This document shows, piece by piece, positions 1 to 64,000 of a stretch of DNA of 64,000 bases. A model generated the notes under the pieces. That model did not search any database, had not been told where the DNA came from, and saw only the letters and a list, made by a program, of their open reading frames with translations. How positions within the stretch are numbered: the stretch's first letter is position 1; each line of letters begins with the position of its first letter. Source of the stretch: Streptomyces roseifaciens (GTDB lineage: Bacteria > Actinomycetota > Actinomycetes > Streptomycetales > Streptomycetaceae); the NCBI RefSeq assembly GCF_001445655.1, contig NZ_LNBE01000003.1:848529-912528 (forward strand), given 5' to 3'. The position numbers were made by a program, and so were the translations under genes.

Positions 1-2
1 GC

Positions 3-1451
3 CGGGCCGGCGGGTCCGCCACGGACGAAGAGGCCCAGCTCGTCTCCTACTACCGGCTGGAGGACCCGGGCGGCAGCGTCCTGGGCGTCGCCACGTCGGC
101 CGTGGACGTCACCGACCGTCACCGGGCCAACAAGGAGGACCGCCGCCGCACCGCCCTGATCGCCGACGCCTCCGTGCTGATCGGCACCACGCTCGAACTG
201 GAGCAGACCGCGCGCGAGCTCGCCGAGGTCGTGGTTCCCCGGCTGGCCGACGTGGCGGCCGTCGACATCCTCGACACCGTCGTCGACGGCGACCGCACCG
301 CCGCCCCGGACGGGCAGCCCGCCGTCTTCCGGGCGCTGGCCGTCGCCGCGGCGGGCGGGGCGGAGTCCTCGTCCGTCGCCGACGCCGTGCGGGCGGCCGA
401 CCCGCCCGGGCAGATCGCCAAGTACGACCCCGACCGGCTGGTCGCGCGCTGCGTGCGCACCGGCCGTCCGGTCAGGGTGTCGCACGTGCGCGCCGAGGAC
501 CTGCCGGGCATCGCCCGCGACGACGAGGCTGCCCGGCTGCTCGCCCGCGCCGGCCTGCACTCCTACATGGCCGTGCCGCTCATCGCCCGCGGCGAGGTGC
601 TCGGCGCCCTCGACCTCAAGCGCCTCACCGACCCGCGCCCCTTCGACGAGGCCGACGCCGCCCTCGCCGCCGAGCTCGCCGCCCGCGCCGCCGTCTCCAT
701 CGACAACGCCCGCTGGTACCAGCGCGAGCGCGCCACCGCCCTCACGCTGCAGCGCTCCCTGCTGCCCCAGCGGCCCCAGGACCCCAAGGGCCTGGAGATC
801 GCCTACCGCTACCAGCCCGCCGGCACCGCCAGCAGGGTCGGCGGCGACTGGTTCGACGTCGTCCCGCAGGACGGGGACAAGAGCGCCCTGGTCGTCGGCG
901 ACGTCATGGGCAGCGGCATCAACGCCGCGGCCGCCATGGGACAGCTGCGCACCGCCGCCCGCACCCTCGCCCAGCTCGGCCTCGACCCCGCCCGGGTGCT
1001 GCGCCACCTCGACCGCACCGCCAGTGGTCTCGACCAGATGATCGCCACGTGCCTGTACACCGTCTACGACCCGCAGGGCGGCACCTGCTGCGTGGCCAAC
1101 GCCGGGCACCTCCCGCCCGTCGTCCTGCGCCCGGGCCGCCCCCCGGCCCTCGTCGACCTCCCCGCCGGCGCCCCGCTCGGCGTCGGCGGCATCCCCTTCG
1201 AGAACACGGCCGTCGACCTCAAGCCCGGCGACCGCCTCGTCCTCTACACCGACGGCCTGGTGGAGACCCGCGACGAGTCCATCGACACCCGCCTCGAAGC
1301 CCTCCTGACCGTCCTGGCCGACGCCCCCGAAGGCCTGGAGGAAACCTGCGACCTCCTCCTGACGTCCCTGCGCTCCGGCAACGACCAGGACGACGTGGCC
1401 CTCCTCATCGCCCGCGCCGTCCCGCCGGACCCTGCAGCCCCGCAACCGTGA
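3..1451 (+). CDS. PAS-GAF-PP2C (SpoIIE-type) serine phosphatase, 5' partial
   Basis: The frame is open from the first bases, so the true start lies outside the window. The first ~35 codons read as the end of a PAS domain (GVATSAVDVTDRHRANKE). A GAF domain follows, then a SpoIIE-type PP2C phosphatase domain with its metal-binding aspartates (GGDWFDV, GDVMGSG, YTDGLVE). Proteins of this architecture dephosphorylate anti-sigma-factor antagonists in actinobacterial stress signalling; the PAS/GAF parts would sense ligand, light or redox. A GTG at 102 could be mistaken for the start but would cut the PAS domain. The last 47 bp overlap the convergent P450 gene. No partner anti-sigma gene is visible nearby, so the target is unknown. 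Confidence 0.9.
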   Translation, partial: RAGGSATDEEAQLVSYYRLEDPGGSVLGVATSAVDVTDRHRANKEDRRRTALIADASVLIGTTLELEQTARELAEVVVPRLADVAAVDILDTVVDGDRTAAPDGQPAVFRALAVAAAGGAESSSVADAVRAADPPGQIAKYDPDRLVARCVRTGRPVRVSHVRAEDLPGIARDDEAARLLARAGLHSYMAVPLIARGEVLGALDLKRLTDPRPFDEADAALAAELAARAAVSIDNARWYQRERATALTLQRSLLPQRPQDPKGLEIAYRYQPAGTASRVGGDWFDVVPQDGDKSALVVGDVMGSGINAAAAMGQLRTAARTLAQLGLDPARVLRHLDRTASGLDQMIATCLYTVYDPQGGTCCVANAGHLPPVVLRPGRPPALVDLPAGAPLGVGGIPFENTAVDLKPGDRLVLYTDGLVETRDESIDTRLEALLTVLADAPEGLEETCDLLLTSLRSGNDQDDVALLIARAVPPDPAAPQP

Positions 1452-2664
1452 CCGGAAGCTCCGTCAGCGCGTGCGACCGGAAGGAAGGCCGCCACCGCAG
1501 CGCGCCGGCGGGCACGGCGAGCGCGATGCCCGGCAGGCGGCGCAGCAGCGTGGCCAGGGCGATCCGGATCTCCATCCGGGCCAGCGCGGCGCCCAGGCAG
1601 TAGTGCATGCCCTGGCCGAGCGCCAGGTGGGCCTTGTCCTCGCGGTGGATGTCGAAGCGGTCCGGATCCGGGTAACGGGCCGGATCCCGGTGGGCCGAGG
1701 CGAGGCAGAGCAGCACGGTGTCGCCCTGCGGTATCAGGACGCCCCCGATCGCGACCGGTTCGACCGGGAAGCGCCGGACGGCCATCTGATTGGGGTGGCC
1801 GTGACGCAGCAGCTCCTCGACGGCGCCCGGCCACAGCGCCGGGTCCGCGCGCACCTCGTCCAGCTGGCCGGGGTGCCCGAGCAGGGTCAGCAGACCGCCG
1901 CTGATCAGGTGCTGGGTGTTCTCGGTGCCCGCCATGAGGACGAGGAAGGCGAGGGAGACCAGTTCGTCCTCGCCGAGCCGGTCGCCCTCGTCGCGCGCGG
2001 CGATCAGAGCGGACAGCAGGTCGTCCCCGGGCGCGGCCCTGCGCGCCGCGACCAGGTCCAGCAGGAAGCGGTGGATGCGCTCCACCGCCTCCCCGGCCCG
2101 GGCCGGGTGCTCGGGCGCGAACATGGTGGTCACGTCCGCGGCGAACGGCTTCCTTCCGGCCTCCGGCACGCAGAAGAGGTCGCCGATGACGGTCAGCGGC
2201 AGCGGTGCGGCGAACTCCGCGACCAGGTCGGCGCTTCCGTCCGCGGCGATGCGCGCGGCGAGCGCACCGGCGAGCCGGTCCGCCGCGGCCTGGACGCGCC
2301 CGTTCAGCTCCGCCACGCGCCGCGGCGTGAAGCCCTGGGAGACCAGGCGGCGCAGCCTCAGGTGGTCGGCCGCGTCGATGTTGAGCAGGTTGGCGTCCAG
2401 GGCGGGCGGCAGGGCGAAGCCCTTGAAACCGGTGCCGGAGTGCGCCTTGTTCACCGACAGCCGCGGGTCGGTGAGGGCGGCCCGCACGTCGGCCTCGCGG
2501 GTGACGAGCCAGACGGGCGAGCCGTCGGGAAGGGCGATCCGGTGCACGGGGCCCGCCGCCCGCAGGCGCGCGTGGACGGGGTGGGGGTCGGCGAAGAACG
2601 CGGCGTCGAACGGGCGCGGGAGGGCGGCGGTGCCGGTGGTACCGGTGCTGTCGGCGGTGTCCAT
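1405..2664 (-). CDS. Cytochrome P450
   Basis: Bacterial class I P450 of 419 aa. It has the I-helix oxygen-activation motif AGTENT, the K-helix E-x-x-R (EELLR) and the heme-binding loop LGQGMHYCLG with axial Cys at about residue 356. It would hydroxylate an unknown small molecule using ferredoxin partners not encoded nearby. The frame stays open far upstream, but the P450 fold begins at the chosen ATG (MDTADSTG...), and the upstream codons do not resemble a P450. The extreme 3' end overlaps the convergent phosphatase gene by 47 bp. It resembles the second P450 at 50.8 kb in the substrate-entry region (GPVHRI..DG.P.WLVTR) and heme region; both look CYP105/CYP107-like, from memory. Confidence 0.92.
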   Translation of the reverse strand: MDTADSTGTTGTAALPRPFDAAFFADPHPVHARLRAAGPVHRIALPDGSPVWLVTREADVRAALTDPRLSVNKAHSGTGFKGFALPPALDANLLNIDAADHLRLRRLVSQGFTPRRVAELNGRVQAAADRLAGALAARIAADGSADLVAEFAAPLPLTVIGDLFCVPEAGRKPFAADVTTMFAPEHPARAGEAVERIHRFLLDLVAARRAAPGDDLLSALIAARDEGDRLGEDELVSLAFLVLMAGTENTQHLISGGLLTLLGHPGQLDEVRADPALWPGAVEELLRHGHPNQMAVRRFPVEPVAIGGVLIPQGDTVLLCLASAHRDPARYPDPDRFDIHREDKAHLALGQGMHYCLGAALARMEIRIALATLLRRLPGIALAVPAGALRWRPSFRSHALTELPVTVAGLQGPAGRRGR

Positions 2665-2719
2665 CGTCCGAGCGTAGGACGGGTGCAGGACGGGCCCTTG
2701 CCCAGGTCGACCGCCGAGG

Positions 2720-3193
2720 TCAGCGCAGCTGTACGCGGTAGAGCGTGCGGCGGTCGTCGATGGTGAGCCGTACCTCGCCCTTGGCGCCCGCGTACGCTCC
2801 CGTGCCGCCGACGACGGCCGCATCGGCGCGGTACGGTCCCCGTCCGAAGCGGTTCTCCATGGACTCCAGGACCAGGGTGCCGTCGTTGCCCCGCAGCACG
2901 TAGCGGCACTGGGCGACCACGCCCTCGTAGCGCAGGAGCACCACCGTGCAGACGGCGCTGCCGTCGCCGGCGGGCTCGCCCGACGGGCCCTGCAGGTCGG
3001 CGTAGACGGACCAGGTGTCGCCTTCCTTGGGGTGCTCGGGCGGGCTGCCGGTGCGGTGGACGGCGGTCCACGCGAGGGTCTTCTCCCCGGCGGCCGCGGC
3101 GGGTTGAGGGGACGGCAGGGCGACGGCGACGGCAGTGGCCGCCACGGCGGCAACGGCGGCCACGGCGGCGGCTTGGCGGCGCATCGGGCGCAT
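2720..3193 (-). CDS. Secreted allene-oxide-cyclase-barrel-like protein
   Basis: 157 aa with a signal peptide (short Arg-rich N-terminus, Ala/Val-rich core, AAAA cleavage region near residue 35). The mature part looks like the eight-stranded barrel shared by allene-oxide-cyclase-like and dirigent-like proteins, mainly from the segment VVGGTGAYAGAKGEVRLT near the C-terminus. The chosen ATG follows GGAGGT with 5 nt spacing; the next in-frame ATG three codons later is an alternative. Bacterial members have no settled reaction; a small-molecule binding or cyclase role outside the cell is inference. Single gene, in the same direction as the P450 downstream, 55 bp apart. Confidence 0.65.
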   Translation of the reverse strand: MRPMRRQAAAVAAVAAVAATAVAVALPSPQPAAAAGEKTLAWTAVHRTGSPPEHPKEGDTWSVYADLQGPSGEPAGDGSAVCTVVLLRYEGVVAQCRYVLRGNDGTLVLESMENRFGRGPYRADAAVVGGTGAYAGAKGEVRLTIDDRRTLYRVQLR

Positions 3194-3297
3194 CGGGCAC
3201 CTCCGGCTCGTACGGACGGGTCGGGCACCCACGTACCCGCTCCTGGTGCGTTCACCCCACCCCGCGTATGGCGCCCGCACAATTCCCGTCACGAAGA

Positions 3298-3338
3298 CTT
3301 CACCCGCCGGGGAAGGGCGTTCATTCCGGCGGGTGAAG
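3298..3338. terminator. Hairpin terminator after the rbs operon
   Basis: Perfect 13-bp inverted repeat (CTTCACCCGCCGG at 3298-3310, complement at 3326-3338) with a 15-nt loop, 15 bp beyond the rbsK stop. There is no T-tract, which is usual for Streptomyces hairpin terminators. It also separates rbsK from the barrel-protein gene in the same direction. Confidence 0.7.
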
Positions 3339-3353
3339 GTCACGCATCCGGAA

Positions 3354-4307
3354 TCAGGTGAACTGTCCCGGCTCCGGCGGCAGTTCGTCCAGTGTCGGGT
3401 ACGAGGGCTGGGCACCCGGCCGGGTCACGGCCGCCGCGCCGACGCGCACCGCGAAGCGGACGGCCTCGGGCAGCGGTGCGCCGGCCGCCAGCCGGGCCGC
3501 GAGCGCACCGGTGAAGGCGTCGCCGGCGCCCGTGGTGTCCACGGCCTCGGCCTCGACGCCGGGCACCGCCACCGCTTCCCCGGCCCCCGACTCCAGGACC
3601 AGCGCACCCTCGGCGCCGAGGGTGACGACGACCGAGCGGGCGCCCTGGTCGCGCAGGGAGCGGGCCCACGCCTGCGGCGAGCCGTCCACGAGCTGCGTCA
3701 GGTGCCGGGCCTCGTGCTCGTTGACGACCAGCGGGTCGGCCGCCGCGAGGAGTTCGGGGTCCAGGCGGTCCGGGACGGGCGAGGGGTTGACCACGACCCG
3801 CGTGCCGGCCTCGCGCGCGGTCTCGGCGGCCGCCCGTACGGTCGCCGGGGGGATCTCCAGCTGGATCGAGACGACCGCCGACGCGGCGATCACCTCCCGG
3901 GCGGCCTCGACCTCCTCGGGGAGGAGGTGCGCGTTCGCACCCGGCGAGACCACGATGCTGTTGTCGCCGTCCGGCCCGACGACGATCATCGCCGTGCCCG
4001 TCCGGGCGCCCTCCTCCACCAGCACGTGCCGCAGCTCCGTGCCGGCCTCGCGCTGGCCTTCCAGCAGCAGCTCGCCGAACGCGTCGTCACCGACCTTGGC
4101 CAGCAGGGCCGTCCGGGCGCCGAGGCGGGCCGCGGCCGCGGCCTGGTTGGCGCCCTTGCCGCCCGCCGATTCGACCAGATCCGTGCCCAGGACCGTCTCG
4201 CCCGCCCCGGGCCGGCGGTCCACCCGCACCGTCAGGTCCGCGTTGGCCGACCCCACGACCAGTACGTCGTACATCCGCTCGATCCGTTCGCTCTGTGTGT
4301 CACCCAT
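3354..4307 (-). CDS. rbsK: Ribokinase
   Basis: PfkB-family sugar kinase of 317 aa that phosphorylates ribose at O5 after uptake. Visible signatures are the N-terminal substrate-binding GGKGANQAAAAARLG and the C-terminal anion hole/catalytic motif DTTGAGDAFTGAL with the catalytic Asp. The ATG at 4307 overlaps the rbsB stop by 8 bp (ATGGGTGA), arguing for translational coupling; an ATG at 4274 (MYDVLVVG) is the alternative and fits the family N-terminus slightly better. Last gene of the ribose operon, followed by a strong hairpin. No rbsD pyranase gene is present in this operon. Confidence 0.93.
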   Translation of the reverse strand: MGDTQSERIERMYDVLVVGSANADLTVRVDRRPGAGETVLGTDLVESAGGKGANQAAAAARLGARTALLAKVGDDAFGELLLEGQREAGTELRHVLVEEGARTGTAMIVVGPDGDNSIVVSPGANAHLLPEEVEAAREVIAASAVVSIQLEIPPATVRAAAETAREAGTRVVVNPSPVPDRLDPELLAAADPLVVNEHEARHLTQLVDGSPQAWARSLRDQGARSVVVTLGAEGALVLESGAGEAVAVPGVEAEAVDTTGAGDAFTGALAARLAAGAPLPEAVRFAVRVGAAAVTRPGAQPSYPTLDELPPEPGQFT

Positions 4308-5220
4308 CGAAATCCGCCGCGTTCTTCCTGTCGACCAGCACCACCGGCACCTTGACCCGTGCCGGCAGCTTCTCACCCTTCGAGGCCTTGACCGCCCAGT
4401 CCACGGCCTGCCGCCCCAGCAGCTTCGGCTGCTGGGCGACGGTCGCGGTCAGCGTGCCCGCGCGCACGGCGGCGATCCCGTCCGGGGTGCCGTCGAACGC
4501 GACGACCTTGACGCCCTTGCCCGCCGCGGAGCCCAGCGCCTTGGCGGCGCCGAGCGCCATCTCGTCGTTCGCGGCGAAGACCCCGGCGACGTCCCGGTGC
4601 GCCTGGAGCATGTTCGCCATCACGTCCATGCCCTTGGTGCGGTCGAAGTCGGCGGGCTGGCGGGCCACGACCTCGATGCCCGGGTAGGCCCTGATGCCCT
4701 CCTCGAACCCCTTGCCGCGCTCGCGCGCCGCCGACGTCCCCGGCTGCCCCTCCAGGAAGGCCACCTTCCCCTTGCCGCCGAGGGATTCGGCGAGCGTCCG
4801 CGCCGCCAGCCTTCCGCCCGCGACGTTGTCGGAGGCGATCGTCGAGCCGACCCGGCCGCCGTTCACCCCGCGGTCGATGGAGATCACCGGCACCTTCGCC
4901 CGATTGGCCACGCCCACCGCCGGGACGGCCGCGTCGGAGTCCACGGGGTTGATGACGGCCGCCTTGACGTTCTGGCTGGTGAACGTCTCCATCTGGTTGA
5001 TCTGCTGGGTGGGGTCGTTCTGCGCGTCCGTGATGTTGATCTTCAGTCCGCGGGCCTTCGCCTCCGCCTGGGCACCCTCCTTGATGCCGACGAAGAACGG
5101 GTTGTTCATCGTGGACAGGGCGAGCCCGAGGTCGGTGCCGCCGCCGCGGTCGCAGCCGGACAGGGCCAGCGCCGCCGTGAGCGCCGCAGCCGCCGTCGCC
5201 GCGAGCCTGCGCCCCCTCAC
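4300..5220 (-). CDS. rbsB: Ribose ABC transporter, substrate-binding lipoprotein
   Basis: 306 aa periplasmic-binding-protein-like (Peripla_BP_4) lipoprotein. The N-terminus is a lipoprotein signal ending in lipobox LSGC, so the protein should be anchored outside the membrane. Ligand-binding family signatures include STMNNPFFVGIKEGA, INPVDSDA and AANDEMALGAAKAL. The GTG start at 5220 overlaps the rbsC stop as GTGA. It would deliver ribose, or possibly another pentose, to RbsC/RbsA. The adjacent ribokinase supports ribose, but the sequence alone does not fix the sugar. Confidence 0.93.
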   Translation of the reverse strand: MRGRRLAATAAAALTAALALSGCDRGGGTDLGLALSTMNNPFFVGIKEGAQAEAKARGLKINITDAQNDPTQQINQMETFTSQNVKAAVINPVDSDAAVPAVGVANRAKVPVISIDRGVNGGRVGSTIASDNVAGGRLAARTLAESLGGKGKVAFLEGQPGTSAARERGKGFEEGIRAYPGIEVVARQPADFDRTKGMDVMANMLQAHRDVAGVFAANDEMALGAAKALGSAAGKGVKVVAFDGTPDGIAAVRAGTLTATVAQQPKLLGRQAVDWAVKASKGEKLPARVKVPVVLVDRKNAADFDG

Positions 5221-6194
5221 CGGGCGCTCCGGCGGCGCAGCGTGTCGAGCAGCACGGCCAGGGCGATGACGAGGCCGGTGGCGACCTGCTGCCAGAACGC
5301 CGACACGCTCAGCAGGTTGAGGCCGTTGCGCAGCACCGCGAGGATCAGCGCGCCGATGAGGGTCCCGGAGGCCTTGCCGGAGCCGCCGGACAGGCTCGCC
5401 CCGCCGATCACGACGGCGGCGATGGCGTCCAGCTCGTAGCCGACGGCCGCCTGCGGCTGCGCGGAGGTCAGCCGGGCGGCCAGGACGATGCCGGCCACGG
5501 CGGCGAACAGCCCGGAGAGCGCGTAGATGACGAGCTTGCGGCGCTTGACGTCGATGCCCGAGAGCCGGGCCGCCTCCTCGTTGCCGCCGATCGCGAACAT
5601 CGCGCGGCCGGTGTACGTACGGGCCAGGACCAGCGCAGCGAGCGCCCCCATGGCGACCGTCACGAGGACCGGCACGGGCAGCCGGCCGCCGAGGGTGTCG
5701 CCGAGCCGGCCGACGGACGAGGGGAAGGCGATGGGGGAACCCCCGGAGATCACGAGGGCCAGGCCGCGGCCGACCGAGAGCATCGCCAGGGTGGCGATGA
5801 AGGCGGGAAGTCTCCCGTACGCGACGAGGGCGCCGGAGAGCAGGCCGGCGCCCGCGCCCACCGCGAGGCCGAGCAGCACGGCGACCCAGACCGGCAGGCC
5901 CTCCTTCGTCGCCGCCCAGGCGACGACGGTCGCGGAGAGCGCGGCCACCGAGCCGACGGACAGGTCGATGCCCGCCGACACGATCACGAAGGTCACGCCG
6001 AACGCGAGGATCGCCGTCACCGACGCCTGCACGCCCACGTTGAGGAGGTTCTGCCCGTTGAGGAAGTCCCGGGACAGCGCTGCCATCACCACGACCAGGG
6101 CGACCAGGCCGCCCAGCGGGCCGTTGCGGAGCACCGCTCTCGTGAACCACTGCCCCGTACTGCTCCCGGGCGCCCGCAGCACCTCAGCCGACAT
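5217..6194 (-). CDS. rbsC: Ribose ABC transporter permease
   Basis: 325 aa BPD_transp_2 permease with about 8-10 hydrophobic segments. It has the family signature AGIDLSVGSVAALSATVVAW near residues 95-115 and a C-terminal loop (VVIGGASLSGGSGKASGT) that contacts the ATPase. Its ATG lies inside the end of rbsA (11-bp overlap) and its stop overlaps rbsB, so rbsA, rbsC and rbsB are translationally coupled. It forms the membrane channel of the ribose importer. Confidence 0.94.
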   Translation of the reverse strand: MSAEVLRAPGSSTGQWFTRAVLRNGPLGGLVALVVVMAALSRDFLNGQNLLNVGVQASVTAILAFGVTFVIVSAGIDLSVGSVAALSATVVAWAATKEGLPVWVAVLLGLAVGAGAGLLSGALVAYGRLPAFIATLAMLSVGRGLALVISGGSPIAFPSSVGRLGDTLGGRLPVPVLVTVAMGALAALVLARTYTGRAMFAIGGNEEAARLSGIDVKRRKLVIYALSGLFAAVAGIVLAARLTSAQPQAAVGYELDAIAAVVIGGASLSGGSGKASGTLIGALILAVLRNGLNLLSVSAFWQQVATGLVIALAVLLDTLRRRSAR

Positions 6195-7752
6195 CGGAGC
6201 CCTCCATCGCGCTCGCTTCGTACGTGTTCCCGGTGTGCACCGGCCGGACGGCCAGTTCCATCACCGCGTCCTGCGTGGCCCGTTCGCCCGACAGCTCGCC
6301 GGCGATCCGGCCCTGGGCCATGACCAGCACCCGGTCGCTCATGCCGAGCACCTCGGGCAGGTCGCTGGAGATCATCAGCACCGCGCAGCCCGCCGCCGTC
6401 AGCTCGTTGACGAGCCGGTAGATCTCGACCTTCGCGCCGACGTCGACGCCGCGCGTCGGCTCGTCGAGGATCAGCAGCCGGGCCCCGGCCAGCAGCCACT
6501 TGCCGATGACGACCTTCTGCTGGTTGCCACCGGAGAGGGTGCGCGCGGTCTGCTCCAGCCCGCTCATGCGCACCTTGAGCCGCTCGGCGACCTCGGCCGC
6601 CCGCCGGCGCTGTCCGCGCCGGTCGACGAACCCGCCCCGGGCGTCCTGCTCCAGCCGGGCCAGGGTGAGGTTGTCGCCCAGCGAGGCGTCCAGCAGCAGG
6701 CCCTGGCCCTTGCGGTCCTCGGGGACGAGGCCGACCCCGGCCCGCATCGCCGCCCGCACGTCGCCGCGCGCCGGCGCCCGGCCGTCGACCTCGACGGTCC
6801 CGGCGTCGTAGCGGTCGACGCCGAACAGCGCCCGCGCCACCTCCGTACGGCCCGCGCCGACCAGTCCCGCGAGGCCCACGACCTCCCCGGCCCGGACGTC
6901 GAAGCCGACGTCGCTGAAGGCGGGTGCGCGGGTCAGCCCGCGCACGCGCAGGAGCGGCGCCCCGGGCTCCGCGGGCCGCTCGCGCGGGTACTGCTCGGCG
7001 ATGTCGCGGCCGACCATCAGCCGGATCAGCTCGTTCTCGTCCGTCGTGGCGGGCACTTCGGCCACCGAACGGCCGTCGCGCAGCACCGTCACCCGGTCCC
7101 CGAGCGCGGCGATCTCGTCCAGGTGGTGGGTGATGAAGATGACGCCCACGCCGCTGTCGCGCAGCTCGCGCACGATGGCGAAGAGCGTGCCCACCTCATC
7201 GGAGGTGAGCACCGCCGTCGGCTCGTCCATGATCAGGACGCGGGCGTCCAGGCTCAGGGCCTTGGCGATCTCGACCATCTGGAGCCGGGCGATGCCGAGC
7301 CCGGCGACCGGTGCGGCGGGGGAGACGTCCAGCCGGACGCGGCGCAGCAGCTCGGCCGCCCGGGCGCGCATGGTGCGCTTGTCGATCAGCCCGAGTGCGG
7401 TGCGCGGCTGGCGGCCCAGGAAGATGTTCTCGGCGACGGTCAGTCCGGGGACGAGGTTGAACTCCTGGTGGATGGTGGCGATGCCGAGCCGTTCCGCGTC
7501 GTGCGCGGAGCGGACCGCGGCCTCGCGGCCGTCCATCAGGATGCGGCCCCCGTCGGGCCGGTGGACGCCGGAGAGCATCTTGATCAGCGTGCTCTTGCCG
7601 GCGCCGTTCTCGCCGAGGAGGACGTGCACCTCTCCCGCGCGGAGGCTCAAGTCGACCCCGTCCAGGGCGCGGACGCCCGGGAACGACTTGGTGACGCCTT
7701 CGACCCGCAGCAGTTCGCGGCCGCCCGGTACGTCGTCGTCGACGCCGGTCAT
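6184..7752 (-). CDS. rbsA: Ribose ABC transporter, duplicated ATPase
   Basis: 522 aa with two ATP-binding cassettes, as usual for sugar importers of this class. The first cassette has Walker A GENGAGKST, an atypical signature region (GLGIARLQMVEIAKALS) and Walker B ILIMDEPTA. The second has a degenerate Walker A (GLVGAGRTEVARALFG), signature LSGGNQQKVVIGKWL and Walker B LLILDEPTRGVDVGAK. Degeneracy of the second P-loop is known in the RbsA/XylG family. It powers ribose import. It lies 55 bp downstream of the LacI gene and probably belongs to the same transcript. Confidence 0.94.
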   Translation of the reverse strand: MTGVDDDVPGGRELLRVEGVTKSFPGVRALDGVDLSLRAGEVHVLLGENGAGKSTLIKMLSGVHRPDGGRILMDGREAAVRSAHDAERLGIATIHQEFNLVPGLTVAENIFLGRQPRTALGLIDKRTMRARAAELLRRVRLDVSPAAPVAGLGIARLQMVEIAKALSLDARVLIMDEPTAVLTSDEVGTLFAIVRELRDSGVGVIFITHHLDEIAALGDRVTVLRDGRSVAEVPATTDENELIRLMVGRDIAEQYPRERPAEPGAPLLRVRGLTRAPAFSDVGFDVRAGEVVGLAGLVGAGRTEVARALFGVDRYDAGTVEVDGRAPARGDVRAAMRAGVGLVPEDRKGQGLLLDASLGDNLTLARLEQDARGGFVDRRGQRRRAAEVAERLKVRMSGLEQTARTLSGGNQQKVVIGKWLLAGARLLILDEPTRGVDVGAKVEIYRLVNELTAAGCAVLMISSDLPEVLGMSDRVLVMAQGRIAGELSGERATQDAVMELAVRPVHTGNTYEASAMEGSDVG

Positions 7753-7773
7753 GCGCTGCCCCTCTCCTGTCCT

Positions 7774-7815
7774 GATGTCAGTCGGCCCGATGTCGGTCGG
7801 CCCGATGTCAGTCGG
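7774..7815. repeat. Triplicated 15-bp tandem repeat between rbsR and rbsA
   Basis: Nearly three copies of GATGTCAGTCGGCCC (second copy with one A-to-G change, third truncated after 12 bp). The block runs from the last codons of the LacI gene into the spacer before rbsA. It looks like replication slippage. It might modulate the distance between the two genes. Confidence 0.75.
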
Positions 7816-8809
7816 TCGGTGGTTCGCCGCACGAGCGGCGCCGCACGAGGTGCGCGGGGAGCAGCACCGACGGCGCCTCGCGCCCCTCGATCCGCTCCAG
7901 CAGCGTGTGCACGGCGGCCCGGCCCAGCTCGCGCGTCGGCTGGGCGACGGCGGTCAGCGGCGGGTCGAGGTGGGCGAACCACGCCACGTCGTCGAAGGCG
8001 ACGAGTGCCACGTCGGAGGGGACGCGCAGCCCCCGCGCCCGCACCTCGTCCAGGGCGCCGAGCGCCATCAGGTTGTCGGTGGCCAGCACGGCGTCCGGCG
8101 GTTCCGCGAGGTCCAGCAGCCGCCGCATCACCTGCCTGCCGCCCTCCGGGCGCAGGTCGGGCGACGAGCCGATGCGCTCGGGCGGCAGGGGGATGCCGTG
8201 CGCGGCGAGGGCCGTGCGGAAGGACTCCAGGCGCTCGTCCCCGACGGGCGTGCCGGCCGGCGCGACGATGACGGCCGGCCGGCGCCGCCCCAGCGCCGCA
8301 AGGTGCGCGGCCAGCTCCGTCAGCGCGGCCCGCCCCTCCGCCCGTACGCACGGGGCGGCGACGCCCGGCACCTCGCGGTCGAGGAGCACGAGCGGGGTGC
8401 CGGCGGCGACGGCCTCGCCGAGCATGGCCGAGCCGGTGCCGGCCGAGCTGACCAGCAGGCCGTCGATGCGCCGGTCGAGGAGGGTGCGGATGTGGTCGTC
8501 CTGCTGCTCCGGGCTCTCGCCGGCGTTCCCGATGATCAGGCTGTACCCCAGCCGCCGGGCCTCCTGCTCGACCGCGTCGGCCAGTTCGGTGAAGAAGGGG
8601 TTGCGCAGGTCGCTGATGACCAGCCCGAGCGTACGGGTCCGGGCGGTGCGCAGGGCGCGGGCGACGACGTTGGGCCGGTAGCCCAGCTCGGCCACGGCGG
8701 CCAGCACGCGCTCGCGGGTCTCGGCCACGGGCGAGCGGCCGTTGAGGACGCGGGAGACGGTGGCGACGGAGACGCCGGCCCGCTCGGCGACGTCCTTGAT
8801 GTTCGCCAT
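7808..8809 (-). CDS. rbsR: LacI-family transcriptional repressor of the ribose operon
   Basis: 333 aa. N-terminal helix-turn-helix and hinge (MANIKDVAERAGVSVATVSRVLNG, ending in the RPNVVARALRT hinge region), followed by a periplasmic-binding-like sensor domain (LGLVISDLRNPFFTEL; VALVAFDD). As first gene of the rbs transcript with palindromic operators immediately upstream, it most likely represses the operon and is released by ribose or ribose phosphate; this is inference from position. The sensor domain resembles ribose/galactose sensors but does not fix the ligand. Confidence 0.9.
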   Translation of the reverse strand: MANIKDVAERAGVSVATVSRVLNGRSPVAETRERVLAAVAELGYRPNVVARALRTARTRTLGLVISDLRNPFFTELADAVEQEARRLGYSLIIGNAGESPEQQDDHIRTLLDRRIDGLLVSSAGTGSAMLGEAVAAGTPLVLLDREVPGVAAPCVRAEGRAALTELAAHLAALGRRRPAVIVAPAGTPVGDERLESFRTALAAHGIPLPPERIGSSPDLRPEGGRQVMRRLLDLAEPPDAVLATDNLMALGALDEVRARGLRVPSDVALVAFDDVAWFAHLDPPLTAVAQPTRELGRAAVHTLLERIEGREAPSVLLPAHLVRRRSCGEPPTD

Positions 8810-8834
8810 GGCGCTGCGCCTCCCGGTCCCCGAT

Positions 8835-8849
8835 GTGCAATCGATTTCG
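8835..8849. promoter_or_regulatory. LacI-type operator, proximal
   Basis: Palindromic core AATCGATT (8839-8846) in the 5' region of the LacI gene, about 26 bp before its start. It shares the 8-bp core of the second site 32 bp further upstream, the paired arrangement expected for an autoregulated LacI-family operon. Confidence 0.7.
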
Positions 8850-8870
8850 TGCCGCTGTCGTGCCGGTCAG

Positions 8871-8882
8871 GTAATCGATTAC
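8871..8882. promoter_or_regulatory. LacI-type operator, distal
   Basis: Perfect 12-bp palindrome GTAATCGATTAC with the central CpG typical of LacI-family operators. Centre-to-centre distance to the proximal AATCGATT copy is 34 bp, a little over three helical turns, so cooperative binding is plausible. Confidence 0.78.
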
Positions 8883-8910
8883 ACGCCCGGGCCGTCAAGG
8901 TTTCGCCGGG

Positions 8911-8924
8911 GTGACGCACGTCAC
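8911..8924. promoter_or_regulatory. Crp-like binding site
   Basis: Perfect dyad GTGACGCACGTCAC. It fits the pattern GTG-N6-G-N-CAC that I recall for the Streptomyces cAMP receptor protein. It lies about 100 bp upstream of the LacI start and about 28 bp past the phosphoketolase stop, so it would act on the ribose operon. Assignment to Crp is inference. Confidence 0.5.
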
Positions 8925-8952
8925 GCGGGTGCACGTCACATGGGCCGTCGTG

Positions 8953-11349
8953 TCACCCCGGCCAGCTCCAGTCCGCCACCTCCGGCATGTCCACCCCGTG
9001 TTCCCGGATCCACGCGTGGTGACGGGTGCGGGCGTCCGCCATGGCCTGGCGCACGGACGCCGCGCGGACGCCGAGGCCGGGCACGCGGTCGACGACGTCC
9101 ATGACGAGGCGGTAGCGGTCGAGGTCGTTGCGGACGACCATGTCGAACGGGGTGGTCGTGGTGCCCGCCTCCTTGTAGCCGCGCACGTGCAGGTTGGCGT
9201 GGCCGGTGCGGCGGTAGGCGAGGCGGTGGATCAGCCACGGGTAGCCGTGGTAGGCGAAGACGACGGGCCGGTCCGTGGTGAACAGCGCGTCGTACTCCGC
9301 GTCGCTCATCCCGTGCGGATGCTCCTCGCGCGGCAACAGCCGTGTCATGTCGACGACGTTGACGACCCGTACGGCGAGCTGGGGCAGCTCGTGGCGGAGC
9401 AGGTCGGCCGCCGCCAGCACCTCCTGGGTGGGGACGTCGCCGGCGCAGGCCAGGACGACGTCCGGCGGCCGGTCCCCGTTCTCCGTGCCCGCCCACTCCC
9501 AGATCCCCGCGCCGCGGGCGCAGTGCGCGCGGGCCTCGTCGAGGCCGAGCCAGTCGAAGCAGGGCTGCTTGCCCGCCACGACGACGTTGACGTAGTCGCG
9601 GCTGCGCAGCACGTGATCGGCCACCGACAGCAGGGTGTTGGCGTCCGGCGGGAGGTAGACCCGCACCACCTCGGGGCTCTTGTTGAGGACGTGGTCGACG
9701 AAGCCGGGGTCCTGGTGGGAGAAGCCGTTGTGGTCCTGGCGCCACACGTGCGACGTCAGAAGGTAGTTGAGGGAGGGGACGGGCCGGCGCCAGGGGAGCG
9801 TGCGCGCGGTCCCGAGCCACTTGATGTGCTGGTTGACCATCGAGTCCACGATGTGGATGAACGCCTCGTAGCAGGAGAACAGGCCGTGCCGGCCGGTGAG
9901 GGTGTAGCCCTCCAGCCAGCCCTGGCAGAGGTGTTCGGAGAGCACTTCCATGACGCGGCCGTCGCGGGCGAGGTGCTCGTCGACGGGCAGCACCGCGGCC
10001 TGCCACGCCTTGCCGGTGGCCGCGTAGAGGGCGTCGAGCCGGTTGGAGGTGGTCTCGTCCGGCCCGACGACGCGGAAGTTCCGGCTGCCGGCCGTGTCGG
10101 CCATGATCTGGGCCAGCAGGCCGCCGAGCACCCGCGTCGGCTCGTGCAGCGACGCGCCGGGCTTGTCGACGGGCACCGCGTAGTGCTCCAGCGGGGGCAG
10201 CGGCAGGGAGCGGGTGAGCAGGCCGCCGTTGGCGTGCGGGTTGGCGCCGAGCCGCCGCTCGCCCTCCGGTACGTGGGCGAGGACCTCCGGGCGCGGCCGC
10301 CCGTCCTCGTCGAAGAGCTCCTCCGGCCGGTACGAGCGCAGCCAGCGCTCCAGCTGCCGCAGGTGGTCGGGGTTGTCGCGCACCCCGGCCAGCGGCACCT
10401 GGTGGGAGCGCCAGGTGCCCTCGACGGGCAGGCCGTCCACCACGTCCGGGCCGGTCCAGCCCTTGGGCGTGCGCAGCACGATCACCGGCCAGTGCGGCCG
10501 GTCGGCCACGCCCTCCTCGCGGGCGGCGCGCTGGGCGAGGGCGATGTGGTCCAGGGCCCGGTCCATCGCGTGGGCGAGCGCGCGGTGCACCTCCACCGGA
10601 TCGTCCCCGGTGACGTGGATCGGCTCGTGGCCGTAGCCGCGCAGCAGCCGGTCCAGCTCGCCCTCGGGCAGCCGGGACAGCACCGCCGGGTTGTCGATCT
10701 TGTAGCCGTTGAGGTGGAGGACGGGCAGGACCGCGCCGTCGTGCACCGGGTCGAGGAACTTGTTCGCGTGCCAGGACGTGGCCAGCGGCCCCGTCTCCGC
10801 CTCGCCGTCGCCGATGACGCACGCCACGAGCAGGCCGGGGTTGTCGAGCGCGGCGCCGTAGGCGTGGGCGAGGGAGTAGCCGAGCTCGCCGCCCTCGTGG
10901 AGGGAGCCGGGCGTCTCGGGGGCGACGTGACTGGGCACCCCGCCGGGGAAGGAGAACTGGCGGAACAGCCGCTCCATGCCGTCGGCGTCGCGGCCGACGT
11001 CCGGGTAGACCGCGCTGTAGCTGCCGTCCAGCCAGGAGTTCGCGAGGACGGCCGGCCCGCCGTGCCCCGGACCCCAGATGCAGACGGCGTCCAGCCCGCG
11101 CGCCTTGACGACGCGGTTGAGGTGGGTGTGGACGAGGTTGAGGCCGGGGGAGGTGCCCCAGTGGCCGAGCAGGCGGGGCTTGATGTGCTCGGGCTCCAGG
11201 GGCACGGTCAGCAGGGGGTTGCTCAGCAGGTAGATCTGGCCGGCGGCCAGATAGTTCGCCGCGCGCCAGTGGGCGTCGAGCGCCGCCAGTTCCTCGTCGG
11301 CGGGGCCGTCCGGTCGCGGTCCGGCGGTGCGGTCGGCGTGCTCGGGCAT
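8953..11349 (-). CDS. xfp: Xylulose-5-phosphate/fructose-6-phosphate phosphoketolase
   Basis: 798 aa, the usual length. It converts xylulose-5-P (or fructose-6-P) plus phosphate into acetyl-phosphate and glyceraldehyde-3-P (or erythrose-4-P) with thiamine diphosphate. Diagnostic stretches are the N-terminal [18 protein letters not shown], the ThDP-binding [20 protein letters not shown] region, and the C-terminal [17 protein letters not shown] and [19 protein letters not shown]. The chosen ATG follows GAGGAGG; the reading frame continues upstream but has no family sequence there. The gene is separate from the rbs operon, but both feed pentose phosphates. An acetate kinase partner is not in the window. 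Confidence 0.95.
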
Positions 11350-11733
11350 GTACGGCCTCCTCGGGACGCGTGCCGGGTACCCGCCACCGGGCACGGGAAA
11401 CGCTTCCAGCACCCCGGCCTCCCCGCGTAGGGGCTGTCCGGCCAGTTTGCGGTCCGCCCGGCCCGCCGTGCGGACCCCTCCGGCCCCTGCCGTCCCGCCG
11501 CCACCCGGAGCAACGTCACCCTGTGTGCCACCCCCGGCGCTCCGAGTCGCGGGAACGGGCCCGCAGGGTGATCCTTGGAGGACGTGGCCGGCCCCCCGGC
11601 CACCGCCCCGCGGCACGGCCGGGGCGATCCGCCGACCAGTTTGCAGGTGCCCCGCGGGGGCAGCCGCAACTACCGGAAGGTGCTTCCGGCCGGCAGGCAC
11701 TCCTTTTGCTCAGGAGCGAGGAGGACCGTGACC
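11350..11733. other. 384-bp divergent intergenic region
   Basis: Between the phosphoketolase and sigma factor starts. I see no convincing gene. A perfect 7-bp inverted repeat with a 3-nt loop (CCGGAAG-gtg-CTTCCGG, 11673-11689) lies 45 bp before the sigma ATG and could be an operator. AGGAGG at 11719-11724 is the ribosome-binding site that fixes the sigma start. I could not assign promoter hexamers confidently. Confidence 0.5.
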
Positions 11734-12540
11734 ATGGCCCAGACGATGCGCCGGCGCAACCGGGACGCCCCCGACACCGCCGATTCCTTCGACCGCATGG
11801 CGGAACTGCCGGCCGGTGCGGAGCGCGAGCGGCTGCGGCAGGACGTCATCGCCGCCTGGCTGCCCATGGCGGAGCGCATCAGCCTGCGCTTCCGCAGCAG
11901 CGGCGAGAGCCCCGCGGACCTGCGGCAGGTCGCGGCGCTGGGGCTGGTCAACGCCGTGGACCGGTACGACCCCCGGCTCGGCCACGCCTTCGAGACCTTC
12001 GCCGTGCCCACGATCGTCGGCGAGCTCAAGCGGCACATCCGCGACCACGCGTGGTCGCTGCACATCCCGCGCCGCGACCAGGAGCTGCGCACGGCCGTGC
12101 GCTCCGCCCAGGCCGCCCTCGGCCAGCGCGGCGCCCGGACCCGGCCGAGCCCGGCCGAGCTCGCCGCGGAGTGCGGACTGTCCGAGGACGAGGTGCGCCG
12201 GGGCCTGGCCGCCGAGGGCGTGCACAACACCCTGTCGCTGGACCACCCGGTCCTGGGCGCCGACGACCTCCCGCTCGCCGACACCCTCGGCGGCGTGGAC
12301 CGGGCGCTGGACCTCGTCGTCGACCGCCAGTCCCTCAAGCCGCTGCTGAGGGCGCTCCCCGAGCGGGAGAAGTACGTCCTGTACTGGCGCTTCTTCGGCA
12401 ACCTCACCCAGAAGCAGATAGGCGCGCGCCTCGGCGTATCCCAGATGCAGATATCCCGCATCCTCAGCCGGACCTGCGCGCGGCTGCGCGACGAGCTCGG
12501 CCCCGCGGGGACGCCGCAGCGCACCCCGGCCCCCGGCTGA
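11734..12540 (+). CDS. RNA polymerase sigma factor, SigB/SigF/SigG family
   Basis: 268 aa group 3 sigma factor. Region 2 is clear (AERISLRFR; LRQVAALGLVNAVDRYDP; FETFAVPTIVGELKRHIRDH), region 3 follows, and region 4 has a helix-turn-helix (QKQIGARLGVSQMQISRIL). Such factors serve stress response and sporulation in Streptomyces and are usually held by an anti-sigma factor; none is encoded next to it. ATG 11734 is 9 nt after AGGAGG. A GTG at 11728 is too close to that site. Which paralogue this is cannot be told without alignment. Confidence 0.93.
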   Translation: MAQTMRRRNRDAPDTADSFDRMAELPAGAERERLRQDVIAAWLPMAERISLRFRSSGESPADLRQVAALGLVNAVDRYDPRLGHAFETFAVPTIVGELKRHIRDHAWSLHIPRRDQELRTAVRSAQAALGQRGARTRPSPAELAAECGLSEDEVRRGLAAEGVHNTLSLDHPVLGADDLPLADTLGGVDRALDLVVDRQSLKPLLRALPEREKYVLYWRFFGNLTQKQIGARLGVSQMQISRILSRTCARLRDELGPAGTPQRTPAPG

Positions 12541-12552
12541 CCGGGTCTCCTC

Positions 12553-12676
12553 TTTCCCCGGGACGCCTTTCCCCGGGACCCATTTCCCCGGGACCCCCTT
12601 CCCGGGACCCCTTTCCCCGGGCCGCGTCTTTCCCCCGGCCCCCTCTCCCCGGGACTCCCTCTTCCCCCCAGGACCT
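12553..12676. repeat. Degenerate TTTCCCCGGGACC tandem array
   Basis: About eight imperfect copies of a 13-18 bp unit with core TTTCCCCGGGACC directly after the sigma gene. Each unit contains the palindrome CCCCGGG, so the array could form several alternative short hairpins in RNA. No reading frame is conserved through it. Possible roles are transcription termination or a slippage-prone spacer. Confidence 0.85.
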
Positions 12677-12703
12677 CCGACAAGGCAGGCACCAGCGATG
12701 ACC

Positions 12704-12868
12704 TCAGGGCATACGCACTTGACCCCCGACCTCCCGCCCGTCGTGGAGATACCCGATCTCCCCGGCGCCCAGCGTCCGGGCCGCTCCGCCGCGGACGACG
12801 GCGGGGAGGGGCGCGAGGACGCCGGACACGACCGTGGCGCCCACCACGAAGAACGTGATGGGCGCCAC
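12704..12868 (-). CDS. Short membrane-segment ORF, possible gene remnant
   Basis: 54-codon frame from a GTG with very high third-position G/C. It encodes a hydrophobic stretch (PITFFVVGATVVSGVLAPLP) followed by a polar tail (GEIGYLHDGREVGG). The same DNA read on the plus strand (12698-12898) gives a hydrophilic 66-aa frame with weaker codon bias, so I favour this strand if either is real. There is no good ribosome-binding site, and a TAG blocks extension upstream, so it may be the eroded end of a larger membrane-protein gene. Confidence 0.25.
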   Translation of the reverse strand: MAPITFFVVGATVVSGVLAPLPAVVRGGAARTLGAGEIGYLHDGREVGGQVRMP

Positions 12869-12962
12869 GAAAGCGCAGGTCAGGATTCCGGCGGCTGACT
12901 GTAACCCTTCCCGCGCCTACCGCGCTGGTGGGTCCGGTGGTCCCACCGGGGCGCGGGGGTCA

Positions 12963-13205
12963 CTAATCGGCGTTGATGCAGGTGTTGCCGAAGGTCGGGT
13001 TCAGGAGACCGACGATGTCGATCGAGTTACCGCAGAGGTTGATCGGGATCTGAATCGGGACCTGAATGACGTTGCCGGAGATGACGCCGGGCGAGCCGAC
13101 GGCCGCGCCGTTCGCTCCGGAACCTGCGGAGGCGACTCCGGCAGCGCCCGTCACGGCGACGCCGGCGGCGACGGTCAGGGCGGCGGCCTTGGCGATACGC
13201 GACAT
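12963..13205 (-). CDS. Short chaplin
   Basis: 80 aa. The signal peptide (MSRIAKAAALTVAAGVAV) is followed by one chaplin domain with the family pattern GSPGVISGNVIQVPIQIP, the two conserved cysteines (NLCGNS and NTCIN, joined by a disulfide in known chaplins) and the ending CINAD. Chaplins are secreted amyloid-forming surfactants that let aerial hyphae break the surface. Short chaplins lack the sortase anchor of long ones. The preceding -GGTTTAGCC ATG context has AAAGG upstream. This gene is strong evidence for a morphologically complex Streptomyces. Confidence 0.95.
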   Translation of the reverse strand: MSRIAKAAALTVAAGVAVTGAAGVASAGSGANGAAVGSPGVISGNVIQVPIQIPINLCGNSIDIVGLLNPTFGNTCINAD

Positions 13206-13460
13206 GGCTAAACCTTTCTCATGGGTGGTGAGCGGTAATTGTGTCCGGTGTAACTGTGGAGATTGGCCCGATATAGGCGCTGAAGGGCATAATTAACCCG
13301 GAAGACCCAATAAGTGGTATGTGATGCATGCGGCGCGGGGGACGGGTGCGTATCCTGTGCCGCAACGCTCGCGCCTGCGGGTTTGGTGACACCACCGCTG
13401 TCTACGTACAGTTCCCTGGAAGCTTCATTCGAACAGACGAACTGGGACACAACAGCGGCG
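13206..13460. other. Divergent region between chaplin and SDR genes
   Basis: 255 bp of lower G+C than its surroundings, as is typical of regulated Streptomyces promoters. It carries the chaplin ribosome-binding site (GAAAGG before the ATG on the minus strand). Short open frames cross it but lack coding bias. I could not fix promoter hexamers. Confidence 0.4.
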
Positions 13461-14954
13461 ATGACGGTCACCGAGGTCACTGAAGACAGCCGCGCAGGCG
13501 CAGACGCAGAGGGCGAGTACGGGCCCGGCATCGACCCCGAGCGCATGGCGATCTGCCTGAGCGTGCTCGAGGAGCTCGACGAGCTGCCCGTCGACCACCC
13601 CGACGCCATCGCCGTCCGCCGGGCCACGTCCGGCATCTACCGCACGGTCAAGCAGCGCCGCCGCCAGGAGCGCCGGGCCGCCAAGACCGCCCACGACAAG
13701 TCGGTCACCGAGGCCACGGCCACCGGTGCCGCCGACCGGATCGACGACGAGACCCGCGGCATCCCGCTCGCCGCCACCGCCACCACCCAGATCGTCGGCA
13801 TCCTCGAGCGCCCCCGGTCCTGCTACACCTGCAAGGGCCGCTACACCGAGGTCGACGCGTTCTACCACCAGCTCTGCCAGCCGTGTGCGGCGGAGAACCG
13901 CGCCCGCCGCGACGCCCGCACCGACCTGACCGGCCGGCGGGCCCTGCTCACCGGCGGCCGCGCCAAGATCGGCATGTACATCGCGCTGCGGCTGCTCCGC
14001 GACGGCGCGCACACCACGATCACCACGCGCTTCCCCAACGACGCCATCCGCCGCTTCAAGGCGATGGAGGACAGCGCGGACTGGCTGCACCGGCTCAAGG
14101 TCGTCGGCATCGACCTGCGCGACCCGGCGCAGGTCGTCGCCCTCGCCGACTCCGTCAGCGCCGAGGGCCCGCTCGACATCCTGATCAACAACGCGGCCCA
14201 GACCGTCCGCCGCACCCCGGCCGCCTACCGCGAGCTCATCAGCGCCGAGGCCGCCCCGCTGCCCGCCGGCGAGCTGCCCGCCTCGGAGGTCTTCGGCGCC
14301 TTCGGCAGCGGTGCCCAGGCCGCGCTGCCCGCCCCCGCCGGCAGCAAGCACGACGAGCTCACCCCGCAGGCCCTCACCGAGCTCGCGCTCACCAGCGGCT
14401 CCGCGTCCCTCGCCCGCGTCGAGGCCGGCACCGCCATCGACGCCGGCGGCCTCGTCCCCGACCTGGACGCCACCAACACCTGGATCCAGGCCGTCGGCGA
14501 GGTCGACCCCGTCGAGCTGCTCGAAGTGCAGCTGTGCAACGTCACCGCGCCGTTCGTCCTGGTCAACCGGCTGCGGCCGACGATGGCCGCGTCGCCTGCG
14601 CGCCGCAAGTACGTGGTGAACGTCTCCGCCATGGAGGGCGTCTTCAGCCGCGGCTACAAGGGCGCGGGCCACCCGCACACCAACATGGCCAAGGCCGCGC
14701 TGAACATGCTCACGCGCACCAGCGCCGAGGAGATGTTCCAGACCGACAACATCCTCATGACCAGCGTCGACACGGGCTGGATCACGGACGAGCGGCCCCA
14801 CCCGGACAAGGTCCGGCTCGCCGAGGCCGGCTTCCACGCCCCCCTCGACCTGGTCGACGGCGCCGCGCGCGTCTACGACCCGATCGTCCGGGGCGAGCAG
14901 GGCGAGGACCTCTACGGCTGCTTCCTCAAGGACTACAGCCCGGCCGGCTGGTAG
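13461..14954 (+). CDS. Atypical SDR oxidoreductase with N-terminal zinc-ribbon-like segment
   Basis: 497 aa. The C-terminal part is a Rossmann short-chain dehydrogenase (TGGRAKIGMYIALRLL for NAD(P), DILINNAAQTVRR, VNVSAMEG with the catalytic-type Ser). It differs from ordinary SDRs in two ways. A ~150-aa N-terminal extension ends in paired CxxC (Cys121, Cys124, Cys139, Cys142), likely a zinc site. The usual Y-x-x-x-K reads T-N-M-A-K, so the catalytic Tyr is replaced. Activity may be altered or lost. Start ATG 13461 was chosen because upstream codons lack coding character. It is followed 6 bp later by the PhzF-like gene. Confidence 0.8.
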   Translation: MTVTEVTEDSRAGADAEGEYGPGIDPERMAICLSVLEELDELPVDHPDAIAVRRATSGIYRTVKQRRRQERRAAKTAHDKSVTEATATGAADRIDDETRGIPLAATATTQIVGILERPRSCYTCKGRYTEVDAFYHQLCQPCAAENRARRDARTDLTGRRALLTGGRAKIGMYIALRLLRDGAHTTITTRFPNDAIRRFKAMEDSADWLHRLKVVGIDLRDPAQVVALADSVSAEGPLDILINNAAQTVRRTPAAYRELISAEAAPLPAGELPASEVFGAFGSGAQAALPAPAGSKHDELTPQALTELALTSGSASLARVEAGTAIDAGGLVPDLDATNTWIQAVGEVDPVELLEVQLCNVTAPFVLVNRLRPTMAASPARRKYVVNVSAMEGVFSRGYKGAGHPHTNMAKAALNMLTRTSAEEMFQTDNILMTSVDTGWITDERPHPDKVRLAEAGFHAPLDLVDGAARVYDPIVRGEQGEDLYGCFLKDYSPAGW

Positions 14955-14960
14955 CCGTAC

Positions 14961-15644
14961 GTGGACGTCCACGTCCTGCGAGTGTTCACCGGCGGCCCGG
15001 ACGGAGCGGCCGGGGGCAACCCCCTCGGAGTCGTCGCCGACGGGCCGGCCGTTCCCGACGCGGCGGAACGGCAGCGGCTGGCCGCGGAACTGGGCTTCAG
15101 CGAAACGGTGTTCGTCGACGACGCCGGGCGCGGCGTCGTCGACATCCACACCCCGAGCGGGCGTCTGGCCTTCGCCGGGCACCCGCTGGTGGGCGTGGCA
15201 TGGCTGCTGCGGCAGCACGGGTACGCGGCGGACGTGCTGCGGCCGCCGGCCGGAGACGTGCCGTCCCGGACGGCGGACGGCGTCACGTGGATCCGCGCCC
15301 GCGCGACCTGGGCCACGGGCCGCCGCCTCCAGCAGTACGCGACGCCCGCCGACATCGACGCCCTCCCGTCGCCGCCGCCCGGCGAGGGCTGGCTCTACGC
15401 CTGGGCCTGGCAGGACGAGACGAAGGGCCACGTCCGCGCCCGCGGCTTCCCGCGCCGGGGTGACGGCATCACGGAGGACGAGGCGACGGGGGCGGCGGCA
15501 CTGTCCTTGACGGCCGCGCTCGAACGGGATCTGACGATCAGTCAAGGCCGGGCGTCGGTGATCCACACCCGCGACGAGGGAAAGGGCACGATCTCCCTGG
15601 GAGGCCGGGTCGCCCCCACCGGGCTCCACACCATCAACACCTGA
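14961..15644 (+). CDS. PhzF-family isomerase/epimerase-like protein
   Basis: 227 aa. N-terminal PhzF signatures GGNPLGVV, ETVFVDD with the family catalytic Glu (SETVF) and FAGHPLVGVAWLL; C-terminal GITEDEATGAAALSL. Family members isomerise or epimerise small substrates (PhzF acts on dihydro-3-hydroxyanthranilate), but most paralogues have unknown substrates and there are no phenazine genes here. It is shorter than the usual ~280 aa, suggesting loss in the second lobe. GTG start, 6 bp after the SDR stop, so the two are probably co-transcribed. Confidence 0.8.
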   Translation: MDVHVLRVFTGGPDGAAGGNPLGVVADGPAVPDAAERQRLAAELGFSETVFVDDAGRGVVDIHTPSGRLAFAGHPLVGVAWLLRQHGYAADVLRPPAGDVPSRTADGVTWIRARATWATGRRLQQYATPADIDALPSPPPGEGWLYAWAWQDETKGHVRARGFPRRGDGITEDEATGAAALSLTAALERDLTISQGRASVIHTRDEGKGTISLGGRVAPTGLHTINT

Positions 15645-15672
15645 CGCCTGCCGGGCACCGCCGGGGCGCGTC

Positions 15673-15800
15673 GTGGGGGTTGTTCGCCGTGGCGGCGGGG
15701 GTTTCGGTGCGCCGGTTTCCGAGTGGTGGGATGTGCCCGCTTCCTCCGTCGCGGCGGTGATCAACCCCCACCTCGTGGTCCGGCGGTGCCGAGCCGCCGG
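15673..15800. repeat. Extragenic inverted-repeat element
   Basis: The 276-bp gap before cobL has perfect 10-bp terminal inverted repeats, GTGGGGGTTG (15673-15682) and CAACCCCCAC (15762-15771), 79 bp apart, followed by a hairpin CCGGCGG-tgccgag-CCGCCGG. The layout recalls repeated extragenic elements I remember from Streptomyces genomes. It has no coding signal and no B12-box. Confidence 0.5.
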
Positions 15801-15920
15801 GCGCCGCCCGTGCCCTAAGGGGGTGGCGGGCACCCGGCCGGGGCCCGGATGGTCGGGCTTCGGTGCTGGTCAGTAGAGTTCCCGTGCCCCTGCCCGTAGC
15901 GAATGCCGAGGTGTCAGCCC

Positions 15921-17183
15921 GTGAGCCCCGCCCCCGTCGTCACCGTCGTAGGCATCGGCGCCGACGGCTGGCCCGGCCTCGCCCCCGTCTCGCAGGAGGC
16001 CCTGCGCGGCGCCGAGGTGGTCATCGGCGGCCCGCGCCAGCTGGGCCTGCTGCCCGGCGAGTGCGCCGCCGAGCGCGTCGCCTGGCCCTCCCCGCTGCGC
16101 CCCGCCGTCCCGGGCCTGCTGGCCGCGCACGCCGGGCGCCGCGTGTGCGTGCTCGCCAGCGGTGACCCCATGTTCTTCGGCATCGGCCGCACCCTCGCCG
16201 ACGCCGCCGGCCCGGCGGCCCTCCGCGTGCTCCCGCACCCGTCCTCCGTCTCGTACGCGTGCGCCCGGCTCGGGCTGCCGCTGGAGGAGGCGGAGGTCGT
16301 CAGTCTCGTCGGCCGCCCGCTGGCCGCGCTCACCGCGGCCCTGCACGACGGCCGCCACCTGCTCGTCCTCAGCGCGGGCTCGGACACCCCGGCCGAGGTC
16401 GCCGCGCACCTGCGCTCGCGCGGCTTCGGCCCGAGCCGGATGACGGTCCTGGAGCAGCTCGGCGCCCCGGCCGAGCGCCGCGTCGAGGGCACCGCCGACG
16501 ACTGGCCGCACCCGCCGGGCGACGCCCTGAACGTCATCGCCGTCGCCTGCCGCCGCACCCCCGGCGCCCTCCGCCTCCCGCTCACGCCCGGCCTGCCCGA
16601 CGACGCCTTCGAGCACGACGGACAGCTGACGAAGCGCCACGTCCGCGCGGCCACGCTCGCCGCCCTGGCCCCGGCCCCCGGCGAGCTCCTGTGGGACGTG
16701 GGCGGCGGCTCCGGCTCGATCGCGATCGAATGGATGCGGGCGCACCGCACCTGCAGGGCCGTCAGCGTGGAGCGCGACCCCGCGAGGGCGCCCCGCATCA
16801 CCCGCAACGCCGAAGCGCTCGGCGTCCCGGCCCTCCGCGTGGTGACCGGCGCCGCGCCCGCAGCCCTCGCGGAACTGCCCGCCCCGGACGCGGTCTTCAT
16901 CGGCGGGGGCCTGACGGCGCCGGGCCTGCTGGCCGCCTGCTGGGAGGCGCTGCCCCCGGGCGGCCGCCTGGTGGCCAACACGGTCACCCTCGAATCCGAG
17001 GCGCTGCTCACCGAGTGGTACCGGCGTCACGGAGGCGAGCTGACCCGCCTGGCGGTGGCGCACGCCGTCCCCGTGGGAGGCTTCACCGGCTGGCGTCAGG
17101 CGATGCCGGTGACGCAGTGGTCAGCGGTCAAGCCCACCGACCCCGACCCGCACACCGCTCCCGAGGGGAACTTCCAGTCATGA
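15921..17183 (+). CDS. cobL: Precorrin-6Y C5,15-methyltransferase (decarboxylating)
   Basis: 420 aa two-domain enzyme. The N-terminal half is a tetrapyrrole methylase (VVTVVGIGADGWPGL; VLASGDPMFFGIGRTL). The C-terminal half is the CbiT-like decarboxylating methylase with SAM loop LLWDVGGGSGSIAIEWMRA. It methylates C5 and C15 of precorrin-6B and decarboxylates the C12 acetate to give precorrin-8X. The GTG at 15921 follows GAGGTG; an ATG 18 bp upstream (15903) is the alternative. It overlaps cobM by 4 bp (ATGA). Confidence 0.93.
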   Translation: MSPAPVVTVVGIGADGWPGLAPVSQEALRGAEVVIGGPRQLGLLPGECAAERVAWPSPLRPAVPGLLAAHAGRRVCVLASGDPMFFGIGRTLADAAGPAALRVLPHPSSVSYACARLGLPLEEAEVVSLVGRPLAALTAALHDGRHLLVLSAGSDTPAEVAAHLRSRGFGPSRMTVLEQLGAPAERRVEGTADDWPHPPGDALNVIAVACRRTPGALRLPLTPGLPDDAFEHDGQLTKRHVRAATLAALAPAPGELLWDVGGGSGSIAIEWMRAHRTCRAVSVERDPARAPRITRNAEALGVPALRVVTGAAPAALAELPAPDAVFIGGGLTAPGLLAACWEALPPGGRLVANTVTLESEALLTEWYRRHGGELTRLAVAHAVPVGGFTGWRQAMPVTQWSAVKPTDPDPHTAPEGNFQS

Positions 17184-17950
17184 CCGTGTACTTCATCGGT
17201 GCCGGCCCCGGCGCCGCCGACCTCATTACGGTGCGCGGCGCCCGCACGCTCGCCCGCTGCGGCGTCTGCCTGTACGCGGGCAGCCTCGTCCCGCGCGAAC
17301 TCCTCGCCGAGTGCCCGCCGGACGCCCGCCTCGTGGACACGGCCGGGCTGAACCTGGACCAGATCACCGAGGAGTTCGTCCGCGCCCACGAGGCGGGCCA
17401 CGACGTGGCGCGCCTGCACTCGGGCGACCCCTCGGTGTTCAGCGCCGTCGCCGAGCAGATGCGCCGCCTCGACGCGGCGGGCATCCCGTACGAGATCGTG
17501 CCGGGCGTCCCCGCCTTCGCCGCGGCCGCGGCAGCGCTCGGCCGTGAGCTGACCGTGCCGACGGTGGGCCAGACCGTGATCCTCACGCGCATCTCGCAGC
17601 AGGCCACGCCCATGCCCCCCGGCGAGGACCTCGCGACCCTCGGCCGCAGCGGCGCCCTGCTCGTCCTGCACCTGGCCGCGCGCTACCCCGAGCGGATCGT
17701 CTCCGAGCTCCTCCCGCACTACGGCCCCGACTGCCCCGCCGCCGTCGTCGCCATGGCCAGCCGCCCCGACGAGCTGGTCCTGCGCGGCACGCTCGCCGAC
17801 ATCGCCGGGAAGATCAAGGAAGCGGGCGTGGTCCGTACCGCGGTCATCGTCGTGGGCCGCACGCTGGCCGCGGAGCAGTTCCCCGACAGCTACCTCTACT
17901 CGGCGGACCGGGAGCGGGACCAGGACCAGGGCGGCCGCTGCGCAAACTGA
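17180..17950 (+). CDS. cobM: Precorrin-4 C11-methyltransferase
   Basis: 256 aa tetrapyrrole methylase. Signatures are the N-terminal VYFIGAGPGAADLITVRG, the CobM-type LYAGSLVP, LHSGDPSVFSAVAEQM and YEIVPGVPAFAAAAAALG. It transfers methyl from SAM to C11 of precorrin-4. Start ATG overlaps the cobL stop. No further cob gene follows in this direction; the next gene is an unrelated secreted hydrolase. Confidence 0.94.
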   Translation: MTVYFIGAGPGAADLITVRGARTLARCGVCLYAGSLVPRELLAECPPDARLVDTAGLNLDQITEEFVRAHEAGHDVARLHSGDPSVFSAVAEQMRRLDAAGIPYEIVPGVPAFAAAAAALGRELTVPTVGQTVILTRISQQATPMPPGEDLATLGRSGALLVLHLAARYPERIVSELLPHYGPDCPAAVVAMASRPDELVLRGTLADIAGKIKEAGVVRTAVIVVGRTLAAEQFPDSYLYSADRERDQDQGGRCAN

Positions 17951-18024
17951 GGGCAGCCTATGCTTACCCCCAAATGATCATGTGGCCGCTCGTCCGGCCA
18001 CGCCATTTCCCAGGGGGGAAGCGC

Positions 18025-19251
18025 ATGTCGCAGCACGTATCCAAGGTCCTGAGGGCCACGCTCGTCGCCCTCACGGCGACCGCGGTCGTCGGCACGGCGG
18101 TCGTCCCGGCCGCCGCCGCGACGGCGCCGGGCGCGGACAAGGCGCACGCCGCCACGCAGGAGGCCCTGAACGGCCTGGTCGCCGCCGACATGCCGGGCGT
18201 GGCCGCCGAGGCCCGTACGCCCAAGGGCACCTGGTCCGGCTCCGCGGGCTACGCGGACACCGCGACGAAGCGCAAGCGCACCGCGGCCGACCACTTCCGC
18301 GCGGGCAGCATCACCAAGTCCTTCGTCGCCACGGTCCTGCTGCAGCTGGAGGCCGAGGGCAAGCTCAGCCTCGACGACTCCCTGGAGAGCCGCCTGCCCG
18401 GCGTCGTCAAGGGCAACGGCTACGACGCCAACAAGATCACGATCCGTCAGCTCCTCAACCACACCAGCGGCGTGCACGACATGGTGTACACCCCGGAGTG
18501 GGACAAGGAGATGAACGGCCCCGGCTTCTTCGAGCACCGCTACGACATCAAGACGCCCGAGCAGATCGTCGCCATGGGCATCAAGTACGGCCCGGACTTC
18601 GAGCCCGGCAAGGGCTGGCGGTACTCCAACACCAACTTCGTGCTCGGCGGCATGATCATCGAGAAGGTGACGGGGAAGCCCTACGCCCGCGAGGTCGAGC
18701 GGCGCATCGTCAAGCCGCTGGGCCTGAAGGAGACCACCTTCCCGGGCACCGACCCGAAGCTGCCCGCGCCGCACCCCGTCGGCTACTCCAAGCTCTACGT
18801 GCCCAACCCGGGCCCGGAGATCCACGACGCCACCGAGTACCGGCCGTCCTGGTCCGGCGCCACGGGCGAGGTCGTGAGCACCAGCGGCGACCTCAACCGC
18901 TTCTACAGCGCACTGCTGCAGGGCAAGCTGCTGCCCAAGAAGCAGCTCGACGCGATGCTCACGACCGTCGAGACCGGCGAGCACTACACCTACGGGCTCG
19001 GCATCATCTCCCGCAAGCTGTCCTGCGGCGTGCAGGTCTACGGGCACGACGGCGTCGTCTGGGGCTCCCTCAGCGGGTCCGCGGGCACCCGTGACGGCAA
19101 GCACATGCTCACCTTCAACATCAACGGTGACTGGCTCAACGAGAGCCCGCCCTTCGAGAACATGTTCGAGGGTGAGTTCTGCGGTGCGCTCCCGAAGCCG
19201 GTGAAGGACAAGCCCGCGGCCGCCGCCACGGCGCTCAACACGCTGCGCTAA
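18025..19251 (+). CDS. Secreted serine hydrolase, DD-peptidase/class C beta-lactamase family
   Basis: 408 aa with a signal peptide (cleavage near AAAATA, residues 30-35). Active-site motifs of the penicillin-recognising family are present: S95-I-T-K98, the Y-x-N motif in RYSNTNF, and a late H-D-G (YGHDGVVWG) in place of the K-T-G triad. It resembles the Streptomyces R61 DD-carboxypeptidase group, so it probably acts on D-Ala peptides or esters outside the cell. The 3' end overlaps the convergent cbiD gene by 4 bp. It interrupts the cobalamin cluster and has no visible functional link to it. Confidence 0.88.
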   Translation: MSQHVSKVLRATLVALTATAVVGTAVVPAAAATAPGADKAHAATQEALNGLVAADMPGVAAEARTPKGTWSGSAGYADTATKRKRTAADHFRAGSITKSFVATVLLQLEAEGKLSLDDSLESRLPGVVKGNGYDANKITIRQLLNHTSGVHDMVYTPEWDKEMNGPGFFEHRYDIKTPEQIVAMGIKYGPDFEPGKGWRYSNTNFVLGGMIIEKVTGKPYAREVERRIVKPLGLKETTFPGTDPKLPAPHPVGYSKLYVPNPGPEIHDATEYRPSWSGATGEVVSTSGDLNRFYSALLQGKLLPKKQLDAMLTTVETGEHYTYGLGIISRKLSCGVQVYGHDGVVWGSLSGSAGTRDGKHMLTFNINGDWLNESPPFENMFEGEFCGALPKPVKDKPAAAATALNTLR

Positions 19252-20432
19252 CCCTGGCCGTGAGCGCCGCGCGGGCCTGCGGGCTCCGCGCGGCCCACGA
19301 TCGTGCCCGCGCGGTCGATGCAGATCACGTCGACCGCGACGGGCGCCCCGCGCAGCACCGCGAGGGCCTCCTCGCGGGCCGTGGCCGCGACCAGGTCGCC
19401 GAGCGGGACGCCCGCGGCCTCGCACAGCCGCAGGGCCTCCAGGCCCGTGTTGGCGGAAGTGACCGCGGCCGCCAGCTCCTCGCCGGCGCCGCCGTGCCGG
19501 GCCAGCTCCGCGAGGAACCCCTTGTCCACCTGCGAGCGGCCCGAGTGCAGGTCGAGGTGGCCCGCCGCCAGCTTCGACAGCTTGGCGAAGCCGCCCGCGA
19601 CGGTGAGCCGGTCCACCGGGTGCCGGCGGATGTACTTGAGCACCGCCCCCGCGAAGTCGCCCATGTCCAGCAGGGCGTCCTCCGGCAGGCCGTGCACGGC
19701 CACGGCGACCTTCTCCGACGTCGACCCCGTACAGCCCGCCACGTGGCGGCGGCCCGCCGCCCGGGCCACGTCCACGCCCCGCCGGATGCTGTCGATCCAC
19801 GCCGAGCACGAGTACGGCACGACGATGCCCGTCGTGCCCAGGATCGAGATGCCGCCCAGGATGCCCAGGCGCGGGTTCCAGGTGGAGCGGGCGATCTCCG
19901 CGCCGTGATCGACCGACACCTCGACCTCGACGTCCCCCGTGCCGCCGTACCGGGCCGCGACCCCGGCGACGTGGTCGCGGATCATCTGCCGCGGCACGGG
20001 ATTGATCGCGGGCTCGCCCACGTCCAGGGGCAGCCCGGGGCGGGTCACGGTGCCGACGCCCGGCCCGGCCCGGAACACGACGCCGGAACCCGGCGGGAGG
20101 ATCCGCACCGTCGAACGGACCAGCGCGCCGTGCGTGACGTCCGGATCGTCACCGGCGTCCTTGACGATGCCGGCCATGGCGGAACGGCCGGCGTCGCCGT
20201 CGCCGTCGCGGAGCTCCTCCGCGGCCAGCGCGAACGCGGGCGTCTGCCCCTTGGGCAGGGTGATCGTCACGGGGTCGGGGAACTCGCCCGTGAGGAGAGC
20301 GGTGTACGCGGCGGTGGTCGCGGCCGTCGCGCAGGCGCCCGTGGTCCAGCCGTGGCGCAGGCCGGTGTGCTGCAGTTGCGCGGTGCGCCCGCCGGTGACC
20401 TTGCCCGGTGCATCGGTGGTGGCGTCGGTCAT
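19248..20432 (-). CDS. cbiD: Cobalt-precorrin-5B C1-methyltransferase
   Basis: 394 aa CbiD. Family signatures are RHGWTTGACATAATTAAY near the N-terminus, ILGTTGIVVPYSCSAW and VDRLTVAGGFAKLSKLAAG. It methylates C1 in the anaerobic-type corrin pathway. Here it sits with cobG, the oxygen-dependent-route enzyme. The ATG at 20432 is 108 bp from the divergent cobK start, so both promoters share that space. Confidence 0.92.
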   Translation of the reverse strand: MTDATTDAPGKVTGGRTAQLQHTGLRHGWTTGACATAATTAAYTALLTGEFPDPVTITLPKGQTPAFALAAEELRDGDGDAGRSAMAGIVKDAGDDPDVTHGALVRSTVRILPPGSGVVFRAGPGVGTVTRPGLPLDVGEPAINPVPRQMIRDHVAGVAARYGGTGDVEVEVSVDHGAEIARSTWNPRLGILGGISILGTTGIVVPYSCSAWIDSIRRGVDVARAAGRRHVAGCTGSTSEKVAVAVHGLPEDALLDMGDFAGAVLKYIRRHPVDRLTVAGGFAKLSKLAAGHLDLHSGRSQVDKGFLAELARHGGAGEELAAAVTSANTGLEALRLCEAAGVPLGDLVAATAREEALAVLRGAPVAVDVICIDRAGTIVGRAEPAGPRGAHGQG

Positions 20433-20540
20433 GGAGTACTCCGGAAGAATTTCCCGCCGCGACGGCGAACGACCACAATGTGGGGGACCGGCGGGGTGGA
20501 ACGACCGGCCGCGACCCGAAGGCGAACAGAAGGGCACGAC

Positions 20541-21302
20541 GTGGGGGCCGAACGCCACATCCTGATCCTGGGCGGCACGACCGAGGCGCGCAGGCTGGCC
20601 GGCGAGCTCGCCGCGGACCCCGGGCTCCGGGTCACCACGTCCCTGGCCGGGCGCGTGGCGCAGCCGCGGCTGCCGGCGGGGCAGGTCCGTATCGGGGGGT
20701 TCGGAGGCCCTAGCGGCCTCGCCCGGTGGCTGCGCGAGCAGCAGGTGGACGCGCTCATCGACGCCACCCATCCTTTCGCCGGCACGATCAGTTTCAACGC
20801 GGCGCGGGCCGCCGCAGAGGTCCATGTTCCCCTGCTCGCCGTCCGGCGCCCCGGCTGGGTCGCAGGTCCGGGCGACGACTGGCACGACACGGGCTCGCTG
20901 GAGGAGGCCGCGGCGGCGCTGCCCGCGCTGGGCGAACGGATCTTCCTCACCACCGGCCGCATGGGCCTCGCCGCCTTCGCCCACCTCGACCGGCTGTGGT
21001 TCCTCGTCCGCTCCGTGGACGCCCCCGAGCCCCCGGCACCGGCCCGCATGGAGGTCCTCCTGGACCGAGGCCCCTTCACGGTCGAGGGCGAACGCGAACT
21101 GATCCGGCGGCACCGCATCGACGTCCTCGTGACGAAGGACAGCGGCGCGGCGGCAACGTCGGGCAAACTCACGGCGGCCCGCGAAGCGGGCATTCCGGTC
21201 GTGGTGGTCCGGCGCCCCCCGACGCCGCCGGGTGTGACGACGGCCTCCTGCCCGGCGGACGCGATCCAGTGGCTCCGCCACCTCCCCCTGCCGGGCGCCT
21301 GA
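20541..21302 (+). CDS. cobK: Precorrin-6A reductase
   Basis: 253 aa CobK/CbiJ reductase. The N-terminal Rossmann start ILILGGTTEARRLAGELA, the DATHPFAGTISFNA motif and VLVTKDSGAAATSGKL match the family. It reduces precorrin-6A to precorrin-6B with NADPH. GTG start preceded by AGAAGGG; frames open further upstream are antisense to cbiD and not credible. Confidence 0.92.
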   Translation: MGAERHILILGGTTEARRLAGELAADPGLRVTTSLAGRVAQPRLPAGQVRIGGFGGPSGLARWLREQQVDALIDATHPFAGTISFNAARAAAEVHVPLLAVRRPGWVAGPGDDWHDTGSLEEAAAALPALGERIFLTTGRMGLAAFAHLDRLWFLVRSVDAPEPPAPARMEVLLDRGPFTVEGERELIRRHRIDVLVTKDSGAAATSGKLTAAREAGIPVVVVRRPPTPPGVTTASCPADAIQWLRHLPLPGA

Positions 21303-21536
21303 CGACTACCCGGACTTCGTCTCACCAGCCGGGTGGAAGGGGCCGGGGCGGTCCCTTGAGTCCGCCGCCGCGGCGAGTGACCACGATGGTGGAGTCCGGC
21401 GGTGCCGTACAACCCTCGTGTGAGCCCGGCACCGCCGGGTACGTACGTCGTGGCCGATCGCCGTTGCGGCGGAAGGGAGGGCCGGGTCAAGGGGCGGCCC
21501 GGCCCCTTGGATCCGCGGCCGCGGCGCGTAACCACC
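21303..21536. repeat. Degenerate direct repeat in the cobK-cobI/J gap
   Basis: Two imperfect copies of a ~65-bp segment beginning GGGGCGG.CC and containing CGCCGCGGCG or CGGCCGCGGCGCGT followed by a .ACCAC..(T/C)GG(T/C)GG block, roughly 21350-21412 and 21490-21555. The second runs into the terminator hairpin. No coding potential. Confidence 0.5.
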
Positions 21537-21569
21537 ACGGCGGGGCCCGGCGGGGCCGGGCCCCGCCGT
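21537..21569. terminator. Strong hairpin terminator after cobI/J
   Basis: Perfect 15-bp inverted repeat (ACGGCGGGGCCCGGC at 21537-21551, complement at 21555-21569) with a 3-nt loop, 10 bp past the cobI/J stop. It likely serves both cobI/J and the convergent cobK. Confidence 0.85.
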
Positions 21570-21579
21570 TACCCGTGCG

Positions 21580-23094
21580 TCATCCCTCCGGATACCGCCG
21601 CGGCGTCCAGACGATTTCCTCCGGGGAGCCTTCCGCCGTGCGGCGGACCGCGCGGGTCTGGGTCGAGCCCACGAGCAGGATCGTGCGCATGTCGACCTCG
21701 GCCGGGTCGAGTTCGCCGAGGCGGACGATGCGTACGCTCTCCTCGGGGCCGCCCACGTCGCGGCCCAGGACGACCGGGGTGTCCGGGGAGCGGAATTCCA
21801 GGAGCAGTTCGCGGGCCTTGCCGACCTGCCAGACGCGGCTGCGGGAGCCGGGGTTGTACAGGGCGAGGACCAGGTCCGCGGAGGCCGCGGACCGCAGCCG
21901 CTCCGCGATGACCTCCCACGGCTTGAGCCGGTCGGAGAGCGAGATCACCGCGTAGTCGTGGCCGAGCGGCGCACCGGCCCGCGCGGCCGCCGCGTGGGCG
22001 GCGGTCATGCCCGGCACGACCCGTACCGGGATGTCGCGGTACGGGCCCTCGGAGGCCACCTCCAGGACGGCCGTGGCCATCGCGAAGACGCCGGGGTCGC
22101 CGGAGGAGACCACGGCGACGCGCCGCCCCTGCCGCGCCAGGTCCAGCGCGAACTCGGCGCGCTCGGACTCCACCTTGTTGTCGGACGCGTGCCGCCGCTG
22201 GCCCGGCCGCACGGGCACCCGGTCCACGTACGTGCTGTAGCCGACGACGTCCTGCGCGGCCGCCAGCTCGCCGCGCGCCTCGGGCGTGAGCCACAGCGGG
22301 CCGGCCGGGCCGAGCCCGACGACCACGACCTCGCCCCGTTCCGCACCGGGCTCGGCGTCCACGCGGCTCGGCAGCACGGCCACCGAGAAGTACGGGACCG
22401 ACTCCGGGTCCACGTCGGCGAGCCGCCCCGTGCGCTCGCCGCTCATCGTGGCGCGCTCGACGTAGCGCGCCTCGTCGAGCCGCCCCGCCCGCTCCAGCGC
22501 ACCGCGGACGGCGGGGAAGGTGCGGCCGAGCTTCATGACGACGGCCGAGTCGGTGGACGCGAGCCGCGCCGCGAGCTCCTCCTCGGGCAGGGTGCCGGGC
22601 AGGATCGTGAGCACCTCCTCGCCCTCGACGAGCGGCTCGCCGAGCCGTGCGGCCGCGGCGCTCACCGAGGTGACCCCGGGGATCACCTCGGTGGGGTAGC
22701 GGTCCGCGAGGCGCTTGTGCATGTGCATGTAGGAGCTGTAGAAGAGCGGGTCGCCCTCCGCGAGCACGGCCACCGTGCGCCCGGCGTCGAGGTGCGCGGC
22801 CAGCCGCGCCGCGGCCTCCTCGTAGAACTCCTCCATGGCGCCCCGGTAGCCGCCGGGGTGGTCCGTGGTCTCCGTCGTGACGGGGTAGACCAGGCGCTCC
22901 TCGATGTGGTCGGGGCGCAGGTGGCGTTCGGCGATGGAACGCGCGATGGAGCGGCCGTGCCGGGCGCTGTGGTACGCGACGACGTCGGCCGCCGCGATGA
23001 CCTCGACGGCCCGTACGGTCATCAGCGACGGGTCGCCGGGGCCGAGCCCCACCCCGTACAGCCGGCCCGTCGTCTGCGGATGCTGCTCGCTCAC
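21580..23094 (-). CDS. cobIJ: Precorrin-2 C20-methyltransferase / precorrin-3B C17-methyltransferase fusion
   Basis: 504 aa fusion of two tetrapyrrole methylases. The N-terminal CobI half (residues ~1-240) has [40 protein letters not shown] and [16 protein letters not shown]. The C-terminal CobJ half (~260-504) has [36 protein letters not shown] and [10 protein letters not shown]. It would methylate C20 of precorrin-2, then C17 with ring contraction of precorrin-3B. The CobG product (precorrin-3B) is the substrate of the second half, so fusion brackets the CobG step. GTG start overlaps cobH (GTGA). Confidence 0.94.
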
Positions 23095-23717
23095 TCTTCC
23101 TCGCTCGCTATCGCGTTGATGGCGGCCGCGGCCATGGCGCTGCCGCCGCGCCGCCCCCGCACCACCAGGTATTCCAGGCCCAGCGGGCTGCCGGCCAGGG
23201 CGTCCTTGGATTCGGCGGCGCCGATGAAGCCGACCGGTATGCCGAGGACGGCGGCCGGGCGCGGCGCGCCCTCGGCCACCATCTCCAGGAGCCGGAACAG
23301 GGCGGTGGGCGCGTTGCCGACGGCCACCACCGCGCCGTCCAGCTTCTCGCGCCACAGTTCCAGCGCGGCGGCGCTGCGCGTGGTGCCCATGCGCCGGGCC
23401 AGGTCGGGCACGGACGGGTCGGTGAGGGTGCACAGCACCTCGTTGTCCGCGGGCAGGCGCTTGCGGGTGACGCCGCTGGCGACCATGTTCGCGTCGCACA
23501 GGATCGGCGCCCCGGCGAGCAGGGCCTCGCGGGCCCGGGCCACGACCTGCGGGGAGTACGCGAGGTCCCGTACGAGGTCGGTCATCCCACAGGCGTGGAT
23601 CATGCGCACCGCGACCCGGCTGACGTCCGGCGGCAGCCCGCCGAGGTCCGCCTCGGCGCGGATGGTGGCGAAGGACTGGCGGTAGATGGACGCGCCGTCC
23701 TTGTCGTACTCGAACAC
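23091..23717 (-). CDS. cobH: Precorrin-8X methylmutase
   Basis: 208 aa CobH/CbiC. It moves the methyl group from C11 to C12 of precorrin-8X to give hydrogenobyrinic acid. Signatures are [19 protein letters not shown] at the start, [10 protein letters not shown] with the catalytic His, and [12 protein letters not shown]. The GTG at 23717 gives the expected family N-terminus; open codons upstream run into the repeat-rich cobG end. Downstream of cobG by 77 bp and overlapping cobI/J. Confidence 0.94.
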
Positions 23718-23794
23718 TCTGCCTCGCTCGCTGATGCTGATGGTGCTTCGTTGATGCTTCGTTTGTTCGTACCGCTGTGTACTGCTGTGCACCG

Positions 23795-25354
23795 CTATGC
23801 CGTTGTCGCAGCTGTCGCAGCTGTCGCAGCTGTCGCAGCTGTCGCCGTCGTGGCCACCTGTGCCACCGTCGTGGCCGGCTCTGTCACCGCCCGTGTCGCC
23901 GCCCCTGGCGCCGTCGTGGTCGCCCGTGCCGCCGCCACCGCTCCCCTCAGCCCGCCGGGCGCCACCCTCCGCACCGGACCGTCCGGCTCGCCGCCTCCCC
24001 GCAGGGAGACCTCGTAGCCGTCGCCCGTCGCGAGGACGTCGACCCAGCGGCCGCCGCCCGGCCGGCCGCAGCGCCGCTCGCAGCCGGACCAGTACACCGG
24101 CAGCGCCGCCGCCGCACCGGCAGGCTGCCCGCCGGCGAGGCACTCCGCCGCATCCGCCCGCACGTCCGCGAGGGACTTGGCGCATCCGGGGCGCCCGGCG
24201 CACGCGCCCGCGCGGTGCCAGGCGGACTCCGCGGAGGTGACGAACCCGGCGTCGGCGAGGGCCGCCAGCAGCTGCGGGGCCCTGTGCGCGGGGAGCCCGG
24301 GGACGACCAGGCCGCGCCAAGGGGTCACCCGGAGCTCCTGGTTCCCCTCCTCGGCGGCCACGCGGGCGGCGAGCCGCCACTGAGCGCTGGTCAGCCGCCC
24401 CAGCGGTGCCGTCACCGACAGCGCGCAGCGGCCGCCGGGGCCCGTCACCAGGCCCGGCGCGGGCGGCTCGCCGAGGGGGAGCCGGGGGAGGGGGAGCGGG
24501 GTGCAGGCGATGCCCGCCGCGGTGAGCCGCTCCGCCAGCCCGGCGGCGGTCGGCCGCTGTTCCGGCGGGAGCTCCCGTACGCGCCAGGCCGCACTCCCGT
24601 ACGCCTCCAGCGCCGCCAGGAACTCGGCCGCCGCCAGGACGGCCGCGCGCGGGGCGTCCGCGGCGGAGATCCGCAGGCCGGGACCGGCCGTGCCGAAGTA
24701 CAGGCCGGCCCGCCCGGCGCCGCTTGCGATCAATGTCACATCGGGCCGGAGCGCCACGATGTCGCCCCGCCCGTCGTCCAGTCCGAAGAGGAATCTTCCG
24801 GAGAGGCCGGTCAGATCGGCGGAGACTCCGGGGACGTCGCCAGAGCAGAGCAGTCCGTCCAGCTCACGGGCCCACGACTGGACGTCGGCCGGGGCCGGAC
24901 CGGTCTCCGGCGGGGTCGTCCCCGGGCCGGAACCGGAATCCTGATGCCGGCCGTCCGGTCCGTACGGACGCCGGTCGTCCAGCCCGCACAGCGGCGAGGC
25001 CGCCACGTTGCGGATCCGGTCGTGCCGGTCCGACGGCAGCAGGCCGTGCAGCCGCAGCCGCCCGGCGACGGCGCCGCCGCAGTCGGCGGCGAGGCCGCGC
25101 AGCTGGACGTTGCCGCGCGAGGTGAGGTCGAGGTGCCCGTCGCCCAGCTCGTCCGCCACTCCGGCCAGCGCCTCGGCCTGACGGACCGTCAACAATCCGC
25201 CGGGCAGCCGGACTCGGGCGAGCGCACCGTCGTCCGCGGCGTGCAGGCGCAGCGCGCCGGGGCAGGCGTCGCCGCGCTCGCGGACGGGCCCCGCGGCGGG
25301 TGTTCCGGCACCGGAGCCGTCCCGGCCCGGGGGAGGTGCGGGGGTGGTGGACAT
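23795..25354 (-). CDS. cobG: Precorrin-3B synthase (oxygen-dependent)
   Basis: 519 aa nitrite/sulfite-reductase-fold enzyme that oxidises precorrin-3A to precorrin-3B. Visible features are [15 protein letters not shown] and [10 protein letters not shown] (ferrodoxin-like half-domain repeats) and cysteines for the [4Fe-4S] cluster in CAGRPGC and SGCERRCG. Start ATG 25354 (MSTTPAPPP) is assumed; ATG 25366 is four codons upstream. Odd: the last ~40 residues are low complexity, ending in repeated Ala-Thr-Ala units encoded by a 9-bp DNA repeat, and are not expected to be part of the enzyme fold. The gene is divergent from cobN, with the riboswitch between. Confidence 0.9.
23804..23843. repeat. 9-bp tandem repeat in the cobG 3' end
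   Basis: At least four copies of TGTCGCAGC in a row. On the minus strand they encode repeated A-T-A in the CobG tail, shortly before its stop. This is a slippage-prone minisatellite, so tail length may differ between strains. Confidence 0.9.
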
Positions 25355-25499
25355 GGCGGCGAGCATACCGACGCCCTTTTCCGGCGCACGGCCCCGTACC
25401 GCACGCCCCGCGCTCTTCCGTACCGCACGCCCGCCACTCTCCCGTACCGCCTCCTGCCAGGGCTTTACTATGCTCAGCGGTGGAACAGTGCCCGCTTGC

Positions 25500-25665
25500 G
25501 CGGGCGCCGCTCCGCCAAACGCCAGCGACGGCGACAGGGGAGGAAGCCGGTGAGACTCCGGCACGGTCCCGCCACTGTGAGCCCGGCACTCCCGCCGGGC
25601 GAGTCAGGAACTCCCGCCGTCCTCCAACCGCCCGGGGCGCGGACCCCGAGGAAGGCTTGCCGCCG
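25500..25665 (+). ncRNA. Cobalamin (B12) riboswitch upstream of cobN
   Basis: Conserved core elements in order: GGAAGCCGGTGAGACTCCGG (25542-25561), GCCACTGTGA (25571-25580) and a B12-box-like GAGTCAGGAACTC (25601-25613), then GAGGAAGGC near 25648. Its end lies about 60 bp before the cobN GTG. In Streptomyces such elements shut off B12 synthesis genes when adenosylcobalamin is plentiful. Boundaries are approximate. Confidence 0.9.
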
Positions 25666-25725
25666 CATGCGCACATTCCGGTGCCGGGCACCCCGGGCGA
25701 CCCTCGAAGCCCTGGGGAGCGCCGC

Positions 25726-29403
<3,678 letters not shown>

Positions 29404-29411
29404 CGAGTAGT

Positions 29412-29436
29412 CCGACAATCACACGGCGCGTGTCGG
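29412..29436. terminator. Weak hairpin after cobN
   Basis: Short inverted repeat CCGACA (29412-29417) and TGTCGG (29431-29436), 8 bp past the cobN stop, with an inner CAC/GTG pairing. It may be a weak terminator; the Crp/Fnr start follows 25 bp later. Confidence 0.35.
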
Positions 29437-29460
29437 CCACTTCACCTACTGTGCTGCCCC

Positions 29461-30165
29461 ATGGGTGGGCAGGCGCACGAGGGACGGAAGCGGCCGGCAC
29501 GTGCCTTGGGAGTGACCTTCGCCGAGCTGATCGGGCCGTCACCCTGGGCCGGGCTGCTCGAAGAAGGACACGTGCGATCGCACCGCGCCGGCGAAGTGCT
29601 GCTACGGCAGGGCGACCCCGGCACGCATGCGCTCGCGCTGATCCGCGGGGCCGTCAAGGTGACCCGCGTGGAGCGGGACGGCCGGGTGCGCGTGCTGGCC
29701 TTCCGCGGCACGGGTGACGTGGTGGGCGAGGCGGCGGCCGCGCACAGCGGGGTGGCCCGGCTGGCCACGGTCGAGTCGGTCTCCGCGTGCACGGTCGCCG
29801 TCGTGGAGAAGGACAGGTTCACGAAGTTCGTCGACGGGAACGGCCTGTGGCCCGCCCTGCACGAGCACGCCCAGATCCGGCTGGCGGAGTCCGACAGCGC
29901 CCGGTCCGGCTACGGCGGGTCCTGCCGGCGACTGGCCGGGGCGCTGCTGGCGCTCGTCGCGGCCGTCGGCGAGACGGTGTCCCCCGGCGGCCTGGAACTG
30001 GCCGTCACCCGGGCCGAACTCGCCCAGTACCTCGGCGTCTCACGCAACACCGTCAGCAGCAGGCTGGGCGAGATCGGCGCGAGCATCGTCGCCGGACAGC
30101 GCAAGAGCATCGTCATCCACGACATCGACGGCCTGCGGGCGGTCGCCGCCGATACGGACGACTGA
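29461..30165 (+). CDS. Crp/Fnr-family transcriptional regulator
   Basis: 234 aa. An N-terminal cyclic-nucleotide-binding beta-roll (about residues 30-130: HRAGEVLLRQGD, then FRGTGDVVGEAAAA..GVARLATV) keeps Glu and Arg at the positions that contact ribose and phosphate in cNMP-binding members. The C-terminal winged helix has RAELAQYLGVSRNTVSSRL. There are no Cys residues of an FNR iron-sulfur type in the sensor, so cyclic nucleotide is more likely than oxygen. The ATG has no clear ribosome-binding site but lies 8 nt after TACTGT (29447-29452), so the message may be leaderless. It directly precedes the cyclase-like operon. Confidence 0.85.
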   Translation: MGGQAHEGRKRPARALGVTFAELIGPSPWAGLLEEGHVRSHRAGEVLLRQGDPGTHALALIRGAVKVTRVERDGRVRVLAFRGTGDVVGEAAAAHSGVARLATVESVSACTVAVVEKDRFTKFVDGNGLWPALHEHAQIRLAESDSARSGYGGSCRRLAGALLALVAAVGETVSPGGLELAVTRAELAQYLGVSRNTVSSRLGEIGASIVAGQRKSIVIHDIDGLRAVAADTDD

Positions 30166-30188
30166 CGGCCGGGTGACGCAGGCCACAA

Positions 30189-30215
30189 GCGTTGTGCACT
30201 CGCGGTGCACAACGC
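30189..30215. promoter_or_regulatory. 11-bp perfect dyad upstream of the cyclase-like operon
   Basis: GCGTTGTGCAC (30189-30199), 5-nt spacer TCGCG, and its exact complement (30205-30215). It lies 23 bp after the Crp/Fnr stop and 82 bp before the cyclase-like ATG. TGTG/CACA cores in a dyad resemble Crp-family operators, so binding by the adjacent regulator is plausible. It could also act as a terminator hairpin, but no T-tract follows. Confidence 0.55.
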
Positions 30216-30297
30216 CGCCGGCGGCTCCACGAGCATCTGAGGCACCCGCCCGGCGCATTCCGCTCGCCGGGCAAGCCCTCGGACAGAGGAGTCGCCC

Positions 30298-31167
30298 ATG
30301 CCCAGCACCGGACTTCCCCCCGGCGGCCCGGCCCCGTGGAGCATCAGCCGGGACCTGCCGCCCTACCGCGGGATCCTGGCCGTGGACGCCAAGGACTTCA
30401 CCGGCAGGCCCGCGGTCGAGCACGTCAGGATCACGACCCTCATCCCGCAACTCCTGCAACAGGCCCTCGAGCGCGCCGGCCTGGGACAGCTGTGGCAGGA
30501 CCAGCGGTTCGCCAACAACACCGGCGACGGATTCGTCTTCGGCTTCGACCCCACGGCCCTCCCGCGAGTGATCCACCCGTTCCTGATCGAACTGCAGGAA
30601 CTGCTCACCGACTACAACATCCACGCCACGGCCACCGGCCGCCTCCGTCTGCGCGTCAGCCTCCACGTCGGGCCGCTGCCCGATGCCGAAGCACCGGGCG
30701 ACGGCAACGGCACGCCCCGCAACGACACGCACAGGCTCCTCGACTCCACGCCCGTCAGGGCCATCCTGGCCGCGTCGAGCGAAAGCATCACCCAGGTCGC
30801 CGCGATCCTCTCCCAGCGGGTCTTCGAGGACGCCGTCCTCTCCGGCTACACGCGCCGCCACCCCGACCACTTCATCGAGGTGCCCGCCACGGTCGAGGGC
30901 AAGAACTTCCAGCAACGGGCCTGGCTCTACGTACCCGCCCCCTCGGGCAACCTCTACGACCGGCGGATCCTGGGCGAACAGGAGCCCGAGCCCCAGCCCG
31001 AGGCAGCTCCGGCCGAACCCGGACGGGCACCCGCGCCCGAACCGGACCGGGCACCCGCCGTGACCAACAACTACGGCTTCCTCTCCCACGCCAAGACCGT
31101 GCGCGGCGGCCAGCACCAGCACGTGCACGGACCCGGTGCCGGTGGTCAGGACGGCGCCGGGCGATGA
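30298..31167 (+). CDS. Class III nucleotide-cyclase-like protein with C-terminal amyloid-type motif
   Basis: 289 aa. A cyclase homology domain is recognisable: ILAVDAKDFTG with first metal Asp (D30), ANNTGDGFVFGF with second Asp (D77), strand LRVSLHVGPL, and N142-x3-R146 (NDTHR) matching the transition-state Asn/Arg of class III cyclases. Asn73 stands where adenylate cyclases have the purine-specifying Lys, so the base may not be adenine. Pro/Glu-rich linker ~220-252. The tail (255-275) ends VRGGQHQHVH and matches the N-terminus of the next protein. ATG preceded by AGAGGAG; 4-bp overlap with the NTPase gene. PycC-type pyrimidine cyclases are the closest concept I know; identity is inference. 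Confidence 0.65.
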   Translation: MPSTGLPPGGPAPWSISRDLPPYRGILAVDAKDFTGRPAVEHVRITTLIPQLLQQALERAGLGQLWQDQRFANNTGDGFVFGFDPTALPRVIHPFLIELQELLTDYNIHATATGRLRLRVSLHVGPLPDAEAPGDGNGTPRNDTHRLLDSTPVRAILAASSESITQVAAILSQRVFEDAVLSGYTRRHPDHFIEVPATVEGKNFQQRAWLYVPAPSGNLYDRRILGEQEPEPQPEAAPAEPGRAPAPEPDRAPAVTNNYGFLSHAKTVRGGQHQHVHGPGAGGQDGAGR

Positions 31168-33242
31168 GCAACGAACCGAGCGGGCCGGCACAGCCCGCGC
31201 CGCCCCCGGACTTCGCCCAGATCTTCGGGGATGCGGGCGGACAGCCCGTCATCTGGAACATGGGCACCGTCACCTTCGCGCATACGGTCGAGGGCGGTCA
31301 GCACATGGGCGGCCCCGTCACCGTGCCCGGTGAGACCGTCGAGAGCCGCGAAGGCGACATCGCCGCAGAACAGACCCTCGCGGCCATGAGCGGCTTCGCC
31401 GAACCGGACTGGTTCACCGGGGCCCTCGAACAGGCCGGCAGTCGCGTGGTCTTCCTCGTCGGCGCGCCGGGCAGCGGACGCCGGACCGCCGCGCTGAACC
31501 TGCTGCAGCGGCACACCGGAAGCTTCGCGCTGCGCGCCGTCGACTCCGACGTCGAACTCGCCACGTGGACCGTCGGTGGCACCGGAGCCCGTGGCTATCT
31601 GATCGACGGCCTCCTGGAGACGCGGACCCTCGCCCTCGGGAGCATCGCGCTGGACAACCTGAGGCGGCAACTCGAACGGTCGGACGCCTGCTTGGTCGTC
31701 ATCACCGAACAGACGCCGCAGATCCTCGCCCACCTGAAGGGCGTCCTGCACGTCGATCCGGTCCGGGCGACGCCACCGCCTGCACGAGCGGTCCTGGACG
31801 CCAAGCTGGCCACCGCCTTGCCTGACCCGGCACGACGGCGGACCGTTCTCGCCGAGCTTCCCTCGGGCTTCCTCGACGAGACCTTGCAACGCCGCCCCGG
31901 ACCGGCCCAGGTCGTGGAGATCGTCTCCGGGATCGTCCAAGTGGCGGATGGGACGACCGAGGCTGCGGCCATCGGCCGGCACCTGAGCTTCCACGCCGCC
32001 GACTGTGCTCCCCAGCTGCTGCGCTCAGTCCGTAACAGCCCCGATGACCTCGCCCTCCTTCTCGCCACCTGTGTCTTCGAACACTTCGACCACACCGTGG
32101 TCGAGGAAGAGGCCCGGCGGCTGCTGGAGGTCGCCGCCGGACGCCTCGACGCCACCCCGCCCGAGGCGGACGCCGTCACCTCGGTGAAGAACCCCGGTTT
32201 CGTCTTCCTGCGTTCCAGGAAGGAGCGCCTGGCCGCCATCGAGGCGGACCGCGGCCCCCGGGAAGTACGAGCCGCCTCCACCCACAGCTATGCCGTCGAA
32301 CCCGTGGCCTTCACCCGGCACCTCCAAGGCCGGGCCGTACTCGACCTCGTCTGGCGCGAGCACCGCGACGCCGGTGAGCTGCTCGTGGAATGGCTGCAGC
32401 AGACGCCGTCGGCTCACCGGGCCCGCGCGGACCGCGCCGGCTTCATCCTGGGCAGGCTGGCGCAGTGGAGCTCGGGCGACCGGGCGCTCGCCCCCATCGA
32501 GCAACTGGCCCACTCGAGCAGGCCCGGCGACTGGCGGATGGCCGCCCGGGCCTTCGGCGCCGCCTCGGCCGACCCCGTCCTGGCCACCGCCGTCAAGAAC
32601 CGGCTGCGCGGCTGGTCCCGGGCGGCTTCCGAGTCGCTGCGCTGCACGGCGGCGCTGACGTGCGCCACGGAGTTCGGCCTGGCCCGCCCGGAGGTGGCGC
32701 TGGCCCTGCTGCACACCACGGTGACGGCGCGGGAGGACGGATCCGACGCCGTCGAATCGGCGGTCCGGCGGGCGTTGCTCTCGCTGTTCGCCGAACCCGC
32801 GCTCCGGCCACGGGTGGTCGATGCCCTCGTCCAGTGGTCCCGCCCGGCCGGAGCGGCCAGGCGTACGGCGTGCGCGGCCGTCGCCCAGTTGCTGAAGACG
32901 GCGGCGGCCGTGAGGGAGCCGGCGGAGTGGTGGAGCGCTCACCTGCTCTCCGGGGACGCGCCCCCGGGGACGGAACTGATCCGCTCCGCGCTCATGGAAC
33001 CGACGAGCTTCGACACCGCCCGCGCCGCCCTCCTGGAATGGCAGCGGCGCGCAACCACCGACCCCCGCCGCGCACTGGCCGTGGAACGGCTGGTCGACGG
33101 GCTGGCCCTGCACCTGCGCGGCGGGGTCTTCCGGCTGTTCACCGACCTGGAACGCGCCGCGCCGGCCCCCGGTGCCGAACGCGCCGGCCTGGCCCTCGCG
33201 CAGTGGCGCGGGACGGGCACACCACAGAGAGGCCACGCATGA
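31164..33242 (+). CDS. P-loop NTPase with helical repeats and N-terminal signalling motif (NLR/STAND-like)
   Basis: 692 aa. Residues 29-50 hold a motif (VIWNMG..TFAHTVEGGQH) shared with the tail of the cyclase-like protein. A P-loop follows, GAPGSGRRT (100-108), and a hydrophobic Walker-B-like strand ACLVVITE (175-182). The C-terminal ~450 residues are Ala/Leu/Arg-rich helices resembling HEAT-type repeats (WRMAARAFGAASADPVLATAVKNRL and similar). The plan of short motif, NTPase and superstructure repeat is that of NLR-like sensors. I could not place it in a named STAND clade by eye. ATGA overlaps on both sides indicate coupling with its neighbours. Confidence 0.65.
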   Translation: MSNEPSGPAQPAPPPDFAQIFGDAGGQPVIWNMGTVTFAHTVEGGQHMGGPVTVPGETVESREGDIAAEQTLAAMSGFAEPDWFTGALEQAGSRVVFLVGAPGSGRRTAALNLLQRHTGSFALRAVDSDVELATWTVGGTGARGYLIDGLLETRTLALGSIALDNLRRQLERSDACLVVITEQTPQILAHLKGVLHVDPVRATPPPARAVLDAKLATALPDPARRRTVLAELPSGFLDETLQRRPGPAQVVEIVSGIVQVADGTTEAAAIGRHLSFHAADCAPQLLRSVRNSPDDLALLLATCVFEHFDHTVVEEEARRLLEVAAGRLDATPPEADAVTSVKNPGFVFLRSRKERLAAIEADRGPREVRAASTHSYAVEPVAFTRHLQGRAVLDLVWREHRDAGELLVEWLQQTPSAHRARADRAGFILGRLAQWSSGDRALAPIEQLAHSSRPGDWRMAARAFGAASADPVLATAVKNRLRGWSRAASESLRCTAALTCATEFGLARPEVALALLHTTVTAREDGSDAVESAVRRALLSLFAEPALRPRVVDALVQWSRPAGAARRTACAAVAQLLKTAAAVREPAEWWSAHLLSGDAPPGTELIRSALMEPTSFDTARAALLEWQRRATTDPRRALAVERLVDGLALHLRGGVFRLFTDLERAAPAPGAERAGLALAQWRGTGTPQRGHA

Positions 33243-34093
33243 CCACGACCACCTACCACCCCACCCCCGTCCCGGCCGCCCCGCTGTGGACCCGGGGCCG
33301 GCGCAGCCCCCTCCGGGAGCTCGTCCGCTTCCGGCTGTCGCACATCGACCACATGGCGCTGGTGCTGGTCGAGACCGGCGGGCGGGCCGGTTCCGAGCCC
33401 TCGGAGCGGCTGTCCCTGCTGAAGGCCCTGACGGGTGGGTACGAGGAGGCGTACCTCGTCGACACCGGTCCGCGCACGGGGGTGTGGCAGCTGCCCGTCG
33501 GCGCCGAGCCGGCCATGCTGGAGATCACCTGGTGGGTCGCGGACCCGGCGCGGGCGGTCCTGAGCGGCCCCGGCCCCGGCGATCCCTGGGCCACCGTCAG
33601 CGGGCACCTGGACCGTCTGCTGCAGACGATGGCCGCGCGCGCCCGGGCCACGGGACAGGACCTCACTCCGCACCACGTCGCCCAGTACTTGTCGCGGCCG
33701 CAGCCCCTGGAGGGCACGGGCCTGGCCTGCTGTGCGGAGACCACGGCGCCGGCGTTCGAGCTGCCGGGGGCCGCCGGCGGGGGTGACAGCGCCCCGCCTC
33801 AGCTGTGGTCGCCGCAGCGGCGCGAGGAGTACGAGTTCTACCTCCAGGCGGTGCGCACGGGACCCGACGCGCTCGCCGCCCTGTGGCTGCTGCACCATCC
33901 GAACGAGGTCCGGCACGTCCTGGAATGGGTCACCGATCATCCGAGGACCGCCGAAGCGCCGCCCCCCGAGCGCGACGTGATCTACGAAGTCCTCGACCGG
34001 CTCTCCGCGGAGGAGCGGGAACAACTGGCCAAGGTTGTCGTCGAGCGCATCTACGCCATGACGGCACCGGAAGGACCGGAAGGAGAAGGCTGA
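33239..34093 (+). CDS. Unknown protein of the cyclase-NTPase operon
   Basis: 284 aa, not recognised. An N-terminal ~130-residue region of mixed alpha/beta character (RFRLSHIDHMALVLVETGG; GVWQLPVGAEPAMLEITWWV) is followed by a Pro/Gly-rich linker (~165-185) and an Arg/Glu-rich helical C-terminus (REEYEFYLQAVRTGPDALAALWLL; LSAEEREQLAKVVVERIYA). No signal peptide, membrane segment or nuclease motif is visible. Tight 4-bp and 1-bp overlaps with the flanking genes mark it as part of the same system; its role is unknown. Confidence 0.75.
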   Translation: MTTTTYHPTPVPAAPLWTRGRRSPLRELVRFRLSHIDHMALVLVETGGRAGSEPSERLSLLKALTGGYEEAYLVDTGPRTGVWQLPVGAEPAMLEITWWVADPARAVLSGPGPGDPWATVSGHLDRLLQTMAARARATGQDLTPHHVAQYLSRPQPLEGTGLACCAETTAPAFELPGAAGGGDSAPPQLWSPQRREEYEFYLQAVRTGPDALAALWLLHHPNEVRHVLEWVTDHPRTAEAPPPERDVIYEVLDRLSAEEREQLAKVVVERIYAMTAPEGPEGEG

Positions 34094-34293
34094 TGGCCGG
34101 AGACAGGTACTACCGGCGCGGGCACTGGGTGCGGGTGCCCGCCCCCAGGCGTCGTACGGGTGGCGCATGGATAGGTCTCGCGCTCGCCGCGTTCCTCGGC
34201 TGGGGCCTGCTGAACGGGTGCACCGCGGAAGAGGCGGACACGCCTCACGGTCCCCGGCCCGTGCCCTCGGCGGGCCCGGCGGAGTCCCGGTGA
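34093..34293 (+). CDS. Small single-pass membrane peptide
   Basis: 66 aa. A basic N-terminus (YYRRGHWVRVPAPRRR) and one hydrophobic helix (WIGLALAAFLGWGLLNGC) ending in Cys, then a short polar tail. GLLNGC resembles a lipobox loosely, so it could be a lipoprotein or a simple transmembrane peptide. Start and stop overlap the flanking genes (TGATG and GTGA). By position it may be a membrane partner or inhibitor of the nuclease; this is inference. Confidence 0.65.
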   Translation: MAGDRYYRRGHWVRVPAPRRRTGGAWIGLALAAFLGWGLLNGCTAEEADTPHGPRPVPSAGPAESR

Positions 34294-34964
34294 TACCGCG
34301 GCGGCGGGCCCCGGGCGGGAGGCGGCTCCGGCCGCCCCGTACCCGGGCCGAGACGGCGGCCGCGCTCGTCGCGCTCCTCTTCCTCTCACTGATCGTGCAC
34401 CGCCTGCTCGGGCTCCTCGCCGGGCTCGGCGCGTACGCCTGGCTCCTCGTCCTGGGCGTCCCGCCGGCCGCGGCCTGCTGGTGGCTCGTCGCCGTCCGGG
34501 GGCGGGCACGGCGCCGGGCCGGGCGGGTCCCGGGACTGCTTCGGCTGTCCCTGCAGCACGTGGACGCCCTCTCGCCGGGTCAGTTCGAGCTGGCGGTACG
34601 GGACCTGATGGAGCGCGACGGCATCGCCGCGCGGCACGTCGGCAGCCGGGGCGACCAGGCGGCCGACGTCATCGGCAGGGACCGGAACGGGCGGGTGTTC
34701 GTCGCCCAGTGCAAGCACACCGCGATCGGCGGGCGGGTGGGTTCCCGCGTGATGTACGAGGTGAAGGGGACCGCCGGTCCCGTACACGGAGCCGACGTGG
34801 CCGTGGTGGTGACGAACGGCGGCTTCACCCGCGATGCGCGGGCCTGGGGAGAGCGTCACGGCATCCACTGTGTGGACAGGGACCGGTTGCGCGAATGGGC
34901 CGAAGGCCGTCGCACCCTGGCGGCGCTGCTGGGGGTGCGTGACGTCGGGTCAGGGCACGGGTGA
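34290..34964 (+). CDS. Membrane-anchored Mrr-type restriction endonuclease-like protein
   Basis: 224 aa. Two hydrophobic segments (about 24-45 and 48-70) are followed by a Mrr-type endonuclease domain (LSPGQFELAVRDLMERDG entry helix; Asp126 in GDQAADVIG; Q140-x-K142 in VFVAQCKH), the PD-(D/E)xK active site in its Mrr Q-x-K form. Such membrane-fused Mrr domains are known from several defence loci and cleave DNA. GTG start overlaps the previous stop. As last gene of the operon it is the likely toxic effector. Its 3' end overlaps the convergent YscW-like gene by 15 bp. Confidence 0.82.
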   Translation: MIPRRRAPGGRRLRPPRTRAETAAALVALLFLSLIVHRLLGLLAGLGAYAWLLVLGVPPAAACWWLVAVRGRARRRAGRVPGLLRLSLQHVDALSPGQFELAVRDLMERDGIAARHVGSRGDQAADVIGRDRNGRVFVAQCKHTAIGGRVGSRVMYEVKGTAGPVHGADVAVVVTNGGFTRDARAWGERHGIHCVDRDRLREWAEGRRTLAALLGVRDVGSGHG

Positions 34965-35300
34965 CAGTTCCACGGTCACGGTCGGGGGTGTTGCCGGGTG
35001 GCTTTTCCTGGTGATCCAGTCGCCCGGGGTGATCGTGCCCGAGTCGTCGTGGTCCGCGTGGGCGCGGACGGTGTAGCGGGTGCCCGGGGGTGGTGCGGGG
35101 AAGGTCAGGCGTACGCGGGGGTACGGGGGGTGGTCCAGGCGGATGCGGGGGAGGCGGGCATGGGCCACTGTGCGGGAAGGGGCGTCGGCCGTGCTCGTGT
35201 CCTCCACGGTGACGTGGAGCGTCAGTGCGGTCCGGGGCGCGCCGGCGCCCGGCGCCAAGGTCACTTCCACTTCGATTTCCGCGGGGTCCGTAACGGACAT
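34950..35300 (-). CDS. YscW/YbaY-family (PF09619-like) protein
   Basis: 116 aa beta-rich protein with the family pattern VEDTSTADAPSRTVAHARL and YTVRAHADHDDSGTITPGDWIT. Gram-negative homologues are lipoproteins (YbaY) or type III chaperones; actinobacterial ones have no known role. No signal peptide is visible. ATG 35300 fits GAGGTGAGG upstream; a GTG three codons earlier is the alternative. Confidence 0.7.
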   Translation of the reverse strand: MSVTDPAEIEVEVTLAPGAGAPRTALTLHVTVEDTSTADAPSRTVAHARLPRIRLDHPPYPRVRLTFPAPPPGTRYTVRAHADHDDSGTITPGDWITRKSHPATPPTVTVELSPVP

Positions 35301-35385
35301 ACGCCTCACCTCTTGTCAGACAGCATATCTCTCAGTATTTTCCGGAATTGAGACCTATAAGGTTGACGGAAGTCGGGGTGGAATC

Positions 35386-36204
35386 ATGTCCCCTGCTGAG
35401 ACCAATGATGCCGGTGCGGGCCGCGGTGAATTCCGTTCGGCGCCCGCGGCGAAGACGGTGAAGACCGCACTGATCGCCGGCGCGACCTTCGAGATCCGGG
35501 CCGTCCAGTACGTGGAGATCGACGGACTGGCCGTATTCGAGGGGGATATCGTCCTCGGTACCGCGGCCGAGGTCGAACGGCGCACGGAGGCGGCGCAATT
35601 CCATCCCGAAAGGGGGCTTCCGCAGTCGGCGGTGGTCGTCGTCGGGCCGGGCGTCCGCTGGCCCAACCACGTGGTGCCCTTCGAGATCGACCCCGCGCTG
35701 CCGAACCAGCAGCGGGTCACCGACGCCATCGCGCACTGGGAGTCGCGCACGCAGATGCGCTTCCCGCGGCGGGCCGGGCAGCCGGACTACGTGCGGTTCG
35801 TGCCGGGCAACGGCTGTTCGTCGTTCGTCGGGCGCCGGGGCGGCCGCCAGGACATCACACTCGGCGGCAACTGCAGCACCGGCAACGCCATTCACGAGAT
35901 CGGGCACGCCGTGGGGCTGTGGCACGAGCAGAGCCGCGAGGACCGGGACCGGTTCGTGACGATCCGCTTCGAGAACATCATCCCGGGGTTCGAGCACAAC
36001 TTCGACCAGCACATCGCGGACGGCGACGACGTCGGTCCGTACGACTACGGGTCGATCATGCATTACCCGAGGGACGCGTTCTCCCGGAACGGACGGGACA
36101 CCATCACCCCCACCGACCCCAATGCCGTCATCGGCCAGCGGATCGGGCTCAGTCCGCGGGACATCGACGCGATCCGCGCCATTTTCGATCCGGCACCCGG
36201 GTAA
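35386..36204 (+). CDS. Astacin-type (M12A) zinc metalloprotease
   Basis: 272 aa with the full astacin signature HEIGHAVGLWHE (170-181; three zinc His and catalytic Glu) followed by QSREDRD, and a Met-turn SIMHY near residue 223. The start of the catalytic domain (WPNHVVPFEID) is typical. A ~85-residue N-terminal segment could act as a propeptide. No signal peptide is visible, which is unusual because astacins are normally secreted; non-classical export or an intracellular role must be considered. Astacins are common in animals and patchy in bacteria. Confidence 0.9.
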   Translation: MSPAETNDAGAGRGEFRSAPAAKTVKTALIAGATFEIRAVQYVEIDGLAVFEGDIVLGTAAEVERRTEAAQFHPERGLPQSAVVVVGPGVRWPNHVVPFEIDPALPNQQRVTDAIAHWESRTQMRFPRRAGQPDYVRFVPGNGCSSFVGRRGGRQDITLGGNCSTGNAIHEIGHAVGLWHEQSREDRDRFVTIRFENIIPGFEHNFDQHIADGDDVGPYDYGSIMHYPRDAFSRNGRDTITPTDPNAVIGQRIGLSPRDIDAIRAIFDPAPG

Positions 36205-36254
36205 GGGCCCGGCGGAGGCCCGCGCAAGGGCCCCGTAACCCCGGGTACTTCGAG

Positions 36255-36283
36255 TTGGGCCCCCGGCCGGTGATCACTAGGAT
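36255..36283 (+). promoter_or_regulatory. Promoter for a leaderless vWA message
   Basis: TTGGGC (36255-36260), 17-bp spacer, TAGGAT (36278-36283), with the ATG of the vWA gene 8 nt after the -10. This spacing puts the transcription start at or next to the ATG, the layout of Streptomyces leaderless genes, and no ribosome-binding site is present. Confidence 0.75.
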
Positions 36284-36296
36284 CATTCCAATGATC
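36281..36296. promoter_or_regulatory. Palindrome over the vWA start codon
   Basis: GATCATT-CC-AATGATC, a perfect 7-bp inverted repeat covering the -10 end, the expected transcription start and the first two codons. It is an ideal position for a repressor to block initiation. Confidence 0.6.
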
Positions 36297-37571
36297 ATCA
36301 GAAAACGGCTGGCAGCGGGCGCCTGCGCCCTCCTCGCCGCCCTGGCCGGGGGCATCGCGCCGGCGAACGCCGCCGACGGCCCCCCGAAGGATTCCCCGAA
36401 GGTCGAGCTGGTGCTGGACGTCAGCGGCTCGATGCGCGCCCAGGACGTGGACGGCGGCAGCCGCACCCGCATGGCGGCCGCGAAGCAGGCGTTCAACGAG
36501 GTCATCGACGCGGTGCCGGCGGACGTCCGGCTCGGCATCCGGACCCTCGGCGCCAACTACGCCGGTGACGACAAGGAGCTCGGCTGCCGCGACAGCAAGC
36601 AGCTCTACCGCGTCGGCCCCGTCGACCGCACCGAGGCGAAGACCGCCGTCGCGACGCTGCAGCCCACCGGCTGGACCCCCATCGGCTACGCCCTGCGCGG
36701 CGCCGACCAGGACCTCGGCACCGACGGCGGCACCCGCCGCATCGTCCTCATCACCGACGGCGAGGACTCCTGCGGCCAGCCGGACCCGTGCGACGTGGCC
36801 CGCGAACTGGCGGCCAAGGGCACGCACCTGACGATCGACACCCTCGGCCTGGCCCAGGACGACAAGACCCGTGAGCAGCTCAGCTGCATCGCCGAGGCCA
36901 CCGGCGGCACGTACAGCACCGTCCGCCACACCAAGGAGCTGTCCGGCCGGATCAAGCAGCTCGTGCGCCGGGCCGAGACGCCCGTCGAGACCCCGAAGCC
37001 CGTCCGGGGCGCCGACGCGTGCTCCAAGGCCCCCGAGATCGGCGCGGGCCTGTGGACCGACCGCGAGACGTTCTCCGAGCACCGCTGGTACCGCGTCAAC
37101 GTGAAGCCGGGTCAGGAGCTGCGCACGTCGGTGAGCATCGGCGCGGACCGGGCCGTCGACCGTGACTACGGCGTGCTCGTGCGCGCCGTGAGCGAAGGCG
37201 GCCAGGAGCTCGTCCGCGGCGCGGAGTCCGGGAGCGGGCGCACGGACGTCATCTCGTCCGGCCTCCGCTACCCCTACGGCCAGGCCGGGGACAAGGACAA
37301 GGCCAAGGAGGACGGCAAGGAGCCGCGGACCGTCTGCCTGGAGGTCTCCAGCTCCTTCTCCGCCCCCGCCGGCGTCAAGCGCGACCCGGGCCTGCCCGTC
37401 GAGCTGGCCGTCGACCTCGTGGACGCCCCGGACGACCCCTCCGACCTGGCCGCCTTCGGCCTCGGCCGCGGCTGGGTGCTGCTGGCCGTCCTGGCCCTGA
37501 CCGGGCTGATCGCAGGGCTGGTGTGGGGCTGGGTCTCCCGCTGGCGCGTCACGGTGTGGAGGGCGAACTGA
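36291..37571 (+). CDS. Secreted/membrane von Willebrand factor A domain protein
   Basis: 426 aa. Signal peptide (MIIRKRLAAGACALLAALAGG) then a vWA domain with MIDAS motif D43-V-S-G-S47 and the distal ITDGEDSC; a beta-rich region follows (EHRWYRVNVKPGQEL), and one C-terminal transmembrane helix (~400-420) ends in a short basic tail. The topology is an outward-facing vWA domain anchored in the membrane. These proteins bind protein ligands via metal ions. The adjacent gene (overlap TGATG) encodes a similar exported, anchored protein, so the two probably form a surface complex. Confidence 0.85.
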   Translation: MIIRKRLAAGACALLAALAGGIAPANAADGPPKDSPKVELVLDVSGSMRAQDVDGGSRTRMAAAKQAFNEVIDAVPADVRLGIRTLGANYAGDDKELGCRDSKQLYRVGPVDRTEAKTAVATLQPTGWTPIGYALRGADQDLGTDGGTRRIVLITDGEDSCGQPDPCDVARELAAKGTHLTIDTLGLAQDDKTREQLSCIAEATGGTYSTVRHTKELSGRIKQLVRRAETPVETPKPVRGADACSKAPEIGAGLWTDRETFSEHRWYRVNVKPGQELRTSVSIGADRAVDRDYGVLVRAVSEGGQELVRGAESGSGRTDVISSGLRYPYGQAGDKDKAKEDGKEPRTVCLEVSSSFSAPAGVKRDPGLPVELAVDLVDAPDDPSDLAAFGLGRGWVLLAVLALTGLIAGLVWGWVSRWRVTVWRAN

Positions 37572-38332
37572 TGAGGCTCACCCGTACAGCACGCGCGGCC
37601 TCGGCCGCCCTGCTCGCCGCCGCCGCGCTCTTCACCTCGGCCGGCGCCGCCGCTGCCGCCTCCCCGAGCCCGGGCGCCTCGGCCGCCGAGGACGGAGCGC
37701 CCACGGAGGCGGGGACGGGCTTCCGTACCGCCACCGTCCTCAAGCAGGGGCAGAAGGCGACCGCCGACGCCTCCACCGGTGACTACCTGTACTGGCAGTT
37801 CCCCGCCGGAGCCGGCCAGCAGCCGCAGGTGAAGGCCACCGTGAACCTGCCGGAGGCGGCCACGCGGCACGGCTCCGCCGTCTGGCAGCTCGACGTCTAC
37901 GACGGACTGCGCCGCCGCCAGGCCTGCGCCTCGGGCGAGCCGACGAAGCGTGCCTCCGGGCAGGACGCGTCGGTGACCCTGACCTGCACGCTGCGGACCG
38001 TCCGCCCGTGGTCCGAGCGGTGGGCGAACGACCCGCTGCCCGGCGCGTACTACATCCGCCTCACCCTCACCGACGCCCCCGACCGGGACCACGGCCTGCC
38101 GGTGAAGGCGGAGGTCGAGGCGACGGCGAAGGACGCGGGCGGCGCCCGCGCCGAGGGCGGCGAGGTGACCCCGCTGCACGCCGCGGCCGTCAAGGAGCCG
38201 GAGGACGGCTGGAACGGCAGCTGGTGGTCGGACCGCTGGGCCTGGACCGTCGGCGGCGCCGTGCTCGGCGCGCTCGCGGCCATCGGCGGCTACGTGCTGA
38301 CGCGCCACCCGCGGCGCCCCGCACAGCAGTAG
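37571..38332 (+). CDS. Exported membrane-anchored protein paired with the vWA gene
   Basis: 253 aa. Signal peptide (residues 1-35), an extracellular beta-rich domain (GTGFRTATVLKQGQKATADASTG; YLYWQFPAGAGQQPQVKATV; LPGAYYIRLTLTD) and a C-terminal transmembrane helix (WTVGGAVLGALAAIGGYVL) with basic tail. It resembles the post-vWA region of its neighbour, suggesting a shared pre-peptidase-like fold. Function unknown; co-translated with the vWA protein. Confidence 0.75.
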   Translation: MRLTRTARAASAALLAAAALFTSAGAAAAASPSPGASAAEDGAPTEAGTGFRTATVLKQGQKATADASTGDYLYWQFPAGAGQQPQVKATVNLPEAATRHGSAVWQLDVYDGLRRRQACASGEPTKRASGQDASVTLTCTLRTVRPWSERWANDPLPGAYYIRLTLTDAPDRDHGLPVKAEVEATAKDAGGARAEGGEVTPLHAAAVKEPEDGWNGSWWSDRWAWTVGGAVLGALAAIGGYVLTRHPRRPAQQ

Positions 38333-38374
38333 CGCCCTCGCAGGAGGCCCCTGCGCAGGAGCACCCGCGCGCGG

Positions 38375-38408
38375 CGGTGAGGCGGGACCGGCCGGTCCCG
38401 CCTCACCG
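38375..38408. terminator. 34-bp perfect palindrome, bidirectional terminator
   Basis: A perfect self-complementary sequence (half-site CGGTGAGGCGGGACCGG) between two convergent genes. It covers the stop codon of the trypsin-like gene on the minus strand and lies 42 bp past the plus-strand stop. Confidence 0.8.
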
Positions 38409-39341
38409 GCTCGCCGGAGGGTCGCCCTCCACGGCGGCCAGGTACAGATCCAGCAAGTCTTCCGTGAAGTACGAGCTGTACGAGATGTCCGGGGTGTCGC
38501 CCCCGGTGTGGTAGCCGCCGATCACGCCGATCAGCGCGTACCTGTCCGCCCCGCGCACGAGGAACGGCCCGCCCGACGTACCGCCGACGTACCCCGCACA
38601 GGCGATCTCCAGGAAGTCGCCCGGGGCGTTCGGGTCGGTGCTGGTGTAGCGGTGCGTGGAGGAGGAGCAGTCCAGCGGCTTGGGGTACTTGGCGTCGCTG
38701 CTGCCGGGATAGCCGATGAGCCGCACGCTGCGGTGGGCGTACCCCGGCCGGATCGCGAGGTCGAAGCCGCCGACGACGCTCTGCACGTTCTCGCCGTCCT
38801 CGCGCTCGCCGAGCCGGAGCACCGTGTAGTCCCAGCGGGCGCCGCGGTCCGTCCCCAGGTCGTAGTAGCGCTGGTCGATGTAGATGGCCTCGACGGGGAA
38901 GACCCCGTGGGGCTTCTGCCCGTCGTGGTACTGCGGCACGAACGTCAGCCGCTTCCTGGGATCCGGCGAACGCAGGCAGTGCGCCGCGCTCACGGCCAGG
39001 TCCCGGTGCGGGCTGCGCACGACCGTACCGCCGCAGAACCGGCCGGTGTCGTCCCCGTCGGTCCAGAAGAACGTCCCCACCTGCGGCAGCCCGTCGAAGG
39101 GGTGGCTGGGCGGCACGGGCCCGCCACGGGCGCGCGCGCCCTTCCGGTCCGCGGTGGTGGACGGCACGGCGGCCGCCATGCGCTCGGCCGTCCAGTAGGC
39201 GTCGGCCTCGGCAGCGGCCCGCTTCGGCGGCCCCCCGGCGGCGACCGCACCCGGCCCGGAAGCGACGGCGGCCGACAGTCCGAACAACAGGGCGGTCAGG
39301 CCGCGCACGACGATCGGTCTGCAGAAGCGAGGTCTGTTCAC
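38403..39341 (-). CDS. Secreted trypsin-like serine protease
   Basis: 312 aa S1-family protease. Signal peptide (VVRGLTALLFGLSAAVASG), then triad His in VSAAHC, Asp in WDYTVLRL and Ser in GGTSGGPF. Cys pairs (FCGGT/AHC) are conserved. The chosen GTG follows GAGGAGGT at good spacing; the open frame upstream is non-coding in character. A glutamate-specific (V8-like) or trypsin-like specificity cannot be told by eye. Confidence 0.88.
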   Translation of the reverse strand: MNRPRFCRPIVVRGLTALLFGLSAAVASGPGAVAAGGPPKRAAAEADAYWTAERMAAAVPSTTADRKGARARGGPVPPSHPFDGLPQVGTFFWTDGDDTGRFCGGTVVRSPHRDLAVSAAHCLRSPDPRKRLTFVPQYHDGQKPHGVFPVEAIYIDQRYYDLGTDRGARWDYTVLRLGEREDGENVQSVVGGFDLAIRPGYAHRSVRLIGYPGSSDAKYPKPLDCSSSTHRYTSTDPNAPGDFLEIACAGYVGGTSGGPFLVRGADRYALIGVIGGYHTGGDTPDISYSSYFTEDLLDLYLAAVEGDPPASR

Positions 39342-39541
39342 GGACGGATACCTCCTCGGTGCGCGGGGCGCCCGGCAGGGCGAGGGCACGTACGGGGCGA
39401 GCGTGTCATCGTCCTACGGGCGGGAGCCGGGGGAACAGGGCAGGACGCGACAGGTTCACAAGGACGTGGGACATGCCGGAAACGTACCGATAGCCTGCGC
39501 TGGACAGGGAATCGAACGACCATCGGGCAAGGAGTGGGCCA

Positions 39542-39961
39542 ATGGTTGATCCGGTGTCACTGACCGCCGTCACGACCGCGGTCACCGCCGCTGCGGGCTC
39601 CGCGGGGACCGAGGTGGGGCGGCAAGCATGGGCGTCCCTCGTGGACTTCGCCCGCCGTGCGCTCGGCAGGAGGGGAGAGCCGGACGGTGGCGGCACGGTG
39701 CCGCTGCCCCTCGACCCGGCAGACGGTGAGCAGGTCAGGTCGCTCGCCGCGTTGCTCTTCGCGCACCTTCACCAGGACCCCGAAGCCGCCGCCGAGTTCG
39801 TGCGCTGGGCCGAGCGCGCGCGGTCGGCCGTGACGGTCGACGCCGGCCGGACCGTCAATACGGTCGGAGGCAACGCCCGCACCGGAACGGTGATCCAGGG
39901 CAGGGACATCACGTGGAACGGGCCCGCCGGGGCGCCCGGAGGGACGGCCCCGGCGGAGTGA
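39542..39961 (+). CDS. Bell-like small effector with C-terminal amyloid signalling motif
   Basis: 139 aa, in two parts. Residues ~3-42 form a hydrophobic then amphipathic helical start (DPVSLTAVTTAVTAAAG; WASLVDFARRALG) and more helices follow to ~98. Residues 105-127 form a Gly/Asn/Gln-rich segment with N-x-V-x-G-N-x-R-x-G, VIQGRDI and W. This matches the plan of bacterial Bell-domain proteins (HELL/MLKL-like membrane-active bundles) carrying a BASS amyloid motif, as described by Dyrka, Saupe and colleagues; assignment is from memory. The partner is probably the NB-ARC protein at 43.6 kb. AAGGAG precedes the ATG. Confidence 0.65.
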   Translation: MVDPVSLTAVTTAVTAAAGSAGTEVGRQAWASLVDFARRALGRRGEPDGGGTVPLPLDPADGEQVRSLAALLFAHLHQDPEAAAEFVRWAERARSAVTVDAGRTVNTVGGNARTGTVIQGRDITWNGPAGAPGGTAPAE

Positions 39962-39963
39962 AC

Positions 39964-40089
39964 CTACGGGTGGACCAGGGAGGCTATGCACACGCGGGAA
40001 ACGGCGGCGGCCGGTGCGGCAGCGGCAATCGGTGCGGCGAAAGCGAGAGCGAGGGTGGCCGCAAGGGCGAACCGGCGTGCTTTGTTCAC
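39964..40089 (-). CDS. 41-residue secreted peptide downstream of the SARP gene
   Basis: GTG start preceded by AGAGGA with 8 nt spacing. The product begins MNKARRFALAATLALAFAAP, a near-ideal signal peptide (basic start, hydrophobic core, AAA cleavage sites), and ends with a short mature part containing one Cys (SRVCIASLVHP). The frame is closed by TAG 2 bp beyond the convergent Bell-like gene stop. Codons are less G/C-biased than in long genes. It lies 105 bp downstream of the SARP gene on the same strand, the position of afsS relative to afsR, though it does not look like AfsS. Confidence 0.5.
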   Translation of the reverse strand: MNKARRFALAATLALAFAAPIAAAAPAAAVSRVCIASLVHP

Positions 40090-40194
40090 GTTACTTTTCC
40101 TCTGGGTTCTGTGTGATGTGAGGCATGCACATGCATGCAGCCGCCGTAAGGACTATGCGGCCGATGCAGAAGCTAATGCTCCGGTCAGCTCCGG

Positions 40195-43100
40195 TTAGGC
40201 CCCTTGGTCCAACTGATCAAATGTGATCGGAGTTGGCCGTGAAGGATCAGGAAGCGGCTCGCTCAATTTCTCCCGGATATCCGCCGCCTCCCGCCGCGCC
40301 CGCCTCGCCCCCGCCGGGTCCCCGCTCTGCGCCCGCAGCTCCGCCAGCGCCTCCAGCGTCGTCGCCTCCTCCAGGTGCGCACCCGCGGTCCGGTGGATGG
40401 TCAGCGCGGCCGCCAGGTGCTCGGCGGCATGGCGGAGCCGCCCCGTCCAGAGCTCGGTGAGGGCGAGTTCGCGCAGTGCGTACGCCTCCTCGTGGGTGGC
40501 ACCGATCCTGCGGGCCAGGGTGAGGGCGGCGGACTGGTGCGCCAGGGCCTCGTCCTCGCGCCCCGCGCGGCGCAGCGCCTGGCCCAGGGTGTTGAGGGCG
40601 ATGGATTCGTGGCGCCGGTTGCCCATGCTGCGGAACGTGTCCAGCGCCTGCCGGCACAGGGTCAGCGGGTGCTCCACGTCGTGGGAGTCCAGGAGCTCCC
40701 GCGCGAGGTTCATGCCGATCGTCGCCCGGTGCCCGCGGCTCCCGATCGCCTTGGCCAGGGCGAGCGCCTGCGTGTAGGAGCGGATCGCCCGTTCTTGGTT
40801 GCCGAGGATGCCGTGGATCTCGCCGAGGTTGTTGAGGATCTGGCACTGCCCCCGCCGGTCGTCGACCTCGCGGAAGCGCGAGAGCGCGTCCAGGAAGCAC
40901 TCCGCGGCGTCGTTGTAGCGGCCCAGGTCGAGCAGCATGATGCCCAGGTTGTTGAGGCAGCGTCCCTGCTGCCGCCGGTTGCCGGTGCGCATGAGCAGGG
41001 TCAGCGCCTCCTGCTGGCAGGCGAGGGCTTCGTGGGTGCGCGCGGTGTAGGCGTACGGCAGGGCCAGCCGCTGCAGGGCTTCCGGTTCGCTTTCCGCGTC
41101 GCCGCAGGCGCGGGCGAGGGCGAGTGCTTCGTTCGCGTGGCGGATGGCCTCGTCGTAGTCGGCGAGGTGCGTGTTGATCACGCTGAGGTCGTTGAGGGCC
41201 CGGGCGTGCGCCTGACGGTCCCCCGCCTCGCGCCAGTAGGCGACAGCATCCTGGTGCGCCTCCTGCGCGACGGCCCACATGCCTTCCTCCTCGAGGAAGC
41301 CGCCGAGGGCGTTGGCCAGGAGAGCGGCCTCGCGAGGCGCCCCCTTCCCGCGGGCGTGGTCGAGGACCGCGAGCAGGTTGTTCCGCTCCGTCGCGAACCA
41401 TTCCTGCGGGCCCGCGGGGTCGATCCACGTCGGTGACTCGTCGGGCGCAGGGACCGACGTCACGTCGATCCGGATGCGGTGCGGGTACAGCACGCGGTCT
41501 GCCCGGTCCGCGCAGTGGAGGTGGAAGGCGAGCAGCCGCTGCGCAGCCTGCTCGTCCTCCGCGCGGGCCGCGGGGTCGGCGGTCCCGAGGCCGCGCGCGT
41601 ACTCGCGCAGCAGGTCGTGGATCCGGTAGCGGTGCGGCGTGGGCTCCTGCAGCAGATGGAAATTGAGGAGGTCCTCGAGCGCCCGCTCGGTGTCGTCGAG
41701 CGACAGACCGGTGAGCGCCGCGGCCGCGTACGCCCCGAACTCGGCGCCGATGTGCAGGCTGAGCCTGCGGAAGACGGTCTGCTGGAGGGCGGTCAGGGAC
41801 CGGTAGGAGAAGTCGAAGGTGCGGGCCAGGTCGCGGTGGCTGTCGCGGATCTCCGGGAGCCGGTCGCTGCGGGCGAGCCGGGTCATCAGGTCGCGCGTGG
41901 TCCAGGAGCCGTGCGAGAGGAAGCGGCTGGCGACGATCTCGATGGCGAGCGGCAGGTGGCCGCAGAGGCGGACGATCTCGGAGGTGTCCTCCGCGTTCTC
42001 CTCGTGCCCCGACCCGCGCTGCCCGATCCGGTCGCGGAAGAGGGCGACCGCCTCCGACCGGCGCAGGATGTCCAGGGAGATGGGGCGGACGCCGGGCAGG
42101 CCCGCCAGCCGGCGCCGGCTGGTGATGATGATCTGGGAGGGCGTGGCGCCCGGCAGGAGCGGCCGTATCTGTTCCGGTCCGGCGGCGTCGTCCAGGATGA
42201 CGATGGCCCGCCGGTCGGCGAGCATCGTGCGCCACAGCGCGGTCAGTTCGTCGAGCGTGCGGGGCAGTCCGCCGGCCGGTACGCCCAGGAGCCGCAGGAG
42301 CTGGCCGAGCGCGTCCTCCGGCCCCATGGGCTCCTGGAAGGTGGCGTGGGCCCGCAGGTTGAGGTAGATGCGGCCGTCGGGGAAGCGTTCGCGCAGCTCG
42401 TGGGCGACGTGCACGGCGAGGGCGGTCTTGCCGACGCCGCCCATGCCGTCGATGGCCTCCAGGAGGACGACGGCCCGCGGTCCGTCCGGGCCGGGGGCGA
42501 GGGTGGTGGAGAGCCGGTGGAGCTCCTCCGCGCGGCCGACCCAGGGCACGTCGTGGGGCAGGTTGTCGGGTACGGCCGCCCGCTCCTGCCCGGGGCCGGG
42601 GCCGCCGGTGCGGGGCAGCAGCTGGATGGCGGGGACGCCGTTCAGCACCCCCTGCTGGACGCGCTGGAGCTCCTCGCCCGGGTCCGTGCCGTGCTCGCTG
42701 ACCAGGGCGTGGGTGACCCGGCGCAGGAGGCGGCCGGCCTCGGCGGTGCGCCCGCTGCCGTGCAGGGCCAGGGCGAGGAGGCTTGCCAGCGACTCGTCCG
42801 TCGGGCAGCGGCGCGCCAGTCCGGAGAGCCCGGCGACGGCGTCCGCGAAGTTGCCCAGCCGCATGGTGAGGACGGCGCGTGTGCGCGTGGCCGAGACGCT
42901 CGCGGCCTCGGCGGTGGAGCGCACGTGCTCGGCCCACGAGCCGGACAGCCCGGCCAGCGGCTCCCCCCGCCAGAGCCGGGCCGCCTCGTCCAGGAGCCGG
43001 ATCGCCCGGTCCGGGTCGCCGCTCTCGGCGAGGGCGCGGGCCCGGGCGGTGAGACCGAGGTAGCGGCGCAGGTCGACGGTCTCCGGGTCGGCTTCCAGGA

Positions 43101-43374
43101 TGTAGGTGTGGGCGTACGAGGTGAGGGCCGGGGCGTCGTCCCCGCCCACCTTCTGCAGGGCGGAGCGGATGCGGGACGCGTAGGTGTAGAGGTTGTCCCG
43201 GGCCCGCTTCGGAGGATCGTCGTCCCAGACGCGGTGGACGAGCGTGTCCAGGCTCACCGGGCGGCCCACGTCGTAGGCGAGGGCCGCGAGCGTGCAGCGG
43301 GCCTTTGCGGAGCCGAGCCCATTGCGCCGTTCGCCGGCCCGCAATTCGACGGTGCCCAATAGCCGGAATTCCAC
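40195..43374 (-). CDS. SARP-type regulator with NB-ARC and TPR domains (AfsR-like)
   Basis: 1059 aa. N-terminal winged-helix DNA-binding domain (EFRLLGTVELRAG; LVHRVWDDDPPKRARDNLYTYASRIRSAL), bacterial transcriptional activation domain (~100-245), NB-ARC ATPase (Walker A GMGGVGKTAL; IVILDDAAG; GHLPLAIEIVA) and ~8 TPR units (e.g. LNNLGIMLLDLGRYNDAAECF). This is the AfsR plan: a pathway-level activator of secondary metabolism or development. GTG 43374 follows GGAAGGGG; an ATG 126 bp upstream only adds residues that look non-homologous. No biosynthetic cluster is adjacent, so targets are unknown. Confidence 0.92.
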   Translation of the reverse strand: MEFRLLGTVELRAGERRNGLGSAKARCTLAALAYDVGRPVSLDTLVHRVWDDDPPKRARDNLYTYASRIRSALQKVGGDDAPALTSYAHTYILEADPETVDLRRYLGLTARARALAESGDPDRAIRLLDEAARLWRGEPLAGLSGSWAEHVRSTAEAASVSATRTRAVLTMRLGNFADAVAGLSGLARRCPTDESLASLLALALHGSGRTAEAGRLLRRVTHALVSEHGTDPGEELQRVQQGVLNGVPAIQLLPRTGGPGPGQERAAVPDNLPHDVPWVGRAEELHRLSTTLAPGPDGPRAVVLLEAIDGMGGVGKTALAVHVAHELRERFPDGRIYLNLRAHATFQEPMGPEDALGQLLRLLGVPAGGLPRTLDELTALWRTMLADRRAIVILDDAAGPEQIRPLLPGATPSQIIITSRRRLAGLPGVRPISLDILRRSEAVALFRDRIGQRGSGHEENAEDTSEIVRLCGHLPLAIEIVASRFLSHGSWTTRDLMTRLARSDRLPEIRDSHRDLARTFDFSYRSLTALQQTVFRRLSLHIGAEFGAYAAAALTGLSLDDTERALEDLLNFHLLQEPTPHRYRIHDLLREYARGLGTADPAARAEDEQAAQRLLAFHLHCADRADRVLYPHRIRIDVTSVPAPDESPTWIDPAGPQEWFATERNNLLAVLDHARGKGAPREAALLANALGGFLEEEGMWAVAQEAHQDAVAYWREAGDRQAHARALNDLSVINTHLADYDEAIRHANEALALARACGDAESEPEALQRLALPYAYTARTHEALACQQEALTLLMRTGNRRQQGRCLNNLGIMLLDLGRYNDAAECFLDALSRFREVDDRRGQCQILNNLGEIHGILGNQERAIRSYTQALALAKAIGSRGHRATIGMNLARELLDSHDVEHPLTLCRQALDTFRSMGNRRHESIALNTLGQALRRAGREDEALAHQSAALTLARRIGATHEEAYALRELALTELWTGRLRHAAEHLAAALTIHRTAGAHLEEATTLEALAELRAQSGDPAGARRARREAADIREKLSEPLPDPSRPTPITFDQLDQGA

Positions 43375-43594
43375 CTGCGCCCCTTCCGCCGGGACGTCCA
43401 ACTCGGAGGATGAGCATGACACAGCGTCAAACTCTGGTGCCAGATTGCGCACGAGTGGCTGTGAATCGATTGTGGTTCCCAGGGGGGCGATCGAAAACAC
43501 ACGGGATGGGTAGTTCTTCGGTCAGGCATTGCCAGATGGATAGGCCATGTGCATGCGTCATATCCGCCCGGCGCAGAGGGGAGCGACGGATCCG

Positions 43595-45997
43595 GTGAGA
43601 GAACGAGACCTCGTCGACGTGTTCATGGGGGCCGGACCGGCGGCGGGCCTGCCGCCCGGCGGCGCCGCCTGGCGGTCCCTGGAGCGCCTGACCGCCGCCG
43701 CCCGGGAACGGGACGCCGCCCTCGCCGCGGCCTGGAGCGCGGCAGGGCTCACCGGCTCGTACGAGAGCCTGCACGCGCTCGCTGCCGCGCTGGTGGGCCA
43801 CACCGGGGACGCCCGCCTGGGCGAGGCCCTGCGGCAGTGGTTCCACGCGCACGCCGGGCAGGGCGCCGCAGCCGGAGCCCTGCACACGAACGTCCTTCAG
43901 GGCGACACCCGGGTCGAGGGGCCGAGCCTCCAGGCGCGTGACGTCCACGGCGGGATCCACCTGCACCACGCCCCGCCGCCCCGGCGGCCCCCTACTCCGC
44001 GTCAACTTCTCCCCGTCCCCGCCCACTTCACCGACCGGACGGACGACCTCCGGACGCTCGACGCGCTGCGCACCGCCCGGCCCGGCTGCGCGCCGCGGCT
44101 CGTCGTCGTGAGCGGCCCCGCAGGCGTCGGCAAGACCGCTCTCGTCTCCCGCTGGCTGCAAGCCGCCGCGCCCGAATTCCCGGACGGGCAGCTCTACGCG
44201 GACCTCCGCGGCCACGCCTCCGCCGGCCCGGCCCGTGCGACCGAGGCGCTGGCGGGCTTCCTGCGCGCCCTCGGCGCGGGCTCCGTGCCGGCCGCGGCGC
44301 AGGAGCAGACGGCGCTGTGGCGATCGCTGACGGCCGACCTGCGGCTGACGGTGATGCTCGACAACGCCTTCTCCGCCGCCCAGGTGCGCGCCCTGCTGCC
44401 CGCCGCCCCGGGCAGTCTCGTGGTCGTCACCAGCAGGTACCGGCTCACCGGGCTCGTCGTCGACGGCGCGGGGTTCCACCGCGTCGGCATGCTCGATCCG
44501 GCGGCCGCGCTGGAGCTGCTCACCCGTGCCGTCGGCGGCGACCGCGTCGAGCGGGACCGCGAGGCCGCACGCCAAGTGGTCTCCCTGTGCGGCCGCTTGC
44601 CGCTCGCCCTGTGCCTCGCCGCCGCCCAGCTGGCCTCCCGGCCGCGGCGCCCGGTCGCGGCGCTGGCCTCCGCGCTGACCCGTGGGCGCGGACCCCTCGA
44701 CGGACTCAGCGTGGAAGGAGAGGCCGCGGTGCGAACGGCCCTGGACGAGTCCTACGACGCCCTGCCCGCGCGGGCCGCCCGGGCCTACCGGGCCATGGCC
44801 CTGCTCCCGGTCCGGCAGTACGACGCGCACCTGGTCGCCGCCGCCTGCGCGGTGGCGCCCGAGGAGGCCGAGGACCTGCTGGACCTGCTGGCCGACGTGA
44901 ACCTGCTGGAGGAGAACGAAGTGGACAGCTACCGCTTCCACGACCTCGTCCGCCTCCACGCCGCCCGCCGGGCGGAGAGCGAAGAGACGCCCCAGCAACG
45001 TGAAATGACGCTCCGTCGGTTCGTGGACGGCTGCCTCGCCGCCGCCACCTCCGCCGAGGAGCTCCTCACACCCAGCCACCGCACCCTGCCGCGCTCCTAC
45101 GCCCACCCGCCCGCCGTTCCGGCCCCCTTCGACAGCGCCGACGGATGCCTCGCCTGGCTGGACGGGCACCGCTACGACCTCATGGCCGCGCTGCGGCTCG
45201 CGGCCGACCGGGGCTGGGACGCGAGCGCCTGGCAGCTCGCGGACGCCATGTGGCCCCTGTTCCTGCGATTACGCCCCTACGACCTGTGGGTGGAGGCCCA
45301 CGAGACGGGGCTCGCGGCGGCACTGCGGGACGGCCACCGCGCGGGCGCGGCCAGGATGCTGACGTCCGGAGGCGGCGGCCTGTGCAACGCCGGCCGTCCC
45401 GACGACGCCGTGCAGTGGTTCACGGACGCCCTCGGCCGGGCTCTGGAGGACGGCGACGAACGGCAGCAGGCCCAGGCCTTGCACGGCCTCGGCAGGGCGC
45501 ACCAGCTGAAGGACGACCCGGACCGCGCCGAAGGCTTCTTCGCCCGCGCCCTCGCCCTGCGCGAGGCCATCGGCTACCGGCGCGGAGCAGCACTCTCGCG
45601 GGTGTGCCTGGGGGAGACGGCCACGGCCCGGGGCCGTGGCCGGCAGGCGGTGGACCACCTGTCCCGGGCCTACGACGACCTGGTGGCCGAGGGCGAGGGC
45701 TACGAGGCCTCCCGCGCCCTCGCCCACCTGGGGCGCGCCACCGCACTCGCCGGGGATCCGGAGGCCGGGGCCCGGCAACTGCACCGGGCCCTGCAGGACT
45801 TCGAGGCATCCGGATCCGTCCACTGGCAGGCGCGCACCATGGAGATGCTCGGCATGGTGGCCGGGGAGCGCGGCGACGCGGCGGACGCCCACCGCTGGTT
45901 CACGCGCTCCCTGGCCCTGTACGCACCCCTCAGCCCCTCCGACGCCGCCCGGCTGAGCGCCCGGCTCGGGGAACTCCCCGGCGCCGGGCCCTCCTAG
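43595..45997 (+). CDS. NB-ARC-TPR (NLR-like) protein with amyloid-type motif and a TTA codon
   Basis: 800 aa. Residues ~99-124 carry N-V-L-Q-G-D-T-R..G, SLQARDVHGG and IHLH, the pattern seen in NLR-associated amyloid motifs and similar to the tail of the 39.5-kb Bell-like protein. NB-ARC follows (SGPAGVGKTAL at ~173; LTVMLDNAFSAAQV; RLPLALCLAAAQL) and a TPR array at the C-terminus. Leucine 559 is coded by TTA (45269-45271), so translation should need the bldA tRNA. Start GTG 43595 follows GAGGGGAG; ATG 43547 is an alternative. Divergent from the SARP gene with 220 bp between. Confidence 0.85.
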   Translation: MRERDLVDVFMGAGPAAGLPPGGAAWRSLERLTAAARERDAALAAAWSAAGLTGSYESLHALAAALVGHTGDARLGEALRQWFHAHAGQGAAAGALHTNVLQGDTRVEGPSLQARDVHGGIHLHHAPPPRRPPTPRQLLPVPAHFTDRTDDLRTLDALRTARPGCAPRLVVVSGPAGVGKTALVSRWLQAAAPEFPDGQLYADLRGHASAGPARATEALAGFLRALGAGSVPAAAQEQTALWRSLTADLRLTVMLDNAFSAAQVRALLPAAPGSLVVVTSRYRLTGLVVDGAGFHRVGMLDPAAALELLTRAVGGDRVERDREAARQVVSLCGRLPLALCLAAAQLASRPRRPVAALASALTRGRGPLDGLSVEGEAAVRTALDESYDALPARAARAYRAMALLPVRQYDAHLVAAACAVAPEEAEDLLDLLADVNLLEENEVDSYRFHDLVRLHAARRAESEETPQQREMTLRRFVDGCLAAATSAEELLTPSHRTLPRSYAHPPAVPAPFDSADGCLAWLDGHRYDLMAALRLAADRGWDASAWQLADAMWPLFLRLRPYDLWVEAHETGLAAALRDGHRAGAARMLTSGGGGLCNAGRPDDAVQWFTDALGRALEDGDERQQAQALHGLGRAHQLKDDPDRAEGFFARALALREAIGYRRGAALSRVCLGETATARGRGRQAVDHLSRAYDDLVAEGEGYEASRALAHLGRATALAGDPEAGARQLHRALQDFEASGSVHWQARTMEMLGMVAGERGDAADAHRWFTRSLALYAPLSPSDAARLSARLGELPGAGPS

Positions 45998-46021
45998 CCG
46001 GTCCGAGGGGCCGAGCCCCCG

Positions 46022-46579
46022 TCAAGGCCTTCCGGCCGGGTACACCTCCCGCAGCTCCAGTACCCGGCCCGCACACCCGACGGCCAGTCCGGCGAGCCGC
46101 TCCAGCGGGAGGCCCGCCACGATCCGGCCGTGTACGTACGAGGCGAGGACGGCGACTTCGTCGGCCCCGGCACCCGTGTGCGGACCGTGTGGCGCCGGTT
46201 CGCACTCCATCGTGAGCAGCCGTCCGCCCCGCACCCCGATCACCAGGCCGCCGCCGGCCACGGGTACGGCCGTGAGCAGGCAGCCCGTGTGGCGGGCGAG
46301 CAGTCCCATCGCCCGGAACGACGCCGCACCGGGCCCGGGTGAGGGCCGCCCGCACCGCAGCACGTCGGCGCTCCCGGCCCAGCCGGGAGCCGCCCGCCCG
46401 TCGGGGTCCACGCTCCAGTGGACGTCCCTGGCGGGCAGTCGCCGCACGCCTCCGTCGTCGGCAGCCGGCGGGCCGGCGGGACCGGGGCGCACCGTCCAGC
46501 TGACGCCGTCCAGCAGGACGGTCGCGCCGCGGTGGCGCCTTCCCGGCCGGACGACGGCACGTACGTGACCCGGCATCAT
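46022..46579 (-). CDS. Uncharacterised protein downstream of the TagB-like gene
   Basis: 185 aa, not recognised. Basic N-terminus, several Val/Leu-rich strands (GCLLTAVPVAGGGLVIGVRGG) and a central Pro/Gly-rich part; no signal peptide. Codon bias is normal for a real gene. The start ATGATG overlaps the previous stop, so it is co-translated with the glycosyltransferase-fold protein and may assist it. Confidence 0.65.
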   Translation of the reverse strand: MMPGHVRAVVRPGRRHRGATVLLDGVSWTVRPGPAGPPAADDGGVRRLPARDVHWSVDPDGRAAPGWAGSADVLRCGRPSPGPGAASFRAMGLLARHTGCLLTAVPVAGGGLVIGVRGGRLLTMECEPAPHGPHTGAGADEVAVLASYVHGRIVAGLPLERLAGLAVGCAGRVLELREVYPAGRP

Positions 46580-47826
46580 GCGCGCGGCCCCGCGGTCCGC
46601 CGGGCCGTCCCGCCGTCGAGCGGCGGCGGGACCGCCGCGGGCTCGGTGACCGGAGCGTACGCGGGCTGGCCCAGGCCGAGCAGCCGGTACATCAGCGTCC
46701 GCATGCGCCGGTTGAAGCGGCCCGGCTCGGAGGAGATCAGCGCGGCCACCTGCTCGTACTCCCGCTTCCGGTACTCCGCCGCCGCGTACTCCAGCTGGCC
46801 CTCCAGCGGGTGCAGCGGTGAGAGCGCGGGCGCGGTCCGGGCGAGCGCGGCCGCCGGGGACGACGGATGGACCTCGTCCTCCGGGAAGCGGGCCACGAGC
46901 ACCGGGACGCGGGGAGCCACCGTGGCGTAGGAGGTCAGCGAGCCGTGGTCGCCGATGACCGAGTCCGCCGCGACCAGCAGTGCCCGCCAGTCCGTCTCCG
47001 GCGGCACGAGCGCGAGCCCCCGCGCCCGGACGCCCGCCAGCCACGTGCGGATCTGCCGGCCGCCGTGCCCCGCCCACACGTTGGGGTGCACGAGCACGGC
47101 CACGCGGTAGCGGTCGGACGGCAGCTCGCCGATGAGCCGCGGCAGCAGCGCGTCGAACCGGCCGAAGGAGGAGGACGGCCCCCACGTGGTGGTGGTGACC
47201 ACCAGATGCTGCCGCGGGCCGACCCCCAGCGCCCGGCGGTAGGCGTCCCGCAGCGGCAGGCTGGAGACGATCCGGTCGTAGCACGGGTCCCCGACCACGG
47301 CGGCCGCCGGCACGGCCTCGGGGCACCAGCGCGCGAGTTCCGCCAGGTCGCGTTCGTGGGCGAGCGCGATGGCGGCGGGCACGACCCGGCCGCCCCGGGT
47401 CAGGTACTGCCGGCTGAGCATCCCCGTCGGCCGGCCGTCCGCCGGCGCGGGGCGCCCGCCGCGCAGCAGTTTGATGTGCCCGGCTCCGTGCGAGAGCCGC
47501 ACGAGCGGGCCGCGCACCTTCTCGATGCCGCGCGAACCCGCCGCCAGAGCCAGGTCGAAGCGGGTGCGCACCGCCTCCTGCCAGGGCAGCGCGGCCGCCC
47601 CCAGCTCGTGCAGGAAGCCGCCGGTCCCCTCCCCGAGCGCGTGCGGCGCGGCGGTGAAGACCAGCTGGATCCGCAGGTCCCCTTCCAGGAGCGAGAACAC
47701 GTCGCGCAGCCGCTGCCCGTAGGTGACCGTGTGCACCACGACCAGGACGCGCTTGCGGCCCGGCAGCGTCAGCCACCGGTCCTCGGGCGCCGGCAGCGGA
47801 CCCGGCCGCCCGTGAGTGTCAGACAT
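46576..47826 (-). CDS. TagB/CDP-glycerol-glycerophosphotransferase-like protein
   Basis: 416 aa. A GT-B-type fold is suggested by LVRLSHGAGHIKLLRGG (acceptor-side loop), VVGDPCYDRIVSSLPLRDAYRRALGV, LVVTTTTWGPSSSFG, VLVHPNVW and DSVIGDHGSLTSYA, the segment that contacts the nucleotide or phosphate in TagB/TagF enzymes. It could transfer glycerol-phosphate or a sugar to a wall polymer. There is no membrane helix. Start ATG 47826 fits GGGGAAG spacing; ATG 47841 is upstream. The exact donor is unknown. Confidence 0.55.
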   Translation of the reverse strand: MSDTHGRPGPLPAPEDRWLTLPGRKRVLVVVHTVTYGQRLRDVFSLLEGDLRIQLVFTAAPHALGEGTGGFLHELGAAALPWQEAVRTRFDLALAAGSRGIEKVRGPLVRLSHGAGHIKLLRGGRPAPADGRPTGMLSRQYLTRGGRVVPAAIALAHERDLAELARWCPEAVPAAAVVGDPCYDRIVSSLPLRDAYRRALGVGPRQHLVVTTTTWGPSSSFGRFDALLPRLIGELPSDRYRVAVLVHPNVWAGHGGRQIRTWLAGVRARGLALVPPETDWRALLVAADSVIGDHGSLTSYATVAPRVPVLVARFPEDEVHPSSPAAALARTAPALSPLHPLEGQLEYAAAEYRKREYEQVAALISSEPGRFNRRMRTLMYRLLGLGQPAYAPVTEPAAVPPPLDGGTARRTAGPRA

Positions 47827-48202
47827 GAGAGCTTCCCCCATGAATCCCGGCGCGGCCCCGCCCTCCCCGGCGGGCCCGCGCCTGTCGTCTTCCGGTGTTC
47901 TTCCGGTCTTCCTTCGGGCCGGGTCTGCCCGGGGGGTCTGGCGGAATGCTTGCAGCGACCTCGACGCTTCCTTGCCGGGGGCGCGGACCGGCCCGCGCCG
48001 GCGCCGCCGGGGCGCGGTCCGGTCCTCCGCGCGTGGTGAGGGCGAGTATCAACTCGTGGTTAAGTCCGTCACCCAGTCGAAACACCGGGCGGACTAGTGC
48101 TGGGGGTTCGAGGCGTGACAGGATGCTTCTCGCAGTCACCTCCGGCTTAACTGGCCGTGAGGTGACGTGGGGGAAGAACATCGGCCGGTGAGGACGGAGC
48201 GG
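47827..48202. other. 376-bp divergent region before the XRE cassette
   Basis: It lies between the TagB-like and XRE starts. The half near the XRE gene has lower G+C. It contains the inverted repeat listed separately. No coding frame with proper codon bias is present. Confidence 0.4.
48135..48166. promoter_or_regulatory. 8-bp dyad before the XRE gene
   Basis: GTCACCTC (48135-48142) and GAGGTGAC (48159-48166), a perfect inverted repeat with a 16-nt A/T-containing spacer, ending 36 bp before the chosen start. This is a likely operator for the XRE protein or its promoter-proximal element. Confidence 0.5.
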
Positions 48203-48685
48203 ATGGCAGTCGGGGGCGACAGGTCGGCAGGTGACGCGGGCAGCCCGCTCGCGGCGCGGCTCAACTACCTGTTCGCGAACATGCACCCGCCCGGCGCCCC
48301 GTACACCAACGGCCACGTCGCCGACGAGATCACCAACGGCGAGGAGTACGGCGAGGTCGGCCTCACCGAGCAGTATCTGTCGATGCTGCGCAACGGCCGC
48401 CGTGCCAACCCCAGCCCGGACGTGCTGCGTGCGCTGGCGAAGTTCTTCGCCGTGCCCGTCGGCTATCTGATGGGCGACCTCTCGGCCTCGCAGGCCGAGC
48501 GCGTGGAGGAGGAGGTCCGCTTCCTCGTCGCCATGCGGGACCAGCGGGTTCGGGCCATCGCCCTGCGCTCGGTGGGCCTGCCCCCGGAGGTGCAGGACAG
48601 CCTTACGACGATCATCTGCCAGTTCCGGCAGCAGATGAACCTTCCGTCCGACCCGCCCGACGCGGGTGGTGAGGAGCGCCCGTGA
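48203..48685 (+). CDS. XRE-family helix-turn-helix regulator
   Basis: 160 aa. The HTH domain (LAARLNYLFANM..; GLTEQYLSMLRNGRRANPSPDVLRALAKFFAVPVGYL) is of the long-insert type seen in actinobacterial ImmR-like pairs. A helical C-terminus follows. ATG 48203 has GGACGGAG upstream; GTG 48188 is possible. It overlaps the ImmA/IrrE gene (GTGA). In such pairs the metalloprotease cleaves or modulates the XRE repressor. Confidence 0.85.
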   Translation: MAVGGDRSAGDAGSPLAARLNYLFANMHPPGAPYTNGHVADEITNGEEYGEVGLTEQYLSMLRNGRRANPSPDVLRALAKFFAVPVGYLMGDLSASQAERVEEEVRFLVAMRDQRVRAIALRSVGLPPEVQDSLTTIICQFRQQMNLPSDPPDAGGEERP

Positions 48686-49359
48686 CCGTTACGGCGGATG
48701 ACCGGCTCTTCACTTACTGGCGGCGTACCGAGGACGAGGACGGTGCAGGCATGCGAGTGGGGCGCATACGGCGCCGGTGCAAGCAGCTCATCCAGGAGCT
48801 CGCGCTGCCCGCGTCCACCGACCTGCAGGGCCTGTGCGACATCGTCGCGCGCCGCGTCGGCCTGCCCATCCGCCTGGTCCCCATGAGCCTCGACGGCGTC
48901 GTCTCCGGCATGACCGCGACGACCGACGACGCCTACTGGGTCATCTACGAGCAGAAGACGTCCCCTTGGCACCAGGTCCACATCGTCCTGCACGAGATCG
49001 GCCACCTCCTCCTCGGCCACGACCAGGACCCGGCCGTCACCGAGGACGCCCTCAAGGTGTGGACCCCCTCGGTCGACGTGGCCACCGCCATGCGCCGCAT
49101 GGGCCTGACCATGGGCCTCGCCCGCCACCACTGCTACGACAACCTCACCGAGCGCGAGACGGAGATCCTCGGCACCCTCCTCATGGAGAAGGTCGTGCCC
49201 CCGCCGCCCGGTCAGGACGCCCGCCTGGAGGGCGCGGCCGCCGAGCTGGCCGCGTCCCTCGGGCCCGCCCTGCAGCACGTCCGCCGCGGGATCCGGGAGA
49301 ACGCCGGAGCCGGCGGGGACGCCGGGGCCGGCGGAGACGGTGGAGGCGGCCGTGTTTGA
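48682..49359 (+). CDS. ImmA/IrrE-family zinc metallopeptidase
   Basis: 225 aa with the HExxH zinc site (HEIGH, 104-108) in IVLHEIGHLLLGH. Family members (ImmA, IrrE) cleave partner XRE repressors after a signal. The C-terminal ~30 residues are Gly-rich low complexity. GTG start overlaps the XRE stop, and the 3' end overlaps the next gene by 8 bp, so the cassette is tightly coupled. Confidence 0.85.
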   Translation: MTVTADDRLFTYWRRTEDEDGAGMRVGRIRRRCKQLIQELALPASTDLQGLCDIVARRVGLPIRLVPMSLDGVVSGMTATTDDAYWVIYEQKTSPWHQVHIVLHEIGHLLLGHDQDPAVTEDALKVWTPSVDVATAMRRMGLTMGLARHHCYDNLTERETEILGTLLMEKVVPPPPGQDARLEGAAAELAASLGPALQHVRRGIRENAGAGGDAGAGGDGGGGRV

Positions 49360-50563
49360 CGTCCTCTACCTGACCTTCAGCGCCGTCGCCTGGGCCATCG
49401 TCGGCTACAAGGCCCGCGCCTGGTTCCGCGACCGCGGCAACGTCGACCTGGGCCTGACCGCCCTGATGACCTCCGGCGTCCCCGTCGTCTTCCTGTTCTC
49501 CGCGCCCAGCGTCTACCGCGCGTTCGACCGGCTGACCGGCGTGGCCAACCTGGCCATGGTCTTCCTGTACTCGGCCGTGGTGCTGTTCGCCTCGGGCGCC
49601 ACGGTGCTGCTCCTGCGCTGGACCAGCCGCGGCGACGCCCGGGCGCACGCCCGCGCGGCCGTGCGCTCCCGGATCGCCGTCGCCGTCGTGGCCGTCGCCT
49701 GGGCCACCGCCATCGTGTGCTTCGCCGTCGGCCGGCCCGACTCCGTGGAGCACCCGCGCGACTTCAGCACCGCCTACGCCCACGCGCCCGGCGTCGTCGC
49801 CTTCCTGGTGCTGTACCTGGCCATCTTCGGCACGAGCCTCGCCGGGCTCGGCGCGCTCTGCCCGCGCTACGCCACCCAGCTCGGCCCCTGCTGGCTCGCC
49901 AAGGGGCTGCGCACGCTCGCCGCGGGCTGCTGGCTCGGCCTGCTCTACTGCCTGTGCAAGCTCGTCGGCTTCGTGCTGACCTGGGCGGGCCACGACGTCT
50001 ACTGGCTGTCGAACGGCGTCGCCCCGATGAGCGCCTCGGTGGCCGCACTGCTGGTCCTCCTCGGCTTCTCGCTGCCCGCCGCAGGCCCCCGCGTCTCCGC
50101 CTGGCGCCGGCTGCACCGCCTGCAGCCGCTCTGGCAGGCCGTCACGGCCCACGCCCCCGAGGTCACCCTCACCGGGCACCGCCTGACGGGCCGCTGGCCC
50201 TTCGCGGACCTGGAGTGGCGGGCGAACCGGCAGATGGCGGAGATCCGCGACATCCAGCGCGGCATCCGCCGCCACGTCGAGCCCGCCGCCCTGGACATCG
50301 CCCGGAGCAAGGCGACCGGCGCCGCGCTCGACGAGCGCCGCCTCGCCGCGGTCGTCGAGGCCGCGGCCCTGCGCCGGGGCCTGCAGAACCAGATCACCGG
50401 GCACGTCCCCGCCCCGCACGCCGACAGCGTCGTCGTGACCGTCAGCGCCGATCCGGCGGAGGAACACGAACACCTGGCCCTCGTCGCCGACGTCTACCAC
50501 GACCCGATGGTCGACGCCGTCCTCGAGGAACTACGGGAGATGAGCGCGGCACGCCGTCCCTGA
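49352..50563 (+). CDS. MAB_1171c/DUF6545-type membrane protein
   Basis: 403 aa. Seven or so hydrophobic helices in the first ~240 residues, then a cytoplasmic domain rich in Arg/His (RANRQMAEIRDIQRGIRRH), as in the MAB_1171c family often called putative transporters. It regularly follows XRE-ImmA genes in actinobacteria, to my knowledge without assigned function. GTG 49352 has GGAGGCGG before it; GTG 49340 is the alternative. Confidence 0.75.
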   Translation: MFDVLYLTFSAVAWAIVGYKARAWFRDRGNVDLGLTALMTSGVPVVFLFSAPSVYRAFDRLTGVANLAMVFLYSAVVLFASGATVLLLRWTSRGDARAHARAAVRSRIAVAVVAVAWATAIVCFAVGRPDSVEHPRDFSTAYAHAPGVVAFLVLYLAIFGTSLAGLGALCPRYATQLGPCWLAKGLRTLAAGCWLGLLYCLCKLVGFVLTWAGHDVYWLSNGVAPMSASVAALLVLLGFSLPAAGPRVSAWRRLHRLQPLWQAVTAHAPEVTLTGHRLTGRWPFADLEWRANRQMAEIRDIQRGIRRHVEPAALDIARSKATGAALDERRLAAVVEAAALRRGLQNQITGHVPAPHADSVVVTVSADPAEEHEHLALVADVYHDPMVDAVLEELREMSAARRP

Positions 50564-50626
50564 CGGCGTGCGGCCCATGGACGAGGCGGCCCTGGACGGG
50601 GGTCAAGGCCGCCTGCGCCACAGGCC

Positions 50627-50661
50627 GGCGCCGGGTCCGTCACCACGACGGATCCGGCGCC
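50627..50661. terminator. Hairpin terminator after the MAB_1171c gene
   Basis: 15-bp stem (GGCGCCGGGTCCGTC at 50627-50641 against 50647-50661) with one G-U pair and a 5-nt loop, 64 bp past the stop. It separates the cassette from the P450 gene. Confidence 0.7.
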
Positions 50662-50788
50662 GCCCGTGCGCGTCACCTCCGGCGGGTTCGCCGTAAGGCT
50701 CCGGTGAGCCCCGTGGCGGGCCCCGGGATCCGCCCCCCGCCTCCGGTCCCCGAGCACCGGACGGCTTGATCTTCTAGAGTCGGGCGCC

Positions 50789-51991
50789 ATGCAGAACTCC
50801 ACCGCCTCCGGGCTCATGACCGACCCGTACGGCACTTACGCCAGGCTGCGCGAGGCCGGCCCGGTCCACCGCATCACCGGCCCCGACGGACGGCCCGCCT
50901 GGCTGGTGACCCGCTACGACGACGTCCGCCGGGCGCTCGCCGACCCGCGGCTGTCCCTGGACAAGGCCAACGCCGCACGCGACAACTACACAGGGTTCAG
51001 CCTGCCTTCGGCCCTGGACCGGAACCTCCTGAACATGGACCCCCCGGACCACACCCGGATCCGCCGCCTGGTCGTCAAGGCCTTCACCCCCGGCCGCGTG
51101 GACAAGCTCCGCGCACCGGTGCGCAGGATCGCCGACGAACTCCTCGACGCCGTCGAGGCCGACGGCCGTACGGACCTGCTGGCCTCCTACGCGGGCCCGC
51201 TGCCCATCACGGTCATCTGCGACCTGCTGGGCGTACCGCAGGAGCAGCGGGTGGACTTCCGGGCCTGGACCGACGCCATGCTCGTGCCCGACCCCACGCG
51301 GACCCACCTCATGAAGGAAGCCATCGGCAACATGATGCGCTTCTTCACCACTCTCATCGCGAGCAAGCGCGCCGCCCCCGGTGACGACCTGCTCTCCGAC
51401 CTCATCGCGGTCCGTGACGGCGATGCGGGGGACGGAACGGACGGTGCCGACCGGCTCTCCGAGGACGAGCTGAGCTCGCTCGCCTTCCTGATCCTCTTCG
51501 CGGGCTACGAGAACACCGTCCACCTGATCGCCAACTCCGTCCTGGCGCTGCTGGACCACCCGGCCTTGATGGACTCTTTGCGAGCGAATCCGGCCGGACT
51601 CGGAGCGGCCGTCGAGGAGTTCATGCGGTGGGACGGGCCCGCGGCTCTCGCGATCCGCAGGTTTCCGCTGGAGAACGTGGAGATCGGCGGGGTGACCGTG
51701 CCGGCCGGGGAGACCGTCCTGCTGTCCCTGGCGTCGGCCAATCGTGACCCTCATCACTTTTCCGAGCCGGATCGGCTGGATCTGAACCGTGATCGTTCCG
51801 GTCATCTCGCGCTGGGCCACGGGATCCATTACTGCCTCGGCGCCCCGCTGGCCAGGATGGAGACGGAAACTGCGCTGGCAGCGCTGCTGGAGCGGTTTCC
51901 CGGGCTCGCGCTCGACGGGGCGCGGGAGGACGTCGCCCGGCGGCCCTCGATACGTGCGAGTGGCCTGATTTCGCTCCCTGTTCGCTGGTAG
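50789..51991 (+). CDS. Cytochrome P450
   Basis: 400 aa. I-helix FAGYENT, K-helix EEFMR, and heme loop LGHGIHYCLG with Cys349. The N-terminal substrate region is close to that of the P450 at 1.4 kb. A possible -10 TAGAGT (50775-50780) lies 8 nt before the ATG and no ribosome-binding site is evident, so the message may be leaderless. In many Streptomyces a P450 follows an XRE-ImmA-MAB_1171c cassette, so a functional link is possible. Substrate unknown. Confidence 0.92.
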   Translation: MQNSTASGLMTDPYGTYARLREAGPVHRITGPDGRPAWLVTRYDDVRRALADPRLSLDKANAARDNYTGFSLPSALDRNLLNMDPPDHTRIRRLVVKAFTPGRVDKLRAPVRRIADELLDAVEADGRTDLLASYAGPLPITVICDLLGVPQEQRVDFRAWTDAMLVPDPTRTHLMKEAIGNMMRFFTTLIASKRAAPGDDLLSDLIAVRDGDAGDGTDGADRLSEDELSSLAFLILFAGYENTVHLIANSVLALLDHPALMDSLRANPAGLGAAVEEFMRWDGPAALAIRRFPLENVEIGGVTVPAGETVLLSLASANRDPHHFSEPDRLDLNRDRSGHLALGHGIHYCLGAPLARMETETALAALLERFPGLALDGAREDVARRPSIRASGLISLPVRW

Positions 51992-52054
51992 TCAGCAAAG
52001 CCGAACAGGTTTTTGGTGCATAACCCATCCTTGATGAGGTAGAACTGTCCTCGA

Positions 52055-52092
52055 GCCCGCCCGGTGTGCATCCCCCGTCGCACCGGGCGGGC
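52055..52092. terminator. Hairpin terminator after the P450
   Basis: Perfect 12-bp inverted repeat GCCCGCCCGGTG (52055-52066) / CACCGGGCGGGC (52081-52092) with a 14-nt loop, between the convergent P450 and Yip1-like genes. Confidence 0.8.
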
Positions 52093-52170
52093 CTTCGAAC
52101 CCTCGGGCCGGATTCTCCGGCGCGCCGGCCGCATCGGCCGTGGCAGCCTCAGCGGCCGGACCGGCTCGCG

Positions 52171-52200
52171 GTGGATCAGACCGTGGTGGATCAGACCGTG
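52171..52200. repeat. 15-bp tandem duplication at the Yip1-like stop
   Basis: GTGGATCAGACCGTG occurs twice in tandem over and just after the stop codon of the Yip1-like gene. It is probably a recent slippage; the stop codon lies in the second copy. Confidence 0.6.
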
Positions 52201-52808
52201 GTGGCAGGGAACTTCAGCAGGGCGACGGCCGCGAGCATCTGTATGCTCACCGCCGCCACCGCCTTGTGCGTGGGCAGGTGGTGCTGACCGCGGATCAGCA
52301 GGGCGGCGAAGGCGTAGCCGAAGGCCGAGGTGATCCAGGCGGCCGCCCGTACGGGGAAGGAGTCCCCGGGCAGGCACGCGTCCAGGGCCAGCCGCGGCAG
52401 GTCCGTCGCCCAGAACACCACCACGAACAGCGTGACCGTGGGGCCGAACTTGCCGTTGCCGCCGAGCCGGCGGGCGATGGCCTGGGTGGCGATACCCAGC
52501 AGCAGGCTGGCCAGGACGAGCACGACGTCGGCTATCGCCATGGCCTCCAGGGCCAGGGCGGGGCCCACCCGCCAGCCCTCCCAGAACGAGTCCTTGCCCA
52601 GCGTCCCCAGCGCTCCGCAGAGCAGGCACAGGAACGCCGCCGCCCCCCACACGCTCCGGTCCCGCGCCTCGTCCAGGATCTCGACCGGGCGGTACCACAG
52701 CCCGAAGAAGAGGCGGTGCCAGTACAGCCTGCGGCGGGGGGCGGCGGAGGCGTGCGGGGCGGGAGGTGAGTGAGGGGAGGCAGAAACAGGCATGGGTGCA
52801 AGTATCAC
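52191..52808 (-). CDS. Yip1-like integral membrane protein
   Basis: 205 aa with four to five hydrophobic helices (AAAFLCLLCGALGTLG; IADVVLVLASLLLGI; TLFVVVFWATDL; ITSAFGYAFAALLI; VSIQMLAAVALL), matching the Yip1-type four-to-five-TM family. Role in bacteria unknown. GTG 52808 overlaps the permease stop (GTGA); ATG 52793 is an alternative start. Probably co-transcribed with the permease. Confidence 0.65.
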   Translation of the reverse strand: MILAPMPVSASPHSPPAPHASAAPRRRLYWHRLFFGLWYRPVEILDEARDRSVWGAAAFLCLLCGALGTLGKDSFWEGWRVGPALALEAMAIADVVLVLASLLLGIATQAIARRLGGNGKFGPTVTLFVVVFWATDLPRLALDACLPGDSFPVRAAAWITSAFGYAFAALLIRGQHHLPTHKAVAAVSIQMLAAVALLKFPATTV

Positions 52809-54367
52809 CGCTCGGCGGGCACCCCGGTGTCCGGGTCGGCGTCCGGCGCCTCGCCCGACCTGGCGTCAGGAACCGCGCCCGCGGCGAGGTCGGGGGCTGT
52901 TCCGGGGGCCGTCCCGGCGGCGGCGTCCGGGTCGGCGCCGTGCAGGTACTCCTCGCTGATCTCCCGCGGCCCGAACGGCCACACCTTCTCGTAGCGCGAC
53001 CAGAGCACGAAGGCCACGCAACCGGCCCCGACCCAGGCCAGGGACCATTCGATGGGATGCCGGCCGGGGGAATTCCGGTCCGCGTAGCCGTAGATGACGA
53101 GCCAGCCCACCAGGGCCACCAGGCTCGGCAGCGGGTAGAGCCACATCCGGTACGGGCGCGGCAGGTCCGGCTGGCGGCGGCGCAGCACGGTCACGGCGAG
53201 GACCTGGGCGAGGGCCTGCACGATCACCATCACGGCGGTGAGCAGCTGGATCAGTGTGGCCAGGTCCGTGTGACGGCCGATCAGGAACCCTGCGCCCGTG
53301 ATGACTCCCATGGCGGCCAGGCCCAGCGCCGGGAAGCGGTGTCTGGGGTGCAGTCGTCCGAAGGGGCGGAAGAAGACCTTCTCCCGGGCGGCGTCGTAGG
53401 GCACCCGGGAGCCGCCGAGCAGCCCGGCGAGGACCGAGGCGACGGCCGTGACGAGGATGAGCACGGTGACGACCCGGGCGGGCCCCTTGCCCCAGGCCTC
53501 CTCCAGGACCGCCGAGGCGACGGACGAGGACGCCGTCGAGGCGGGGTCGAGCATCTGCTTCCAGTCGATGACGCCGAGCGTGCCGATCTGCAGGAGCAGG
53601 TAGATGGCCATGATGCCGAGGATGGAGAAGACGATGGCGCGCGGCAGGGTGCGCCCGGGGTTCTTGATCTCGGCGCCCATGTACGCGGCCGTGTTGTAGC
53701 CGAGGTAGTCGTAGATGCCGATGGTCAGGCCCGCCGCGAAGCCGATCCAGAAGTGGTCCGACGTCAGCTCGAAGGCGCCCGAGGGGTAGGTGAAGGCCCG
53801 GTCGGGGCTGAAGTGGGTGAAGGCGGCGAGGATCACCAGCACGACGGAGGCGATCATCACGCACCACAGCACGACCGTGATCCGTGCGATGTTCTCGACG
53901 CGCCGCCACAGCACCAGCACGATCAGCGCGATGACGGCCAGTCCGGTCACGTCGCCCTGCATCTGGCCCATGTCCGGCCACAGATAGCCCAGGTACTGCA
54001 CGAAGCCGATGACCCCGGTGGACATGCCCAGCGGGATGAAGAGCATCGCCGTCCACACGAACAGGAACGGCATCAGCTTCCCGGTGCGGTACTGGAAGGC
54101 CTGGCGCAGATAGACGTAGCTGCCGCCGGCGCCGGGCAGCGAGGCGCCGAGCTCGGCCCAGATCAGCCCGTCGGCCAGGGCCAGCACCGCGCCCGCGACG
54201 AAGCCGATGACGGCCTGCGGGCCGCCGAAGGCCGCGACCATGAGGGGGATGGTGACGAAGGGGCCGATGCCGCACATCTGGCTCATGTTGATGGCGGTGG
54301 CCTGGAACAGTCCGATGCGGCGCACGAAGCCGACGCGCTCGTCCGGCGGTGGATCCGTCTCTGCCAT
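52805..54367 (-). CDS. APC-family amino acid permease
   Basis: 520 aa, about 12 transmembrane helices. The APC start (RRIGLFQATAINMSQMCGIGPFVTIP) and the helix-1/6 type gly-rich loops (PGAGGSYVYLRQAF; GYNTAAYMGAEIKNPGR) match amino acid/polyamine secondary transporters. The C-terminal ~60 residues are Ala/Asp/Pro repeats outside the membrane core. Substrate not identifiable by eye. The 170-bp upstream gap is shared with the FAD monooxygenase promoter. Confidence 0.88.
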   Translation of the reverse strand: MAETDPPPDERVGFVRRIGLFQATAINMSQMCGIGPFVTIPLMVAAFGGPQAVIGFVAGAVLALADGLIWAELGASLPGAGGSYVYLRQAFQYRTGKLMPFLFVWTAMLFIPLGMSTGVIGFVQYLGYLWPDMGQMQGDVTGLAVIALIVLVLWRRVENIARITVVLWCVMIASVVLVILAAFTHFSPDRAFTYPSGAFELTSDHFWIGFAAGLTIGIYDYLGYNTAAYMGAEIKNPGRTLPRAIVFSILGIMAIYLLLQIGTLGVIDWKQMLDPASTASSSVASAVLEEAWGKGPARVVTVLILVTAVASVLAGLLGGSRVPYDAAREKVFFRPFGRLHPRHRFPALGLAAMGVITGAGFLIGRHTDLATLIQLLTAVMVIVQALAQVLAVTVLRRRQPDLPRPYRMWLYPLPSLVALVGWLVIYGYADRNSPGRHPIEWSLAWVGAGCVAFVLWSRYEKVWPFGPREISEEYLHGADPDAAAGTAPGTAPDLAAGAVPDARSGEAPDADPDTGVPAER

Positions 54368-54537
54368 TGAGGTCGGCCCTTTCTCGCGCCGGACGGGGTC
54401 CGGCTGACCTGATTGTCCGTCCAATGCACTGGTAGCACCGGCGTGTCGCAACCGTCCACCGTTCCGACACGCCGGTACTGCCGACCGGCCGACCGGGTAG
54501 GTTCCGTTCGCAACGGCAGTGACCGAAGGGGTGGGAG

Positions 54538-55776
54538 ATGTCGGCAGGGCGGATAGCGGTCGTGGGCGGGTCCATCGCGGGGTGCGCGGCGGCGCTCGCC
54601 GCGGCGCGGGCGGGCGCCGGCGAGGTCGTGGTGTACGAGCGGGCGGCCGGCGGGCTGCAGGACCGGGGCGTGGGCCTGGCCGTCCACGACCGGCGGTACG
54701 CGGAGCTGGAGGCGGCCGGATACCTGGACCCGGCCATTCCGTGGGTGCGGCTGACCTCGCGCCCCTGGATCGTCCGGGACGCGGGCAGCCGGGCCGGGCG
54801 GCGGGTGGGCGCACTGCCGTTCGGGTTCCGTTCGTACAACTGGGGGTCGCTCTGGAGCGAGCTGCGTGCGCGCGTGCCGTCCTCCGTCGCCTACGAGCGC
54901 GGCACCGCGGTCGAGCGGGTGGTGCCCGGGCCGGACGGCGCCGTCCTGCAGCTGGCCGGGGGCCGGGAGGAGCGCTTCGACCTCGTGGTCGGCGCCGACG
55001 GCTACCGCTCGGCCGTGCGGGCCGCAACGCGGGCCGCGACCGTGCCCCGTTACTCCGGATACGTGGCGTGGCGCGGCGCGCTCCCCGAGGCGGACCTGCC
55101 GGGGCCTGCGGAGGCGTGGGCGCGCGACGAGGCCGCCACCGTCGCCTTCCCGGGCGGCCACATGATCGTCTACCGCATCCCCGGCCCCGGCGGCACCGGC
55201 ACCAGCGCCAACTGGGTCTTCTACTGCGTTCCCGACGACCCCGCCCACACCTTGTCCCTGGAGGCCGCGGCCGGCCTCCCGCCGAGCCGCGTGCCCGACG
55301 GGCTGACGGCGCAGCACCGCGCCGTCGTGGACGCGCACTTCCCGCCGTACTGGCAGGAGCTCGTCCGGCGCACCCCGAAGGACGCCACCTACGTCCAACC
55401 CGTTCATGACCTGTGCGTGCCGCGCTACGGGGAGGGCCGGCTCGTGCTCGTGGGGGACGCGGCGGCGGTCGCCCGGCCGCATTCGGGCAGCGGGGCCGTC
55501 AAGGCGCTGCAGGACGCCACGGTGCTGGAGCACTGCCTGGCGTCGGCCGGGAGCTGGGCCGGGGCCGTGGCCGCGTACGACGCCGCGCGGGCGCCGGCCG
55601 GCCGCGCGATCGTCGATCTCGGCCGCAGACTGGGCCGGGCGCAGGTGCAGGCCACGCCCGCCTGGGCCGCGCTGGACCAGGGCGCGCTGGAGGACTGGTG
55701 GCGGCAGGCGGCCGACGGCGGGCGGGACTTCGGCGGGCGGTCGCTCGGGGAGCGGGGCGGGGAGCCGCGCCGGTAG
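54538..55776 (+). CDS. FAD-dependent aromatic-type monooxygenase
   Basis: 412 aa of the PHBH-like group. N-terminal Rossmann GxGxxG in VVGGSIAGCAAALAAA, the middle DLVVGADGYRSAVR, and the FAD-ribityl motif RLVLVGDAAAVARPHSGSGA with conserved Asp. It would use NAD(P)H and O2 to hydroxylate an organic substrate; similar proteins occur in catabolic and tailoring pathways. GGGGTGGGAG precedes the ATG. Confidence 0.88.
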   Translation: MSAGRIAVVGGSIAGCAAALAAARAGAGEVVVYERAAGGLQDRGVGLAVHDRRYAELEAAGYLDPAIPWVRLTSRPWIVRDAGSRAGRRVGALPFGFRSYNWGSLWSELRARVPSSVAYERGTAVERVVPGPDGAVLQLAGGREERFDLVVGADGYRSAVRAATRAATVPRYSGYVAWRGALPEADLPGPAEAWARDEAATVAFPGGHMIVYRIPGPGGTGTSANWVFYCVPDDPAHTLSLEAAAGLPPSRVPDGLTAQHRAVVDAHFPPYWQELVRRTPKDATYVQPVHDLCVPRYGEGRLVLVGDAAAVARPHSGSGAVKALQDATVLEHCLASAGSWAGAVAAYDAARAPAGRAIVDLGRRLGRAQVQATPAWAALDQGALEDWWRQAADGGRDFGGRSLGERGGEPRR

Positions 55777-55864
55777 CGGCGGCCGGAGCAGGAGGACGCC
55801 GCCGAGCGCCACCGTCGATTGCGAGAGGTTTGCAACTGCAGAACCTGTGCACAACCGCTAGGGT

Positions 55865-56065
55865 GGCCCGGCCGTGGTGTTCGGGAAGACCGGTGACGGG
55901 CCTTCGTGGTCCCAGTCCGGAGCGGCCCTCGCCACTGTGATCGGGGAGTGACCGTCCCGTTCCGCGCGCTCCCAGGGCGCGCGGAGCCACTGGCCGCAGC
56001 CGGCTGCCGGGAAGGCGGGGACGGGCGCGAACGGACCCGTAAGCCAGGAGACCGGCCACGGCATC
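55865..56065 (+). ncRNA. Cobalamin (B12) riboswitch upstream of the NiCoT transporter
   Basis: Core elements: GGGAAGACCGGTGACGGG (from 55883), GCCACTGTGA (55931-55940), GGGGAGTGACC, GGGAAGGCGGGG near 56010, and B12-box AGCCAGGAGACCGGCC (56042-56057). It ends about 45 bp before the transporter ATG. A TAGGGT at 55859-55864 may be the promoter -10. Low B12 would permit cobalt uptake. Confidence 0.92.
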
Positions 56066-56105
56066 TCGCAAATGGTCCACGAGGTGCTGGAGCGTTCAAC
56101 CCAAG

Positions 56106-57224
56106 ATGTCCCTTCCCGCTGATTCCCCTGGTTCCCCCGGTCCCGCGCCCGCCTTCCGCTGGCGCCGCGAGGACACCGTGCGGACCGCCGGTCTGCTGGC
56201 CGTCATAGCCGCCCTGCACGTCGTCGCGTTCGGCGTGCTCTACCTGCTCGTCGTCCCCAACCACTACACCGTCGGCTCGAAGGTCTACGGGGTCGGGCTC
56301 GGCATCACCGCCTACACCCTCGGCATGCGGCACGCCTTCGACGCCGACCACATCGCCGCCATCGACAACACCACCCGCAAGCTCATGGCGGACGGCAAGC
56401 GCCCGGTCTCCGTCGGCTTCTGGTTCGCGCTCGGCCACTCCAGCGTCGTCGTCGCGATGGCCGCCCTGGTGGCCGGCGGCACCCAGCTCGCCGGGCGGCT
56501 GATGGACGAGGAGTCCACGGCCCACCAGACCCTGGGCGTCGTCGGCACGACGGTCTCCGGCGGCTTCCTCTACCTCATCGCCGCGCTCAACCTCGTCGCC
56601 CTCGCCGGCATCCTGCGCATCTTCCGCGCCATGCGCGAGGGCCGCTACGACGAGAAGGAGCTGGAGCAGCACCTGGACTCGCGCGGCTTCATGAACCGCA
56701 TCCTCGGCCGCTTCACCCGCTCCATCACCCGGCCGGGGCAGATGTACCCCCTGGGCTTCCTCTTCGGGCTCGGCTTCGACACCGCCACCGAGGTCACGCT
56801 GATGGTGATGGCGGGCAGCGGCGCTGCCGCGGGCCTGCCCTGGTACGCGATCGTGTGCCTGCCGCTGCTGTTCGCCGCGGGCATGAGCCTGTTCGACACG
56901 CTCGACGGCACGTTCATGAACTTCGCCTACCAGTGGGCGTTCTCCAACCCGGTCCGCAAGGTCTACTACAACCTCACGATCACCGGCCTGTCCATCGCCG
57001 TCGCCTTCCTCATCGGCACCATCGAACTGGTCGGCGTCCTGCACGAGAAGCTGGGGCTGGACGACGCGGTGACCGGCTGGATCGCCGGCCTGAACCTCGA
57101 CAACGTGGGCTTCGTCATCGTCGGCCTGTTCGTGGTGGTGTGGGCGGCGGCCCTCGGCTACTGGCGCTTCGGCAAGGTCGAACAGCGCTGGGCGGCCCGC
57201 ACGCAGGCCGCGGCCGAGAGCTGA
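56106..57224 (+). CDS. NiCoT-family cobalt/nickel transporter
   Basis: 372 aa, about eight transmembrane helices. The HX4DH metal signature is present in helix 2 as RHAFDADHI (75-83), with further family motifs LGHSSVV and LFGLGFDTATEV. NiCoT proteins are secondary permeases for Co2+ and/or Ni2+. The upstream B12 riboswitch makes cobalt the likely physiological substrate, feeding the cob cluster 30 kb away. Selectivity cannot be read from sequence. Confidence 0.94.
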   Translation: MSLPADSPGSPGPAPAFRWRREDTVRTAGLLAVIAALHVVAFGVLYLLVVPNHYTVGSKVYGVGLGITAYTLGMRHAFDADHIAAIDNTTRKLMADGKRPVSVGFWFALGHSSVVVAMAALVAGGTQLAGRLMDEESTAHQTLGVVGTTVSGGFLYLIAALNLVALAGILRIFRAMREGRYDEKELEQHLDSRGFMNRILGRFTRSITRPGQMYPLGFLFGLGFDTATEVTLMVMAGSGAAAGLPWYAIVCLPLLFAAGMSLFDTLDGTFMNFAYQWAFSNPVRKVYYNLTITGLSIAVAFLIGTIELVGVLHEKLGLDDAVTGWIAGLNLDNVGFVIVGLFVVVWAAALGYWRFGKVEQRWAARTQAAAES

Positions 57225-57230
57225 CGCCGG

Positions 57231-57259
57231 CGGGCCCGGTCCCGGCGGGGCCGGGCCCG
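57231..57259. terminator. Hairpin terminator between NiCoT and MFS genes
   Basis: CGGGCCCGG (57231-57239) and CCGGGCCCG (57251-57259), perfect 9-bp arms with an 11-nt loop, 6 bp past the NiCoT stop in a 96-bp convergent gap. Confidence 0.7.
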
Positions 57260-57320
57260 TACCCGATCGCGGCACCGGGCCTGACCGCGGGGCCGTAGCC
57301 GATCGCGGGACCGGACCGGC

Positions 57321-58526
57321 TCAGACGGCGCGGGCGGGCGCCTCCTCGGCCTCCTCCCGCGCCGCCGGGACGAGGTGCGCCTGCCCGGCGAGGATCACCA
57401 GGGCGCCCACGGCGAGCCCGGCGACCCCGCACGACGCGGCCCACGTGGGCCCGGCCGTCTCCAGCACCGTGCCGACGACGGCCGACCCCAGCGCCACGCC
57501 CGCCGTCATCAGGGTCACCAGCCAGGCGAACGCCTCGGTGACGGTGCCCGCCGGGGCGAGCTCGCCCACCAGCACGAACACGACGGTGAGCACGGGCGCG
57601 AGGAACAGGCCGGTGAGGATCATCAGGCCGGCCATGAGCGGCGGCGCGGGCAGCAGGCACAGCAGCCCGTACCCGGCCGTGAGCCCCAGCATCAGCAGCA
57701 GCGTCCGGCGCGGCGGCGCCACCCGCCAGTGGCGCACGGCCCCGTAGGCCAGCCCGCCGATCAGCGCGCCGAGGGCGTTGAGCGCGAGGAGCGTGGGGGC
57801 GCCGCCGGGCAGCCGGTGGTCCTCCGCGTAGTGGACGACGAGGACGTTGAGCGTGCCGATGGCGACGCCCGCGCCCGTGAGGCCCGTGAGCAGCACGACC
57901 AGGCCGCGGCTGCGCAGCGGGCCGAGCCGGTCGCCGGAGCGGGCGGGCGCCTTCCAGACCCGGGCGGGCGGGGCGGTGGCGACGACGAGCACTCCGGCGA
58001 TGCCCAGGAGCGCACCGGCCCACAGCGCCGCCCCGGGCGAGGCGACGGCCACGCCGCCGGCCACCACCAGGGGCCCGCCGACGAAGACCAGTTCCTGCGA
58101 GGCGGAGTCCAGGGCGTAGGCCGCCTCCAGCTTCCCGGGCGCGACGATGTCCGGCCACAGGGCCCGCAGGCACGGCTCCAGCGGCGGCGTCGCCGCTCCG
58201 GCGAGCGCGACTCCGGCCAGGACGGCCGTGCGGCTGCCGGGCGCGATCGCCACGACCGCGAAGCCCACGGCCGCCACGAGGGCCGTGGGCAGCAGGACGA
58301 GCGGCTGGCCCGCCCGGTCCACGAGACGGCCCAGCAGCGGGCCGCCGATCGCGGAGGCGATGGCGAACACCCCCACGGCCACGCCCACGAACCCGTACGA
58401 AGCCCCCGCCTGACGGAGGGCCAGCGGCACGGCGACCGAAGCCATCGCGCTCGGCAGCCGCCCGACGAGGGTCCCCAGGAGCAGCCTGGTCACGTGGGGG
58501 CCGCGCAGCAGGTCCGCGTAGCTCAT
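57321..58526 (-). CDS. MFS transporter
   Basis: 401 aa, 12 predicted helices. MFS motif in loop 2-3 (GGPLLGRLVDRAGQ) and paired N/C halves. The family is broad; the closest impression is of drug- or metabolite-efflux permeases of actinobacteria. ATG 58526 is preceded by GAGGATT; upstream ATG 58562 would add 12 residues without homology. Divergent neighbours give no pathway link. Confidence 0.85.
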   Translation of the reverse strand: MSYADLLRGPHVTRLLLGTLVGRLPSAMASVAVPLALRQAGASYGFVGVAVGVFAIASAIGGPLLGRLVDRAGQPLVLLPTALVAAVGFAVVAIAPGSRTAVLAGVALAGAATPPLEPCLRALWPDIVAPGKLEAAYALDSASQELVFVGGPLVVAGGVAVASPGAALWAGALLGIAGVLVVATAPPARVWKAPARSGDRLGPLRSRGLVVLLTGLTGAGVAIGTLNVLVVHYAEDHRLPGGAPTLLALNALGALIGGLAYGAVRHWRVAPPRRTLLLMLGLTAGYGLLCLLPAPPLMAGLMILTGLFLAPVLTVVFVLVGELAPAGTVTEAFAWLVTLMTAGVALGSAVVGTVLETAGPTWAASCGVAGLAVGALVILAGQAHLVPAAREEAEEAPARAV

Positions 58527-58637
58527 GGGGAATCCTCGCCGCTCGTCGACTCCCTCGGCCACTGGGTGGCCATGTCCGGCGTTGCCGCTCGCGTGGGTGA
58601 GATCACGAGGGAATGGTTATACGTAACACGTCGGCCG

Positions 58638-60131
58638 TCAAGGGATTTCCGGCAGGCCCGGACCCTGGCAGCGCAGATCCCCGCCGGGCACCGTGCCGTC
58701 CACCAGATAGGCGGCCACGGCGTCGTCCACGCACGCGTTGCCCCGGCTGGCGAAGACGCCGTGCGAGTAGTCGTTCTCCAGCGTGACCAGCCTGGATCCG
58801 GGCAGCACGCGCTGCATGGCCCGGGCGCCCTCGACCGGGGTGACGGGGTCGTGCTGCGAAGCGACGAGCAGGACCGGGGGAGCGGCCGGGCTGCCGAGGC
58901 GCGTGCGGCTGTGCGGGCGGTGGTGCCAGTACGCGCAGGCCGACGCCTCGATGCCGGTCAGGACGGGCAGCGGGTCGAGGCGGCGCAGCCGGCGGAGGTC
59001 GGCGACGACCCGCCCGGGTGCGGGACCGGGGCCGTCGGCGCACTTCACGGTGCGGTTGGCGGCCTCGTACGTACGGGAGTCCGGGCCGTCGAAGGGGGCC
59101 GCGGGGCGCAGGCCGCCGACCGTGCCGTCGCGCAGGTAGGTGCGCAGCCCGTCGCCGAGGGGCGCCCAGCGCTCGGTGCGGCCGAGCGCCCGGTAGACCG
59201 CGCGGTCGAACTCGGCGGGCCCGAAGCCGTCCACGGGCCGGGCCGCGAGCCCGGCCCGCACCCGCTCGTACGCCCCGCGGACCGCTCCCGCCGTGCTGCC
59301 GAGCCCGAACCGCTCGTGGTGGGCGGCCAGCCACTCCAGCAGGGTCGCGCGCTGCCGCAGCAGGGCCCCGGCCTGGCGGAGGTCGAAGGCGTACCAGTCC
59401 TCCGGGCCGACGACGCTGTCCAGCACCATCGGGCCCACGCGCTGCGGGAACAGGGCCGCGTAGGCCGCGCCGAGGTAGCTGCCGTAGGAGACGCCGAGGA
59501 ATCCGGTGCGCCCCTCGCCGAGAGCCGCGCGGATGGCGTCCATGTCGCGGGCGGTCTCCTCCGTCGAAAGGTGCGGCAGGGCGGGCCCCGCGCCCGCCGC
59601 GCAGTCACCGGCGAGGCTGCGCAGGGAGGCGAGGTGCTCCCGCTCGGCGGAGCGGTCGCGCGGGACGGGGTCGGGTGCGGGCGCCGCGAAGAGGCCGCCC
59701 ATCGCGCCGCAGTCCGCAGGGGCGCTGCGGCCGGTCCCGCGCGGGTCGAAGCCGACGACGTCGTACGCGCGCCGGACCCGCTCGGGCAGCTTGGCGCGCT
59801 TGGTGACGGCGTACGGCAGCCCGGAGCCGCCCGGCCCGCCGGGGTTGACGAGCAGCACCCCGCGGCGCTCGGCGGGGGTGCCGGTGGCGCGGACCCGCGA
59901 GACGGCTATGGACAGTTGCGGGCCGTCGGGCCGGGCGTGGTCGAGGGGCACGCTCAGCGTGCCGCACTCGACGCGGGCGGGCGGGGCGGGCGCCGGCACG
60001 GAGGCGGGGCACGGCCCGAAGGCGATCGCGGCGGCGGGCGGCGCGGCGGCCGTGGCGGCGGAGGGGGACAGGGCTGTCGCAGTGGCGGCGACGGCGCACA
60101 GGACGGCGGCCGGGCGGGTGGGACGGCGCAT
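58638..60131 (-). CDS. Secreted alpha/beta hydrolase, tripeptidyl-aminopeptidase-like (S33)
   Basis: 497 aa. Signal peptide (VLCAVAATATALSPSA), N-terminal oxyanion region NPGGPGGSGLPYA and FDPRGTGRS, nucleophile elbow GVSYGSYLG with catalytic Ser, late Asp in SQHDPVTP and His in DYSHGVFA. It is the TAP/proline-iminopeptidase group secreted by many Streptomyces, trimming N-terminal peptides. Cys residues CGTL, CGAM, NACVDD and RCQG probably form disulfides. Confidence 0.88.
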   Translation of the reverse strand: MRRPTRPAAVLCAVAATATALSPSAATAAAPPAAAIAFGPCPASVPAPAPPARVECGTLSVPLDHARPDGPQLSIAVSRVRATGTPAERRGVLLVNPGGPGGSGLPYAVTKRAKLPERVRRAYDVVGFDPRGTGRSAPADCGAMGGLFAAPAPDPVPRDRSAEREHLASLRSLAGDCAAGAGPALPHLSTEETARDMDAIRAALGEGRTGFLGVSYGSYLGAAYAALFPQRVGPMVLDSVVGPEDWYAFDLRQAGALLRQRATLLEWLAAHHERFGLGSTAGAVRGAYERVRAGLAARPVDGFGPAEFDRAVYRALGRTERWAPLGDGLRTYLRDGTVGGLRPAAPFDGPDSRTYEAANRTVKCADGPGPAPGRVVADLRRLRRLDPLPVLTGIEASACAYWHHRPHSRTRLGSPAAPPVLLVASQHDPVTPVEGARAMQRVLPGSRLVTLENDYSHGVFASRGNACVDDAVAAYLVDGTVPGGDLRCQGPGLPEIP

Positions 60132-60240
60132 GGATCTCGCAATCGGCGGGGTGGGGGTGTGCAGGGGGGCGTACAGGGGTGTGCAGGGCTGGGGGTGCGC
60201 AAGGGCCGGCGGGGGCCGGGGGTGGCTGACGGTTCAGCAG

Positions 60241-60269
60241 ATGACAATGACAACCATTGTCGATAGCGT
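60241..60269 (+). promoter_or_regulatory. Promoter with an overlapping Fur/Zur-type box
   Basis: The perfect inverted repeat GACAATG-acaac-CATTGTC (60243-60261) matches 15 of 19 positions of the classical Fur box. It lies between ATGACA (60241-60246) and TAGCGT (60264-60269), which have a 17-bp spacing and can serve as -35 and -10. A Fur-family repressor bound here would block the promoter of the ATP-grasp operon. Iron versus zinc sensing cannot be settled by eye. Confidence 0.7.
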
Positions 60270-60378
60270 GTGCGAGGTCAAGACGGGCCGTGCCGCCCCG
60301 AGGGCTCCCCCCGGCATGCCCGGGCACGCCCCCGGACCCCCATCGGGACCGCCGACTGCACTACCAAGAGGGAGAGTT

Positions 60379-61635
60379 GTGGGACACCTGCTGATGGTCG
60401 AGAGCTGGGTCGGATCGATGAGCAGACTGCTGCCACGGGCGATCCGCGAAGCCGGCCACGAATTCACCTTCCTCACCCGCGACCTCCATCACTACCTGCG
60501 CTCCGCGCCCGAGGGCACCGCCCACCCCCTGCTCTCCGCCCGCAACGTCGTCCAGGCCGACACCAACGACCCCGCCGCGCTGCTCCCGCACATCGAGCAG
60601 CTGCACGCCGCCCTGCGCTTCGACGGCGTCCTGACCTCCTGCGACTACTACCTCCCCACCGCCGCCCGCATCGCCGGCCGCCTCGGCCTGCCCGGCCCGC
60701 CCGTGCGCGCCGTCACCGACGCCTGCCGCAAGGACGCCACCCGCCGCGCCCTCGACCGCGCCGGCCTCCCCGGGCCGCGCTTCGCCGTCTGCCCCGACTG
60801 GACCGCCACCGCCGAAGCGGCCCGCGACCTCGGCTACCCCCTCGTCCTCAAGCCCGTCGACCTGTGCGCCGGCATGTACGTGCGCAGGGTCGACGACGAG
60901 GCCGGGCTGGCCGCCGCCCACCGCGCCCTCGCGGACTTCCCCGTCAACGCGCGCGGACAGCTCCGCGCCCCCGTCGTCCTCCTCGAAGAGCTGCTCGACG
61001 GGCCCGAAGTCAGCGTCGAGACCGTCTCCTCCGGCGGAACGGCACACGTCGTCGGCATCACCGACAAGAGCGTCGGCGGCGCCCCGGCCTTCGTCGAGAC
61101 CGGCCACATGTTCCCCGCCGCCCTGGACCCGGCGCAGGCCGAGGAGGCCGCCGCCACCGCCCTGCGCGCCCTCGACGCCCTCGGCCTCGACGACGTCGTC
61201 GCCCACACCGAGATCAAGCTCACCGCGGACGGGCCCCGCGTCATCGAGGTCAACCCCCGCCCCGCGGGCAACCGCATCACCGAACTCGTCCGCCACGTCA
61301 CCGGCGTCGACCTCGCCGCCGCCTGCGTGGACGTCGCCCTCGGGCGCGAACCCGACCTGACCACCCGTACGACGGGCATACGCAGCGCGGCCGTCTCCTT
61401 CCTCGTCCCGGAGACCGCCGGCACGCTGCAGCACATCGACGGGGCGGACGGCGTCGCCGGAGCCCCCGGTGTGCTCGAAGCCTCCTTCGCCGAGCCCGGC
61501 ACCGCCGTCAAGGCGAGCGGCAGCAACAACGACTACCTCGGGCACGTCATGGCCGCCGACCCCGGCGGCCACGGAGCGCGCCGCCGTGCCGAGGAACTCC
61601 TCGCCGGCCTCACCCCGAAGGTGGTGGCGCCGTGA
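60379..61635 (+). CDS. ATP-grasp ligase (candidate metallophore biosynthesis)
   Basis: 418 aa. ATP-grasp fold: a pre-ATP-grasp N-terminal domain, GYPLVLKPVDLCAGMYVRRV with the ATP-binding Lys, VLLEELLDGPEVSVETV, and the metal-binding ending VIEVNPRPAGNRITEL. These enzymes join a carboxylate to an amine or thiol through an acyl phosphate. GTG 60379 follows AGAGGGAG. Its TGA overlaps the next GTG. The 110-bp leader contains no riboswitch-like structure that I can see. Confidence 0.88.
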   Translation: MGHLLMVESWVGSMSRLLPRAIREAGHEFTFLTRDLHHYLRSAPEGTAHPLLSARNVVQADTNDPAALLPHIEQLHAALRFDGVLTSCDYYLPTAARIAGRLGLPGPPVRAVTDACRKDATRRALDRAGLPGPRFAVCPDWTATAEAARDLGYPLVLKPVDLCAGMYVRRVDDEAGLAAAHRALADFPVNARGQLRAPVVLLEELLDGPEVSVETVSSGGTAHVVGITDKSVGGAPAFVETGHMFPAALDPAQAEEAAATALRALDALGLDDVVAHTEIKLTADGPRVIEVNPRPAGNRITELVRHVTGVDLAAACVDVALGREPDLTTRTTGIRSAAVSFLVPETAGTLQHIDGADGVAGAPGVLEASFAEPGTAVKASGSNNDYLGHVMAADPGGHGARRRAEELLAGLTPKVVAP

Positions 61636-62858
61636 ACGTTCCCGCCCCCGTCCCCGCCGTCTCCTGTCCCGACCTCGAACAGCGCGTCCTGGCAGGCGCG
61701 TACGGGCCCGACCCCCGCACCCTGCGCGCCGACGTCGCCTTCACCACCGCCCAGGCCGTACGCCACGAAGGCCGCCGCGGCGGCTACCGCAACGAGGTGC
61801 TCAGCCTGCGCGTCGGCGCCGCCGTCGGCTCCTGCGCCGTCGAACCCGGCGCCCTTCCCGCCGGCGCCGTCGAGGAGTGCGCCGGCACCGACGTCGCCAC
61901 GCTCCTCGACCACCCCCTGCGGGCCGTACGGGTGGCCGCCCTGGACGCCTACCTGATGCACACCACCCCGCACACCCCCGCCAACGGCGCCCGGCCCTGG
62001 GCGCTGCCCGCGGGCGACTCGCTGCGCAAGTCCCGCGCCCGGGCACGCGCCGTCGTCAGCCTGCTGGACGCCCGCCCCGGGCAGCGCGTCCTCGTCGTCG
62101 GCGTCGTCAACTCCCTGCTGGAGGCGCTGCGCGAGCGCGGCCTGGCCTACGTGCCCTGCGACCTCAAGGGCGGCGTCACCGAGTGGGGCGAACCCGTGTG
62201 CACCGACGCGCACGCGGAACTCGAGGACTGCGACGCCCTGCTCGTCTCCGGGATGACCCTCGGCAACGGCACCTTCGAGCCCCTGCGCGAGCACGCCCGG
62301 CGCCACGGCAAGCAGCTCGTGGCCTTCGCGCAGACCGGCAGCGCGATCCTGCCGCGGCTGATCGGCGCCGGGGTGAGCGCGGTGTGCGCCGAGCCGTACC
62401 CGTTCTTCTGGCTCGACGGCGGCCCCGGCGTCGTCCACCGCTACGGCGGCCCGGGCACGCTGCACGGCTCCGGGGGGCCGGGTGTCCTCCGGGCTTCGGA
62501 CGGCCCGGATGTCCTCTGGGCTTCGGGCGGCCCGGGTGTCGTCCAGGGTTCTTCCGGTGGCCCGGGTGTCGTCCGTGGTTCCGGCGGCCCTGGCGGCCTC
62601 GGCGGCATAGATGCCTCCGGGGGCTTGGGCTCCCTCCAGGGTTCCGGTGGCTCGGGCGCCGTCCAGGCTTCCGGTGGTCCCGGCGTCCTCCGCGCTTCCG
62701 GCGGCCCCGGCGCCTCCGGCGGTACGGGCTCCCTTCACGCGTCCGGTGGCCCGGGTGCCGTCCAGGGTTCCGGTGGCCCCGGCGTCCTCCGTGCTTCCGG
62801 CGGCCCCGACGCCTCCCGCGGCCCGGGTTCCCTCCGCCCCTCCGGAGGTCCGCGATGA
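61632..62858 (+). CDS. DUF4213/DUF364-type protein with C-terminal repeat tail
   Basis: 408 aa. The first ~260 residues are a DUF4213 (enolase-N-like) domain plus a DUF364 Rossmann-like domain (RVLVVGVVNSLLEALRERG; CDALLVSGMTLGNGTFEPL; VAFAQTGSAILPRL), linked in databases with putative heavy-metal chelation. The last ~145 residues are ~16 copies of a nine-residue GGPGVLRAS-type unit, likely a disordered surface or linker. This tail is not part of the conserved core. Both ends overlap neighbours (GTGA, ATGA). Confidence 0.78.
   Translation: MNVPAPVPAVSCPDLEQRVLAGAYGPDPRTLRADVAFTTAQAVRHEGRRGGYRNEVLSLRVGAAVGSCAVEPGALPAGAVEECAGTDVATLLDHPLRAVRVAALDAYLMHTTPHTPANGARPWALPAGDSLRKSRARARAVVSLLDARPGQRVLVVGVVNSLLEALRERGLAYVPCDLKGGVTEWGEPVCTDAHAELEDCDALLVSGMTLGNGTFEPLREHARRHGKQLVAFAQTGSAILPRLIGAGVSAVCAEPYPFFWLDGGPGVVHRYGGPGTLHGSGGPGVLRASDGPDVLWASGGPGVVQGSSGGPGVVRGSGGPGGLGGIDASGGLGSLQGSGGSGAVQASGGPGVLRASGGPGASGGTGSLHASGGPGAVQGSGGPGVLRASGGPDASRGPGSLRPSGGPR
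62429..62855. repeat. 27-bp coding minisatellite
   Basis: About 16 degenerate 27-bp units (some shortened by 9 bp or lengthened) with consensus product G-G-P-G-V-L-R-A-S. Both strands stay open through it because the unit is so G/C-rich. The units differ at synonymous and conservative sites, so the array is not newly formed, but copy number should vary between strains. Confidence 0.9.
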
Positions 62859-64000
62859 GCCCCGTCCTGCAGGCCGCGCCCCGCGCCAACCGCGGGCTCC
62901 TCGCCCTCCTCGGCCGCACCCCGCTCGCCCGTATCGACGCCGGACTGCCCGGCCCGCACCCCGGGTTCTGGGCCAAGCTCGAAGGGCTCGGCGCGGGCGG
63001 CATGAAGGCCCGTGCCGCCGTCTCCATGCTCATGGGCGCCGAGGAACGCGGCGAGCTCCTGCCCGGCGCGCCCGTCGTCGAGTCCACCTCCGGCACCCTC
63101 GGCATCGGCCTCGCCTTCGCGGGCCAGGCCCTCGGCCACCCCGTCGTCCTCGTCGGCGACGCCGAGCTGGAACCGTCCATGCGGCGGCTCCTGCGCGCCC
63201 ACGGCGCCCGGCTCGACATCGTCGACCGCCCGGCTGCCGAGGGCGGCTGGCAGGCCGCACGCCTCGCCCGGCTGCGGCAGCTCCTCGCCGAGCACCCCGG
63301 CGCGTACTGGCCCGACCAGTACAACAACCCCGACAACGTCGCCGGTTACGCCTCCCTCGCCGCCGAACTGGCCTCCGGCCTGGACCACCTGGACATCCTC
63401 GTGTGCAGCGTCGGCACCGGCGGGCACAGCGCCGGCATCGCCGGGCCCCTGCGCCGGCACTTCCCCGGACTGCGGGTCGTCGGCGTCGACGCGACCGGCT
63501 CGACGATCTTCGGCCAGCCGGCCCGGCCCCGCCTGATGCGCGGCCTCGGCAGCAGCATCCACCCGCGGAACGTCGCCTACGACGCCTTCGACGAGGTCCA
63601 CTGGGTCGGCCCCGCCGAGGCCGCGGACGCCTGCCGGCGGCTGGCGCGCGAGGCGTTCGTCAGCGGCGGCTGGTCCACGGGCGCGGCCGCCCTCGTCGCG
63701 GCCTGGGCCGCCCGCGTCCACCCCGGCGCCGTCGTCGCCACCGTCTTCCCCGACGGCCCCCACCGCTACCTCGGCACGCTCTACGACGACGACTTCACCG
63801 CAGCACACGGCCTCGACCTCGACGCGGCCGCGCGCCGCCCCCTGGAAATCCCCCACCCACGAGCCGCGGAGGCGACGGGCTGGGCGCGGTGCACGACAGT
63901 GGTGGATCCGGTGCGGGACGCGGGCGGAGCGGGGGCGGCGCCCTGCGGGTGGCCGGGTGCCACCGGGGCGGCTCGCGCCGGCGCGCCCGTCGCGGGCCCG
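62855..64000 (+). CDS. Cysteine-synthase-like PLP enzyme, 3' partial
   Basis: 382 codons are visible and no stop occurs before the window ends. Fold type II PLP enzyme: GLLALLGRTPLARID, Lys in LGAGGMKARAAVSM (the PLP lysine; GSVKDR in true cysteine synthases), STSGTLGIGLAFAG asparagine-loop region, CSVGTGGHSAGIAGPL phosphate loop. SbnA- and AesA-type relatives make diamino acids for metallophores (staphyloferrin B, EDDS). After ~residue 335 the sequence leaves the family core; the Gly/Ala-rich extension may be a linker to another domain. ATGA overlap with the preceding gene. Confidence 0.85.
   Translation, partial: MSPVLQAAPRANRGLLALLGRTPLARIDAGLPGPHPGFWAKLEGLGAGGMKARAAVSMLMGAEERGELLPGAPVVESTSGTLGIGLAFAGQALGHPVVLVGDAELEPSMRRLLRAHGARLDIVDRPAAEGGWQAARLARLRQLLAEHPGAYWPDQYNNPDNVAGYASLAAELASGLDHLDILVCSVGTGGHSAGIAGPLRRHFPGLRVVGVDATGSTIFGQPARPRLMRGLGSSIHPRNVAYDAFDEVHWVGPAEAADACRRLAREAFVSGGWSTGAAALVAAWAARVHPGAVVATVFPDGPHRYLGTLYDDDFTAAHGLDLDAAARRPLEIPHPRAAEATGWARCTTVVDPVRDAGGAGAAPCGWPGATGAARAGAPVAGP

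Follow-up and report, generated by a model that had tools for sequence, protein, structure and literature searches.

What could bring a Crp-type regulator, a cyclase, an NLR-like protein, a small peptide and an Mrr-type nuclease together in one operon, and which of them belong together? The question is raised by positions 29461–34964 of a 64,000-nt stretch of Streptomyces roseifaciens DNA (assembly GCF_001445655.1, contig NZ_LNBE01000003.1, positions 848,529–912,528 of the forward strand), referred to here as the window. Six + strand genes lie there: a gap of 132 bp separates the first (Crp) from the second (cyclase), and the last five overlap by 4, 4, 1, and 4 bp, in gene order. A preliminary description of this DNA had given the same six co-directional genes, the last five with 1- to 4-bp overlaps, and its coordinates were reproduced; it had also named no described system with the full set, and none appeared among the open-access papers listed in our searches. 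Comparison of the sequences with those of relatives makes it fairly probable that the operon represents a signalling system conserved among actinomycetes, of which it is one version, and that a scaffold protein in it would switch a class III cyclase.

A Conserved Four-Gene Core

Homologous loci compared with the window are labeled by L-numbers (L031, L187, etc.). Among 101 distinct cyclase loci, 99 have a Crp gene upstream of the cyclase, 94 a scaffold gene, and 83 the fourth gene; all four occur, in the order Crp, class III cyclase, scaffold, SPFH-like gene, in 81. The 80 named loci retrieved with the cyclase as sole query give a similar picture (Crp in 79, scaffold in 75, fourth gene in 65, all four in 64). 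Such repetition is beyond chance, and bears out the earlier suggestion that the gene set is a real unit as far as these four genes are concerned; it does not extend to the Mrr gene (see below). The choice of start codons in the locus comparison favored short overlaps by a bonus, which biases its count of 4-bp junctions upwards. In the set L181–L220 the cyclase was not called in 6 of 40 loci (L183, L191, L198, L209, L211, and L219), nor the scaffold in 11 of the 34 that had a cyclase.

Properties of the Core Proteins

The Crp/Fnr-type regulator (29461–30165, + strand; the gene caller favors a start at 29512 over 29461) has a cNMP-binding domain (CNBD; PF00027, E 3.3e-18) and a Crp helix-turn-helix (PF13545, E 1.1e-11). 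The former is the only CNBD detected in the operon by Pfam profile search, and matches the PADLOC PycTIR model (E 6.1e-11). The Glu/Arg ligand pair pointed out in the preliminary description is present in the window protein and conserved in relatives: the acidic position is Glu in 90 and Asp in 9 of 99 aligned proteins, and the Arg is found in 98, within a phosphate-binding cassette conserved across the 99. The C-helix position equivalent to Ser128 is variable (Asp in 71, Thr in 25).

The second protein (30298–31167, + strand) is, by predicted fold and conserved residues, a class III nucleotide cyclase with intact catalytic residues, followed by a Pro/Ala-rich linker and a C-terminal motif; activity is predicted. 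Both metal residues (Asp30 and Asp77) are kept in 22 of 22 diverse members, and in the N142-x3-R146 pair the Asn is kept in 21 and the Arg in all 22, so that both features read from the window sequence earlier hold for the family; the structural check then proposed returned a class III fold with these residues in place. Residue roles, here as for the Crp, Walker A, and Mrr residues, are those generally known for such proteins. The base-selecting Lys position varies among the 22 members, as do the C-helix positions among the 99 Crp proteins; an attempt to read base specificity from these residues was dropped, and no product is therefore proposed. The window cyclase has no match in the Pfam, PADLOC, or NCBIfam models (PADLOC searched to E 1), and three diverse relatives have none among the PADLOC models, PycC included.

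The third protein (31164–33242, + strand) had been described as an NLR-like NTPase. Alignment and weak profile matches suggest that it is a degenerate P-loop scaffold, sensor-like, with an N-terminal motif, a P-loop-like GAPGSGRRT, and a HEAT-like helical part. The Walker A Lys is absent from all 93 homologues with a residue at that position (94 aligned, one with a gap); this rules against a standard NLR NTPase, and makes the label “NTPase” inaccurate. Matches to nSTAND3 fall below threshold in 9 of 21 scaffold members, a HEAT match (PF02985) appears in 2 of the 21 (best E 9.4e-5), and an alphaRep profile matches the C-terminal half (E 0.0028); neither NB-ARC nor NACHT families are among the matches listed for the 21 members (E ≤0.1). 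The distant-family scaffold of L187 has a Lys in its P-loop-like string.

The fourth protein (33239–34093, + strand), previously an “unknown protein,” is divergent but, in structure prediction, SPFH/Band-7-like in fold. Its sequence match to PF01145 is weak (2 of 21 members, best E 0.0047).

Matched Motifs on Cyclase and Scaffold

The new observation, and the strongest at the sequence level, is a match between the C-terminus of the cyclase and the N-terminus of the scaffold. In the window the two candidate homotypic motifs, backed by pairing statistics, are VTNNYGFLSHAKTVRGGQHQHVHG (31060–31131, + strand) and VIWNMGTVTFAHTVEGGQHMGGPV (31248–31319, + strand). The motifs are Gly/Asn-rich and differ widely between lineages, but match within each locus: 78 of 90 loci showed significant within-locus pairing (p < 0.01), with a median z of 6.4, as against 1 of 90 for a control using a segment of the cyclase core. 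Four of 94 pairs (L035, L049, L149, and L150) were left out because the scaffold N-terminus or the cyclase tail was too short; a version with a poorer N-terminal cut (64 of 92 at p < 0.01) is superseded by these figures. Among L181–L220, 18 of 23 pairs reached p < 0.01, including 12 of 16 from other families, the four misses among these 16 being scaffolds whose starts were called 118–524 bp downstream.

The motif is not a generic feature of the neighborhood: among 2352 terminal segments of neighboring proteins, z values of at least 5 were found only in small motif proteins and second scaffolds, that is, in proteins of the system. The small motif-carrying proteins (55–109 aa) occur in eight loci between L039 and L120. 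A possible second motif pair in the window (39542–39961 with 43547–45997) was not significant (p 0.38). The r of 0.73 obtained initially in a partial Mantel test (84 of 90 pairs) was inflated, since the segments had been picked by aligning each pair to itself, and was dropped as support for strong motif co-variation; when the test was repeated on the complete termini of all 90 pairs, r was 0.52 vs. 0.34 for the control region, and the case made here is therefore not based on co-variation.

Matched motifs of this kind are a hallmark of homotypic, perhaps amyloid, signalling. Paired as they are, they look like an unrecognized way to switch on cyclic-nucleotide alarms, possibly antiviral ones.

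The Downstream Slot

Two further genes complete the operon in the window. The first (34093–34293, + strand) encodes a small peptide, with a homologue in L032, that has an N-terminal YYRRGHWVR and a hydrophobic stretch. It was earlier called a membrane peptide; the stretch is indeed moderately hydrophobic but falls below the hydropathy cut-off applied, which leaves the membrane assignment uncertain. The second (34290–34964, + strand, GTG start) encodes a membrane-anchored Mrr-type nuclease, a candidate clade-specific effector. As first described, its nuclease site follows hydrophobic stretches (residues 25–43 and about 42–70): the Mrr_cat domain (PF04471, E 2.5e-19) scores 69.9 bits against a cut-off of 21. 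A Pfam profile search gave no nucleotide-binding domain match in this protein.

The Mrr gene is a clade-specific add-on. In a search reaching 7 kb from the core, just 4 of the 83 systems that have the fourth gene carried it as a neighbor (the window, L031, L032, and L071), and it was rejected as a core gene. The slot that it holds is occupied in relatives by PycTM (PF18967, E 8.3e-15; PADLOC, E 2e-14), the commonest recognized downstream gene, which 43 of the 83 have at a distance of up to 2.5 kb; no PycTM was found in the window's own genome. No effector was recognized in 34 of the 83, and the variable neighbors include DUF4407 genes as well as PycTM and Mrr. A vWA-like gene at 36291–37571 was considered as a sign of a conserved MoxR-vWA core; it recurs in the window's group and in L065, but does not belong to the conserved core.

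Possible Mechanism and Alternatives

In the preliminary description, a cyclic nucleotide was proposed to couple infection sensing to NTPase assembly and DNA cleavage at the membrane. With the P-loop degenerate, NTP-driven assembly is doubtful, and the paired motifs, which place the scaffold beside the cyclase, suggest a signal running from scaffold to cyclase instead. The scaffold (or the SPFH-like protein) would receive a cue that exposes the scaffold's N-terminal motif, probably a beta-arch or amyloid-type adhesive; homotypic stacking with the C-terminal motif of the cyclase would then gather cyclase subunits into active dimers, with the SPFH-like protein keeping the complex at the membrane. 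The cyclic nucleotide would bind Crp, which would act on the operon at a palindrome (see below), and in relatives it would also open PycTM membrane effectors; this strain has the small peptide and membrane Mrr in their place, so that its output would presumably be DNA damage near the membrane, by induction or by recruitment. In filamentous actinomycetes the system most likely serves abortive defence, with a predicted antiphage role. In its fullest form this would be a “cyclic-nucleotide inflammasome”: a degenerate STAND-like scaffold would sense the invader and pass the signal on, through a self-templating beta-fold, into the cyclase tail, and amyloid assembly would switch on synthesis of the second messenger. 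Motifs would be lineage-specific, the messenger would be read by Crp as an autoregulator and by an exchangeable membrane effector (PycTM, membrane Mrr, DUF4407, or others), and the small motif proteins would serve as seeds or caps. We put this full form forward tentatively, short of calling it probable, and with slightly less confidence after the lower r of the repeated Mantel test.

The motifs could instead be ordinary folded docking elements (a short beta-solenoid or beta-roll), regulating the cyclase through stable recruitment without amyloid. Several cyclases of L034–L051 have long regular repeats such as GDYVGGNKAGTVHGNQGDTVHGDK, resembling beta-solenoid turns, and in the AF2 model of the window cyclase the tail has a pLDDT below 50, which neither proves nor excludes a fold there. 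Against this, terminal motifs on effector- and receptor-side proteins, a pairing rule, and diverse motif families are all features reported for amyloid signalling motifs of bacteria and fungi (PMC7889193, PMC8086366, PMC9815663), and docking of this kind seems to us less likely than not. That the cyclase-like protein is non-catalytic, a nucleotide-binding switch and nothing else, would agree with its lack of profile matches and its variable Lys position, but hardly with the near-invariant metal Asp and Asn/Arg residues, or with the adjacency of a Crp protein with an intact ligand cassette; it is the least probable of these explanations, and a very improbable one.

Use of the same machinery in development or stress signalling, with an internal cue sensed and Crp tuning transcription, would suit the fixed chromosomal positions of some of these operons, between rpoC-like and rpsL-like genes in class D and beside a cobN-like gene in the window's group (names which, like RpsL, RpsG, RpoC, EF-G, EF-Tu, and a deoxyribosyltransferase-type gene for other neighbors, are what we take these genes to be). 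It would also suit a transcription factor as the most constant partner, and the many systems in which no effector was recognized. Against it speak its patchy distribution (of 392 genomes sampled from the same genus, 47 had scaffold homologues), motifs very unlike among lineages, and PycTM, Mrr, and DUF4407 as variable neighbors; a developmental role in place of the antiviral one seems rather unlikely. As for the small peptide and Mrr, the rarity of Mrr beside the core, and the core's presence without Mrr in the close relatives L033 and L075, would fit neighbors unrelated to it; the overlaps of 1 and 4 bp by which the two genes join the operon here, the presence of PycTM in the same slot in relatives, and the YYRRGHWVR-matching stretch that begins the Mrr protein itself in L031 make such independence improbable.

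Relation to Known Systems

Pycsar, in work attributed to Tal in 2021, reportedly consists of a class III-type pyrimidine cyclase with PycTM or PycTIR, a system characterized by cUMP or cCMP synthesis and by abortive infection upon phage attack. The preliminary description had drawn a link to it, which proves stronger than claimed because PycTM lies just downstream in so many of the related systems. The class III fold, metal Asp pair, and Asn/Arg are shared, as is the resemblance of the Crp CNBD to the PycTIR model. The differences are that the operon's cyclase is unmatched by the PADLOC PycC models, that a Crp regulator, a motif-paired scaffold, and an SPFH-like protein are added, and that the window version has Mrr and neither PycTM nor PycTIR.

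Bacterial NLR amyloid signalosomes, with BASS motifs and Bell-NLR pairs, are said to have been described by Dyrka et al. in 2020. Common to both are neighboring genes with a short motif at the effector-side C-terminus and the receptor-side N-terminus, many motif sequence families, and occurrence in filamentous actinomycetes; here, however, the effector-side protein has a cyclase fold and not a Bell domain, the receptor has a degenerate P-loop with no canonical NB-ARC/NACHT-type NTPase, and amyloid is putative. To our knowledge, bacterial alarms based on cyclic nucleotides (Pycsar, CBASS) and NLR signalosomes of the homotypic, amyloid type have been known as separate systems. If the proposed mechanism is true, the operon would unite them, an SPFH-like protein would be added to a cyclase signalling operon, and PycTM effectors would gain a possible upstream sensor. 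According to a review (PMC7889193), what triggers the amyloid NLR pathways of bacteria, and what they lead to, is unknown; a cyclase as receiver would give such pathways a measurable small-molecule output, and the many natural motif pairs would make templating specificity directly testable.

The VMAP/iSTAND/EAD conflict systems of Kaur et al. (2020; PMC7159879) contain the same kinds of component: inactive STAND domains, cNMP cyclases, homotypic adaptors, Band-7 domains, and CRP-like factors. Their cores in that account are MoxR-vWA, GTPase, or EACC1, and their adaptor a folded EAD, whereas the adaptor here is a short motif and the core shared by 81 loci consists of the Crp, cyclase, scaffold, and SPFH-like families, with neither MoxR nor vWA among them, a part of the neighboring genes having been scanned. 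The Mrr protein resembles Mrr-family type IV restriction nucleases in its PF04471 domain, above cut-off, and differs in its membrane anchor and in being encoded by the last gene of a cyclase operon.

A Candidate Crp Operator

The gap between the Crp and cyclase genes contains a perfect palindrome, GTTGTGCAC-N5-GTGCACAAC (30191–30213; one match in the window vs. a chance mean of 0.02), at which Crp, having bound the cyclic nucleotide, may control the operon. Its core, TTGTGCAC-N5-GTGCACAA, has a single exact copy in the genome. Many of the 99 Crp-cyclase gaps have no palindrome with arms of at least 6; arms of at least 8 are found in 21 of the 99, vs. 4.05 expected from shuffling. In the window's group, a GTGCAC-type palindrome is present in seven of seven loci, the window included.

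Gene arrangement and conservation of the core

The six genes at 29461–34964 on the forward strand are arranged as claimed in the preliminary description: crp is separated by a 132-bp gap from the class III cyclase gene (cyc), which is followed by the scaffold gene, an SPFH-like fourth gene, a small peptide gene and mrr, with overlaps of 4, 4, 1, and 4 bp. The genome is 8.64 Mb, and the closest named relatives of the window's proteins are from Streptomyces species. Upstream of the operon is a large gene which we take to be cobN, with a cobalamin riboswitch (Rfam RF00174) ahead of it at 25540–25613; the window has a second at 55858–56074. Downstream, a YscW-like protein (34950–35309, reverse strand; PF09619 E 2.3e-4, slightly under cut-off) is encoded opposite the end of mrr, overlapping it. 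Beyond it are a vWA-like protein (36291–37571; LVLDVSGSM, by eye) and a partner gene, a pair that adjoins the system again within the window's group and at another locus (L065), despite differing systems.

Scaffold homologues were found in 47 of 392 sampled genomes of the genus. Forty loci were fetched around scaffold matches, and 80 named loci were found independently by cyclase alignment (the best 80 of 183 relatives), chosen without reference to the scaffold. Dropping duplicates by cyclase sequence left 101 distinct cyclase loci, of which 99 have Crp upstream, 94 have a scaffold downstream, 83 have the fourth gene, and 81 have all four; for the cyclase-ascertained best 80 of 183, the counts are 79, 75, 65, and 64 of 80. 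The proposed co-occurrence holds for a four-gene core, but not for the Mrr gene, which is directly adjacent in only 4 of the 83 systems with a fourth gene (the window, L031, L032, and L071). Overlaps of 4 bp are the commonest junctions (cyclase-scaffold, 68; scaffold-fourth gene, 64), a count that start-codon choice favors.

In a class-wide sample, 69 of 394 genomes had a cyclase match (16 within the genus and 53 outside it), representing 21 of 137 genera; phylum-wide there were 7 in 396, 6 of these in the same genus. Forty loci around the class-wide matches (L181–L220) include 34 with a called cyclase; Crp lies immediately upstream in 23 of the 34, and a scaffold is downstream in 23. The gene set is absent around weak matches in L206–L208. 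The fourth-gene profile matches 7 of the 34 (L200, L204, L205, L210, L213, L215, and L218), and a Pfam scan of same-slot genes in seven loci gave zero matches, so that conservation of the SPFH-like partner beyond the genus is only partly shown.

The scaffold and its paired motif

The third gene product, previously labeled an NLR-like NTPase, carries a P-loop-shaped segment (GAPGSGRRT). The NTPase label is doubtful: the Walker A Lys is missing in all 93 homologues with a residue at that position (Arg in 66, Ala in 24, Thr in 2, Gly in 1; one further aligned homologue is gapped). In Pfam scans of 21 members, nSTAND3 came up under cut-off in 9 and HEAT in 2, and the C-terminal half of the profile matches designed alphaRep proteins (E 0.0028). 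We call the protein, on these similarities, a putative degenerate STAND-like scaffold.

Within a locus, the cyclase C-terminus and the scaffold N-terminus carry similar short motifs. In the window, the cyclase ends with a Pro/Ala-rich linker and then VTNNYGFLSHAKTVRGGQHQHVHG, while the scaffold begins with VIWNMGTVTFAHTVEGGQHMGGPV. Other types are likewise found on both proteins: GNINTGTVHGGQ-like in L034–L051, GQGNAVIGNVTGG-like in L052–L064, and FGGSLVAGDQHGVSGGQVTGDV-like in L065, L067, and L070. Pairs beyond the genus are quite different (e.g., TMNFSGASGTFVGVNQNSTNHGKQNY / TMDFSSASGMFSGINQNSPNHGTQNY in L187 and VTISGDGAQSAFGNTV / VTITGDGAQSAFGNTV in L203). With shuffled scaffold termini as the null, 78 of 90 loci show similarity at p<0.01 and 86 at p<0.05; for a control segment from the cyclase core, one of the 90 passes p<0.01. 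Median scores are 71 within and 44 between loci. Among L181–L220, p<0.01 holds for 18 of 23 pairs, and for 16 of the 17 with genes ≤40 bp apart. Evidence that the motifs co-vary more than shared ancestry would predict is weaker: over 90 pairs, whole termini give a partial r of 0.52, vs. 0.34 for a scaffold control region; a figure of r 0.73 was set aside, its segment choice having inflated the value.

When 2352 neighbor-gene termini were compared with the cyclase tail, z≥5 was reached only by second scaffolds and small proteins of 55–109 aa. The latter occur near another scaffold gene (L039, L041, L043, L106, L108, L110, L115, and L120). Such position, pairing, and diversity are described (PMC7889193, PMC8086366, PMC9815663) for bacterial and fungal amyloid signaling motifs; the paired motif is alike in these respects and may be amyloid-forming. 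Elsewhere in the window, a small protein with C-terminal TGTVIQGRDITWNG (39542–39961, forward) and an NB-ARC/TPR-looking protein with N-terminal LQGDTRVEGPSLQARDVHGGIHLH (43547–45997, forward) each have what looks like an amyloid-type signaling motif; the similarity between the two is insignificant (p 0.38).

The Crp regulator and a candidate operator

The phosphate-binding cassette is kept in 99 Crp proteins (Gly in 99, Glu in 90 or Asp in 9, Arg in 98, Ala in 99), bearing out the Glu/Arg ligand pair noted earlier. A perfect palindrome at 30191–30213, in the crp-cyc gap, is a candidate operator and the sole window match allowing up to three mismatches; elsewhere in the genome, its 21-bp core has zero exact copies and matches three sites at two mismatches. 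All 7 loci of the window's group, the window among them, have GTGCAC-type palindromes, and GTGAC(N4)GTCAC-type palindromes are found in L034, L036, L037, L042, L062, L084, L089, and L135. Many other crp-cyc gaps have no palindrome.

Variable output genes

The gene downstream of the core differs among loci. By the profile of its cluster, PycTM, the Pycsar membrane effector, lies within 2.5 kb of the core in 43 of the 83 systems with a fourth gene (identity from one member tested: PF18967 E 8.3e-15; PADLOC E 2e-14); Mrr lies within 7 kb in 6, and 34 have neither. A second scaffold is downstream in 17 of these 34 and absent in 17. L212 has a DUF4407 membrane protein (PF14362 E 9.5e-55) plus PycTM, and L214 a candidate look-alike, also with PycTM. 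PycTM is absent from the window's genome. The window's small peptide begins with YYRRGHWVR, as does the L031 Mrr protein, which supports the reading that peptide and Mrr may form one functional unit. The gene for this supposed membrane peptide is indeed present, but its hydropathy is under the cut-off used.

Another downstream set recurs in L062, L104, L120, L130, L135, L137, L144, L147, and L058: proteins of ~240 aa, 90 aa (HTH-like; PF12728 under cut-off), and 340–380 aa. The last carries NPNVMYELGLRHA in L144 and L147 and presumably resembles deoxyribosyltransferase-type domains, a likeness for which Pfam gave no support. In L144, L147, and L058 such genes come after Crp-cyclase, with the scaffold absent.

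Possible mechanism and role

What is observed comprises the gene set, the folds and residues, the matching of the motifs, palindromes at some of the loci, and the effector families. Beyond that, co-assembly with the scaffold might switch the cyclase on, its product acting on Crp and a membrane effector, while the SPFH-like protein would tether the complex; the output of the window's version would be a membrane nuclease. Compared with Pycsar, the operon would work alike with an added gate; it is also like an amyloid NLR signalosome, but with a cyclase as effector. By the tests described here it belongs to neither as defined. The same parts are found in other assemblies, including iSTAND, peptide-processing, EAD, and EACC1 systems, as described by Kaur et al. 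(2020; PMC7159879). Searches of an open-access library found no description of the present combination, in line with the earlier statement that no described system with the full set was known.

The presence of PycTM and Mrr makes antiphage use plausible, as a hypothesis. Some versions sit at fixed positions, which argues for caution; an example is a divergent (class D) version between rpoC-like and rpsL-like genes, an unusual place for a variable signaling system. In this locus (L070) the flanks are, we assume, rpoC-like on one side and rpsL/rpsG/fusA/tuf-like on the other. Class D versions have common flanking genes in L067, L068, L069, and L070, and also in L200, L210, L213, and L218.
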